Below are positions 1-64,000 of a stretch of DNA of 64,000 bases, in pieces. Made by a program: the position numbers and the translations under genes. The notes under the pieces were generated by a model. It did no database searches. It saw only the letters and a list, made by a program, of their open reading frames with translations, and was not told the DNA's origin. The stretch's first letter is position 1; each line of letters starts with the position of its first letter. Source of the stretch: Medicago truncatula (Eukaryota; Streptophyta; Magnoliopsida; Fabales; Fabaceae); NCBI RefSeq assembly GCF_003473485.1, contig NC_053046.1, forward strand, positions 9,806,001 through 9,870,000, written 5' to 3'.

Positions 1-1145
1 ATTGAGTGGACAATTTCTCCTATAATTTATAATAAATTTAATTTGATTTTGTGTGGTGGGTAACCTGATTCTACAAAACTTTGCTATAATATCCACAAAT
101 CGTGCCAAATTGAAAAGTTTGCAAGTAATATATAGAAAAACAGGAAAGTACTTGTTTTAATCGTGTGATATTTGCTTACCATCCATTGCAAATTGCAACC
201 GTACAACAAGGCTAAAACAAAAAGACAACGACTTCATGTCGTTTTCTGAACATATTTGGACCTGCTATGATAAAGAAATGAAGAAAATTTGTTCATTGTT
301 ATCTTAAATATTAAGAGCCAAAGAAGAATACAAATATGCTGATTATATTTAATGACAGACTAACTACTATTGCCTCAATGGCTTAGTCATGGCCAACTAA
401 TCAAACTACTTGTCAAATTTGACTTGTTCCTGGTGATTATTTTATTTCACAATATTAAAACATGACTATGTGATTCATATCTAAATATGCATGCAATTCA
501 TATTTCATAAAATGCATGGTAACAGAAACAAGGAAATGAAGAATACTAGTGTGAAATGTGGAGGAATAAGAGAGGTTTATTTACAGTTTACAATTTGAAA
601 TGGTGAATTCATGTAGAAGATAACTCAATATTTCACCAAATAGGACTCCATTCATGTCATGGAGACCCATAACCATAAAGATACAAGGTGCATATAAATC
701 ATTGAGAACAATTTACATTAATTTTCACCCAACATACCATACCCCAACAAGTAAGGAGATTTAATGCGGGGCCTAAGTTGTATAAATCTCTAACTACAGT
801 AATGCTACTAAAACTATTGATGTCAATCATTAATACGTGGTGACATACAAGTATCAATATCTAACTTGAGTTTCAATAAAAAATCTAAAATTGTAGCCAC
901 AATCTAATGCTGCCGTATCCTGCCAACAAAATAATTGGCTATGAATCAGAAATTTAATCATTGAAATTGTTGGACTGGGATTGCATGTGGTAGTGATTCC
1001 ATGCAGCTTCATGCTATAAATAATTATGGTCATTAATTTCATATCGGATGACTCAGATTACACAATGATAAAATATGTTGTAAACGATCTCAAACAATTG
1101 TGTTCATATCGGATGCAAAACCGCATGATGCAGTAAACGCACCAA
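1..1145. other. Intergenic, no gene recognised
   Basis: AT-rich sequence with frequent stops in all frames. The longest open frame, about 60 codons near 854-1042, has no recognisable motif. Similarity to the 3' flank of the PPR gene at 4260-6122 begins only at about 1146. Confidence 0.6.
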
Positions 1146-1547
1146 ATCCAATTCTAAAATTGATTATCATAATAGTCTCTTGGAGACTATTTCAAAGACT
1201 AATTTGACGTACCTAAAAGAACTAATGTGAACAACGAATTTCTATTTCACAATCATTTTTAAATTTCAACTTCTTTTTAAGGACCAAATTATTAAAAGCC
1301 TTCAACATCATAGACTAAATTGAGGATGCACTTATCAATAACTTATATGGTATTCATCATTGACAACATGGAATGTTCCAATGCAGATGAAAAAATTGCA
1401 CTGTGAAACCACCCTTTGGAACAAATTTGAAGTCTCCCTAATCCACTAGACTACTAGATTAAATAATCTATATTGGACACATTCTTCCTGAAATTGTTTT
1501 GTAGACCCAAACTAAGTAGCAGTGATTTCCAAATAAATTGGCCAGGT
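1146..1547 (-). pseudogene. Duplicated 3' end of the PPR gene (last codons plus 3' flank)
   Basis: This segment matches 3958-4355, the last roughly 30 codons, stop codon and about 300 bp of 3' flank of the intact PPR gene at 4260-6122. The translated end ([14 protein letters not shown]...) differs from the intact gene by only a few residues, and non-coding landmarks such as AACATGGAATGTTCCAATGC occur in both copies. The copy has no upstream PPR repeats. At about 1547 it joins a glutamate-receptor fragment in the same orientation and frame. It cannot encode a PPR protein. Confidence 0.85.
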
Positions 1548-2230
1548 AGTGTAGATAACTTTGAATCATTTGAGAATGTGATTTGGTTTCCTTGTTTCAA
1601 AAATGCATCAAGTGCATGAGCAAGAGCATAAATAGTATCATATGCATAGAGAGACAAAAAACTAAGTCCAAGAGGGCCACTATCAGTATTTCCGCGAGTC
1701 AAGTTTTGCCATTTAGAAACAAACTTTCTTTTAAGCTCCGAATATGGCGTGTGCACGCGTGTTGTCAACACTTCTTGGATTTCATCCATTGCATCAGAAG
1801 ACAATGGACTATTTATATCAAGAATAGCAGAAAGAAAAGCAGTGGTTATCCATACATAACCAGTTCCCATCATTCCAAGATTCTTCGCGACACTAAACAC
1901 TTTTGGGCCACCAATAGTGTTGGCGTGAACTACTATAACTCTTGATTCAGCAAGAGCCACCTGAACTAGCACATTAGTTATCACCTAATGCACCAATTCC
2001 ATTCCTTCCATTATCATCATCAATATATACAGCAACGGCTTCTTTCCATCCATAGTAGTCAACAAGGTCTGCTATTGCAGCCATTTGATAAAGATCGCTG
2101 TGACAAGTTCTGATAAAGAATGGGAATTGAAGTGAAGAAAGGGTAGGGTCTAAAGCTGAAAATGAGAGAAGAGGAACTTGAAGCTCATTTGCAATATGAG
2201 TTATGACATGAGCTGTTACAGAACTATGAG
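1548..2230 (-). pseudogene. Glutamate receptor-like (GLR) exon fragment
   Basis: This is a nearly identical copy of gene positions about 15064-15822, the 5' half of the large second coding exon of the GLR gene at 14437-18418. It encodes part of the amino-terminal (LIVBP-like) domain, from [15 protein letters not shown] to NDSKLST. A 71 bp deletion between two GATAA direct repeats (15312 and 15383 in the intact gene) shifts the frame and leaves two open pieces. There is no promoter, no ligand-binding core and no channel. On the 5' side the fragment abuts a copia gag zinc knuckle and on the 3' side a PPR tail, so it is a captured fragment rather than a decayed gene in place. Confidence 0.9.
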
Positions 2231-2937
2231 TGACCCAACTTGTGACACTTAAAGCACTTATACTTATCCTTGTTACCGCTCTTTGAGCTTCCTCGGTTAC
2301 CTCTACCTCCACCATTTCCTTTTGAAACACTAAGGCCGTCACTGTTTTCATCCGCTCTCAAGTCCTTGGACTTGGTCAACTCCTTGGTTCTTAAAGCCGC
2401 TTGAACTTCTTTCAAGGTGACAGTGCATTATTTGCCATAGAGCATGGTATCCTTAAAGGATTCAAATGATCTCGGTAGAGCACACAACAAGAGTATAGCC
2501 TTGTCTTCGTCCTCAAGTTGCACCTCAATGTTCTCCAAATCATCAAGGATTTTGTTGAACTCCGCCAATTGCTCCATCACGGTCTTTGACTCCACCATCT
2601 TGAATGAGTAGAGTTGTTGCTTAAGGAATTGCCTATGAGCCAAAGACTTGGTCATATACAACGATTCCAACTTTGACCATATCGATGCCGCGGTTGGTTC
2701 CTTCGCGACATCCCTCAAAACTTTGTCCCCGAGGCACAAGACAATGGCACTCCTAGCCTTGTCCATCATCTCGGTCTTCTCCTCTTGTGACATGGTGTCC
2801 GGTAAAGCACCTTCACCCTTCAAAGCTTTCTCACACTTTTGTTGTATCAACACCGCTTGCATCTTCACCTTCCATAACCCAAAATCGTTAATTCCGGTGA
2901 ACTTCTCGATATCCCACTTTGAACCCATGGTACTCAC
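2231..2937 (-). pseudogene. Copia-type gag fragment, truncated
   Basis: From the ATG at 2937 the frame reads a UBN2-type gag of Ty1/copia elements (WDIEKFTGINDFGLWKVKM near the N-terminus). It is interrupted by one TAA at about 2428 and resumes in frame to a CX2C zinc knuckle start (CFKCHKLGH). There it is cut off and replaced by GLR sequence. Protease, integrase, reverse transcriptase and RNase H are absent. With the LTR at 2977-3765 and the primer-binding-like stretch at 2957-2975 it forms the 5' end of a retrotransposon on the minus strand. Confidence 0.85.
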
Positions 2938-2976
2938 TAAACCAAATCACTCCTATGCCCCACGGTGGGCGCCAAT

Positions 2977-3765
2977 TGTTGTGAATTCCGATCTCAAAAC
3001 CACACCAATACAAAGTATGATGTGTGGAGCAAAGGAAAGTAGTAACCACCAACAAAGTGTGTGCAAGCAAAAATCAACAAAACAGCACCTAGATCTAATC
3101 TAGGAAAGAAGTGAAAAACACAATACACAAGCACAAGATAAACGGAGAGGGAAGAGGAAAACAAAGACACCAAAGAGATTGTTCACCCAGTTCGGTCCAA
3201 ACTTGACCTACTCTGGAGGAGAGATTGAACTCTCCAATCCACTATCAATGAGTTCTTACAAAAGAGATACAAAAGAGTTACAAGAAATTAGATTTGACAA
3301 GTTCACAAGGAACAACCTTAATTTCTACCCTTTTTCCAATCTCACCAAGACACTCAATGATTTTCACTCACCAAGGTGTTTCCCATGTTTCCCAACCCAA
3401 GAGAAGCTCTAATCAAAGACTCTAAACCCTAGAGTTACTCCCTTTGATTTCCCAAGTTTCTCTCTCTTCCAACTCTCCTTCAAATCTGCACAAGAACACT
3501 TAAATACTAGCCCTCCACTGATAAAATCGTGTCACGATTTTCAGGTCGTGTCACGAATGGTGCGTTCGTCGCAAGAAACGACCAGTCCTTATCATGGAAA
3601 CTTAACGAGCAAGTTTTCAAATCGTGTCACGATTTCCCACAATCGTGTCACGATTTGGCACCCTGCAAACCAGCTCACGGCATCACGAAATCGTGTCACG
3701 ATGCCAAATTCGTGTCACGATTTCCCTGTTCTTCCAGACCACAAATTTGAAGACAAATCTCAACA
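2977..3765 (-). repeat. 5' LTR of the truncated copia-type element
   Basis: In minus orientation the segment begins TGTTGAGATTTG and ends TTCACAACA, giving a 5 bp inverted terminal pair TGTTG/CAACA. One base further on comes TTGGCGCCCACCGTGGGGC (2975-2957), the expected position of a tRNA primer-binding site, and gag starts at 2937. A TATA-like TATTTAAG lies near 3500. No matching 3' LTR is found in the window, so no target duplication can be tested. Confidence 0.75.
3525..3723. promoter_or_regulatory. Clustered palindromic motifs in LTR U3
   Basis: At least five copies of TCGTGTCACGA (usually within AATCGTGTCACGATTT) occur in 200 bp, with diverged copies such as TCGTGTCACGAATGG. They lie directly upstream, in minus orientation, of the LTR TATA-like box near 3500, so they sit where U3 enhancer elements would be. 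Their role as binding sites is inferred only from position and repetition. Confidence 0.55.
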
Positions 3766-3803
3766 TAATAAATATTTACACTGGCAGTGTATATGTATTA
3801 AAT

Positions 3804-3844
3804 GATTATAATAATGGATTTAAATCAAATCCATTATTATAATC
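3804..3844. repeat. Perfect 18 bp hairpin outside the LTR
   Basis: GATTATAATAATGGATTT is followed by a 5 nt spacer and its exact reverse complement. It lies about 40 bp beyond the LTR end, next to a TTTACACTGGCAGTGTA motif of the kind seen at MITE ends. It may be a MITE remnant; nothing shows that it is functional. Confidence 0.5.
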
Positions 3845-4259
3845 TGAAAATAGTTGAACTAACTTTGACCATATATGTTTGTAACGTTTTAAAATATCCA
3901 ATTCTGAAATTGTTGGGTGAGACAGTTTATTCATTAAATTAACAAAACATCAGAATGATACGTAAAATAGATTATCACAATAGTCTCCCGGAGACGATTT
4001 CAAAGCTATTTTGATATACCTAAAAGAACTCATGTAAACAACAAATTTCTATTTCATGATCATTTTCAAATATCATTTTTTTCAGACCAAATCATTAAAA
4101 GCCTACAATTTCATAGACTAAATCAGTGATTTACTTATCAATAACTTACATGGTATTGATCATTGACAACATGGAATGTTCCAATGCAGATGGCAAAATT
4201 GCTCTGGTGAAACCACCCTTTGGAACAAAAATTTGAAGTCTCCTAAATCTACTAGACTA

Positions 4260-6122
4260 CTAGAGTAAATAATCTATATTGGACACATTCTTATTGAAAT
4301 TGTTTTGTAGACTCAAACTAAGTAGCAGTGATTTCCAAATACATTGGTCAGGAAGGATACCCTTCTCTACCATTTCCAAAAAGACCTGCAAAGCTTTCTG
4401 AATGTCCCCCTTCCTACATAACACATCAATCAAAGGGCTGTAAGTTTCTGTATTTGGTACACAACCTCTTGCAGTAATATCTTCCATAAACTTTAAGGCA
4501 CTTTCAATTTTTCCTTGTTCACAAAACTCAGTGATGATAGCATTGAATGTGGATGCAATGGGAAAACAGTTATTACTTATCATTTCATTGATAAGCTCAA
4601 CGGCCTCTCGGATACTACCGTGTTGCGAAAAGCCATGAACAAGAGAGTTATAAACTAGAATACTTGGAATACCACCTTCATCAATCATCTTATCATATAT
4701 ATTCTTTGCATCTTCAATTGCACCTTCCTTGCATTTCTGTATAATAGTCATGCTTCTGTCAACAGCTCTAGGGAACAATTTTCCCATCTTTGCTAGAAAC
4801 TCAGATGCCTCGTCGAAACGATTTTGCTTAAATAGACCATATATTATGCTATTGTAAGGACTAATGTGCCCTTTAGAGCCTTCCTTGGTTTCCTCCATTA
4901 ACTCTAAAATCGAAAAACCATCTTCAATTCTTCCTTCTGAACACAAACCTCTAATCATCGTGTCGAAAGTAACAAAGTTCCGGTTGATCCCATCTGTCTT
5001 CATATCATTAAAAAGATCAAGAGCCAAATCCAACATTCTAGACTCACAAAACCCATATATTAATATATTATAAGTATCCACATTTGGAAGATAGCCTTTA
5101 TTCTCCATCTGCTTCAGGAAATGAAGTCCAACTTTCACTTTTCCCACTCCACAAAACCCCTTTATCAATGTATTGTAAGCCACAGCATCAAGTGAACCCC
5201 CCAAGCTCTCAACTCTCTCAAGCACCTCGGCAGCCTCCGTTACACGGCCAGCATTGCATAGAATCTCAACCACCTTAGTCACGGTAACAACATCAGGTAC
5301 AAGACTCAATGCAAAGCACTTCTCAAGCAAAACAAGAGCTTGGACTAAATTCTCTTCCTTATAATAAGAAGATATCAAAATATTAAACGTAACCTCATTC
5401 GGGTCCACCATCTCATTCATCAAGCTCCTAGCCCTACCAACTTTTCCATTCCTACAAAGTGCATGAAGCAAAGTATTGTAAATAACAGTATTTGGTGTAA
5501 CCCCGTTATTCTTAATAAGCTGCAAAAGCTTAAAACCTTCACCAATCCTATTCGTTAAACAAAGTCCCTTCATCAAAATCCCAAAAGTATAATCATCACC
5601 ACGAACACCACTCTCCATCATACTCTTTCTATAAAACTCTCTAGCCATATCAATATCCTCTTTCACAAGAACATCCAAAATCGAGTTAAAAATCTTCAAA
5701 GACGGCGTACCATGAAACTTGTAAGCCAAGTCAAGAACTGTGATGACCCGCCTGGTCATTCCAGCCCGGGACAGTCCCCGGACAATTGTTATGAAGATAT
5801 CTTCACCTGGGTTAGCTCCGATTGAGGTAGGCATTTCGTCGAGCAGTTGCTTGACGGTATCAAAACGACGAAAAATGCAGAGTTTGTGGATTAATGTACG
5901 GTATGTGGATTGGGAGTGGGTGAATTTGGAGAAGGTTGAGGCCCATCTGAAGGTTTGGAGTGCCTCGGAAGAGGTTTTTTGGTCGAGGATTAGCTGACAA
6001 AGGTGGTCTTGTGTTGGTGGCAAAGATGATGATGAAGAGTAATGTGATTGGAAATGCGAATGATACTTAAGAAAACAAGCGTATGGGCGTGACAGGATTG
6101 TAGAATGTTGTAATAGTTTCAT
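4260..6122 (-). CDS. P-class pentatricopeptide repeat protein (At2g17525-like)
   Basis: An intronless gene of 620 codons from the ATG at 6122; a longer frame to 6152 begins with TTG and is not used. The N-terminus is rich in Ser, His and basic residues and looks like a mitochondrial targeting peptide. From about residue 70 it consists of tandem 35-residue P-type repeats of the form VxYNTLIxGxCxxGKxxxAxxLxxxM. There is no E, DYW or SMR domain. P-class proteins bind organellar RNA one base per repeat and act in processing, stability or translation. The family architecture and phrases such as [13 protein letters not shown] resemble Arabidopsis At2g17525, predicted mitochondrial; this comparison is from memory. 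The last codons and 3' flank are duplicated at 1146-1547. Confidence 0.9.
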
Positions 6123-6271
6123 CTCGCGTGAAATGGTGTGCGAGAAAGACAAGCAACAAAATCAATGTTTGTTGTTCTTGAAGTACAAGTCTGTTCGGTT
6201 AGATGTTTTACTGTCGTTTTTTTTACTACAGAAGTACTCCCTGTCCAAAATGATTGCTTTTTGTGTGTGTG
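6123..6271. other. PPR 5' flank up to the hAT insertion
   Basis: Short upstream region of the PPR gene. It contains a GT-rich stretch in which the hAT element inserted, duplicating TGTGTGTG at 6264-6271. No clear TATA box is seen. Confidence 0.4.
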
Positions 6272-7395
6272 CTGTGAAGCCCCGATACTTTAAAATGGAT
6301 GACGTACCGTATCCCCTGTGTATCCTGCATCGATACCTGCCCGATACTTCCCGATACGTATCCAGAGAGTATCCAAATATTAAATTTTATTTTTTTAAAA
6401 AATAATTATCCAATACATCCCGATACGCACATATAGATACTTGTGTTTTTTTTTTTTTTTTTTTTATGTAAAAAATAAAAACATTATATTACTATAATAT
6501 ATATACATTTCCTTTATCTTTCTTTGGTGTCAGTACGACCCACACCACACAGCTAATTGCATCTTTCCCTTTCTAAGAAATTAGGGTTCCAACTTTTTCT
6601 TCCAAAGTGGTCGCCGTCCACTTTGGCCACCGTCGAACTATCCAAAAGCTTGCTTTAAAGCTTCCTGTACAACCTTGTTCTTCCTCCTGTTGTGAGAGAA
6701 ATTTGAGTACTTTCTCTTTTATCCATTCTTTGAAAAGAAACAAAATGGATCCAAAAAGGGTAGAAGATTTGGTTTATGTGCATATTAATCTTCGACTATT
6801 GTCAAGGAAAGAATGTGGATATAAGAAAGGACAATCAAGAATGTGGGACATTAGAGGAGATGCGCATGAACCGCTTGATGGTGTTGGAATTGAGTTAGCA
6901 GAGTTGTCTTTGGATGAACCGGATTTGGAAGTTGATCTGTATCTTGATGATGAGAATGGAGGAGAGGAGATGTAAACGTCAGTTACTTGTTAGTGTTAAC
7001 TCTTAGTACTGATGTGTTCTTTTTTTGGATATAGTGATTCTTTTTTGGATCGATATAGTATATCACTAACAAGTTCATTTTGGATATAGTGTAGCATTGA
7101 TGTATAACACTGATGGTGCTCTTTTTGGTATATATTGCGTATGTAATTGACTAATGACCACTCTCTTAATCGTCAATATTATATTTATATTAATGTGCTA
7201 CGAGTCTGGTTTCTTGTGTTTGTTAATATACTTGCATAATAAAAAAATGGTTATAATTATATAGTACATTTAATTATATAATTTTTTTTATTAACGTATC
7301 ACAGCCGTATTGTATCTTGATTTTTGAAATTTTGCCGTATCGACATATCGGTGCAGTATCGTATCCGTATCGCATCTCGTATCCGGGCTTCACAG
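6272..7395 (+). mobile_element. Non-autonomous hAT element with 8 bp target duplication
   Basis: The ends are an 11 bp inverted repeat, CTGTGAAGCCC at 6272-6282 and GGGCTTCACAG at 7385-7395. It is flanked by the 8 bp direct repeat TGTGTGTG (6264-6271 and 7396-7403), the duplication size of hAT elements. The subterminal 120 bp on both sides are dense in GATAC/GTATC, as expected for transposase binding repeats. The interior keeps a transposase 3' fragment at 6649-6975. Because the target is a GT repeat, the duplication alone would be weak evidence; the inverted ends and transposase fragment make the call. Confidence 0.88.
6649..6975 (+). pseudogene. hAT transposase C-terminal dimerisation fragment
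   Basis: Open frame of 109 codons whose sequence is the hAT C-terminal dimerisation region: CERNLSTFSFIHSLKRNK, then VEDLVYVHINLRLLSR, then an acidic tail. The catalytic DDE core and BED zinc finger are missing. The tryptophan normally seen in the CERNWST motif is leucine here. It is oriented plus inside the element at 6272-7395. On its own it cannot catalyse transposition. Confidence 0.85.
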
Positions 7396-7462
7396 TGTGT
7401 GTGTATATATGTTTTAAAGCATTCTTCCTACCAACTGAGTCATGCTTATAGAGACACATTTA

Positions 7463-7781
7463 GAGCCTGTTTGAAACACTTTCCGAAAACTCTTTTTTAG
7501 TTTTTAAAAACTTGAAAATTAAAAACTTTTTTGCTAAATTAATTTTTAAAATTACAGTTTTGGAAACTGTTTTGAACTTTTTAGTTTTGGGGACTAAAAC
7601 TAAAACATGTAAAAGGATAACTATTGTAAAAAGGGGATTTGTATATTTCAAAAACTGAAAACAAAAACTATTTCAAACTAGTTTTGGGGACTAAAACTAA
7701 AACAAGTAAAAGGATAACTATTGTAAAAAGGGGATTTGTATATTTCAAAAACTGAAAACAAAAACTATTTCAAACAGGCTC
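7463..7781. mobile_element. Harbinger/Tourist-like MITE with TTA duplication
   Basis: The termini GAGCCTGTTTGAAA and TTTCAAACAGGCTC are perfect 14 bp inverted repeats flanked by TTA at 7460-7462 and 7782-7784, the 3 bp target of PIF/Harbinger elements. The 319 bp body contains a near-perfect 97 bp tandem duplication (7583-7679 and 7680-7776). No coding capacity. Confidence 0.85.
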
Positions 7782-7784
7782 TTA

Positions 7785-8330
7785 ATTTTTTATTTTTTTT
7801 TTAATACACAAAATGTTAATAAGTTAGTGATCGTGTTAATTTGTACTGATTAAATCTTATCTCATGCTTAATTTTTTTTAGATATCTCTTAACTCATCAA
7901 CGGAACTAGTTAAAAAATTATAATTTTTTATTTATTTAAATTAAACCTAGTTGAATATGCAATTATTGGATTTTACCAACTATGAGATGCTATACAATAA
8001 AGTAAGTGTACAAAATGGCGTTTATTGTTTGATTCTAATAATAAAGGTAAAGAGCATATTTAATTGAAGACAACAATTAGAAAACAAAATTGAATGTTCC
8101 TTACAAATTTACAACAAGCTTAAAAAATAAATTATGAAAAACAAACTAATAATAAGTGAAAAGCTTACCCAAATTAAAATTAACTAATTTACTTCATAGT
8201 TCTTCTGAATCAACAATGAACAAATTTTTTTGTGTTCTTGTGCAATTCACCACTTGGCTAAAAGAGACTTATTGATGATGAACCATCTTAAAAAATTGGA
8301 TTGGATGTCTATAGTACCTTTATAGTATAA
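7785..8330. other. Intergenic, AT-rich
   Basis: About 550 bp downstream of the PP2C gene. No frame, RNA gene or structured repeat is recognised. Confidence 0.5.
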
Positions 8331-8497
8331 AAAAAGGGTTAATCCGGTGCACTAAAGCTTCTGCATATGCTGGGTCTGTGAAGGGATCCCACTATTTGGT
8401 GTATTGTATGCAGTCTTACCCTGTTTTCAGGACTTGAACCCGTGACCTTTTGATCACATGACAACAATTTATCAGTTGGTATGAGCACCCACAAAAA
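8331..8497 (-). mobile_element. Au-type tRNA-derived SINE
   Basis: In minus orientation it carries the RNA polymerase III B box GGTTCAAGTCC after GGTCAC. Then follow the block GGGTAAGACTGCATACAATA and the 3' end AGCTTTAGTGCACCGG with an oligo-T end, the arrangement known for the plant Au SINE. No clear target duplication is seen, so it is an old copy. Confidence 0.75.
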
Positions 8498-8540
8498 CTC
8501 AATCTGTACAAATCACTAATCAAAACTTATTCATTCTTCT

Positions 8541-10502
8541 TCATCTACCATTCAACACACCTTTGAGAAGATCAAGACCTTCAGCTGAAATACTCCTTCT
8601 CCTATGTGATCTAGGAATTTCAATTTTAGGAGGTGGATCTTTAGAGAAACAAACCACAACAACAGTTAAATTATCACAAGTGTTTCTTTGAAGTGCCTCA
8701 GTTACAAGTACCTTAGCACATATATTAGGATCATTATGTTGCACAAGTTCCCTCCTAACCATTGTAACAGCACATTGACTACTCATAACATCCCATAATC
8801 CATCACACCCTAATATCAAAAACTCATCTTCTTCTGTTAGAACAATTTCTTCTAGCTCTGGCTCACAACTTAAGGGACTTTTTGAACCTTTTGTACCTTT
8901 TATGTGCCAATCTCCTAGTGCACGTGCCACTGATAGTTGTCCATTTAGGTATCCATCATAGATAACTCCACCTAGTTTTTCAATTCTTAGTTTTTCAGAT
9001 GTGCAATTTGGTTTATGGTCTTTAGAAAGTTCGACTGCTCGGCCACGTTTACCTAATACTGCGCGTGAATCTCCAGCGTTCGCAATCAGCATGGACCTGT
9101 AACAAATTCTTAATCTTAGGCATGTTTTGATAAACAACTTAATTAAACGTTTATAGCATTATGTGTATTTGACCTTTCTTTTTTACAAATATATCCATGA
9201 TCGCGACATATTGACTTAAAAATTTGTTACTAGCATACATGAAAAATAAGTACATAATAAATTTGTCCATGAAGTTGTAAGCAATAAGTTAAAATAGTCA
9301 TTTGGTTAACTTTTTTCAATAGAGTCTATGGTGTGGCCCGTTAACTGAATATGTGGCCCCTCCATGTCGATCCCACATCAATGTCACCACACTAGAGATT
9401 AATATACCTATGAAATTTAGGTATTTTTGGGACTAAGCATAAATGCAATTCTTGACAAATTTGTTTTTAAGATGGCCTAAATTTCATAAGCAAATTAGTC
9501 TCTAGTGAGGGAATAATAATGTGGGATCAACATGCAATGTAACATGTTCATTAATAATACCATGTCACAGCCTCGAATGGCAGAAGTTATCCGAGGAACT
9601 ATTTTGAATGATATTTTCCAATTCGCAAAAATCAAAGACTACTTTAATCGATCCTTACAATTTCAATCAACAATTTATAGATCTAGATGGTGCTTAGGTC
9701 CTTACCTTCCCAAGACAAGGGCTATTAGAGCAGTGGTTCCTGAAGAACTATCAAGAGAACTTGCATCTCTAAATGCATGATCAGCCTTCACAAATGCACT
9801 CTTAACTGCTTTTTTAATGCTAGATGGGAATTGAGAATCTTCAGTTATAAACTTAAGCATGTTCTTTTTGATAAATGATGCTGCATCAACACCACCATGT
9901 CCATCAAATACCTGCATATTAAATTAACATTACATAATCTCCATGAAAAAAATACAACCACATAGAAGATTACTCAACTTAGAAAGAAACATACCCCATA
10001 AAATGCTGATGGATATGGAAGGTCTACTTGTTGTGCAATAGATTCTCTAAGAATATCAATACATATAAATTCATCCTCCATGTATTGCTTTGGTCCTTTC
10101 TCAGAACTGCTTCCAGATCTCAATATAAGTGGAAATTCTGATTTATCTTCTGTATTTGTTTTAAGGCCAACAATAGTATTAAGATTTGATTCCTATAGCC
10201 ACAATATAGAATAAGACATAATTGTTAATTAACACTATTAACAAAATACAAATACAAATACAAATGAACATATAATGACATAGTATTCTTGTTGTCACGA
10301 TCTACTGAGATTCAGTCCTTACCGAATCAACGAGCCATGAAGAGCTGCTGCAATGACGCATAGTGGCAGAATGATCCCTTGGAGGCTTCCCAACAACATT
10401 CTGATTCAAACTCCCCAAGGTATCATCATTTTGATCTTCCATGATGGAACACACACTTAATGTAGCTGCTACCTCAGAGCTGCAACAATTCCCTGGTGCC
10501 AT
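8541..10502 (-). CDS. Protein phosphatase 2C, four exons
   Basis: Exons on the minus strand: 10502-10323, 10192-9995, 9911-9706 and 9096-8541, all with GT-AG borders, giving 379 residues. PP2C motifs occur in order: YMEDEF near 97, FYGVFDGHGG near 124-133, SGTTALIAL near 183, [12 protein letters not shown] near 198, [30 protein letters not shown] and DNLTVVVV near the end. These include the aspartates that bind the two Mn/Mg ions. The tail [13 protein letters not shown] is typical of the subgroup around Arabidopsis PP2CG1, inferred from memory. The product should be a cytosolic or nuclear Ser/Thr phosphatase. The first exon (about 60 residues) is low in motifs, as usual for the variable N-terminus. 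No signal peptide or membrane segment. Confidence 0.93.
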
Positions 10503-12570
10503 TCTTGTCCCATTACATAATTCATCAAATCCAATCTAATCACCCCTCAAACAAAAAATTGTCTTTTATATATAACCCAATTTCAAAAAATTTAGAAGAA
10601 AAATAAATGTTCAAATAAGTATTTCAACAACCACAGGAGACAAAGAAGCCATTTTCAAAGAAATCCCACTAGAAGACCCTACAGCAAGAAACAGCTATGC
10701 AAAACATGGTTTGCACGTGATCCAAGAACGTGAGTGACATCATGTCATATATTTATTTAATGTAGTTATATATCAGAAGATGTTTTTTGCATGTGACAAA
10801 TATTGAAAAATGTGTAGGTAGTTGTTTGGGTTAGGAGATATTGATGAAAACACATGATGATGGCAAAGTAGTGAAGAATAATGAATCAAAAAGCTAAGAG
10901 GAGGAGAGAAAAAGGGGAGAGCGTTAAGAAGTGGTAAAATATATGTGAAGTGATTGGCCATTGCAAAATTTTCGGTGGTCATTGGAGGGCTTGAAAGAGA
11001 GATTAAGGGAAAGACATGTGGCTTCTTGTGCTTCCATTTGTTTCTGTTGTTACTACTAGTTGACCATTTGCCCTTGTGGTGCTGCTACTCCTACATCATC
11101 ATCATCTTGTTGGAATCTATGATCTATATTCTATATATTAATACCAATCACTACATAAATATTTCTCTATTAATACTCCCTCGGCCCCTAACTATAAGCC
11201 CTTAAAATATATATATTTATTTCCCCTTAAGTATAAGTTTTTTAATGTATTTATTTCCCCTTTTATTAATATTACTAACTTATAAGATTACCAACTATAC
11301 ACAAATGAAGAAAAGTTTTGTATTATTATTTTTTGTTTGAATCATCACGGAACCTCTCGCGTCTCTCTAAAGGACAACCTCACTGCCTTAATCTTCTGTC
11401 TCCTTAATCCAAATCCTCAATTTTCAAGATGTAGATCTTTTAGATGGTTGTGAGTTCACTTTTTTAACATGGCAGCACCAACTCAAAACCCCAGACGGGG
11501 TTGGTAGTTGTCGGCTCTATTGTGACCTATTTCAACCTTCAGGCCACCATGACATCGGTCAATCAGACGGGGATTAAAGAGAAAAAAGCTCTACATGCAA
11601 TAATAAAGTAACTCTCAACTCCTTTTATATAAGTACTTTTTATGTATATTTTCTTCAATAAAGAAAAGTACATTTTCTTGTTGTGAGCTTTATCTAGGCC
11701 AAACACTATCTTAGTCAATCATCAACTTTGGTACCATTGTTAGGTTGTGAGGCGAGTTTTAAAACAACGAAGACTTGGACTTTGGACCACCCCACAAGTA
11801 GATTGAACATCACATTTTAACCCAAAATCTTAAGCATTGAATATGAGTCTCATTACTTATGTTGTTCAACACTTATATTTTCTATCAATACGAGATTCTT
11901 TTACTCACACTGACACACTAACAATATATAAAAAAAATGTGACAATTGCTAAATATAATTTTCAATTGTGTATAAATTTTTTATGTACAAACAATAAATT
12001 AATTTAAGTGGTAAGAGATTTGAGCTCCTTAATAAGTGATCATCGGTTTAATCTCTAACTTTTGTATCTGCAAAAAATTTAGCTGGAATTTAGGAGTGGA
12101 GAAACCACCTTGTGTGGCCCAAAATTTTTTCGACGATTGATCCTTCCTAAACTTGATGGAAACTTTGCATTGATGACATGGTAAAAAATATGTGTAATAT
12201 AGGCCAAACTTAAAGGTGTAATAATTAGTCAACCATATTGTTTTTATTTTATGGCTAGTGTTGTTTCCTTTATGATGAGGAGGTCCCACAGACCACACTC
12301 CAACTGTATTTTTGGAGAAATAAGAGTGTGCTAATAACGCGTTTCTACCTTTCACATAAAAAAAAGTATTGATGTTTAATGCGTTTCTGGTACGAGAGAG
12401 ATGAATATTGAAGGCAACAACAATAGGATTGTTGCTTTGAGTTCACGACACCAGACAAGAATAAGTTCTAAATTTATATATTTCATTAAACTATATGTAA
12501 GTTTTATTCACACGTTTTTAGTTGCCTAAAGTATCTTCGACACAAAATTAATGATTAACCATTTGAAATT
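10503..12570. other. Intergenic; PP2C promoter side and degenerate repeats
   Basis: The proximal part is the PP2C 5' flank. Near 11176 there is one end of a MITE (CTCCCTCGGCCCCTAACTATAAG) without a clear partner. At about 11990-12110 a stretch with GTGGTAAGAGATTTGAGCTC and CGGTTTAATCTC resembles A and B boxes of a decayed SINE. Open frames here, including 108 codons at 12029-12355, have no recognisable domain. Confidence 0.4.
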
Positions 12571-12806
12571 GTGTGTTTGGATGGAGGATTTAGGAGGAAA
12601 AGGGATGTGAGAGTTTACTTTTCATTTTTAAATTACGGATACTACGAAATGTTTTTTAAAAAGTCAATATTTTAACATGAAAAACGATCATATAATACTT
12701 CAATCACAATTAATTTATTTAAGAAAAACATGTTATATAATCTGTAATTTTAAAAAGAAAAGTAAATCCTTCCCTCCCTTCCTAAACTCTTAATCCACAC
12801 ACACCC
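12571..12806. mobile_element. MITE-like inverted-repeat element, diverged
   Basis: The left end GTGTGTTTGGATGGAGGAT and the right end (reverse complement GGGTGTGTGTGGATTAAGAG) pair imperfectly, and the next 20-30 bp continue to pair. The interior is AT-rich and non-coding. The superfamily is not resolved because no clean target duplication is visible. Confidence 0.45.
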
Positions 12807-13845
12807 TAAGATTCATTTAAGAGATTGAATCTACAATCACATACATGTGCGATCTGGTTTTGCCAACTACATCACACCATGTTGGTAAATATTCATTGTA
12901 GTTATATATACACATATTGATTGATTAAAAAAAAATGATATTGATAAATGGTAACATGAAAAAGAACATGAGTTTAATTTTTGAAGTCGTCAAATTTAGG
13001 AGTAGCCCAATTTCATATAATAAATTGAATTTTCCACTGTCAATATAAAAACAATTAGTCTCTTAGTAACTTCAAAATGTTTAGACAGTGTGGATATCTT
13101 AGAGCCTACTGCAAGTTTACAATTAATTAGTAAAATAAATATGATGCAACAAGATTATTAAAAAAGATGGTGCATGTTTAATACCACGGCAGGTTGAACA
13201 AAAGTCACGGTGGTTTGTAAGATGAGAAGTGTCTCAACTTATAAATTATTCAAGGTTGTTAATATCGTGAGCTAACTCGTAAAATCATATTATTTCATGA
13301 GTTTATAATTTCGAGTTAATTCGGTTGTAAACTCGAAATCTAATAAACTTGAAAAATCAATCTTCGCGGTAGTGAGACATTGTTGAAAAAATAAAGTTGA
13401 CCTATTTGTTGACTCTAAGAAGAGAATTTCTTATTCCAAAAAAACATGAAAATAATTCCACGTCAATGACATCATCATTTCACTATGAGAGTGGTGGCTT
13501 TCTATTTAAGAATCATACCCACTTCCACATCAATCCACTATACAAATGGACATAAAGAGAAACCAAAGTCAAGAAATAATGAAACTCACACCATCACAAG
13601 ATGTTCGTGTTTCTTTTGTATGAACTCACAAGATTGTTTTGTTGTGTCCACTTTCACAGTGACAATTATCTTCTTCTTATTTGTACCAAAATTTCTCACA
13701 TGTTTTCAGTGGCTATAAATCATTTCCAATTGTCCCTCTTGTCCCGTACAAATAATTTGAAGAAAAAAAGACAAGAAGTCGGCCAAAATATCCAACTTGT
13801 GAGGAGTGTGATTGGTTAATCAGTGAACCATATTTTTCAATACCA
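12807..13845. other. Intergenic upstream of GLR
   Basis: AT-rich, no gene seen. A CTATATACC TATA-like box at about 13846 could serve the GLR gene. The two overlapping open frames near 13485-13819 have no protein features. Confidence 0.4.
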
Positions 13846-14071
13846 TATCTATATACCATTAAGTATTAACCTTGCCTTTTTGAGTAAAAAAAACTTTTTG
13901 AAATTTATTTGCATCTTCCCTTTGATTAACTTCTCCACTTTCCTTTAGTGCCTTGTCCATTTTCTCCACAATGCTTAAACTCTTTCTTTGTTCCTACTTT
14001 TGGTTCCTTCTTCATTCACAATTCTAAGCTACTGGTTAAATTACATCATATATCCTTTCTGAAGCTAGAAG

Positions 14072-14422
14072 GTATGTCTTTCAACTTCATGAAGTTACCA
14101 ACACTGTTCTTTTTGTCCTTTCACATGTTAGGGGTTTTGATGTTACAATATGTTACTTTTTCCTTTTTTATTAGCAGATACTTTGGTTCTTTTCTATTTT
14201 CAAAATCTGCTTTATGTTATGCTTTATGTCTGTTGTTAAGTATGTCTTTTATAGAATAAATAGATACTTTGATTCTTTTCTATTTCCAAAATCTTTGTTC
14301 ATGCAAAATCTTGTTTTTCTTGGTGCTTTATGACTTTTTGGCCTTTCAATTTGTAAACATTAAACCCTTTGTTTTGTTGTTGTTGTTGTTATGTTACTAT
14401 TTTTATGTCTATTGTTTTACAG
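14072..14422 (+). other. Putative 5' UTR intron of the GLR gene
   Basis: GAAG followed by GTATGT at 14072 is a good donor, and a T-rich tract ending TTTTACAG at 14422 is a good acceptor, 14 bp before the GLR ATG at 14437. The frame across it is open but encodes only Phe/Leu-rich low-complexity sequence, as expected for a T-rich intron. RNA evidence would be needed to confirm it. Confidence 0.55.
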
Positions 14423-14436
14423 GTAAATCATCAACC

Positions 14437-18418
<3,982 letters not shown>

Positions 18419-18848
18419 TTATGGTTTCTATACAATATAAAAAAAATTAAAAAAATTAAATGTACAAGTTTTATTTAGGAAATACAGCTTGCCTCGGAAG
18501 AAAATAAACTTAAGATGCGCAAACCATGCAAATAGCATAAATATACAAATTCTATTTTTTACAAAACAAATATTTCCAATTAACACTTTCATACAACACA
18601 TTTGTCTGTTGTCGCAGCTGATCACCACAGTCGCAGTTTGTCATTCTTCGGTACAAAAATAACAATAACTTAGGTCAGCTAGCACTCATCTCCATTTATA
18701 ACATAGCAACTGATATTTCACAACTTTGGTAATTAGGTCTTTTATATATGAGAAATTGTAATACATCGAACTTTACAGTTCCTTTACCACCAAGAGGGTA
18801 ACAGGTTACAGTCCCTAACTACACATACTGAATGTACTAATAATATAC

Positions 18849-19647
18849 GGCGGATGCTAGGGTGGATGGGTGAAGTAAGTCATCCACGGTGGGCAAGTAA
18901 TGTGAACCGTCGGATAAGTGATGTTACGATACACTGTCAGTAGAATATACATTTCTCAGAATACCGGGTTCGATTCCCAGGGGGAACAACGCTTGGCCAG
19001 TGCGCATGCCTCTACGCATGAGCCGGATTAGTCGTCCACCTTTGGTGGGTCGGAAACAGGTGCGAAAGCCAAAAAAATAAAATAAAAAAGTTAATATACA
19101 TATCTCTCCCCATCTGTCTATGTTTCTGCTCCCTTTCTCCTAATTTATTTTAGCTACCAACTTTGAAATTTGAATCTTCCCTTTCTAAGATCTTATGTTA
19201 CTATCATTATAGAATATAAAAAGTTTTGATTTTTCGTACCTCCAAATTGTCCATTAAAAAAAATATTGGAATTCCTACCATGAATCCTTGTTGTAGAATC
19301 CCAGCTAAAACCTATAGACTTCTGTGTTTTCTTCAATTAAGTTCAGTGATTCAACAATGATGAGTATCTTGTCCGGATCAAGTTATTCTAGATCAATCAA
19401 TAGTCATGGATAATATGATCAAGTCTTTATCTGTGATGGGAAGAGAGGGAATGTAAAGAGGATTTGGTTATGGTGTAGAAGGAAGAAAGGAACGGGTAAA
19501 GCATGGAAAGATGACAGAGATGGTGGAAAGAGAGAGAAAAGAAATGTATAACCTACTGATGGTGCATCATAACATCACTCATCCAACGGTTCACATTACT
19601 CATCCACCGTGTATGACTTACTTCACTCATCCACCCTAGACTAAGCC
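18849..19647. mobile_element. Non-autonomous Mutator-like element, 9 bp duplication
   Basis: Inverted ends of about 85 bp are similar. Left begins GGCGGATGCTAGGGTGGATG and right (reverse complement) GGCTTAGTCTAGGGTGGATG; both continue with GTGAAGTAAGTCAT and, further in, GTAATGTGAACCGT. The perfect 9 bp direct repeat ATAATATAC flanks it at 18840-18848 and 19648-19656, the size made by Mutator transposases. It has no transposase frame. A SINE is inserted just inside the left inverted repeat. Confidence 0.9.
18958..19092 (+). mobile_element. 5'-truncated tRNA-derived SINE nested in the MULE
   Basis: It carries the B box GGTTCGATTCCC, the block CAACGCTTGGCCAGTG, GGTGCGAAAGCC and an A-rich tail. 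It is flanked by a 14 bp duplication with one mismatch: AATATACATTTCTC at 18944-18957 and AATATACATATCTC at 19093-19106. It is the same family as 26771-26949 but lacks the first part including the A-box region. Confidence 0.85.
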
Positions 19648-19656
19648 ATAATATAC

Positions 19657-20795
19657 ATGTAGTTGAATCCTTTGAACGCTGGATTAAACAGATGGCCTTC
19701 CATCCTAACTTTGGGTTAGATTAACCAGTGCAGCAAACTACGAACAGGGAAAAAGAACTAAACCAACCTTTAGATGACCACACTTCTTCACTGCAATTAT
19801 GCTCTCCCTTGAAATAGCTCCTTCAGGTCATCTTAGTTGTCATCCCTGTTTGAAATATTTTTCTACACCCCTGCTACATATTGTCAACCAAATATATTAA
19901 AAAGAAGTTACTGCATATATTTAGTGTACTCAACTGAAATGAAATAACTATCAATGGAGTAGTACCAAAATTAATCAGCTCAATAGCACTAGACTTGTGA
20001 AAGCACATAAATTGTGTTTCATCTGATGAAACTCTTTGTATCAATCACATAGTTTTACTTAAATATATTATAATGAAACCACAAAAGTCATTATTTTTGC
20101 GTCCGAAAATGCCAAGTACCTTGCATTTAGGAAGCTTCACATATTAGGAAGAAACAAACAGTATATTCTGGCTTCAGGTCAGTGTGGATTTGGTGTAGTT
20201 TGTGCATATCTAAAGATTAAAAACAAGAAACATGTGAAAGTAAGCAGAAACAACAGAAATACATTTTGCATCCAGAAAAATGTTATATGATTATTGTATC
20301 ACAATAAAAAACTTTATTGCAGAATCAAAAAAAAAAAAAAAAACCTTCACATGAAAAATTTGCAAGATCCGAGTTTGAGAAATTCGATTTCAATATTGGT
20401 ATGCTACAACTAACAATTTGATCAAATGAGTAGAGAAAATACTGATAAGATGTTTGAAACTCACATTTTTAAGCAAAATGCAATTTCAGGGGAAATTTTT
20501 CCGGGACAGATGGAGCAGCACAAGCAGAGTAGAGGAAGTTAGTTGCAGAGAGAGAGTGGGCGCGAGAGAGAACTAGGTCACAGAGAGATCCCCCATCCAA
20601 ACACTCAAGAACCTCATCAATGCCAGAGTAAACATGACCTTGATGTTAATTGGAACAAATTGACCAAGGCAGGTGAAAGGAAATGAACTGATGCTCCAGG
20701 ATGGTTTTGATTTTCATTTCAAAACACTCATTTGTTGAAGCTACTCCATCAAACACTACTTTATAATTTGAGACAACAAATGAATCTTGAGATAA
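19657..20795. other. Intergenic
   Basis: AT-rich 3' flank shared by the GLR and PPR genes. A short A run lies near 20328-20343. No coding frame, RNA gene or terminal repeats recognised. Confidence 0.45.
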
Positions 20796-22502
20796 TCATA
20801 AGGTTAACAGCTTCATTTCAACTGAACTATGACCAATTGTCTTTGCAATCCTTTTATGCTTCATCATTTTTCTAGTCCTATTTACCTCTTCCCATTTTCC
20901 AGAATTAGCATATATGTTAGATAGAAGAGCATAAATTCCACTTTGAATAGGTTCCAGCTCTGCTAATCGTACTTTCACTTGACTAGCAACAGGGATGTTT
21001 TCATGAATCTGGCAACCATTTAAAAGAGCACCCCATATGGCAATATTTGGTCGTATTGACATTGTCTCCATTAGTTTTTCCGCCTCTCTAAAATGACCTG
21101 CCCGACTCAAAAGATCAACCATACAACTATAGTGCTCTTTTTCCGGCAGTATACCATAACTCTTTGTCATAAGGTTAAATTGTTTTTGAGCCTCTTCGAC
21201 CAATCCAACATGACTACATGCAAATAAAACTCCAATGTAAGTAATATGATCAGGGACTAGAGAACTATCCTCTTGCATTATTTGAAACAAACTCAATGCT
21301 TCATTTCCATGACCATGTATGGCTAAAGCATTTATCATACTAGTCCACATCACTACATCCTTTTTTTCCAAACTATTATTAAAAATCTTTTGCGCACTTC
21401 CTAATTCACCATTTTTGGCATACATATCCAAAAGAGCAGTTGCAAGGGCAATATCTTTTGCCATGTTGCTTTTCAATAGATAAGCATGAACCGTTTCTCC
21501 CAATGCCAAAACACACCGACGGGCACAAACACTCAACACACTCAAAAAGGTAGCCTTATCAGGACAAAATCCATTAGCCAACATATAAAAAAACAGACCA
21601 AGCGCCTCGTTATACCTCTCATATTGATTATATGCATTAATCATACAGTTCCAAGCAACAATATTTCTCTCCGGCATTTTGTTAAACAACTCTCTCGCAA
21701 CATTCAACCAACCACATTTCGCATACATTTCAACAATAGCAGTTGCAAGAATAACATTACTATTAGACGCAAACACAAAAGGATCATACCCCGCCTTACA
21801 AACCCTCTCATGAACCCATCTCCCAGTATCAACATCTCTACAACGAGCACACGCAATCAAAGCATTCACCATCGTAACCTCATTAGCCTCGACACCCCAA
21901 CGACCCATTTCCTTAAACACCTCCAAAGCTTCACGTGGTTGATCATTAATCACATACCCATTAATCAAACAAGTCCAAGCAACAACATTCCACTTAGGAA
22001 TTTTATCAAACACCTTCAACCCACTTTCCATATTCTTACATTCCACATACATATTCAGCAACCCAGTTGCAACATAAACATTTGCTTCAAACCCAGATTT
22101 CAATATACAACTATGAACACATTTTCCACTAACTTGATCATAAATAAAAGAACATGCTTTAAGTACAAATGGGAAAGTGAAATGATCAGGGGAATAACCA
22201 TTTTGCAGCATTTGTTTATACAAATGCAATGACATTGTTGGGTTGTTAGATTTGGCATAACCCTTTATCATAGAGTTAAAGATATAAACATTAGGTGAAT
22301 GAATTTGGCGGAATAATAAATTTGCATAATTGAAGTATTCATCAAAATGTGAATCAACACAGAAATCAATAAGCTTGCTTAAAGGGATTATTTTAGTGTT
22401 AATGGTTGTTGGGGTTGTGAGAATTAATGCGTGTGAGGTTTTGAATTGTAGCAAAGTTTTACATTTTGGTAACAGAGAGAGAATGGTGTTTGGGTGGATC
22501 AT
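20796..22502 (-). CDS. E-class PPR protein, MEF19-like organellar RNA editing factor
   Basis: Intronless gene of 568 residues starting at a true ATG at 22502. It is built of PLS-type repeats with signature phrases such as NVYIFNSMIKGYAKS, DHFTFPFVLKACS, NVVAWTCLINGYV and ALLDMYAKNGELGSAQKIF. It ends with an E/E+ region (IWGALLNGCQIHEN, YALLSNIYANSGKWEEV, GHSSVEM) and has no DYW deaminase domain, so editing would require a DYW partner in trans. Repeat order and the short N-terminus resemble Arabidopsis At3g05240 (MEF19, a mitochondrial editing factor); this is recalled, not searched. Such proteins recognise bases upstream of an edited cytidine in mitochondrial or plastid transcripts. Confidence 0.88.
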   Translation of the reverse strand: MIHPNTILSLLPKCKTLLQFKTSHALILTTPTTINTKIIPLSKLIDFCVDSHFDEYFNYANLLFRQIHSPNVYIFNSMIKGYAKSNNPTMSLHLYKQMLQNGYSPDHFTFPFVLKACSFIYDQVSGKCVHSCILKSGFEANVYVATGLLNMYVECKNMESGLKVFDKIPKWNVVAWTCLINGYVINDQPREALEVFKEMGRWGVEANEVTMVNALIACARCRDVDTGRWVHERVCKAGYDPFVFASNSNVILATAIVEMYAKCGWLNVARELFNKMPERNIVAWNCMINAYNQYERYNEALGLFFYMLANGFCPDKATFLSVLSVCARRCVLALGETVHAYLLKSNMAKDIALATALLDMYAKNGELGSAQKIFNNSLEKKDVVMWTSMINALAIHGHGNEALSLFQIMQEDSSLVPDHITYIGVLFACSHVGLVEEAQKQFNLMTKSYGILPEKEHYSCMVDLLSRAGHFREAEKLMETMSIRPNIAIWGALLNGCQIHENIPVASQVKVRLAELEPIQSGIYALLSNIYANSGKWEEVNRTRKMMKHKRIAKTIGHSSVEMKLLTL

Positions 22503-23777
22503 GATTCCTTAACATGTAATCATTTGGTTGCGAGTTTTTAATTTTAACATGAAAGTGAAACGAAAGAGTTTAATTTTAAGAATTTATTCTTCAGATTTCA
22601 ATTTTAATTTTCAAAAATTTATTTTCATATTTTAATTTTAAAAATCATAATTTTTGTCTTGTTCTAAATTTTAAAAATCATAATTCAGATTTCTCATTTT
22701 AAAATCTACCAATTTTGGACTAAAAAACAACAACATGACAGGTTTTAAATCAGGCGGCATACAATCCTATGATTTTGAATGAACAACACCATCAACTCTC
22801 ATCTAGACGATTTTATATCATTAAGTCGTATATCACGTCATTTAAATCATAAATTTGATCTCTTTGAATAAAACTCAATTGACAATGGGGGGATGCTCCA
22901 CTCTTAAGCATCGAGGAGAATATATTATTAGTGGTTGTGGAGCAAGCAAGAGTGTTCAACTAAGCACTCTCCTCCGTGAGTCCCACATCATTTTAGTATT
23001 AAAATGAAATAATATAAAGTTACTAATAGATGACGTAAAATTGTTGGTGAGATCTCATTCTATGAGAATATTTGTTTCACAGATGATCCTGTTGCAATTT
23101 TTTTCCTTCTTTGGGTTTTAACTTTTAAGCCATCTTTGTAAATGAGATCCATTTATAATTTTTTTAGAAGTGTTGGGTTGGAGTCATCAAATACTTATTA
23201 GGTATTATTATTAAATAAATTATAAATGAGTGGCGTGTATAAGTAGAACCCTAAGTACCCAAAAGTGTGTTTATATTGTGGATTTTCTTAGGGGTGAATT
23301 TCCAGGCACTGGAATGCTTGACGAAAAAAATTATAGACTTAAGTGCATTTTTGATCGCCTTATTCAGAAAAACAAAATGAAGTTTTGGTCTTCCATTTTA
23401 AACATTGATTTTTTGGTTTTACCATTTCACTTTTATGAATTTTCCAACCTCATTACATTTTGGAGTCTTTTTTTCTGAAGTCATTTTTGTTGATGTCTCT
23501 TGAACCAACACATCTCAACTTAGTTTTGTGAATTAAATCTAGATTTTTTAAAATTGAAACGTTATTATATTTTTTTTTACTTTTATATATGAGACCGAAA
23601 AGAATATCGTTTAATTATTTTTTTTTTTAGATAAACGAAATGATAATAATCATTAAAAATTTACATATATAAATAGAGAAGTTTGAGTTCTCGATCATCA
23701 CGTCTCGCCTAGTAATTTTAACATTTTTGCCAAATAAGTTATGACTTATAAAGTCAATTATTGTTTTTCTATGAGAA
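22503..23777. other. Intergenic, no gene
   Basis: 5' flank of the PPR gene followed by AT-rich sequence. Near 22885-22980 a GC-richer block has partly complementary ends (ATGCTCCACTCTTAAGCA and AAGCACTCTCCTCCGTGAG), perhaps an old MITE. An 82-codon frame at 23230-23478 is probably chance. Confidence 0.4.
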
Positions 23778-23807
23778 CTAGTTACAAACCCGTGCTTCGC
23801 ACGGGTT
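23778..23807 (-). mobile_element. Helitron-like 3' terminus
   Basis: In minus orientation a 9 bp perfect hairpin stem (AACCCGTGC, GAA loop, GCACGGGTT) is followed 5 nt later by CTAG and then T. This is the hairpin plus CTRR-T signature of Helitron 3' ends, with the host A/T junction at 23777/23778. The element would extend rightwards from 23778; its 5' TC end was not identified, so total length is unknown. Confidence 0.6.
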
Positions 23808-24824
23808 GAATAATGTATCTTGTAAAAAATTTGTTCAAAAAAAAAATGTGCAAATTAATGAATATTGCACAAACTCGGATATTCTAAATAAATCACTTTT
23901 ACTGTATTTAAAAAAAAAACTTTTTTTTTTTAGGGATTAAAATAGAAAAATCTTTGTTATAAAGGAGAAATGAGCAAATTAAGGGAAATAGCTGCATTTT
24001 CCTAAGAAATTGTTGTCGTTCATAAATGACAATCTAATGAAGAACCACAATGATTTCTTAAAAAAATTACATCTATAAGAACATTATAATCAAAGAAAAC
24101 ACGTAAATAAATTAAAGCACATAACTATACAATATAAAACGTCAGTTTTGAACTTTCCATCTTGAATTTTCTTAAATAACTTAAAGCGAAATTCATGAGT
24201 AACAATGTCAGTTAACTTGTCATACTTCTACACCTTTGTACCAGAAGCAAAAACAACATTAATGTCCAATCCAAGAATCCACACATAAAAATAGAAATAG
24301 AAATACAAAAACAAATAAAACAAATATGATTTGGACATTTGGAAAATAGGATTTGGAGTCCTTTGATTCTCATTACTACCAATCACAATCCAAGAATCCA
24401 GCACTCCAAATCCTATTTTTCAAATGTCCAAATCATTTTTGAGATCCTTAATGTAGTCATAATCCTTTGACATTGAAAGTCCTATATGGAAATACAATAA
24501 TATATCATTTAATTTTATTCCATTTGTTCATTCTCATATCGAAAGAATCTAACATATTTCTATGTGATCAATTTTTGTATCATGAAATCAACGTGAACTT
24601 AAATGCACAAAATTCTGTATCATCAACTTTCTTGACCTCAATGATGTGACCAAAACAAATTTTCACCAATTTTTCAATGATCAATGATATAGGAAAAAAT
24701 TAACCAAATATGAAAACTGTTACAGCTTTAGGATTACTCACAAAAACTAAAATAAACCACATACATCAATTTTTCAACTACAGTACCAGAAGGTAAATTA
24801 ACAATTGTGTCAAAACCTTACCAC
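23808..24824. other. AT-rich, possible Helitron body
   Basis: No helicase or Rep frame and no gene seen. A region near 24325-24430 carries an imperfect inverted repeat around AGGATTTGGAGTCCTTTGATTC / CCAAATCCTATTTTTCAAATGTCC. Stops are frequent in all frames. Confidence 0.35.
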
Positions 24825-26239
24825 TGAAGGAAAATCGAATTCAAAACAGAATAAGCAGCGGATAAAAATTTTCGATTTTCTTTCCTTGGATCATTACGAA
24901 TTACACATGAATCAGTGATCCGATTGTTACCTCGAAGTGTGGAATCTGAAAGCTGAAAACTGGAAACTGGAATCACGATCACAACAAAGCAGCAGCAAAG
25001 CCTCTACAAGTCCAAACGAACAGTGCTCCTCCAAAACTCGGTGCTAGCCAAGGAATCAAAAGTTTCAGAGAGCTAAGGTTTCTCAAAAATGTGCAACCTC
25101 AAACTTCAGTAATAGGGTTCTATTTATAGAACTCCTTGTGTGCTCTGCAAGTCAGAAGCCACTATTGGGCTTCAGTAAGCCCAATAACTTGTTTAGTAAT
25201 TCTGCTAACTAATTAACGTTATTTACTAAACGCACCCTTATATAAGTCATACTTATATATTTCTCTTTTGACTGTTATTTGTGTGTGACCCTATAGGTTC
25301 TAGTCACGTTGGTAATAATATTAAATCTAATATTTATTACTATAAATAATGAGCGGTATCTAGCAACACATCATTGCTACCCAAGTGACAAGAATGTCAA
25401 GTGATCTGACGAAACCTTTTCCATGATAATAATTATGTGTACAATTACTCCTTTGTCTCGATATCTTTATTGACCCCAATGCATAGATATTGTCACCCTT
25501 GTATAGATCAATGTTTATATTTCTTGATTCCGAAATATACTGAATAACGAATAAGTCCAATATCTCATATTGACTTAGTTCGGCATGGCCATGCAATTTT
25601 ACAGTCATATTTCATCAAGAGGCCTAAAGATATATCTCCTGTTTATGAGGAGGGACAAATCTCATCTACGACACTCATGTCCCTCAACATGATTCATCAA
25701 GTACCCATCAACCAACGTTATGGTTATTCTTTTACAGACAACGTTAGAATGGAAACAAAGTACTTGAGTCCACATCAAGAGATCATAGTGGTTTCAGGTC
25801 TAAGAGCGATATACACTATTATCATTGTGAGAAAATCTTATGACAATTAATCTCATAACGTACTATGTAGTATTCTCACGGTGGGTCTATCCAATATAAA
25901 TATTACTCCTAATATTTATACATATGTATAGACTTAATATCTCATATCTATAACCCATGAGATGTGGTCATCAGTCTACATACATAGTAGTCTCGACGCT
26001 TTATTATTATCCTAATTATATTAAAGCTTGACTACGGATACATTTAATAATAGTGTTCTTTATGATAATGTAATCTCATGATTAAGTCACAATTAATATA
26101 TTATTACACGAACTATCTATTTTAAGGACTTTATTAGCATTACTATAAATATAATAAAGAGTGTCATATATTATTCAATAATAAAAATCATGATACATAA
26201 GATAAGTTTAACATAAACTATTGGCCTCTAGGGCTTACA
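24825..26239 (-). repeat. Solo LTR of about 1.4 kb
   Basis: In minus orientation it begins TGTAAGCCCTAGAGGCC and ends CCTTCA, fitting TG...CA. A clear TATA box (TTCTATAAATAGAACC) lies on the minus strand near 25125, as expected for an LTR promoter. No PBS, polypurine tract or internal coding region adjoins it. The flanks (ACCAC left, CCAGC right) do not give a perfect 5 bp duplication, so the exact ends carry a few bases of uncertainty. Confidence 0.65.
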
Positions 26240-26359
26240 CCAGCAATATAAAGGTGCAATATATATAAGTATAATTTTTTTAGGCATCTATACCTTTTTT
26301 GAAGAAAAGACATCTACAATTTTACTTTTAATTAAAATAAAAAATATTATAAAAATAAT

Positions 26360-27760
26360 CATACGTATTATGCAATGCCAAAAAAAAAATACGCATTAGC
26401 GTAACAAAAAAACCGACACACAAAAAGTATTACTCTAAATGTTAATGTGTGTGTGTATATTAGCGAGGTTGAAGAAAGAAAATAAAAATATTTGATATCA
26501 TTAAATGACAGAGTGAATAAAAATATTTGTGAGGTTGTGATAATTAAACGATATTGAAATTAAATATATAAGTGATAAAAAGATAATAAAATTCCTTTGA
26601 AAAAAGGTAGAAAAATTAAGAGGAACATCCTTAAACAAAATTAAATGGAACGGTTCAAAAAAAATTAAATGGAAGAAAAAACATATTGAAATATAATATT
26701 AAAAAATAAAAGAATAGGTTCCCAATGTGAATTGAAGAGAGATGCTTCTGAAATAAATTATCGAGAAGTAAACCAAGTTGTTTGGACTCCAGTGGCAAGG
26801 AGCTCCTTCCAAGGACGTACCCGGGGAATACCGGGTTCGATTCCGAGGAGGAACAACGCTTGGCCAGTGTGCATGCTTCTACGCATGAACCGGATTAGTC
26901 GCCCACCTTTGGTGGGTCAGAAACCGGTGCGAAAGCCAAAAAAGAATAAAAATTGTCGAGAAGTAGTTTTGTGAAGTATCATTCAATAACTTTTGGCCAA
27001 AGCTCATTCTATTCAATTTTATGCATTAAAAAAAGTACCTTTTTTAATAAGTAATAATTGATTTTGTATTTGGCTTAACTTCTCCTTAAAAATATAGAGA
27101 AGTTGAAAAACAACCGGGTCAAACAGTATCTTAATCTCCTACAACGGCGGTGTAGATAGCACTCAACACAACACTAAAAAAAATTATATGCATTATCATA
27201 ACAAACAAAAAAACAGAGACATAAAATATTACTCTATACATTAATGTGTGTGTGTGTGTATTCGTGAGGTTGAAGAAATGAAATAAAAATATTTGGTATC
27301 ATTAAATGACAGCGTGAATAAAAATATTTGTGAGGTTGTGATGATTAAACGATATTGAAATTAAATATATAAGTGATAAAAAGATAATAAAATTTCTTTG
27401 AAAAAAAGATAATAAAATTAAATGGAACCTCCTTAAAAAATTAAATGGAACGGTTCAAAAAATAAAATAAAAGAAAATGGAAGAAAAATATATATTGAAA
27501 TATAATATTAAAAAATAAAAGAAAATGTTCCCAGCGTGAGTTGAAAAGAGGTGTTTGTGAAATAAATTATCGAGAAATAATTTTTTAAAGTAACTTTCAA
27601 CAACTTTTTGGCCAAAGCTCATTCCCTTCAATTTTAGGCATTCAAAAAATTATTTTTTTTATTAAGTACTTAATTGATATTGCGTTTGGCCTAACTTCTC
27701 CTTAAAAACGTAGAGAAGTTGAAAAAAAGTCGGGTCAAACGATAACTTAATCTCCCACAA
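26360..27760. repeat. Tandem duplication of a non-coding segment
   Basis: About 26360-27150 and 27185-27760 are diverged copies in direct order. Shared blocks include AAATGACAG(A/C)GTGAATAAAAA, TTGTGAGGTTGTGAT, ATTAAATATATAAGTGATAA, GGCCAAAGCTCATTC and TTCTCCTTAAAAA. The first copy is longer because it contains the SINE at 26771-26949. No coding frame. Confidence 0.8.
26771..26949 (+). mobile_element. tRNA-derived SINE, full-length-looking copy
   Basis: 179 bp with a B box GGTTCGATTCC at 26834-26844, the family block CAACGCTTGGCCAGTG and an A-rich 3' end. It is flanked by a 16 bp duplication, AAATTATCGAGAAGTA (26755-26770) and AAATTGTCGAGAAGTA (26950-26965). The second copy of the surrounding tandem duplication has the uninterrupted target near 27567, which fixes both ends. 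An open frame across it is fortuitous. Confidence 0.92.
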
Positions 27761-28418
27761 CGATAATGTAGAATCAACTGAATTTAGGTTTATTTTTATT
27801 CTTACAAAATAAATATAAAATAAAAAGGAAAATAAGGTAAAATAAATAAAAAATAAAAAAATAAAAAATAAAATAATTTGGATGAGGTGGCACTCACCAA
27901 GATTAAGGAGTTATAGAATTACTAAATTGCCCCTTCTAGGGGCAAAATTGTAAATTTATATAGCATCAATTTTAATAAATAGTTAGTAGACAAAAGAGTA
28001 CTCTTTATTTTTAAATTTTTTAAAAGGAAAGGAGTACTTTTAATTATATTTTTAAAATAAAAAAAATGCAATTACCATCACATTCACGCGTATAAGAATG
28101 CCGTACCCAGAAAAAGAGAATGCCATCACACTAGAAAAAAGACAAAGCTACCCCTCCACATAACACTTGTTTAGTTTGAGGATTTGTTTCAAACAATAAG
28201 CAGAAAAGGGTAATTTGGGGATTTCACTTTTCACCATTCTTCTCATTGTTGTGTAAGTTGTCCAAAACAAAACATGCTACTGCTGTACTACATTCTTTGT
28301 GCCAACAACGTTGTATTGTCTGTATCCTTCACAAAGTAACCATTTTTCTTATAAAATATCTCATTCATCCTTGTTTCTCAGTAAAGGTTGAAGCTTTTTC
28401 AAGAACAGAGTGATATCC
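27761..28418. other. Intergenic, PMD gene 5' flank
   Basis: Very AT-rich tract (A/AAT-rich near 27800-27880), then the presumed promoter and leader of the PMD gene. No other feature recognised. Confidence 0.4.
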
Positions 28419-30536
28419 ATGATGAATGAGCAACCATTGATGGAGGTGAGGGAAGATTTCATGATCTCACCAACTGGTCACAGTGAAGCAACTCTTAGAA
28501 TGGCTCATTTTCTAAAACCCATTTCAAATTCCATTCATGAACCATCACCTTTTGGTTTTAACCCATCATCATTGTCTTATGTGTTTGATCCAAATGAGTG
28601 GCCTTTGAAATTCCATTTCAATGGATGGCGTTACCCACAAGAGAAATGGATTTATTGGGTTGATCAACTTAAACCAAAGTATGAATCTTTGTGGAAGAAA
28701 GTAGGTATCTTTGATGCTATAATGAGTACCAAGTGCCGCATAATGAAAGATCAAAACTTGCTATATGGGGTTGTTGAGAAATGGTGTTGTAAGACGAATA
28801 CATTTGTGTTTCCGTTTGGTGAGGCGACGATTAGTTTGGAGGATGTTATGGTTTTGGGGGGTTATCCTGTCATCGGTGATCCTATTTTCATAGATGTTAA
28901 AGGCCGGGAAATGAGAGAGGTGGAAGAGAAGTTGATTCTTGCTAGACAGAAACTTGGGGAGAGTAACAGGTGTCACGCTACCGCGTCAAAATGGATGGAT
29001 TTTTTCATCGACAAAGGTAGTGAAATTGAGCATGAAGCGTTCATTGCTACGTGGTTGTCAATCTTTGTTTTAACTCATAAATCTTTGGTGAAAAGTTCTT
29101 TGTTTTCTATTGCTATTCATCTTGCTAGAGGAAATTCTATTGCTTTGGCACCAGCTGTTTTAGCTAGTATTTATAACGATTTAAGTTTGTTTAAGAAAAC
29201 AATAGTTAATTTGTCAAAATTATCTGTTGGTGGTGATAGATATCCTTTAGAAGTTACTCTTCAATCACCCTTTTACTTGGTTCAAATTTGGGTGTGGGAG
29301 AGGTTCCAAAATTTACAGCCAGAACCCATGTTGATCAATCACGGAGACCCTTTATTGTTTAGGTGACATAAGGTTCAGGCCTTGAAAATTGACAATGTTA
29401 AGCTGGCATTAGACTCGGCTATGGATGATTTTCTTTGGCGTCCATATTTTAGATATGCTGATAACTGCGGTGTGTTTTATCCAAATGATGCGCTTTTGGT
29501 ACCATTTAAGAAAGATTTGGATAAGCTAATGCTCTCATTTGTTATATGCTTGAGAGTTTCCGAGCTTGTTGGATTCGACTCTATAGAGCAGTATTTGCCA
29601 CATAGAGTTGCTATGCAATTTGAAATGGATCAAGATGTTCCAACTTATGTGCCTAGATTCAATGAGACTAAACTCATGGCTTGGAAAAACTATTGTAGGC
29701 TTATATCTGATCAAAATTTGTATTTTCCACCAAGACTTTTTGAGGCAGATGTTACCACACGATATACAATGTGGTGGAAGCAATCGGTATTGGGTCATGT
29801 CGATTTTGTTCAGAACATTGTGAAGCGGAAGAGAAGTCAAAGTTCAAGGAAGTACAGATCTCATGTAGGAAAAATTGACAGAAGTTGTAATGATGTTGGT
29901 TTTCCACCTGAATTTCCTCCCAATCTTGTTGACCTTCTTAATGTTGGAAAGCTTTGTGTTGATGTTCCTGCTGAAAGTTCTGCTGATGATTGTATGATAG
30001 CTGATGAACATATTCATGCTCCTTCCATGTCTATTGAGGATTGTAAGCCTGTGTTAAAATCTAAGTATTTAATCAACCAATGTTCTCCATCCTCTTTAGA
30101 AGATTTTGAACTTTCAATAGGGAGTTTGGAGGAAGATTCTGAAGATGCAAATCGAAGCAAAGAAGCAAGGATTTATGGTGACAGAGTCTGTTTATCTGAG
30201 ACTCAAGGTGAAAGCAAACACTTTTCTATGAGGAAAAAAGTCTCTTCATTCAACAATGTAACTGTCGTGGAGCAAGATCTTCAGTTTCGCTCTGATATTT
30301 CTGCTCACGCAGAAGCTGAAGAAGTGGTTGAAGAAAAAGGAAGAAAAGAAAGTGATCATGATGTTCTGGTTTGGTTAAAAGAGCAACACTTGAAGGATCA
30401 AAAGGAACTTAGGCGTTTGGCAAGACAACAAGAAGAGATGTTTCAGTTAATAGATTTGAAGGAGAAGAGGGATGAAGAGTTGAGGCATCTTCTCACTAGT
30501 TTTCTCAAGAATCAACAACCACCATCGTCTTCTTAA
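28419..30536 (+). pseudogene. Plant mobile domain (PMD) protein gene with one in-frame stop
   Basis: Intronless frame of 705 codons from the ATG at 28419, broken only by TGA at 29364-29366 (codon 316). Residues about 75-440 match the plant mobile domain (aminotransferase-like) of the At1g50750/At1g50790 type: FNGWRYPQEKW, FVFPFGEATISLEDVMVLGG, and past the stop LKIDNVKLALDSAMDDFLWRPY. The TGA sits where the family has a tryptophan (ARWHKV-like context), so a TGG to TGA change is the simple explanation. The tail has an acidic region and a C-terminal coiled coil (LKDQKELRRLARQQEEMFQL). PMD proteins of the MAIN/MAIL group act in transposon silencing and meristem maintenance; some PMDs are transposon-borne. 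Without readthrough only 315 residues are made. No terminal repeats were seen around it. Confidence 0.85.
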
Positions 30537-33323
30537 ACCTTTATTTTGCTTTTTAATTCTCTTCCTGAAACTCATGACAGTGATGCTATTTTCATATCCT
30601 GCATTTTGAGTTGTGATATAAAGAATCAAATTGAAAATAATATTTGTTTTTATGAGTTATGATATAATGTTTTTATTATCTTCTATGCTTGCCTTATTTA
30701 TCTTTAGTAATATTGGCATGACTAACTCATGTTTTACTATGCTTTTACATGCACATATACTATTGAGAGACAACAAGTCTTGTTAGAACACTTGGTTAGG
30801 GTAATAAAGAGTGTATAATGAAATGCAGAAAAAATAGTCATGAAGTGAATCTAATCTTAGCAAGGAAAAGGAGTGAAATTTCAAGAAAATGATTGTTAAT
30901 CACTTTGTATATGGTAGCCTGTTGTTCCACTAGTGCCTTTTTCTTGTACGATAGCTTTCATTGGTTGTCATTAGTAGTAGTTAAATAAATATAAAGGGAC
31001 TGAAGTTGAAGCTATTATGTAGATCATGGCAATATTGAAGTCAGTGAAAATATTGATTTTGAGATATGAAGAGCTTAATCTAGAGTATCACTTGATCTGT
31101 TGATTAGATTTTTTAGAAGAGTGCTCTCTAGGGGTCTAAGGAGTAGCATAAATGATTCTATGTTTAACACATCTGTTTATGTGTTGATTCGGGTTAAAAG
31201 TTGAAGTCTGATTTTCTGTGTTCTAATCTGTATTGAAGTTCTTGGCGTGCTGTTAGTTTATATGGGCTAATGCCAGGTTGGATGCTGTCTTTGGTGACAG
31301 CTGAAATTGGCTATTGCCTATTGCCTTCGCTTGCAGTCATATTATAGGAAGTCGGAATGGGGGAGCATATGTGCTCGTAACACCATTAATGTTTTTAGTG
31401 GAAAGATGACATTTAAAGCAAGGATCAAAATAATACTATCAAGGATCAAATATTGAGAATTTTTTTGGTTGTAGGGAAGTTAATGATTTTCATTTTGCAA
31501 TGTCTAAATGAGTTGGTTTGTGCTGAAATTTGTGACAATGTCTATTTTGAATCTTGAAACCTGCACAAGGGAGTAAAGTACTCGACTACTTAAGCATCAA
31601 ATACTTGGTAGAAAGAGAAGGCCAAATTTCAATCATAATAGTGAATCTATCGTCTAGTACAAGGTAACAGTTGGAAAAAGAAACAAGACAAAATTACAAT
31701 ATTAAACTTTCATTATCAATCATATCAAATGCATAATTGGAAAGAGTAAGGAATTTTTTGTAGTATAGGTAAAAGTTCAACTTAAGTAGTCAAGTTCAAC
31801 TTGTGAGTTGTGACAGCTTTTCATATGAGAGCTAAAAATGCATCTTTGTTAACACATGTCACCAAGAACATATTATAGACATGAGTGGCTTATAATTTCT
31901 TTCTTGCTGGTTTATCAGGAACTGATAGGACCTGTTCCAGAAGGATTCGATGACTGCTTTACAACAGCTATCTGCAACTATTGCAAAAGGATGATGAATG
32001 TTTTCAAAGATATTTTAGAGACATTGATTAATGCATTAGCCTTGATCGTATAGATGGCTTGATAATTTATCAAATGGCAAAGAACGGTTGTCTGCATGCA
32101 CCAGGTTATGTTTACGTTCATAATCTCAACCAGTTGCCACTTGCCACTGATCAGTCTAACCCAAAGTTATATGATGGAATGTCATCTGTTTAATCCATTG
32201 GTAGGGACTGTAACCCTCTTTGTAGGGAAATGGAAAGTTGAAAATGTATTCGACTACATGTATATTATTTAGTACATAATACCATTGGTAGGGACTGTAA
32301 CCCTCTTGGTATGGAAATGGAAAGTTAAAAATGTATTCAAATTTCATATATATCAGACACTAAATTACCAAAGTTACGTAATATCAGTTGCTATGCTACA
32401 GGTGGAGATCAACAGCAACAATCTGTTCATTACCGTGTTTTAAACAAAATAAGAGATGACGATGTTTAAAGTATCTAGTCGTTGTTTTATTTTATCCGAT
32501 TCTGTTGTATAGAAACCTTAGTTATGCCACCTTTGGTAAATATTTGTTCATTTCCATCAATAGAAACAGAATCAGCTATGCAAGAAGATTCCTGAGCAAC
32601 ATGATTTTCGGAGATGATGGAGGATGACCATCCCCAATTACTTATACAAAAAATGGTTAACACACAAAAAATGATTTTGCCTCCATAATTGATTCTACTT
32701 GAAGCTATGATTTGTAGCTTTTGATTCTAGAATTGATTTTTTAAACACAAATTTATAGTTCAACTCACTTTTATATGAATGCATCAATTATCTCACTTTA
32801 CTTTCAACTAATCACTTTAGTAAGAATCAATTCACTCAAAATAAATTCTTGTCACCGCAGAACCAAACATACACTTAAACGATTGATATTGTAAAACGGA
32901 GAGGGAGTATAAATCTTGATTATTATTAGCTTATACTTAGCTGTGTACTGAATGCATCTATAAGGCTTTGTTATACTTACTAATGGGTTTTTTGAAACAT
33001 CTATGATCAGTTTTACAGACTATGAAAGTTGACAAAGAGACTAAATAGATTGATAGTCTTCAATTTTATAGACTAATTGTCGTATTGTAAATTGTCAGAG
33101 AACTATAACTTTGAGAACCAAAATAGTGATCTAACTCATTCAAATTACTTAACACTATTTATAATTCAACTTCTACATACTGGTATTTATTATAACAGCA
33201 AACATGAATGATTTATCTATTTGAAAAATGAAATCAAACTAAAATGTACTTGCAAAGTACATCATTGAAAACATTAAAAAAAACCATTAAAAACATCTCT
33301 AGAACTGTAATATAACTCCAACA
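30537..33323. other. Long intergenic region
   Basis: No convincing gene. A stretch at about 31900-32200 has better codon-like composition (translating QELIGPVPEGFDDCFTTA and later NGCLHAPGYVYVHNLNQLP) but is broken by stops and not recognised; it may be an old gene fragment. Near 32893-32910 CGGAGAGGGAGTAT resembles one end of a Stowaway-like MITE. A short tandem repeat lies at 32195-32345. Confidence 0.4.
32195..32345. repeat. Two-copy tandem repeat, period 87 bp
   Basis: CCATTGGTAGGGACTGTAAC followed by CCTCTT, then a GGAAATGGAAAGTT block, occurs at 32195 and again at 32282 with few differences. Confidence 0.8.
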
Positions 33324-34610
33324 TCAAGCAATGCAAGGCCATTTAGGTGTTTTCAGTGCTTTGAGACACATGGTACTATTCTGAAATTCTAAAAAAGTAT
33401 GATCAATAAACTGACACTTATCTTTACTGGCCATCCTGGCAAAACCAAATGATCTTGTCCAAGTGTTCATAGCATCCTCTGAGGAATGCAGAAGTAATTT
33501 CTCAACTCCTAAGCGAGTTAACTGTTTCTCAATCTCATCCATCAACAAATGACACATTCCTTGTCGTCGATATTGTTCCTTGGTGGCCACGAAAACTACC
33601 TCTGCAACCTTTTGACCATAAATCCTTACAGTTGCCACTGAAATCACTTCACCCATTTTCTCCAAAATTACATTATAGAAACCACAAAAGTTTAAGCGAT
33701 TGTGTTCTGATTCTCTGCTAAAAACAACATCTTTAATCAACTCTCTTCCTGATAAAGCATCAAAAGTTGGATTAAAACCCTCATACAATACACCAAGAGC
33801 CATATTCAACTTACTCTCCTTTTGATTAAACTCCTTGTCATCAACACTACTCACATTCTTCACCAATGTCCATGTTAAATTATCTGCAACCTTAATTGGT
33901 TTTCCTAACAACTTCTTTAGACATAAGAACATGTTCCCACAAACCACACTGCAAAACCAATTCTCCATGTGATTAAATTCAATTCCTACAGCCTTTACAC
34001 ATCCAAAGTGATATTTTTGCTCACATTGAACACAAACAAGAATATTGTTATCCTTGTGATCTTTACATTCTTGTTTGCATTTGGGTCGATAGCATATTTT
34101 GCAACAACAAGTTGGACAGAACCATTCACCAATTGGAACTCGATTGAGACCTAAACAACCTAGGTGGAATGCAGAAGGGCATCGATCACATAGTGCTAAG
34201 TCACCTCCAAAACCACAAATAGAACAAACATTATCATTATTTGCTTCAGATTTTTCTTTGACAACACAATGATTCTTCTTTCGATTTTCTTTGACAATAG
34301 AATGATTCTTCTTTTGATTTTCGTTGACAACAGAATGATTCCCTTTATGATCACTCGAACTCAGAGCTTCCCTTTGACAATCCAACAACGATCTTCCATC
34401 TTCCAACAAGATACTAGTGGATGGTCTATGTCTTGTACAACCAGCATGAGACTCGAACCCGGTGATAGTAAAGGTAACATGACAACAATCACAAACTATA
34501 GCATCAGAAAACAAACTTCCTCTTTTGACAACTTTGTTACTGCCCTGACAGAACACATTAGTCCCTGAAACCAAAACTTGATTCTTTATCAACCAAGAAA
34601 CAATACCCAT
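33324..34610 (-). CDS. TDBD-PHD-GNAT acyltransferase-type protein (IDM1-like, short)
   Basis: Intronless, 428 residues, ATG at 34610. Residues about 8-75 form the Tify-binding-like cysteine domain (VFCQGSNKVVKRGSLFSDAIVCDCC... region). A PHD finger follows near 127-170 (CSICGFGGDLALCDRCPSAF, GEWFCPTC), then a second Cys-rich zinc-binding block (CVQCEQKYHFGC, NWFCSVVC). A GNAT fold lies near 290-410 with the acetyl-CoA loop EQYRRQGMCHLLMDEIE. This is the domain order of plant INCREASED DNA METHYLATION 1-type histone acetyltransferases, but the protein is far shorter than IDM1. The likely role is nuclear chromatin binding and acetylation; substrate unknown. Between TDBD and PHD an 11-residue unit (NHSVVNENQKK) is repeated three times, encoded by a 33 bp tandem repeat at 34255-34355. 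Confidence 0.88.
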   Translation of the reverse strand: MGIVSWLIKNQVLVSGTNVFCQGSNKVVKRGSLFSDAIVCDCCHVTFTITGFESHAGCTRHRPSTSILLEDGRSLLDCQREALSSSDHKGNHSVVNENQKKNHSIVKENRKKNHCVVKEKSEANNDNVCSICGFGGDLALCDRCPSAFHLGCLGLNRVPIGEWFCPTCCCKICYRPKCKQECKDHKDNNILVCVQCEQKYHFGCVKAVGIEFNHMENWFCSVVCGNMFLCLKKLLGKPIKVADNLTWTLVKNVSSVDDKEFNQKESKLNMALGVLYEGFNPTFDALSGRELIKDVVFSRESEHNRLNFCGFYNVILEKMGEVISVATVRIYGQKVAEVVFVATKEQYRRQGMCHLLMDEIEKQLTRLGVEKLLLHSSEDAMNTWTRSFGFARMASKDKCQFIDHTFLEFQNSTMCLKALKTPKWPCIA

Positions 34611-35346
34611 CGTTTAACACTTTTTCTCTACGAAACGTAACTTTTTTGAGTTTGCAGAAATATATTTTATAAGGAGAAGTATGATTCAAAACTTTTGTTC
34701 TCTGCTCTCTCTATATATAGGGCTAAATAGAAATCATATTTTTAAATCATGTCTTTTAATATGGAACAAATCTTCTTAAAACAAAATAACGAACAAATCT
34801 TTAAGAGATTCTAAACATAAATATAAATTTATAATATTATAAAGATATTTTAGCATGTTACTTATTCTAACATTTATTCCACACCCTTCGAATTCTTCTC
34901 GGTTATATTACTTATCTCTAATACCTTTGACGTTGATGCCGTAATGACATTAGTTTTTTGTTTTTGTTTTGATGGAGCTGGAATTAGAGGCGTGAGAGAA
35001 TCCTCAACGGAAATTAGAATTCAGACTTAAATATTTATTCTTTTTCTTAAATATTTAATGTTTTTATTCCAAAAAGATCTTTGATTGATATTTTTTTTTT
35101 ATCAAAAAATGCAACACTTATCGATTAAGGATGTTATTGTGAAAACATGGTTTATTATTTTTTTATTTTTTATTTTTATAAAAATATAGTCTGTTGCTAT
35201 TTAAAATTAACAAATATCTATAAATAATTAAATATAATTTTAACCAAATTCAATATTTATAAAAAATAAATAAATAATAATATACGTGTGTTATCACAAT
35301 AAATAATACTAACATTCGTACCCTTGCATTAATAAAGGATAGTATT
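34611..35346. other. Promoter side of the PHD-GNAT gene and spacer
   Basis: On the minus strand a TATA box (CCTATATATAGAGAG) lies near 34712-34726, about 100 bp upstream of the PHD-GNAT ATG. The remainder up to the hAT element is AT-rich with no other feature. Confidence 0.5.
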
Positions 35347-36994
35347 TAGGGGTGCCAATATGATCCATGAGATCCATATCCATCCACTATAAAATCCATC
35401 CAATCCATCCATCAAACAAAATAATTTGTTAATGGATTGGATTTGATTCATCCACATTATTTTAAAAATTCAATGGATCACCTCTTTAAATTAAAAAAAG
35501 TCCAATGGATATCTTCAAAAAATATTAATCTTTTTTATTTAAATAATTATATTTTTGATTATCACCTTATTTTTTTTAGCTAAACTATTTAAATAAAAAA
35601 GCTTATTTATGCAAAACAGCTTATTAATATCTCATTTTCAAAAACAACTTATTTATGCAAAACAACTTATTACGATCTCATTTTCAAAACAACTTATTTA
35701 TGAAAAATAGCTTATTATGATCTCATTTTCAAAAACAGTTTAATCATGTAAAACAACTTATTTATGCAAAATAGCTTAGTATGATCTCAATTTCAAAAAC
35801 AACTTATTCGAAACAACTTATTTATGCAAAACAGCATATCAATATCTCATTTTCAAAAACAACTTATTTATGCAAAACAGCTTATTTCGATCTCATTTTC
35901 AAAAATAGCTTATTCAAAACAACTTAATTATGCAAAACAACTTATTATGGTCTCATTTTCAAAAACAGCTTATTCAAAACAACTTATTTATGCAAAACAA
36001 CTTATTATGATCTCATTTTCAAAAACAGCTTATTCAAAACAGTTGTTTTTGAAAATGAGATCATAATAAGCTATTTTGCATAAATAAGCTGTTTTGAATA
36101 AGCTGTTTCTGAAAATGAGATCGAAATAAGCTGTTTTGCATAAATAAGTTGTTTTGAATAAGCTGTTTTTGAAAATGAGATCATAATAAGCTGTTTTGCA
36201 TAATTAAGCTGTTTTGAATAAGCTGTTTTTGAAAATGAGATCATAATAAGCTATTTTGCATAAATAAGCTGTTTTGAATAAGCTGTTTCTGAAAATGAGA
36301 TCGAAATAATCTGTTTTGCATAAATAAGCTGTTTTGAATAAGTTGTTTTTGAAAATGAGATCATAATAAGCTGTTTTGCATAATTAAGCTGTTTTGAATA
36401 AGCTGTTTTTGAAAATGAGATCATAATAAGCTATTTTGCATAAATAAGCTGTTTTGAATAAGCTGTTTCTGAAAATGAGATTGAAATAATCTGTTTTGCA
36501 TAAATAAGCTGTTTTGAATAAGTTGTTTTTGAAAATGAGATCTGAATAAGTTGTTTTGCTTAAATGAGTTGTTTTGAATAAGCTGTTTTTGAAAATGAGA
36601 TCATAATAAGTTGTTTTGCATAAATAAGTTGTTTTGCATAAATAAGCTGTTTTTCAAAAGAGATCCTAATAAGTTGTTTTGCATAAATAAGCTGTTTTTT
36701 TAAAAAGAGATTGTAATAAGTTTTTTTGATAATACACCTATATAAAAAAAATAATTCACCTATAAAAAAAAAAAAAAACTTTAAAAAAAATTATACACTT
36801 TGATTTATGGATCGGATGGATTATCCATCCATTAAAAGCTAATAATGGATGGATTGGATGTACTTTATTCTAATTGGATGGACTTGATGGTTTTTTTTTA
36901 AGAAAAAAGAATAGTGGATTGTAATGGACTAATTGACCTTTTTTGATCCATCCATTAGGATCCAAATCCATATCCATCCATTTTGCCACCCCTA
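35347..36994. mobile_element. Non-autonomous hAT element with inverted repeat-array core
   Basis: The ends are TAGGGGTGCCAA at 35347 and the complementary TTGCCACCCCTA at 36983-36994, differing at one position. They are flanked by the perfect 8 bp direct repeat ATAGTATT (35339-35346 and 36995-37002). Subterminal zones on both sides are rich in CCATCCAT/ATGGATGG (35360-35460, 36810-36980), like transposase binding repeats. There is no transposase. The core 35578-36722 is a large inverted array of 60 bp units. Length 1648 bp. Confidence 0.9.
35578..36722. repeat. Inverted array of about 20 units of 60 bp
   Basis: The left arm (35578-36037) has about 8 copies in one orientation (ATGCAAAACAGCTTATT...GATCTCATTTTCAAAA), more diverged and of variable length. 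The right arm (36038-36722) has about 12 copies of the reverse complement, most exactly 60 bp long. In the right arm three unit types recur in fixed order with a 180 bp period (36061, 36241 and 36421 start matching triplets). Each unit also contains AATAAGCTGTTTT-like sub-repeats about 20 bp apart. Transcribed through, it would fold into a long hairpin. The open frames over it reflect repetition, not coding. Confidence 0.93.
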
Positions 36995-37595
36995 ATAGTA
37001 TTACGTTAAATTGTGTAATCACTTTTTTGTAGGGGGGTTTGCTTTCACTTTGTTACTTACGGCGCTTTCGAAAAGATAAAAAATTTATTTGTCTTTTTAA
37101 TCTTTTTCTCAATTAAAGTGGTAGCATTTTATAAGGTTCTTCGAGGAAATTTGAACCCTACATTATAGTTATAATGTTAATTCCAGACTACTAAGCTTTA
37201 CTAAGCTAGCACCTCAAACGTGAAAGAGATAAATTTTCAAACATATATAAATTCACAAAATATAAAAATATTTATTTTCGATAGATTGAAAAAAAATAAT
37301 AGCTATTGCAAGGTTGATTGTCTTGCCTCCACATGATCCGAACATATGTTTATAAGTAAGACAATCATCACCACAAAAGCTACTTGTAAGGTGAAAACTG
37401 TATCTACTAATAAATACATGTTCAAACCATATTTTATCCGATGTAGGACTCTTTATCGTGTAAAGTATGACTCATAGTTGCATTAAAGGTATTTTTAAAG
37501 TATGACAATAAGCTTTATGGAGTACTATCCATTAATCTCTTCGGTGGTAAATTATCATTTAAATGTATTTTTCTAAATTAAAATAAAAAACAACA
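36995..37595. other. Spacer with a decayed SINE
   Basis: Between the hAT element and RLK locus A. It contains the SINE-like segment at 37100-37222. The rest is AT-rich with no LRR coding sequence, so the upstream part of RLK locus A is missing. Confidence 0.45.
37100..37222 (-). mobile_element. SINE-like tRNA-derived fragment
   Basis: In minus orientation GGTGCTAGCTTAGTAAAGC (A-box-like) is followed 60 bp later by GGGTTCAAATTTCC (B-box-like). The spacing suits a tRNA-derived SINE head. No clear tail or target duplication, so this is an old or partial copy. Confidence 0.45.
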
Positions 37596-39916
37596 GAAGG
37601 TGTCTTTGCAAATGCAAGTGCGTTAGCGATGGCTGGAAACAATAAGCTTTGTGTCGGTATTTCACATCTGCACTTACCACCATGCCTTGTAAAGCATATG
37701 AATCATGCAAAACACCATAATTTCCATCTAATAGTAGTGATAGTTAGTGTGGTTGTTGAAGGTGCGAATTACATGAGAAGAGGGGTTGAATTGTGTTGAT
37801 TTTTTATGGTTTTTTCTTCTTCTTAGTGTTAAAAACCTAGTCAGAATCTGAGGTATGCATATTCTGACTCAGAGTCTGAATGCAATGGTTAAGTATAGAA
37901 CATAAAGATAAAGAGACAGAGAGAGAAAGCAGACATAAAACAATTTTATACTGATTCCTCCCACAACACAGAAGTAGTCCAACCCCCTTGCACTTTCAAG
38001 GGATTTCACTATCATCACACATGATTACAAATTGCTCAAGGACACTTCCAAGAGACTTCCCTGCAAGAGGCTTTTTGCTCTAGGAGACTGCCTAAACACT
38101 TCTATTCTCAAGGACAACTCCAAGAGACTTCCCTTTGCTTAATCGCAACTGATTGAGGCTTCCTAATTACTCAAGGTTTCACCAAGATACTTATCTGCTC
38201 AAGCACGCAGGCGAGAGACTTTCTAATTGTTTACACAAGTAAACAAGTTAATTTTTTCTTGCACTAGATTTAACAATGGTAGTGTAAAATGAACAAACTC
38301 TTTAAGATTTCTAAGATATAAACTTGAAAGATAAAATCCTAAGTGTTTTGTGGTATTTGTTTCACAGAGTAATGACACAGTAAAATATCAGAGACTTGTT
38401 ATTCTTCTTCGTCGTCTTCAGCTCCTTATATAGGTAGGGATTTGAGAGATGTTGAAGAAGAGTGCCAGCGCAAATAGAGTCGTTGAGAAGCTTCAATCAA
38501 TAACGTTCACCATTTGCATGATATGGATAATTATGTTGAATAGTCCTTTGTTGGAAGAAGAATTATCCGTTGCATTCATTTTTTTTTTTTTTGAGGTCCT
38601 TTGTCTGTTTGCATACGTAGAGAGAGGAAGACAAAAGAACTGCTCTATCAGATACTAAGATAGGGACAATTCACATAATAAGATAAGGCCTACATGGATT
38701 CTGGGTCCCTCTGGATTTTCTCAAATGTGAGGGTCATCCAAGCATGCCAGTTAGCTTTTGAGTCTAATGACCTTCACAGAATCCGTTGAGGTAACTCTCC
38801 AGCTTCTGTGAGGCATCCTTCTTCTAAGGACGTTAACTTCTGATTGACTTTCCTTTAGATCTTTTACCATAGTCTTCTAAGTTTCTCTTGGTCCTTCTGA
38901 TGTTCTTCATATGTTCATTCTTCATGAATAGATTCTTATCTGATTCTGCACACTTGAACATATGTTAGTATTTCAATTGTTCTTCAATACTTTGTTATCA
39001 TCAAAACCTAGAGGAATTGTATGAACCATTTTTGTTCTAACAGTTGTTTCTCTCATCATAATGGTGTTGCTTATTCTAGCTATCTACTTGTCAAGGAAAA
39101 TAAACAAGAAATCATCTCCAGAATCACCAACAGTTGACCAACTAGATATGGTTTCCTACCAAGCCTTATATCAGGCAACGAATGGGTTCTCGGCTAGAAA
39201 CTTGATTGGATTAGGAGGCTTTGGTTTTTGTGTATAAAGAAAATCTTATCAGAGAAGATAAAGTTATTGCCATAAAGGTCTTGAACTTTGAAAAGAAGGG
39301 AGCTCACAAGAGTTTTATTACCGAATGTAATGAACTCAAAAATATTAGACATCGAAATTTGGTTAAGATTTTAACATGTTTTTCTAGTATCGATTACAAA
39401 GGGCAAGAATTCAAAGCTCTAGTTTTTGAGTACATGCAAAATGGGAAGCTTAGAACAATGGTTGAATCCAAGGATAGAGAATGTAGAGCATCCTAGAACA
39501 TTGGATCTTGATCAAAGATTGAATATCATTATTGATGTTGCTTCATCGTGATTGTGAGCAATTAATCCTTCATTGTGATATAAAGCCAAGTAATATCCTT
39601 GTTGATGAAGATATTGTTTCTCAGGCGAGTGATTTTGGCATTGCAAGACTTGTCTCATCTGTATCTCCTCCAAGGAAACTAGCACAATTGGACTAAAAGG
39701 GACTGTTGGATATGCTCCTCCATGTATGCTATTGAATATTTTTAGTGTTTCTCTGAGTTCTCCTAACTTTTGTTAGAGAATATTATCAATTTTTTTGCTA
39801 TTTATTTTTAGAGTATGGAATGGATTCTAAAGTTTCCACTTATGGTGACATGTATAGCTTTGGAATTCCTATATTGGAAATGCTTACGAGAAGAAGACCA
39901 ATAGATTAAATGTTCA
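37596..39916 (+). pseudogene. RLK locus A: LRR receptor kinase pseudogene split by a solo LTR
   Basis: 37596-37753 encodes the end of an LRR ectodomain (GVFANASALAMAGNNKLC, LHLPPC) and the first half of a transmembrane helix. 39043 onward gives the rest of the helix (SLIIMVLLILAIYLSRK), the juxtamembrane and kinase N-lobe. An extra T in the P-loop (near 39225) shifts frame. The catalytic segment survives as [15 protein letters not shown] and DFGIARL with part of the HRD region deleted, and a stop follows at about 39693. A GT-AG-like intron separates the last kinase part ([18 protein letters not shown]), which ends in a stop near 39908. The leucine-rich repeats are absent. Closest relative is the intact gene at 49958-53169. 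Confidence 0.9.
37754..39042 (-). repeat. Solo LTR inserted in the RLK transmembrane codons
   Basis: In minus orientation it begins TGTTAGAACA and ends CCTTCAACA (TG...CA with TGTT/AACA ends). GTGGT (37749-37753) and GTTGT (39043-39047) flank it, a 5 bp duplication with one mismatch. A TATA box (CTATATAAGG on the minus strand) lies near 38424. There is no internal region. The kinase pseudogene reads through if it is removed, which fixes the ends. Confidence 0.9.
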
Positions 39917-40280
39917 TAGATGGTCAAATTAAAATCTGCATATGTATGTTGAAATTTCATTTCCTAATTATGTTATGCATATTTTTCAGTAATCCAAGCT
40001 GAAATAAATTTCTGCAGTAATTTGAGAAACAGTGTGCAATACGATGCACTGCAAGTTCAACTAGACTCAAGTCACAAGTGTAAAATTGTTTGATAAATTT
40101 TTCTCTTGTTTTACCATTTGAATGCATCAATCCATCATTCATGTAATATCAAGCATATATTTAATGAATGCAATAGTGGGCTTATTATATATGATTTTGC
40201 GAACTTCATTCCAAAAACATAAAAAAGCTCTCAAGCTAGGATTCATTTTTGGAGGATTCTGTGGATCATGAATAGGTGGA
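39917..40280. other. 3' flank of RLK locus A, shared with locus D
   Basis: About 40000-40190 (TTTCTGCAGTAATTTGAG, GTGCAATACGATGCACTGCAAG, ATGAATGATGGATTGATGCA on the other strand) recurs in reverse at 63770-63835 plus 57295-57417, where the copia element splits it. No coding sequence. Confidence 0.7.
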
Positions 40281-40431
40281 TATAAAACCAAATTGCATGA
40301 ACAATTTTGTATGTATTATATAAAATAATATATTTAAAACAATAGAACTATTTGTCTTTTTTATTTTTGACAGAAACATACATTTTTTTAAGAGACCATT
40401 TTTTTTTGGCTATTGATTTTTTTTCTTTTCC

Positions 40432-40469
<38 letters not shown>

Positions 40470-41952
40470 TGTAGATCCATGGTCATCTACATTTAAATTG
40501 TAGGATTGTGACACGATTCGTCACTAATAAAGAAATAATCTTTTGTCTGGAGGCTCAAAGTGGTTTCACATAGGATAATAAAAGTATAACGAGGTGGCTT
40601 GAAAGACTTTAGGTACCAAAGAAAAATTTCCTCGTGTGTAATATAACTTAATCGATCGTCCGTAAAGATTTAAGTATCTAACAACCTAAAATGGATATGA
40701 AAATATTTGGCTTTGAATCTCATCGGTTATGCTATTCAAAAAAGAGTTGGTGATCCTATAAGTACCTTCACTAACAAGCCCCAGAAAGTATCGTGCTCTT
40801 GAATGTAAGGGTAAACTAGCCTCCACCTAAAATGCTTTAAATAAATAACTAAGACTAAAATAAATTTAAACATAAAATAAAGGTTGTATATGTAATGCAA
40901 AATAAATAAATTTTTATTAGATAATACATGTATATGTAAAACATGGTCAATGAATAAAAATAGTTGTGCCTAGACTTGTTTTTTCATTATGTATTAGATC
41001 GTTAAGTTCCGATTACTTATCTCTTTACTTGTCCATGAATCTGAGAAAAAACTATAACAGAAAAAAAATTCCATTTAATAGAACGAGCATGTGCAAATTT
41101 GGAAACATATTTCTTTTGTAGCATTTGATGCTTTTGCATTAAAATTTGGAAAATTACATTCATATATGAAGATGTTACAGAAGGATGGATATTGATGAAT
41201 TCAAATGGCTTGAACCAGAACAAAACTTTTGAACAATTATGCAAACTTGCCTAAGCTCTCCAAAGCTTTATGTCTATCTTGCGCTTTATCTCTAAATTTC
41301 TTATTTGCTTGCTTAGAGCTTGCAGGTTTCAAAATTATGGCTTACTTCCCCTCGAACCAACATGGAAGACTTAGATCGGCCTATCGTCTAAATGAAATAT
41401 TATAACACAACAAAGTGCAACATACTGCATACACGTCTCTATTCCAAATGATGGCGGAAATTTATTTCTGGTTTAATTACTCGCGAGGCATGAACACCTG
41501 AAATTAGAGAAGTAGCCCATTACTTTGTATATTTCAGTTCAGGAAATTTGAAATTTATAGGAAGATAAATGAAAAGATAAATGTAAAACCTTAGTTTGTC
41601 TCACCTTCAAGAAAGATTGTTCGGATTAAATTTAGCTCTCTAGTAACATCTACTATGTTCATTCTTTCTTTTGGTGATTCTCTTGAACAGGCAAGTCCAA
41701 TCCTTAAAACTGAAACTAAGCAATTCTTTACAGCTGGAATAAGATTCTCACTATTTCCATCTTCTATTGCTGCTTCTTCATCTCTTGGTACAAAATGTTG
41801 GTTCAAAATCTGTGAAAGATTATCAGCTAATGAACTTTCAGCAAACGTACGTAGATTTTGACCATCCTCAAATCTTTCATCTGTAGGTCTTCTTCCAGTA
41901 ATCATTTCCAACACGAGCATCCCAAAGCTATACATGTCACCATATGTTGATG
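40281..41952. repeat. Segmental duplicate B of the RLK 3' region
   Basis: Direct duplicate of 48293-50329: matching starts at TATAAAACCAAATTGCATG and stops abruptly at 41952, where it diverges from the intact gene inside the last exon. Copy B lacks about 150 bp present at 48484-48635, about 60 bp near 48820-48875, and the SINE at 49310-49446. It carries a 35-base T run at 40434-40468. Confidence 0.9.
41591..41952 (-). pseudogene. RLK locus B: last-exon fragment
   Basis: Encodes the kinase C-lobe end ([20 protein letters not shown] to the stop TAA at 41591) and is nearly identical to 49958-50319, with substitutions such as Gly to Asp in SLADNLSQ and Asp to Asn in ILNQHF. The exon start, intron and all upstream exons are missing, and the upstream sequence is unrelated. 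It cannot make a kinase. Confidence 0.9.
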
Positions 41953-42070
41953 CTCCAAAAAATGGATTTAATTGAATGAATGGATGTATGAATGAATGAA
42001 GAAAATTAAGGAAAATTGAGTTTCTAATGTTCTGTTAGTGGACACAGACCCATTGTGACATATTGGATTC

Positions 42071-42215
42071 CACTTGTGTACCATTAAGGTACCAATGGTA
42101 TATACCTTTAGTCAATTAGAGTGTACCACCTACCAATATTACTTTATAAATATTTTATTTGATATATCTTTTTTAAGGGTGTACCAATGGTATATACCAT
42201 TATGGTACACAAGTG
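42071..42215. mobile_element. Small MITE-like element
   Basis: CACTTGTGTACC and GGTACACAAGTG form perfect 12 bp inverted ends of a 145 bp segment. Inside, ACCAATGGTATATACC occurs near both ends in direct orientation. No target duplication is obvious. Confidence 0.6.
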
Positions 42216-42511
42216 TTATCCGTGACATATCTCACGCATGCGTTGATTCCCGCACGCTGCGTTATACACATGCGTGACTTAACTAACGATAAAGGTATTT
42301 TCGGAAGTTTCGTTGGGAGTGATCGAATCTTGATGGGAGAAGAACAATTTTCATAAATTTGTTGAAATAGCGATCAAGTTCACCTAAACCGAGCCTTGAG
42401 AACACAAACAGGGCCATAAGTAGTCCAACCAAAGTGGACTTTCCCAAACATTTGCCTTACGATAATTGCTCTTCTCCCATCTGGTTTTGCTCATTCCCGT
42501 CAAATAGTAGA

Positions 42512-42593
42512 GCGTGAGTTAACCCACACAAGTGTATTTTCAGATGAGTTAACTCACGTAGGTGTATTTTTCAGCGTGAGTTAAATCACGTAG
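42512..42593. repeat. Three direct copies of a partly palindromic motif
   Basis: GTGAGTTAA(C/A)(C/T)CACG-type sequence followed by TA(G)GTGTATTTT(T)CAG repeats about every 32-33 bp. The core GTGAGTTAACTCAC-like block is palindromic. Function unknown. Confidence 0.65.
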
Positions 42594-42676
42594 AGCGGAA
42601 ATGAGCAAAAACTGATAGGAGAAGAACAATTCTCTTGCCTTACACATTAGGAACTTCCATATGCACAAAAGTAGTA

Positions 42677-42970
42677 CTCCCTCCGTCCCTAATTATAAGA
42701 CCCTTTTGAGAATTTTTTTTGTCCCTTTTTATAAGACCCCTTTGTTATTTCCAACTACATTAATTATTTCTTTACATACATGCCCCTATTTATTATACAT
42801 ATTTTTCTTCAATCAGCAATAAGTAGCATATGGAAAACATAAACTAACTCTCTCTCTTAAGGATAAAATTGTAAAAACAATAGTGATTACAAACAACTTT
42901 AATACAAATATCCGCTTTCTTAATTCCCGTGATTTTAACAAAAGGGTCTTATAATTAGGGACGGAGGGAG
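42677..42970. mobile_element. Stowaway-like MITE
   Basis: Near-perfect inverted ends beginning CTCCCTCCGTCCCTAATTAT and continuing AAGACCCTTTTG, flanked by TA on both sides (42675-42676, 42971-42972). This is the typical Tc1/mariner-derived Stowaway layout. 294 bp, non-coding. Confidence 0.88.
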
Positions 42971-43359
42971 TACTATATTTCTCACAAAGTAATTGCGAAA
43001 AGTTGTTTCAGATTGTCGGTCGGTGATCCATGTTTTTATTGGTTTTATGGAGTCCTAAACTAATTTTCATTTTGCAAAATAATTGGAAAACACTATTTTG
43101 TAAATTATATAAATGTCGAAGACAAAAACCAGTTGTGTCTTAGTTTTATGAATGTGTTGATGTTAAGAATGCATGTTTAACAAACATTGGTAACTTTGTT
43201 TGCAAGATATTTTTAATTTATAGGATTTTAATGTGAAAGTGTAGAATGTGAATTTTTTTAGCCTCGCATTTGTAAATAATTTTGATACTCTATTTTAAAT
43301 TGGTTCTTATTTTATTTAGAACTACTGTATTTTGTTATATATTTCAAATTGAGATTTAG

Positions 43360-43995
43360 GGTGTCACACAACGGCTGCACATTGCTTTGTCCATTTAAAA
43401 AAAAATTGAAGTCATTAATTACAGTAACAAGCTTCCATTAAAATATAGAAAAGTAAAGTTGTGGCCATCGTCCACAAGCTTGCTTTATTGTGTTTTCGGG
43501 GGGCTGGTTCCAAAATTCCAAGATTCTCCTTTTCATATGTACTATTCCTTATTTTGACTGCGGTTTCACCACTTGTAAGATTAGGAGTCGGATCTTTTAT
43601 AGTAAGATAGATAGCCCTAAAAGTTGCGTAAGCAAAGTGGCTAACATGATAAAATGTGTTTTGACAATCAACATGCTTTTATACCATTTATATTTGACAC
43701 TTTTGACTACCTTAACACAGATACCGTTGACATTCTACTTGAAGTGCAAAAGATCATGTATAACAATGTCATATCTCCTAGATTAATGAATATTGTGTTT
43801 AAGATGATTTGTTATTTGTGTTAACTGACATTGGACATTTATTTTGTTATTTTAAATTGGGATTTAAGGCGTCATATAACATAACGACTACTCATTGCCT
43901 TATCCATTTAAAACAATCGAAGACGTTAATGGCAGTAACAAGTTTATATTAAAAAATCGAAAAGTAAAAATGTGGCTATCATCCACAAGTTTGCT
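43360..43995. repeat. Diverged direct repeat pair of about 140 bp
   Basis: GTCCATTTAAAA, CAGTAACAAGCTT(C), GAAAAGTAAA and CATC(G)TCCACAAG(C/T)TTGCT occur in the same order at 43370-43485 and 43880-43995. The first copy continues into a block (TTATTGTGTTTTCGGGGGGC) that recurs near 54205. An open frame at 43490-43786 is not recognised. Confidence 0.7.
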
Positions 43996-44579
43996 GATTT
44001 TTTATTAGAAAAATTACATCGTCGTCGTTGTTTAAATTAATTTCAAATAACAATTTTATCTTTTATTCTTTTCACATCATTTTTATCATTTTGGTCCATT
44101 TGCAAGTGAATTTTCAATCATCAAATCTAAAATTTATATGATAACATGAGTGAATGATCATATGTTTGAGCACCAAAAGTTCATATTGAAATATAATCAT
44201 AAATTTGAATCTTAAAAATTCACATGCAAATTGATCAAAATGATGAAAATGAAGTGAAACAAGGATAAAGGGAGAAATTGTTACCTGAAATTAAGTTACG
44301 GGACGACGAGAGTAATTTTGTCTTTTGTATTTTTTGTTAGATGTTGGGTTCGTTGTAACTTACTTTAATTGTGTAATAAAAAAAATTACACATGTTTGAT
44401 AATTTAGTTGATCTCTTTTTTTATTACTAATTTGTTAAAAAAACAAAAATTGAGGCAAGTGGATTAGTTTTTCTTTTGTAAAACTTTTAATATCAGCTTT
44501 GTAATCATAAAAATTAATGCTTTAATTATTCATATCAAATAAAAAATCTATTATGATTTTTAATTTTTTTTCAGTGTTT
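43996..44579. other. Intergenic, AT-rich
   Basis: No gene, RNA or structured repeat recognised. Confidence 0.45.
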
Positions 44580-44957
44580 CGCTCAATTATATATATTTTC
44601 AAAAGGTATAATTAAGAAGATGAATGAACTCAGTACCGTTAGTGGGATAGATGCATGTGCAATAATCTATGATAAAAAATATTCTCAGACAGAGGTTTGG
44701 CCATCTACGTCGGAAGTAAAGTGCGTTGTCAAGGTTCAAGAAGAGGTTTAGCATTGCGGCTTTAGGTTTATTGTTTTTTTCATGTTCAAACAAACTAATG
44801 AACCTGGACATACACTCACACCGTGGATGGCCAAACCTATTTCTGAGGATAGTTTTCATCATAAATTATGGGACATGCATGCATCCCAGAAAGGGAACTG
44901 AGTATATTAATGTTCTTCATTATACCCATTGAAATATTTATATATATGATTGAGAGG
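44580..44957. repeat. Imperfect foldback of about 380 bp
   Basis: The left arm (about 44580-44760) and right arm (about 44770-44957) are inverted copies with mismatches along most of their length. Paired blocks include TCAATTATATATATTTTC, GGTATAATTAAGAA, GAACTCAGTACC, GATAGATGCATGT, ATTCTCAGACAGAGG and GGTTTGGCCATC. The pairing runs to within a short loop. It could be a foldback element or a young MIRNA-like hairpin; no transcript evidence is available here. Confidence 0.75.
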
Positions 44958-47502
44958 AAAACTGAAAATTTAACAGACCATAATAGATTTTCTTATCGCT
45001 AAAACATGAATTCTTATGATTGCAGCTGATATTAAAAATTTTAAAAATCATTAAAGAAAACAAAACCACTTTACCACCCCATATTGTTCAACTTATCAAA
45101 TTAAAAATAATATTTTCTAAAGTAAAACTTGATACTATGATTCACTTTACCTATTATTCAAGTGGATAAACATAATTATTTTTATTACTTTAATAAATAA
45201 CTACGAAGAAGATATAAACAATATTTCGTAAATTCATTCTCAGGTTTTAGGAAAAATACACTCATGATTGTTCGTTTTTCATATTGCAAGATAAAAGTAA
45301 TAAAAGAATGTTCATATTAAATTTGACCACATAACTTTTCAATTATAATTTTGTTGTTTTGCATTCGTTCTTTAACATCCCAAATGGTCAATCCGTTTAT
45401 CTTTGTTTCGAGACATCATTATTTACAATCTGAACATCACTTTAGTGAATAATGTATTAATAAAATTCCAAAAAAGTGAAGTGAGGAAATTATTTAAGCA
45501 AAAAATAATATACGAAATAAAATATAATTTACCTTCTTTTTTGAGCAATGATGATGACACCATCATAATTATATGTAGGATTTTTATTATCATCGTCACC
45601 ATGATCATTGTTACCCTTATCCACACTTTTTATCGCTTTCCTGAATTCACATATAGTATAACACAAAACAATAATATAGTTAAACTTTCCAGTGCATGTC
45701 TATCTGATTTGTTTTATTAAGTAGAAAATCTAGTTTTACATAGAATATTTATTTAATATAAATATTTATTCATTAGAGTTATGATATTGATGGTAATAAA
45801 GGAAACATAGTCAAACTATGTTAGCAACCTTGACCTATCTATTTGCACACATCTATTAATTAAAGATTTAATATGTCATAGTTTTAGAAATGATTTATAA
45901 CAATATTACAGCCAAACCAAATCATGAGGCCATTTCTAGCAAATAGAAATAAAATTAAAATTATGAAATATAAATACTTCATTAATTTGTTCTCCCGTAT
46001 GATTTGAAGCATTTGTATATTTAACTAGGTTATTTGAAAATATAGAATGTAGATAAAAACCAAAACCATTCTCATTGTTTGCTGTTTATGGAAAATGAAA
46101 ATAAGATTATATACTTTTTTGAGTATTCATTATAATCAATTCTTTTTTAAAATAAAGGCAAGGATATATATATTTTCTCCCACTTTATGAGTTTAAAATA
46201 GCAAAGTCAAAGGTATACACAACTTACTAACCTTTAGTCTTTATAATTAAATCAAGAAAAGATATTTGGTGATCAATGTGAATTGGAAATACATGGTACC
46301 TTTATCTAGAAAAGAACATTGAATATATTTTCATATTTTAAATTTCAATCTAATTTATCATGGATAAAAGATCTAACATGTTTTACATAACTATATAATT
46401 GGATTGAGCAAAAAAGACATGCATAGTTGAGTTTCATTGCTGAAAATAAATCACATATTAGAACACATATCATTCAAGTGCAAATGTTGACAATGGATAA
46501 ATCAAACGAAAAAACTCAATAAATATACATAAGAGTAGATTATTGAAAAAAAATCAAACAATTGAACTCTATTATTTACCTTCTCGATACAAATAAAGCT
46601 TTTGAATTCGAATATGTTGCCATGGATGAGAGATCTACTTGAAATGGAGTTTATGTTATTCGTGGTGCCACCCAGTGAAGTTGATTCGCAAAAGGCCAAT
46701 CATTTGGTTAAAAAACAAAAGATGTTGATGAAAATACGAGAAAATTGACTGCACTATCTCAACCTAGTGAAAGGACGCAATCTTCCCTCACCTTCATTGG
46801 GGTAGAAGCTAAACTTAGAAGGATGAATATTTTTATTTTTTTTTGAAAAATGATTAGTTTGAAAAGGCTTAATTGTTGCATCCAAAACTGTATAACAATA
46901 ACATTTTGGACAACTTTATAAGAAGGGAGAATGGTGAATTTTTGAAAACCAAAATTTATAGTTTCCTATTTACAATTTTAAAAGTCTTAAAAGTCAAACC
47001 AAACAAAGGGGCCATTTGAATATCTTTAAGCCAAACAGGTAAATAATAAAATGCATAAAAAAATTGCATAAAAATAATTCTGTATTCTTTGAAAAATTTG
47101 TTTAAATTAGAAATCAACATTTACATAATAATAAATAAAAAACAATAAATGTGTTCACATATTCTTTTTTACTCATTAAATGTGTTCACATCTTGTCACA
47201 AATATTAATATATATATTTTTTTTTCCAAAAAAGTGTTAGTCTTATTTTGAATTTTATCCTCTAAACTTAGAATGTAATTTTACTAATTAAATGTGTTCA
47301 CACCTTTTTTTATTAATTAAATGTGTTCACATCTTGTCACCAATATTAAAATATACTTTTTTTTTCTTTAAAATAATGTTGGACTTATTTTGAATTGTAT
47401 CCTCTAAACTTAGAATGTAATAAAATCCTAATTTTCTATGGGATACATTTAGTTAGTAACCTATTTATGTTCATAATTCAATGTATATATACATTAAAAA
47501 TA
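44958..47502. other. Intergenic, AT-rich, with a short tandem repeat
   Basis: No gene recognised. TAAATGTGTTCACATCTTGT with the following 80-100 bp (ending CCTCTAAACTTAGAATGTAA) occurs at 47177 and 47318, a tandem repeat of period about 141 bp. Open frames near 45403-45720 are low-complexity and probably chance. Confidence 0.5.
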
Positions 47503-48215
47503 GGGTTTTTCTAACCTATGCAACATTGCATAGGATGAGGTGGAATAAATGTACCTCTTTTTTCAACAAAAACTATCATATTAATTAGCTTTTTCTTGAA
47601 AAATGATAATTTTCTCTATCATATTAATCATTCACTATTTTATTTTTATAACTATTTTTTTTAAGTGCATGGAAATTATCCATGAATTAAATGGAACGAT
47701 AAGTGCATAGAAGAAAATTTATTTGGATATAGAAGCCAGATTTTTTTTTTTTTTTAACGCACTAAATTATGAAAACAACAAATTATAGAAGGACTTAGAT
47801 AGCAACAAATTATGGTCTCCTGAGAGTATAAATGGGTTTGTGAAACGCTTTACTTATAACAAGGAAGTATTTATATGTTAATGTTTTCACCTTGGTGTTT
47901 GAGTAGAGTAAAAACCTCCCTGTGTTTATACTATGTTTTGGAGGATAGTTTGAGGCTTTCATAATTTTTTGCGTTAATTTTTTTTTTTTTGGCTTATAAC
48001 TAAATAAATTTTCTTCTATGCACTCCATTTAATTCATAGATAATTTCCATGCACTTAAAAAAATAGCTATAAAAATAAAATAGTGAATGATTAATATGAT
48101 AGAGAAAACTATAATTTTTTAAGAAAAGGATAATTAATATGATAATTTTTGTTGAAAAAAGGGGTATATTTATTGCACCTTATCCTATGCAATATTGTAT
48201 AGGTTAAAAAAACCC
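47503..48215. mobile_element. Foldback Mutator-like MITE, 9 bp duplication
   Basis: Long inverted arms of about 225 bp (47503-47727 and about 47993-48215) start GGGTTTTTCTAACCTATGCA on the left and GGGTTTTTTTAACCTATACA on the right in reverse. Pairing continues through ATTGCATAGGAT, TTCACTATTTTATTTTTATA and GTGCATGGAAATTATC. The perfect 9 bp direct repeat TTAAAAATA flanks it (47494-47502, 48216-48224). The 265 bp centre has no coding capacity. Confidence 0.9.
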
Positions 48216-48292
48216 TTAAAAATACAATTATGAGATTTTTTTCTACTTACAAATATTAAAAGAATAATGTACACAAAGTAAACGACTAATTA

Positions 48293-50329
48293 TTATAAAA
48301 CCAAATTGCATGAACAATTTTGTATGTATTATACAAAATAATATATTTAAAACAATAGAACTATTTGTCTTTTTATTTTTGACGAAAACATACATTTTTT
48401 TAAGAGACCATTTTTTTTTTGGCTATTGATTTTTTTTCTTTTTCTATTTTTTTTTTGTGTGTAGATCCATGGTCATCTACATTTTTTTATTTTATTTTTC
48501 TGACAAATGTGTTATACTCTTACCACACCCCAAACTTAAAATGTTGCTAATTTCAAAGAGCAACCCCAAACTTAGTTTCAAAGCATGTGCAGTCATAATA
48601 ATACCTATCTAACTCCAAGTGAAATCAAACAGGGTGCATTTAAATTGTAGGAATGTGACATGATTCGTAACTAATAAAAAAATAATCTTTTGTCTGAAGG
48701 CTCAAAGTGGTTTCACATAGGATAATAAAAGTATAACGAGGTGGCTTGAAAGACTTTAGGTACCAAAGAAAAATTGTCTCGTGTGTAATATAACTTAATC
48801 GATCGTCCGTAAGGAACGACCACACATTCAGGTAATAATAGCATTCATATGGATCACTCATAATATATATTGGAAATATTTAAGTATCTAACAACCTAGA
48901 ATGTATATGGAAATATTTGGCTCTGAATCTCATCGGTTATGCTATTCGAAAAAGAGTTGGTGATCCTATAAGTACCTTCACTAACAAGCCCCAGAAAGTA
49001 TCGTGCTCTTGAATGTAAGGGTAAATTAGCCTCCGCCTAAAATGCTTTGAATGAATAACTAAGACTAAAACAAATTTAAACATATATAAAAGTAAAGGTT
49101 GTATATGTAAATGCAAAATAAATAAATTTTTTATTAGATAATACATGTATATGTAAAACATGCACAATGAATAAAAATAGTTGTGCCTAGACTTGTTTTT
49201 TCATTATGTATTAGATCGGTAAGTTCCGATTACTAATCTCTTACTTGTCCATGAATCTGAGAAAAAACTATAACAGAAAAAAAATTCCATTTAATAGAAC
49301 GAGCATGTGATCCCCGTGAGCTTAGCTCAGTTGGTAGGGATATTGCATATTATATGCAGGAGCCGGGGTTCGAACCCCGGACACTCCACTTCTCCACAAT
49401 TAAATTGTGTGAGCTCTAGCCACTAGGCTACTTGACAAAAAAAAAAAGAACGAGCATGTGCAAATTTGGAAACATATTTCTTTTGTAGCATTTGATGCTT
49501 TTGCATTAAAATTTGGAAAATTACATTCATTTATGAAGATGTTACAGAAGGATGGATATTGATGCGTTCAAATGGCTTGAACCAGAACCAAACTTTTGAA
49601 CAATTTTGCAAACTTGCCTAAGCTCTCCAAAGCTTTATGTCTATCTTGCGCTCTATCTCTAAATTTCTTATTTGCTTGCTTAGAGCTTGCAGGTTTCAAA
49701 ATTATGGCTTACTTCCCCTCGAACCAACATGGAAGACTTAGATCGGCCTATCGTCTAAATGAAATTTTATAACACAACAAAGTGCAACATACTGCATACA
49801 CGTCTCTATTCCAAATGATGGCGGAAATTTATTTCTGGTTTAATTACTCGCGAGGCATGAACACCTGAAATTAGAGAAGTAGCTCATTACTTTGTATATT
49901 TCAGTTCAGGAAATTTGAAATTTATAGGAGGATAAATGAAAAGATAAATGTAAAACCTTAGTTTGTCTCACCTTCAAGAAAGATTGTTCGGATTAAATTT
50001 AGCTCTCTAGTAACATCTACTATGTTCATTCTTTCTTTTGGTGATTCTCTTGAACAGGCAAGTCCAATCCTTAAAACTGAAACTAAGCAATTCTTTACAG
50101 CTGGAATAAGATTCTCACTATTTCCATCTTCTATTGCTGCTTCTTCATCTCTTGGTACAAAATGTTGGTCCAAAATCTGTGAAAGATTACCAGCTAATGA
50201 ACTTTCAGCAAACGTACGTAGATTTTGACCATCCTCAAATCTTTCATCTGTAGGTCTTCTTCCAGTAATCATTTCCAACACGAGCATCCCAAAGCTATAC
50301 ATGTCACCATATGTTGATGCTTCAGAACC
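48293..50329. repeat. Segmental duplicate C, the parent copy at the intact RLK
   Basis: Partner of 40281-41952. It covers the 3' flank and last exon of the intact receptor kinase gene. The roughly 150 bp absent from copy B at 48484-48635 is bounded by CATTT on both sides, so it is either an insertion with a 5 bp duplication or a microhomology deletion in B. Confidence 0.9.
49310..49446 (+). mobile_element. tRNA-derived SINE with an empty site in the paralogous copy
   Basis: A box TTAGCTCAGTTGGTAGGG and B box GGTTCGAACCCC, followed by a tRNA-unrelated part and an A tail. A perfect 14 bp duplication AGAACGAGCATGTG lies on both sides (49296-49309, 49447-49460). Copy B has the single uninterrupted target at 41080-41093. 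It is not a tRNA gene: the acceptor stem does not pair. Confidence 0.95.
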
Positions 50330-53169
50330 CATTCCATACTCTAAAACATTTGTCAACAAATTGTTAATATCATGTTGTAACTAATAAAATCATTAGTGTA
50401 AAAATATAGGAGAATTCAAGGAACATTAAATGACTCGAGAATTCATAATATACCTGGGGGAGCATAGCCAATGGTCCCTGATATTGTAGTTGTACTAGTT
50501 TCCTTATGAGAGGTACCGTCAATGGCTGAGATAAGTCTTGCTATGCCAAAATCACTCACGTGAGCAACCATGTTATCATCGAGAAGGATGTTGCTTGGCT
50601 TGATATCACAATGAATGACCACTTGCTCACATTCACAATGAAGATAATGTAATGCAGAAGCAATATCAATGGAGATATTTAGTCTTTGAACAAGGTTCAA
50701 TGTTCTAGGATACTCTGAATCCACTGTCCAGGGATAAAGCCATTGTTCTAAGCTTCCATTTTTCATGTAATCAAAAACTAAAGCTTTAAATTCTCCACCT
50801 TTATAATCAATACTAGAACAACATGTTATAACCTTGACCAAATTTCGATGTCTAATATTTTTGAGTGCATTACATTCAGCAATAAAACTCTTATGAGCTC
50901 CCTTCTTTTTGAGGTTCAGAACCTTTATAGCAACAACTTTATCTTGTGATACAATATTTCCTTTGTATACGGTACCAAAACTTCCTGATCCAATCAAATT
51001 TCTATCTGAGAACTCATCAGTTCCATGATGTAGTTCTTGGTATGAAACCTTAGTTAGGTGGTCAGTCGTTCCTGTATCAGAAGATGATTTCCTATTCCTT
51101 TTCCTCACACAGTACATGATTAGAATAAACATCAGTATAAGAAGGAAAGAAATCACACTAATTAATACTGCTATCAACCTAAAATTGTGGTGTTGTGTAG
51201 GTTTTATAAAGTTGACAGGGCACGGAGATAGATGCAGCTCTAAAATTCCTCCACAGAGCTTGTTGTTTCCAGTCACTGATAAACCGCTTGCATTTTTAAA
51301 GACACCATTGATTGGAACCTCACCTTCCAACATGTTGAAAGATGCATTGAAGTATTCTAGGAAAACAATATTTTGGAGACCTTCAGGAATTGATCCAGAC
51401 AACTGATTTCTAGACATGTCTAAATATTGAAGAACTTTGAGAGATGCCAAAGTGGAAGGTATGGTTCCGTGAAGAGAGTTCCCCTGTAAGTGAAGGTATT
51501 CTAAACTTATGCATTCACCAATTGTTATTGGAATGTCACCCGACAGATGATTTTCAGAGACATCTAGCTTATGAATATTTTTTAGCAAACCCACTTCATC
51601 AGGTAAACTACCACTCAATGAATTTTGTGATAAGTCCAATCCCGTTGTTAAGGAAAAAATACTAAAAATTTCTAAGGGTATGGCTCCTTGAAGGTTGTTT
51701 TGCGAAAGGTTTAGATATTGTAACATTTGGCATTCCCCAATACTCAAAGGAATATTTCCTTCTAACATGTTTTCTTCCATATGCAAATCAAACAGCTGAC
51801 TGAGGTTGCCTATGAAATATGGTATATCTCCTGATAACTTGTTTTGACGCAAATCTAACCTTTGCATGCTTTGGAACTTTCCAAAATTAGCCGGGATAAT
51901 TCCTTCAAAGTGGTTATGTCCCATGCTCAAGAGAGTTAAGTTTACTAGATTTCCTAACTCTTCTGGAATTTTTCCTGATATCTCATTACCCCCAAGGTAT
52001 AGTTCACTAAGTTGGAAGGATAAATTGCCCACGGAATTTGGCAGGCAACCTCCAAAATTATTAGCAGCTAAACTAAGCACTTGTAAGTTACTACAATTTG
52101 TCATAGTTTTCAAAAACCCTAAATCCTTAGTTGAATTGTCACCTAGAATGTTCATTTCAAGATTTAGCAAATTAAGATCTTGTAGCTTCCCTAGACTTGG
52201 AACTTGTCCAACAAAATGGTTTCCACTAATGTCAAATGATGTCAAAGTAGAAGCATTTACAATGGAAGTTGGGATTGAACCTAAGATTTTATTCCCTCCT
52301 ATTTCAAAAGATCGGAGATTAGGGAGAGTTTGGAACATATTTGATGGAAGAGAGCCACTAAAGTGATTATCTGCTGTTGAGATCAATGTAAGAGATGACA
52401 TATTGTAGAGACAAGGTGGAAATGTACCTGATAGTTTGTTGTCAGTCACTGTTATTATTATCAAGTTTTTTAGGCGACATATTTCTCGTGGAATATCTCC
52501 CTCTAAATTATTATAAACAACCCCAAAACTTATCAAGGAAGAAAGGTTACCTATGAATGGCGAGATTCCTCCTGTTAAATTGTTTTTTCCAATGTTCACT
52601 ATAATAAGTTTTTGAAGAGAACCAATTTCAGCTGGTATTTTGCCAGTTAGATTGTTTCCAAATAAGTGCAAAACTTTAAGATTCGAACAACTTGTCAAGT
52701 TTATAGGAATTTCTCCTGAAAACAAGTTATTGTCGAGCAAAAGTTGATGCAGATGTAACAACCGACCGAGTTCCTGTGGAATTTTTCCAAAGAAGGTATT
52801 GTTTTTAAGGTTGATGTTTCTTATACGAGAGAGATTGCCAATGTAAGGTGACATGGATCCATGCAACTTGTATCCTTGTAAGTTCAATTTTGTAACTCTT
52901 TGATGCATGGGGTTGCATGTGATTCCATGCCAGTTGCAGAAGTGGATAGAAGAATTCCAAGAATCTAAGACTCCATTTGGGTCACTGGATATTGATTCTT
53001 TGAATTGGAGCAATGCAAGATGATCAGTTTGGTTTCCTAATGCCAAGGCCTCTGCTATTGCTACAGTTCTGTTTGGGCAAAACCAAGTTAAGTTCAAAGG
53101 AAGAACTAGAAGAAGGAGATGAAGGTATAAATACCAAAATATAGGTAAGAAGAAAGAAAAATGCTTCAT
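49958..53169 (-). CDS. RLK locus C: LRR-XII receptor kinase (EFR/Xa21 type)
   Basis: Two exons, 53169-50454 and 50340-49958, with a 113 bp GT-AG intron inside the kinase domain, giving 1032 residues. The ATG at 53169 is used; the frame to 53184 begins with TTG. Order: hydrophobic signal peptide ([19 protein letters not shown]), LRR N-cap ([21 protein letters not shown]), about 22 LRRs, transmembrane helix ([18 protein letters not shown]) near 670-690, kinase from [11 protein letters not shown] near 727 with Lys in [16 protein letters not shown] and DFGIARL. The arginine before the catalytic aspartate is Cys, making it a non-RD kinase, typical of pattern-recognition receptors of LRR subfamily XII (EFR, FLS2, Xa21). 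Ligand unknown; expected at the plasma membrane in innate immunity. It is the only intact member of four RLK-derived loci here. Confidence 0.95.
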
Positions 53170-53184
53170 TTGGTTAAGGAACAA

Positions 53185-54256
53185 GAGGCTAATAGATTCG
53201 TTGGTTTGCTTATACTTAGGTAGGAATGTATAAGAAGCATGTTTTGTTTCCTATGTTTCTAATGGATTTAAATATTGGTAGCAAGAGATAGTGCTGATAA
53301 AAAGTGGAGTGAAAATCATTGCACAAACAAAGAAAGTGGGAGAAAATATGGTCCTGCTATGGCAGCCTTCCTTTTTTACTTTCTTTCTTCAATTCCAAAT
53401 CCACTAACTCAATTTCCATGGACTTTATATATATATTGTTTATTAAACTTGGTCAACAAAACTCAACTATTTTTTTATTAGTCTTGGTCAATACCAACAT
53501 GTATAATAATGGATCCACAATTCCAAATCCACTAACTCAATTTCCATGAACTTTACATGTATATCGTTCAAGGGAATGATAAGTATTGTATCTACATATG
53601 GACCTTGTTTCCACCAAGTACCAACTCAATTTTCAACATGTATGATGATGGAAGCAGATAATTGCAAATCCACTAACTCAATTTCCATGAACTTCAGAGT
53701 AGCTAACATTATTATGGATTCTGAAAAGACTATGCACTAAATTACGCTAGTAGCAAAAGCATTTTTACTGTACCATTTGTGTGAGCTTGCATTTGAGGTC
53801 AAACTGCTGGCCAACCAAAACAAAGATATTTGGGAGACTATCCAAAACAATAGTGTCTTTTGTCTTTAAACCATCTTCGAAAAAGTCGTTACCTCTGTTA
53901 ACTCAACCAGTAGATGAATGTAAGTATTTCTCATCTTCATGTATTTCTGCAAAATAAATCAAATTACTAATAGTCATAAGTAGTATGCCACACAAACACC
54001 AAACATGACATTAACACTGATACGGAGATGTTGGTACGTAATAATTTTAGAAAATATAAATAATTGAACAAAATGTCCACATGTGTCGGTGTCAGACACT
54101 AACACGTGTTAGACACTAGTTAGAGAAGAAGAAAAAAAGTGATCCGTAACACATCGGTCATACTTGTATGCATCATATTTTTTTATGCCTGATGCCCGTT
54201 ATTTATTGTGTTTTGGGGGTGCTGGTTCACATTTTAACGGTAATTGCAGACTTAGA
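53185..54256. other. 5' flank of the intact RLK with short repeats
   Basis: Holds the promoter side of the RLK gene and the repeats at 53389-53697. A block near 54200 (TTATTGTGTTTTGGGGGTGCTGGTTC) recurs at 43477. No gene. Confidence 0.45.
53389..53697. repeat. Three dispersed-tandem copies of a short block
   Basis: CAAATCCACTAACTCAATTT followed by CCATG(G/A)ACTT recurs at about 53396, 53525 and 53665, spaced about 130-140 bp, with related flanking sequence (GGTCAA, ACATGTAT). It lies within 550 bp upstream of the RLK start. Confidence 0.75.
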
Positions 54257-55267
54257 GGTGTATTTAATTTGGATTTTAAAAGACAATTTTTGTATAAAAA
54301 AGTCTTGTGGATTTTAAAAAACTTTGAAAGATTTGAATGACTTTTAAGATTTTAAAAGATTGTTAAGATTTGTAATTGGGATTTTAAAGGATTTACATCT
54401 GAAGATTTTATAGGATTTGGAATGACTTTGTGGGATTTATAAGATTTCAAAAGATTCTTTAAATTTTAAACAATCATTAAAAGAACCATTTTAAAACACA
54501 CTCATTCTCAACATGCTCTTATTTGTTAAAATGCAACTTATTTCAAAAAATAAATAAATCAATTCTACTATAAATAAATCAATTCTACTACAAATAAATC
54601 AATTCTACCATTGAAAAATCATTTGGTGTTAATTACTCAGCAGCTTAATGAAAAATCAATCATTTATATGCTTGGTCTTTTTATTTTTTTGAGAAGATGC
54701 TTGGTAGCATATAGAATGTTGCAAATGAGTGTCTGCTATAACTCAAACATATATGGTGTTTATTAGCTTTTTTTTTTAAAAGAAATTTAATTGTAGATTG
54801 CAAGGATTTCATAGAGTGACATAAATCGTGATGATACTGTTCTTCATTCATAAATAATTGGCATGCATGAGACAGTGTTATCAAAGTGTCAGAAGTTATA
54901 GCTTGAGAGTTTGTCTATCACATTTTGTTTTTTGCAGCAAGAGAAATATGCGTGGTATAGCAAAATGTGAAAATGGAAGAGATGAAGATACATAAGAAAC
55001 ATACAGAGATACAGATACATTCGAGAATGGGAAAGAAGATAAGGGAGATGTAAAATTATAAAAGAAATAAAAAAATGAGAATCCATAGAAATCTCATGAT
55101 GTTGGTAAAGACTTTTTAAAGCTAAAAAATCACTGAAAAGTCCATCAAAGTCTTGTGAAATCCTATTTTTTTAACAATCCGTCGAAATCAGAATTTTTTT
55201 GAATATCATGAGACTTTTTTAAAGTTCTAAAAAGTTTTGATTGAATACCACAAGATTTCTAGACAAT

Positions 55268-55268
<1 letters not shown>
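54257..55268. repeat. Probable degenerate transposon with inverted ends
   Basis: The left part (GGTGTATTTAATTTGGATTTT) and right part (reverse complement GGTATTCAATCAAAACTTTT) look like decayed inverted ends, and both subterminal zones contain many GATTTTAAAAGA / TCTTTTAAAATC variants. A related locus near 43500 reads from the sequence left of it directly into that right of it, suggesting insertion. No clean target duplication, no transposase. Confidence 0.45.

Positions 55269-55311
<43 letters not shown>
55269..55311. repeat. Poly-C tract, 43 bases
   Basis: An uninterrupted run of C on the plus strand in otherwise AT-rich DNA, directly after the right end of the degenerate transposon. It may be real or an assembly or cloning artefact, since homopolymer lengths are often wrong. 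Confidence 0.8.
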
Positions 55312-57068
55312 ATTTGATGATTTCAAAATTCCAAAATTATCCTTTTTCATATGTTCATTGTAAGAGCGTCCCGGCTTTTAAGTACATACATGACTTTGTT
55401 AGACATGTCCTTTTTGATATATTCAGGTGGAGGCACATATGAACTTCCTGACTTACCTACTAGATAGAAGATCGACACTTAGGCCTGCGGATGTTATGGT
55501 GTGCGGGATGGGTAGAAGAAAAACATGCGTGTGTAAACTTGAGTAGGGTTTCACCACTTGTGGGATTATATGAAATAGTTGATGCAATGAAAAAAGCCGA
55601 TAGCAGTTTTTAATTTTATTAGAATTTTGGGATATTTTTGTAATTTTGTTCGTTTTGTTTCATCATTTGGGTTTTGTTAACACTATTTATTTATGGAAAA
55701 TGCTGAACGTCCGCGAATGACATAAAATGTCCAATTTACCCCTGTTTTATTTGTTAAACTACTAGTAACCCTGAATTAGATATCCGCATCGCAAAATTAC
55801 CTTATACATCTCACGTTTTGTTCTTCTGTGAAAAGAAGCTTGATTTTTTATTTCCACCGTCACCTCTTTCTCCTTGTTCTGCATATTTGTTTTTGGTTTC
55901 AACTTTCAATTTCCGCACTGATAATCATTCTCATTCTCTATTTGATTTGTTTTGCGGAAAATGGGCAAATCATATAGATTTACACTCGATTCTCCGTAGT
56001 TAAATGTTACCCACAGAATAAAATTGGTCAGTTTACAATTCAATTGTTGACAGTGGTATTGAGATCACAGAAGCTCTATGACTGCAGATGGAGGTCCAGA
56101 AACAGTTGCAGATGATTGTTAAAAGATTAGAAATGTGAATTGAAGACTTGTAAGCAAGCTATATTTCTGTTGCAATTGTCATGGCTTTTAGAAATTTTTC
56201 ATCTTTAACTTAATGAAATTAGTGTGAATAAACTATTTAGGATTTACTTGTATTATGTACTTCAACTGATGTTGTGTTTACAGCTTAGTGAAGAAATTCA
56301 AGGAAATTGGAATGTAACTAGCGTGTATAGGAAATTGGATTAACTAATGTAGTTAGTTTTGTAAATCTTCACAAGATGTAAATCTTTTCTCCACTAATGC
56401 AACAAATTTTTTAAAAAAAGAAACTTAAATTAATGAACTGAATTAAAAGTAAAGGCAATAGGGTTAATTCTAAAACAATAAATAAATAGATAAATTAGAG
56501 TTACTATTGTCTCTTGAACTGGATGCTAAAATAGGGAAAATCAGATTTCAATTGATCGTTGAGGCTAGAGTAGCAATGCTGATAAGCAGAGGCAGTAGCA
56601 GGTTGATATGCAGAGATAGTTGTGCGATGACAACCACAACGAGAATGACGACAACGATTGCGGAACAGAGACAACAAGGACGGCGGTGAATGTTGGTAAC
56701 TGTGAGTTTGTGTTGTTGAACAAAATCAGAACATAAGGTTATGGAGAAGGAAGTTTGTGCAGTGATTGTCCAAAATCAAAACGTGTGCCGTGATTGTCTC
56801 TTCCATATATTTATTTATTTATTCATTTTAATGTTATTATCAAAAAAATAATATAAAAAGGAAATTGGATGGTGGGGTCAGCCATTCTCTCGTGCAATTC
56901 ATGTGGTGCTTGTTGCACCATATAACACAACTGTTTATTTATATTTGTTTTGCCCTCATGAGATCAGACTTGATGTTTAATAAAATTTGAGAAATTCTCA
57001 AAATTTTGCCAATGTGTCATTTTATCTTATTCTTAAGTGGATTCTGCACAAGTTGCCTTAGAGGTAAT
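55312..57068. other. Intergenic, no gene recognised
   Basis: Short frames (for example 56507-56689, Thr/Arg-rich) have no domain. Sequence near 55320-55365 and 55545 resembles 43515-43585 and probably belongs to an old duplicated RLK flank. Confidence 0.4.
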
Positions 57069-57085
57069 CTTGAACTTGCAGTTTT

Positions 57086-57211
57086 TATTTTTATTTTTTT
57101 TAAGAAGTTAAATTAGCCTATCTAAATTATCATCGGAGAGATTTGAACCCGAGACCTCGAGGAGGAGCACACTCCCAAGTCCCAAGTCAATATCAGGCCA
57201 TCCCAACTGGG
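57086..57211 (-). mobile_element. tRNA-derived SINE
   Basis: In minus orientation it starts CCCAGTTGGGATGGCCTGAT, has the B box GGGTTCAAATCTCTCC and ends in an A-rich tail (T-rich on plus at 57081-57100). TGAACTTGCAGTTTT is duplicated at 57071-57085 and 57214-57228. This is a third SINE family in the window. Confidence 0.82.
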
Positions 57212-57294
57212 TCTGAACTTGCAGTTTTATTTAGTGATCCATCGATTCCTCCAAAAATGGATCCTAGCCTTAGAGGTTGTGAACAAAAATATTG

Positions 57295-57422
57295 ATAATA
57301 TAATAAGTCCACTATTGCATTCATTAAATATATGCTTGATATTACATGAATGATGGATTGATGCATTCAAATGGTAAAACAAGAGGAAAATTTATCAAAC
57401 AATTTTACACTTGTGACTTGAG
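57295..57422 (-). pseudogene. RLK locus D, 3' flank left of the copia element
   Basis: Reverse-complement match to the 3' flank of locus A (about 40070-40190), ending with the duplicated target TTGAG (57418-57422). It continues on the other side of the retrotransposon at 63773. Non-coding. Confidence 0.8.
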
Positions 57423-57566
57423 TATTATGAAAAGTGAAATGGAATAGAAGATATGATTCTCATTACTGGTATTTGCTTGTACAACAGTTATTTATAGGTT
57501 GTTATAACCTCATGCTTACTAACATGTACCTAGAAGCATAGGATAATAACTCTGTAACTAACTAAA

Positions 57567-58932
57567 TGATGTAGTATTTTTTTTGCATCAAACAATAGTA
57601 AGTATTTATATCGTCTCCTCAGGGACTAGTGCGATATTGCGGACCGTTCGACACCAAATATCATTCTAAGTTAAACGATAGTTGATTGTTTGTTTTAGTA
57701 ACCAAATATAAAAGTGAAAGTTGAGAGTAATAGGGCGTAAAAACATTGGAATTAGAGTTCCTTGATCAAGCATCAAATATAATCTAATAATCACATATAT
57801 GGATTCTAGCGTTTTACCGATATTATCACGTATCGCTCAACAAGATTATTCGTGTCCAAATACTCGTGTGAAATCCATTGCATTGTTCAATAGTTGATTT
57901 CTCAAACTGTTGAACAATCCAATTATCGATCGGATAGTTTAATCGACGATTTCTCAATCTATTCAACGATCCGAAAGCTTTATGTACCGATACCTTGTGT
58001 GATTATCAAAACATCAATCCTATGTCTAGAATTATTGTTTTGATAGATAATTTATTCTAAACCTAGATTCAAAAGTACTTTTCAATAACAATTAAATCAA
58101 AGATAGAAATGAATTGCAAGAATAACTTCAATATCATGTAAATTGCTAGAATCATATATTACAAGATTAAAAGATTACATTCTAAGCTCAATCAAGTACC
58201 TCTAATCCCAACTACAGAGATTTAGTTCATCATTGTCATGAGAACATTACAAAAGTGGAAGAAAAGTTGAGAATCCATGCAAGGAACTTGATTTCTCCAA
58301 GAATCTTGATGAATCCACACTCAATCACTATTGCCCAGTATATCCAGTGTATTTTCGCCCTATTCTCTCTCTAAATAAGATACAAGATATGTCTCAATTG
58401 AGAGAAGTGAGCTTTTATACTTGAGCTGACAAAATGCACTTTCGCCAGGCGAAACCTGGCTCGCCATGGCGAACTGAGCTTTCTTTGCCAGTGGGTTTCT
58501 GCCACGTCACCGGATCAGATGAAACCGCCTTATTTCGCCAGGCGAGAATATTTCTCGCCATGGCGAATTGCTCTTGCCCTGTTTTTCTAGCTCCCTGGAA
58601 CTTCTCGCCATTCATCTCGCCATTACTTCGCCAGGCGAAATAATTCGCCCTGGCCATCCTTGTGGCAAAGGACCATGGAGCTCCCTGGAGTTGCTCGCCA
58701 TTTGGCTCGCCATTGGGTCGCCAGGCGAAATGCCTTTTTCACTTTTTTGTTGTTTTTGACTCTTGCTTGATGTTTTGGCACTTGATTCCTGCACAAATGG
58801 GTAGAGTAAGATGACTAAAGCGTAATAGGTCAAAATTCCATTTTCTCTCGGCTTTTCCCTAGATAACTTGTAAAACAAGTAACAAACGTGCCGTAAATAA
58901 ACCTTTAAAACACTACTTCCCGACACTTATCA
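57567..58932 (-). repeat. Solo LTR nested in the copia 3' LTR
   Basis: In minus orientation it begins TGATAAGTGTCGGGAAG and ends TACTACATCA. The perfect 5 bp duplication CTAAA flanks it (57562-57566, 58933-58937). TATA box GTATAAAAG on minus at 58420-58412. No internal region remains, so it is the product of LTR-LTR recombination. Family not identified; a gypsy origin is possible. Confidence 0.93.
58439..58730. promoter_or_regulatory. Clustered GC-rich palindromes in solo LTR U3
   Basis: TTCGCCAGGCGAA-type palindromes (near 58440, 58535, 58628, 58718) and CTCGCCATGGCGAA-type ones (near 58460, 58553), plus half sites CTCGCCATT, are packed into 290 bp. In minus orientation this is immediately upstream of the TATA box at 58412-58420, in the U3 promoter zone. 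Similar placement is seen for different palindromes in the LTR at 2977-3765. Regulatory function is inferred. Confidence 0.6.
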
Positions 58933-58970
58933 CTAAACTATTCTAAGTTAGTTATTTGTCATACAAACTA

Positions 58971-61900
58971 TTACACTTTAGGATTTTCATCTTTCTGTTT
59001 TTCTTCGTGATGCAATATCCTCCCACAAGTTGGAGGTGAGTAAATATTAATCATTCCCAACTTGGATAATAGCAAATTGAAAGGCTGAGGCAATAGAGGC
59101 TTAGTGAAAAAATCTGCTAGCTGTTCCTTTGATGAAACCGGAAGAAGTTTCATCACTTTGGCTTGTAACTTTTCTCTAACAATATGACAATCTATTTCTA
59201 AGTGTTTTGTGCGTTCATGGAACACAGGGTTAGCTGCTATATGAAGAGCGCTTTGATTGTCACAGTATATAACTGGTAGTTTGTCACAAACAATCTTTAG
59301 GTCTTGCATCAAGTATAATAACCACTGAAGTTCACATGTTGCTGCTGCAAGGGCTCTATATTCAGCCTCTGATGATGACCTAGAAACAGTTAACTGTTTC
59401 TTAGTTCTCCATGAGATCATGGATTTTCCAAGGAAGAAACACTGGCCAGAAACAGATCTCCTTGAGTCTATACATCCTGCCCAATCTGCATCAGAAAAAC
59501 CTAAGAGTTGCATGTGAGAGTCTCTAGGAAAGAATAAGCCTTTTCCTGGACAACTTTTGAGGTATCTTAAGACTCTTGTGGCTGTTGAATAGTGAGCATG
59601 TGTAGGTTTGGTGAGAAACTGACTGAGTTGTTGGATAATGAAAGTAATATCTGGTCTAGTTGTATTCAAGTACAATAATCTTCCTATCAGTCTTCTGTAT
59701 GATGCAATATCCTCATATTGTGGACTGTTATCTTGATGAAGTTTAGAAGAAGGGTCAGAGGGTGTTGAGACAGGTTTAGATTCCAATAAGCCTGAATCAG
59801 TGATCAAGTCCAAACAATATTTTCTTTGACAAATAGAAATACCAGACTGTGAGTGTGCAATCTCTAAACCAAGAAAATATTTCAGCTGACCTAAATCTTT
59901 AATTTGGAATGAGTCATGTAGAATTTGCTTTATTGATTGAAATTCTGATAAGGAGTTGCCAGCTAAAATCACATCATCAACATAAACTAAGAGTGCAGTA
60001 AATGTTGAGGTTGATTGTTTGGTAAATAGAGAGTGATCGGATGAAGCTTGAATGTATCCATGAAGAAGCAATAGAGAGGTCAGTTTCTCATACCATTGTC
60101 TGCTAGCTTGTTTGAGTCCATAGAGTGACTTAACAAGTTTACAAACTTGATTAGGTTTGGTAGAAGTGATGCCAGGAGGGAGCATCATATAAACATCCTC
60201 CTTTAAATCTCCATGCAGAAAGGCATTATTTACATCTAATTGATGTAGATGCCAATTATTGATGGAAGCTAGAGCCAAAATTAATCTGATTGTGGTTAGT
60301 TTAGCTACAGGTGAATAGGTATCAAAATAATCCAAGCCTTCAATTTGGTTATAACCCTTTGCAACTAATCTAGCTTTGAATCTTTCAATAGATCCATCTG
60401 CATGGTGTTTGATTTTATATACCCACCTACAACCAATAGGAGTGACTGTTGGTGGTAAATCAACAACTTTCCATGTACCAGTCTTCTCAAGAGCATTTAG
60501 TTCAGCTTGCATGGCTTGAGTCCAACAATCATATTTACTTGCTTCAGCATAGGTTTTGGGCTCAATTTGTGTGGAAATAGTCAAAGCAAAACGACAATGA
60601 GGGTTAGATAAATGTGTAAAAGACAAATAATTGGAAATAGGATAAAGACTAGAATGAGAAGACTGAAGACAGTTAGTAACAGAAGGACAAATGAAATCCT
60701 GCAAATATGTAGGAGATTGTTTATTTCTGGAAGATTTTCTAGGTGGTATATGTTCAGGTGCATGTGTAGATGTGGAAATAGAAATATCTGGAGTAGTGTT
60801 GGATGGTGGGGAAGTATTAGGAGTAGAAACAGATAAAGGTGTAGCAGAGGATGCATTAGATGATGCATCAGGAGATTCAAAATATTCCCAATCTGAGGTA
60901 ATGGACATAGAGGAGCTTTTGTAGGGTAAAATATGTTCATGAAAAGATACATTTCTAGATAGAAAAATTTCTCTTGAAGTTAAATCATATAGAATGAAAC
61001 CTTTGACACCAGACTTGTATCCTAAGAAAACAGACTTTCTAGCTTTAGGGTCAAGTTTGGTTCTATGAGATTGAATAGTGGAGGCATAACATAATGAACC
61101 AAAAACTTTGAACACTGAGATATCAGGAGTTGTGTTATATAGTAATTGATATGGGGATTTATTCTGAAGTAAGGGAGTTGTTACTCTATTTATGAGAAAA
61201 GTAGCATGACAAACAGCATAAGACCAAAAACACTTAGGTAATTTTGACTGATAAAGTAAAGCTCTGCCAACATTTAAAATGTGTTGGTGCTTTCTCTCTA
61301 CCCTACCATTTTGTTCAGGGGTTTCAACACAAGACAAATGGTGCAAAATACCTTTGGAAGCATAAAAGGAATGAAGTAAAAACTCTGGACCATTATCAGT
61401 TCTCACAACTTTAGGTGTTATATGAAATTGATTTTCAATCATATTGATAAAATTTTGAACATGTTGAGATACTTCAGACTTAGCTTTGAGTAGAATGATC
61501 CAAACATATCTACTGAAATCATCTACAATAGTAAGAAAATACTTGTGACCATGAACAGAAGAAATGGAAAGGGGGCCCCAAATATCAAAATGAAGAAGCT
61601 CAAACTTAGAAGTAGCATGAGATAAACTGATATTAAAAGGCAATTTTCTCTGTTTGGCAAAATGACAAATGTCACAAACTGATTTATTATCACATGAAAT
61701 AGAAGGATACAAGCTTGTCATATGATACAATCTATTATTTGACAAGTGACCTAATCTAAAATGCCATAAGGCTGACATAGGAATGTAGGTTTCAGATGCT
61801 ACATCATTACAAGAATTTGAGAAAATGCTAGAAGATGAAACTGAATTAACAAAGGAATGAGCTGGATCTTGTACTTTTAGTCTGTAAAGTCCATTCACCA

Positions 61901-63335
61901 GTTCACCCAAACCAATCATCTGAGGACATTTCATGGCCTGAATCATACAAGTAGAATTAGAGAACTTAACATAACAGGAAAGGGATTCACATAGTTTTGA
62001 GACAGATATGACATTGATTTGAAACATTGGTGAATATAGAACATGAGAGATGTATAAAGTGGGAGAAAATGTGACATTACCAGCATATTCAACCATAACA
62101 ATATGACCATTAGGTAAACTAACTCTGGTGGGTTTGATCTTATAAAATGAACTAAAATAATGCATAGAAGAACAAATATGGTCATTTGCTCCAGAATCAA
62201 TGATCCATACATTAGACAAAGAAGGTAAAAGAGAAGCCACAGAATATATACCTGAAACAGTGTTAATGGTAGTAGAAGTTTCTGCAGTAGGCTGAAGAGA
62301 AGTTGAGGTGTTTGGTGAAGATGCAGAAGGAAGTAAATTTGACTGTTGAAGCAAGAAAACAAGCTGAGATAACTGCTCTTGATTCAAACTAGAAGGAGGC
62401 ACCACTGCATTTCCACCATGAGCAACCTCAGAACTCTCACCAAGAGAAGCATTTACAGATGAACTTTGCTTATTAAAACTTGGATGCCCATGCTTTTGAT
62501 AACAAAACTCAACAGTGTGATTTGTTCTGTTACAAAAAGTGCATAATCTGGAAGAATTCTTGTTGGAATAAGAATTCTTGCCACGGCCAAAGGATTTGCG
62601 TGATTCAGAAGCATTAATGAGTACATTAGAATCATCCTGAACAGGTAAAATAGAGTTGTTGCTTTCTTCTTGCACAACCAAAGAATATACCTTGTTCAAA
62701 GGGGGAAGAGGATCCATAAGAAGCACTTGGCTCTTAACAACAGAGAAAGAATCATTTAAACCTTGAAGGAATTGAATAACCTGGTCCTCAACACGTTGAT
62801 TCCTAGCAGCACGCATAGCTTCACATCTACACTGAGGAATACAAGAACACATAGGAATAGGTCGGTGGGAGTTCAATTCTTCCCAAAGAGATTTCAATTC
62901 AGTGAAATACTCAAGAACACCTTTAGAACCTTGTTTGAGTGAATGAATTGCTGCAATTCTGATACGATCTGCCTTAGAGAATCGTTCCTTCAAGTCCTCC
63001 CATACATCAAAAACGTACTCATGAAAAACCAAAGTTTGAGCAATTGGTTCAGAAACAGAGTTGATAATCCAAGAATGAATAAGGTGGTTACATCGTTCCC
63101 ATGAGTTTCGGTTTAAATCAAGCAGATCCGGAACTGGTAAAGATCCATCAATGAAGGGAAGTTTGTTCTTCGCACCCAAAGCACGTCTCATAGAGCGACT
63201 CCATGCAAGATAATTGGTGCCGTTGAGCGGCGGAGTGACAAGAACCGAATTAGGACCTTCACTTGCATGAACAAAATAGACTGAATCCTGATTAGCTTGT
63301 TGAATCTGAACAATAGGAGCAACACGAGGAGGCAT
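58971..63335 (-). CDS. Copia Gag-Pol polyprotein, intact
   Basis: 1454 residues from the ATG at 63335 with no stop or frameshift; the frame upstream to 63368 begins with TTG. Gag with zinc knuckle CTFCNRTNHTVEFC; protease WIIDSGANDHIC; integrase zinc domain (HFRLGH, CDICHFAKQ) and DDE core (FDIWGP, RTDNGPEF, PEQNGRVERKH); reverse transcriptase with LDVNNAFLHGDLKEDVYM and YVDD; RNase H with SDADWAGC, SSSEAEYRAL and YCDNQSALHIA. The order PR-INT-RT-RH is that of Ty1/copia. The last 15 codons and stop lie in the 3' LTR. The protein would supply all enzymes for retrotransposition from a cytoplasmic particle. Confidence 0.97.
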   Translation of the reverse strand: MPPRVAPIVQIQQANQDSVYFVHASEGPNSVLVTPPLNGTNYLAWSRSMRRALGAKNKLPFIDGSLPVPDLLDLNRNSWERCNHLIHSWIINSVSEPIAQTLVFHEYVFDVWEDLKERFSKADRIRIAAIHSLKQGSKGVLEYFTELKSLWEELNSHRPIPMCSCIPQCRCEAMRAARNQRVEDQVIQFLQGLNDSFSVVKSQVLLMDPLPPLNKVYSLVVQEESNNSILPVQDDSNVLINASESRKSFGRGKNSYSNKNSSRLCTFCNRTNHTVEFCYQKHGHPSFNKQSSSVNASLGESSEVAHGGNAVVPPSSLNQEQLSQLVFLLQQSNLLPSASSPNTSTSLQPTAETSTTINTVSGIYSVASLLPSLSNVWIIDSGANDHICSSMHYFSSFYKIKPTRVSLPNGHIVMVEYAGNVTFSPTLYISHVLYSPMFQINVISVSKLCESLSCYVKFSNSTCMIQAMKCPQMIGLGELVNGLYRLKVQDPAHSFVNSVSSSSIFSNSCNDVASETYIPMSALWHFRLGHLSNNRLYHMTSLYPSISCDNKSVCDICHFAKQRKLPFNISLSHATSKFELLHFDIWGPLSISSVHGHKYFLTIVDDFSRYVWIILLKAKSEVSQHVQNFINMIENQFHITPKVVRTDNGPEFLLHSFYASKGILHHLSCVETPEQNGRVERKHQHILNVGRALLYQSKLPKCFWSYAVCHATFLINRVTTPLLQNKSPYQLLYNTTPDISVFKVFGSLCYASTIQSHRTKLDPKARKSVFLGYKSGVKGFILYDLTSREIFLSRNVSFHEHILPYKSSSMSITSDWEYFESPDASSNASSATPLSVSTPNTSPPSNTTPDISISTSTHAPEHIPPRKSSRNKQSPTYLQDFICPSVTNCLQSSHSSLYPISNYLSFTHLSNPHCRFALTISTQIEPKTYAEASKYDCWTQAMQAELNALEKTGTWKVVDLPPTVTPIGCRWVYKIKHHADGSIERFKARLVAKGYNQIEGLDYFDTYSPVAKLTTIRLILALASINNWHLHQLDVNNAFLHGDLKEDVYMMLPPGITSTKPNQVCKLVKSLYGLKQASRQWYEKLTSLLLLHGYIQASSDHSLFTKQSTSTFTALLVYVDDVILAGNSLSEFQSIKQILHDSFQIKDLGQLKYFLGLEIAHSQSGISICQRKYCLDLITDSGLLESKPVSTPSDPSSKLHQDNSPQYEDIASYRRLIGRLLYLNTTRPDITFIIQQLSQFLTKPTHAHYSTATRVLRYLKSCPGKGLFFPRDSHMQLLGFSDADWAGCIDSRRSVSGQCFFLGKSMISWRTKKQLTVSRSSSEAEYRALAAATCELQWLLYLMQDLKIVCDKLPVIYCDNQSALHIAANPVFHERTKHLEIDCHIVREKLQAKVMKLLPVSSKEQLADFFTKPLLPQPFNLLLSKLGMINIYSPPTCGRILHHEEKQKDENPKV

Positions 63336-63548
63336 TGTGATGTAGAAGAAAAATGAAAGATCACGCAAAGAAGAAGAAGATATATGAAGAGCTGAAAGAA
63401 TCAGAGAAAAGCGCGAAGAAAAGGATGAAAAATGAAGAAGAAATGAAGAAAAATTGAAGCTTGAAGCTCAAGCATCAATGGCGGAAAATGTGTAACTGAA
63501 TCGTAACTGATTCTCTCTCTAAGAGAGAGAAAAATAAAACTGATACCA
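63336..63548 (-). other. Copia leader with primer-binding site
   Basis: Purine-rich untranslated leader (in minus orientation) between the 5' LTR and the polyprotein ATG. TGGTATCAG at its 5' edge is complementary to the 3' end of initiator methionine tRNA. Confidence 0.85.
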
Positions 63549-63772
63549 TATTATGAAAAGTGAAATGGAATAGAAGATATGATTCTCATTACTGGTATTT
63601 GCTTGTACAACAGTTATTTATAGGTTGTTATAACCTCATGCTTACTAACATGTACCTAGAAGCATAGGATAATAACTCTGTAACTAACTAAACTATTCTA
63701 AGTTAGTTATTTGTCATACAAACTATTACACTTTAGGATTTTCATCTTTCTGTTTTTCTTCGTGATGCAATA
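63549..63772 (-). repeat. 5' LTR of the copia element
   Basis: 224 bp, termini TATTGCATCACG and TTCATAATA in minus orientation. A TATA-like TATAAATAACTG lies on the minus strand near 63618, consistent with a compact promoter. Confidence 0.95.
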
Positions 63773-64000
63773 TTGAGTCTTGTTGAACTTGCAGTGCATC
63801 GTATTGCACACTGTTTCTCAAATTACTGCAGAAATTTAGTTCGGCTTGGATGATGAAAATGAAATATTACTTTGTAAGCAACTACAATCTCAATTTTCTT
63901 ACCAGTGAGAAAAGTGTTTCTGATTATGTTTAGCTCTCTAGTGACATCCATTGTATTCATTCTTGCTTTCGGTGGCTCGAAAGTCCAATACTAAAAAGTA
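63773..64000 (-). pseudogene. RLK locus D: last-exon end, cut by the window edge
   Basis: In minus orientation the segment from 64000 reads into ARMNTMDVTRELNIIRNTFL, matching the C-terminal end of the intact RLK ([20 protein letters not shown]). A short deletion after IGL (missing the ACSRE codons in part) shifts the frame. The 3' flank at 63778-63850 matches locus A and is then interrupted by the copia element. Upstream exons lie outside the window, so gene-wide status cannot be judged. Confidence 0.82.

Follow-up and report, generated by a model that had tools for sequence, protein, structure and literature searches.

A multi-copy non-coding hAT transposon of Medicago truncatula with a back-to-back repeat array that also occurs in a Harbinger-like family

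Introduction

The superfamilies of DNA transposons are commonly regarded as closed lineages with only their host in common, and their short non-autonomous derivatives, the MITEs, are usually below about 800 bp in length. Foldback elements have mostly been placed in the Mutator superfamily, with exceptions such as Galileo, which is placed in P, and one foldback element, Tetris, has also seeded satellite arrays, according to the available part of a published account (PMC4079207). In addition, one type of array has been described across different Helitron elements (PMC12628747, in the portion available). Here we describe an element with an inverted array of short repeats, located in a stretch of 64,000 nucleotides of the Medicago truncatula genome (NC_053046.1, positions 9,806,001 to 9,870,000; this whole stretch is referred to as the window), together with its relatives elsewhere in the genome. 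In the open-licence literature searched, we found no report of this hAT family or of an array common to hAT and Harbinger transposons.

Ends and surroundings of the window element

The element spans positions 35347-36994 of the window (1,648 bp) and, by direct reading, lies within an 8-bp duplication, ATAGTATT, whose left copy (35339-35346) and right copy (36995-37002) match at 8/8 positions. Its inverted ends are of the TAGGGGTG type. A pattern search located the left terminal inverted repeat (TIR), TAGGGGTGCCAA, at 35347-35358 on the forward strand, and the right one, TAGGGGTGGCAA, at 36983-36994 on the reverse strand, each with 0 mismatches. When up to two mismatches were allowed, the TIR pattern gave 10 matches in the window compared with 10.7 expected by chance; the only zero-mismatch matches were the two element ends. 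The hAT ends and 8-bp duplication that had been read from the sequence in the original prediction were therefore borne out. Unique subterminal regions with repeated ATCCATCC motifs form the two sides of the element: an array-free left region (LT; 35347-35594, forward strand, approximately 248 bp) and a right region that closes with the TIR (RT; 36733-36994, forward strand, approximately 262 bp). The element does not appear to be self-contained, as had been proposed, since no open reading frame of at least 150 aa is present inside it and its movement would require a relative that carries a transposase.

An open reading frame of 428 aa at 33324-34610 (reverse strand), which starts 736 bp from the element and is not part of it, encodes an IDM1-like PHD-finger/acetyltransferase protein (Pfam IDM1_C, 3.4e-48, with TDBD, PHD and Acetyltransf_1), and is possibly a chromatin-regulator neighbour. 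The Plant mobile domain (PF10536) is often linked to transposons, and two adjacent open reading frames at 28410-30536 (forward strand) jointly cover most of this domain. Elsewhere in the window, positions 55269-55311 are a pure run of 43 C, which is odd for an AT-rich window and a possible assembly oddity, and an uninterrupted frame of 1,465 codons at 58971-63368 (reverse strand) resembles, by eye, a copia-type retrotransposon polyprotein.

Anatomy and folding of the array

In the motif map, eight sites that point one way are followed by 12 that point the other, with the turn centred near 36037; this count and position are identical to the earlier estimate of about eight units on the left and 12 on the right. 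The left arm (35595-36036), delineated from the motif map and repeat detection, has spacings of 46/45/64/60/46/60/60 bp. The right arm (36037-36732), for which TRF reports 10.9 copies of 60 bp, is mostly spaced at 60 bp (9 of 11 intervals in the motif map, the last two being 63 and 47 bp). The earlier description of both arms as the same 60-bp repeat therefore fits the right arm well and the left arm only loosely, since intervals of 45/46 bp occur there alongside ones of 60/64 bp. Measured between the innermost sites of the two arms, both sites included, the turn is 54 bp long (36010-36063), as defined in a comparison of turns from 17 hAT and 25 Harbinger-like loci. The arms abut at this turn, a foldback-type middle domain being absent, and they stop approximately 248 and 262 bp short of the element ends, with unique sequence between.

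The longest perfect inverted match in the array is 63 bp. When 901 bases spanning the turn were folded computationally as RNA, the energy was -466 kcal/mol, compared with -163 ± 7 kcal/mol for 20 shuffles (z = -41), in agreement with the predicted capacity to fold. A 35-base unit pattern had 405 matches genome-wide (at most one mismatch), compared with 0 in a reversed control. Chance or artefact was rejected as an explanation on the basis of the fold statistics, the copies elsewhere in the genome and this unit pattern with its reversed control. Several Rfam models (MIR1435, MIR6140 and others) matched the array below their gathering scores, and these matches were put down to long AT-rich hairpins. 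The viral contigs contained no exact copy of a 31-base unit pattern.

Copies of the hAT family

The genome searched comprised 430 Mb in 42 contigs. A whole-element search returned 432 first-look candidates, of which the best 40 were scored; 39 places were fetched and, with the window, made up 40 loci, to which loci matching the termini and some others were later added. Searches with LT and RT returned 90 and 114 first-look candidates, respectively, and identity was 71 to 96% among the best 40 scored for each end, the query itself excluded. Counting as copies those with both hAT ends and a duplication matching at 7/8 or 8/8 positions, we identified at least 15: the window element, L009-L016, L018-L020, L048, L052 and L067. 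The duplication is 8/8 in 11 of these and 7/8 in the other four (L011, L015, L018 and L067). Loci L013 and L014, which are about 31 kb apart, have a common duplication and flanks that are 99.9-100% identical for 1 kb or more to either side; they are one duplicated insertion, so that the 15 copies represent 14 insertions. All but L052, which has a single arm, contain two opposed arms (14/15), and sizes in the family range from 1.23 to 3.07 kb. When LT of the window element was aligned with that of 13 other non-coding copies, identity was 93-97% in 12 of the 13 and 81% with L020 (gap columns excluded).

Left out of this count, for having one end, broken ends or no duplication, were L017, L021, L037, L038, L049-L051, L053-L055, L057-L061 and L068. 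Among them, L049 is an 864-bp locus that has both hAT ends and lacks both the array and a matching duplication. L056 was counted only jointly with its continuation, L062, as a transposase-bearing copy (see below).

Across the first 40 loci, the orientation map revealed a run of sites in one orientation and then an opposite run in 38, with L037 and L038 being single-armed. Some arms are short or interrupted: L027 consists of two elements, L036, L039 and L045 have one odd match each, and L046 has one arm with few sites. At the outer edge of the hAT left arm a spacing of 46-45-64/65 is kept in most copies, and the right-arm edge ends with 45-46/47 or 63-47/48 in many; the middles of the arrays are variable. 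The turn junctions are likewise of several kinds, with 11 of 17 hAT copies sharing one motif, L015, L018, L021 and L051 another, and L016 and the window element each having its own.

Together, these data identify the window element as a real multi-copy non-coding hAT transposon with a back-to-back repeat core. Recovery of 14 other copies with such ends (13 further insertions) removes the objection, foreseen at the outset, that no further copies would exist. The proposed mobility is supported by the presence of such ends and of their own 8-bp duplications in the further copies, and so is the proposal that the array travels with the element.

A transposase-bearing relative

Joined, L056 and L062 form a copy of 4,239 bp, with GCATGCAG on both sides (an 8/8 duplication) and TIRs at both ends. 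The window TIR TAGGGGTGNCAA also terminates this copy on both sides, with one mismatch at one of its ends. On its reverse strand, an open stretch of 261 codons matches the Pfam domains Dimer_Tnp_hAT (PF05699, 2.3e-32) and hAT-like_RNase-H (PF14372, 1.8e-26), and no open stretch of at least 70 codons was found on that strand over the region expected for the N-terminus. The copy carries approximately 510 bp of array as a single arm beside RT; this arm is downstream of the transposase frame, about 1 kb beyond the scanned part.

Internal sequence next to the arm is common to L056, L057, L058 and L060, whose flanks differ. RT of the window element is 94-95% identical to RT of four transposase-type copies (gap columns excluded), and the outermost two or three array units are alike in non-coding and transposase-type hAT copies. 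At its left end, the 4,239-bp copy matches LT of the window element at only about 71% of positions (gap columns excluded), and the two are therefore not a simple deletion series. None of the copies examined combined two arms with a transposase. These sequences favour a reading of the window copy as a non-autonomous hAT of foldback-like build that would be moved in trans by the transposase of a relative.

A second, Harbinger-like family carries the array

Of the 40 loci, 24 lack hAT ends, and their flanks form a single second family. It has two distinct ends, of approximately 205 and 223 bp, both of which begin with the TIR GGCTTTGTTTGCGAGTT. With L064 added, the family numbers 25 loci, among which 19 have both ends and six lack one. 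A matching 3-bp duplication (TTA/TAA) was found in 15 of the 19 copies with both ends, the remainder being L026, L027, L029 and L044; the mismatch at L027 likely reflects two elements and the wrong pairing of ends. PIF/Harbinger transposons are recognized by a 3-bp TWA target-site duplication, and the second family is PIF/Harbinger-like by its duplication and style of terminus, as measured against such general criteria.

Searches with the two ends returned 160 and 186 first-look candidates, of which the best 40 were scored each time. The 39 other best-scored ends in each search were 94-98% identical to the query, a range that is biased upward by scoring only the best. Even so biased, these identities fit a family that would be larger and younger than the hAT family. 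There are 153 matches to PF13359 in the genome; between the 150 listed and 75 of the 80 listed second-family ends (the five on contig C15 being excluded), the shortest distance is 10.3 kb, and no Harbinger transposase was found beside second-family ends among the matches and ends listed.

Contig C15 (258 kb) has at least six A-ends of the second family within its first 16.6 kb. In L063 (C15:1-10000), an A-end and array are repeated head to tail every 3.2-3.3 kb with 95-98% identity. The C15 tandem is a Harbinger-like transposon turned satellite.

Comparison of the arrays of the two families

The unit consensus sequences of the hAT and second families are identical at 44 of 47 positions, compared with 29 of 47 for the best of 2,000 shuffles. 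Mean identity between pairs of units, computed over 471 hAT, 32 transposase-copy and 793 second-family units, was 0.846 within the hAT family, 0.825 within the second family and 0.802 between the two; units of the two families show frequency differences and no fixed difference at any position. Identity between families is close to that within them and favours no particular direction or date of transfer. In both families the arms have the same polarity with respect to the element ends.

Among the 17 hAT and 25 Harbinger-like loci compared, none of the turns is common in full to the two families. The central 14-mer of the window turn, AAAACAGTTGTTTT, recurs only in L065 among the compared loci, and the 10-mer junction of the hAT copies L015, L018, L021 and L051 also occurs in L034, on the Harbinger-like side. 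Such short junction motifs may represent either convergence or a trace of common origin. As no complete turn is common, the inverted form may have arisen twice, rather than by transfer of an intact palindrome. These comparisons suggest that the repeat module has moved between transposons of different kinds.

The first 100 of the 405 unit matches, all of them exact and located on contigs C1 to part of C6, fall in 27 loci, of which 25 have a hAT end, one (L065) has a Harbinger-like end and one (L066) has neither. At L066 (C6:14078600-14081800), positions 964-1767 form an inverted array of the shared unit that lacks hAT and Harbinger-like ends alike; next to it is a gene-like stretch that resembles, by eye, a glycosyltransferase. 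Derivation of the unit from a gene was considered and rejected: 26 of these 27 loci have transposon ends, and the remaining one, L066, adjoins the gene-like stretch.

A microRNA annotation at the hAT end

The Rfam model for the MIR5291 precursor (RF03353) matches within LT, at 35388-35452 on the reverse strand, with 98.4 bits (gathering score, 54). The same model matched 13 of 17 other hAT-side stretches, among which L056 and L062 belong to a single copy and L062 lies just above the threshold, and none of the three Harbinger-like loci scanned. This distribution suggests that the MIR5291 microRNA annotation corresponds to a transposon end or to transposon-derived sequence. Separately, a match to the Rfam MIR5284 precursor (108.6 bits) is present at 413-523 of L033, approximately 0.6 kb outside the Harbinger-like copy.

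Discussion

We consider it probable that the window element belongs to a non-autonomous, foldback-like hAT family in which unique ends of approximately 248 and 262 bp surround a palindromic 46/60-bp array, and which is moved by cut and paste with the transposase of a relative. The hAT transposase of a similarly ended relative would act in trans on the window element. The palindrome would have arisen when an element lost its transposase coding sequence and gained a second arm in the opposite orientation, and its turn would be remade now and then through central deletion. Ordinary slippage and recombination among the repeats would lengthen and shorten the arms, and the centre of the palindrome would be lost repeatedly. 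Exchange of the array with the Harbinger-like family would be explained most simply by template switching into a repeat array while the gap left by an excision was being mended. Transcripts of the array, should they exist, would form long double-stranded RNA and could yield small RNAs resembling both families. The 21-24 nt small RNAs and the cruciform extrusion of the original prediction may likewise occur.

A stronger version of this last step, in which the element would be kept, or would matter, through palindrome transcripts processed to small RNAs with a trans-silencing effect on its hAT and Harbinger-like relatives, much as has been proposed for Mu killer and MuDR in maize, is possible but on balance doubtful. 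The fold energy far below that of the shuffles, the position of the array arm downstream of the transposase frame in the hAT relative, and the MIR5291 match at the hAT end, which implies that small RNAs have been catalogued from such sequence, all favour it, and Mu killer is a published precedent (PMC3440606, available part). However, a study of alfalfa counted just 0-3 reads of miR5291-3p in each library (PMC6311939, available part), and this microRNA derives from the element end rather than from the array; moreover, Mu killer shares coding sequence with its target, whereas only non-coding arms are common here. The step by which read-through would produce the hairpin is also at odds with the accessible portion of the Mu killer report, where silencing was tied to internal antisense transcripts and read-through was seen where silencing had failed (PMC3440606). 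It is distinctly improbable, in our judgment, that the inverted array is an independent module that colonizes hAT and Harbinger-like transposons with the same polarity, has become a satellite at least once (on C15), and through its hairpin RNA would couple the silencing of unrelated transposons.

Alternatively, each family could have captured the array independently, from a satellite existing free in the genome. The array at L066 without either set of ends, the C15 tandem of the Harbinger-like unit and the lack of a complete turn common to the families are consistent with such captures; we nevertheless regard them as unlikely, given that hAT ends accompany 25 of the 27 loci among the listed unit matches and Harbinger-like ends one (L065), that no long free satellite of the hAT-type unit occurs among those matches, and that the two families agree in the polarity of the array with respect to their ends. 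The constant polarity with respect to element ends in 38 of the 40 loci, with the other two single-armed, could instead suggest that the repeats are putative subterminal binding sites for transposase, multiplied because more sites aid transposition, and the presence of one arm in the transposase copy points the same way. Multiple binding sites have been reported for the long ends of Galileo (PMC3688188, available part). Nevertheless, the array occurs in two families with different ends and duplication lengths, and presumably different transposases, and the repeated hAT subterminal motif is ATCCATCC rather than the array unit, so that this function appears quite improbable. Palindromic tandem arrays are difficult to assemble, which might raise the suspicion of an assembly artefact or of a local satellite expansion. 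This we consider extremely improbable, because 14 other copies (13 further insertions) have 7/8 or 8/8 duplications and related arrays, and the spacing patterns at the arm edges are conserved.

The preferred reading, a non-autonomous hAT family that would have exchanged its array with a Harbinger-like one, bears on how closed transposon lineages are. A palindromic module in a hAT family (at least 14 two-armed copies with both ends) and in a Harbinger-like family (both ends present in 19 of 25 loci) suggests that non-coding cores can cross superfamilies. The pair of families allows one to ask how such cores cross, for example by template-switching gap repair or by satellite capture, and whether small RNAs act across families.

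Among known systems, plant non-autonomous hAT elements and hAT MITEs resemble the family described here in their 8-bp duplication, short TIR, repeated subterminal motif and related transposase copy. They differ in that the present elements are 1.2-3.1 kb long, with an array, palindromic as a rule, replacing the short core; both the window element, at 1,648 bp, and the family as a whole, at 1.23-3.07 kb, lie above the size commonly used to define MITEs. The second family resembles PIF/Harbinger (Tourist-like) elements in its TTA/TAA 3-bp duplication and its TIR, GGCTTTGTTTGCGAGTT, and is unlike them in carrying the hAT family's kind of array. Mu killer of maize is similar in being an inverted derivative of a transposon with a proposed long hairpin RNA (PMC3440606, available part). 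It is, however, a single locus with inverted transposase gene sequence, whereas we describe a mobile multi-copy family with non-coding arms. As with the satellite-like arrays of Helitrons and MITEs, transposons here have spread tandem arrays (PMC12628747, available part), but in this case the array is inverted and resides in two cut-and-paste families with unrelated ends. Foldback elements such as Drosophila FB, Galileo and Tetris are also non-coding, with inverted arms of tandem repeats, variable unit number and target-site duplications (PMC4079207, available part). Judged by its features, the window element belongs with the hAT transposons rather than with the classic foldbacks: its arms stop short of the element ends, inside unique ends of approximately 250 bp, without a separate middle domain, and the same arms also occur in a second family with unrelated ends.
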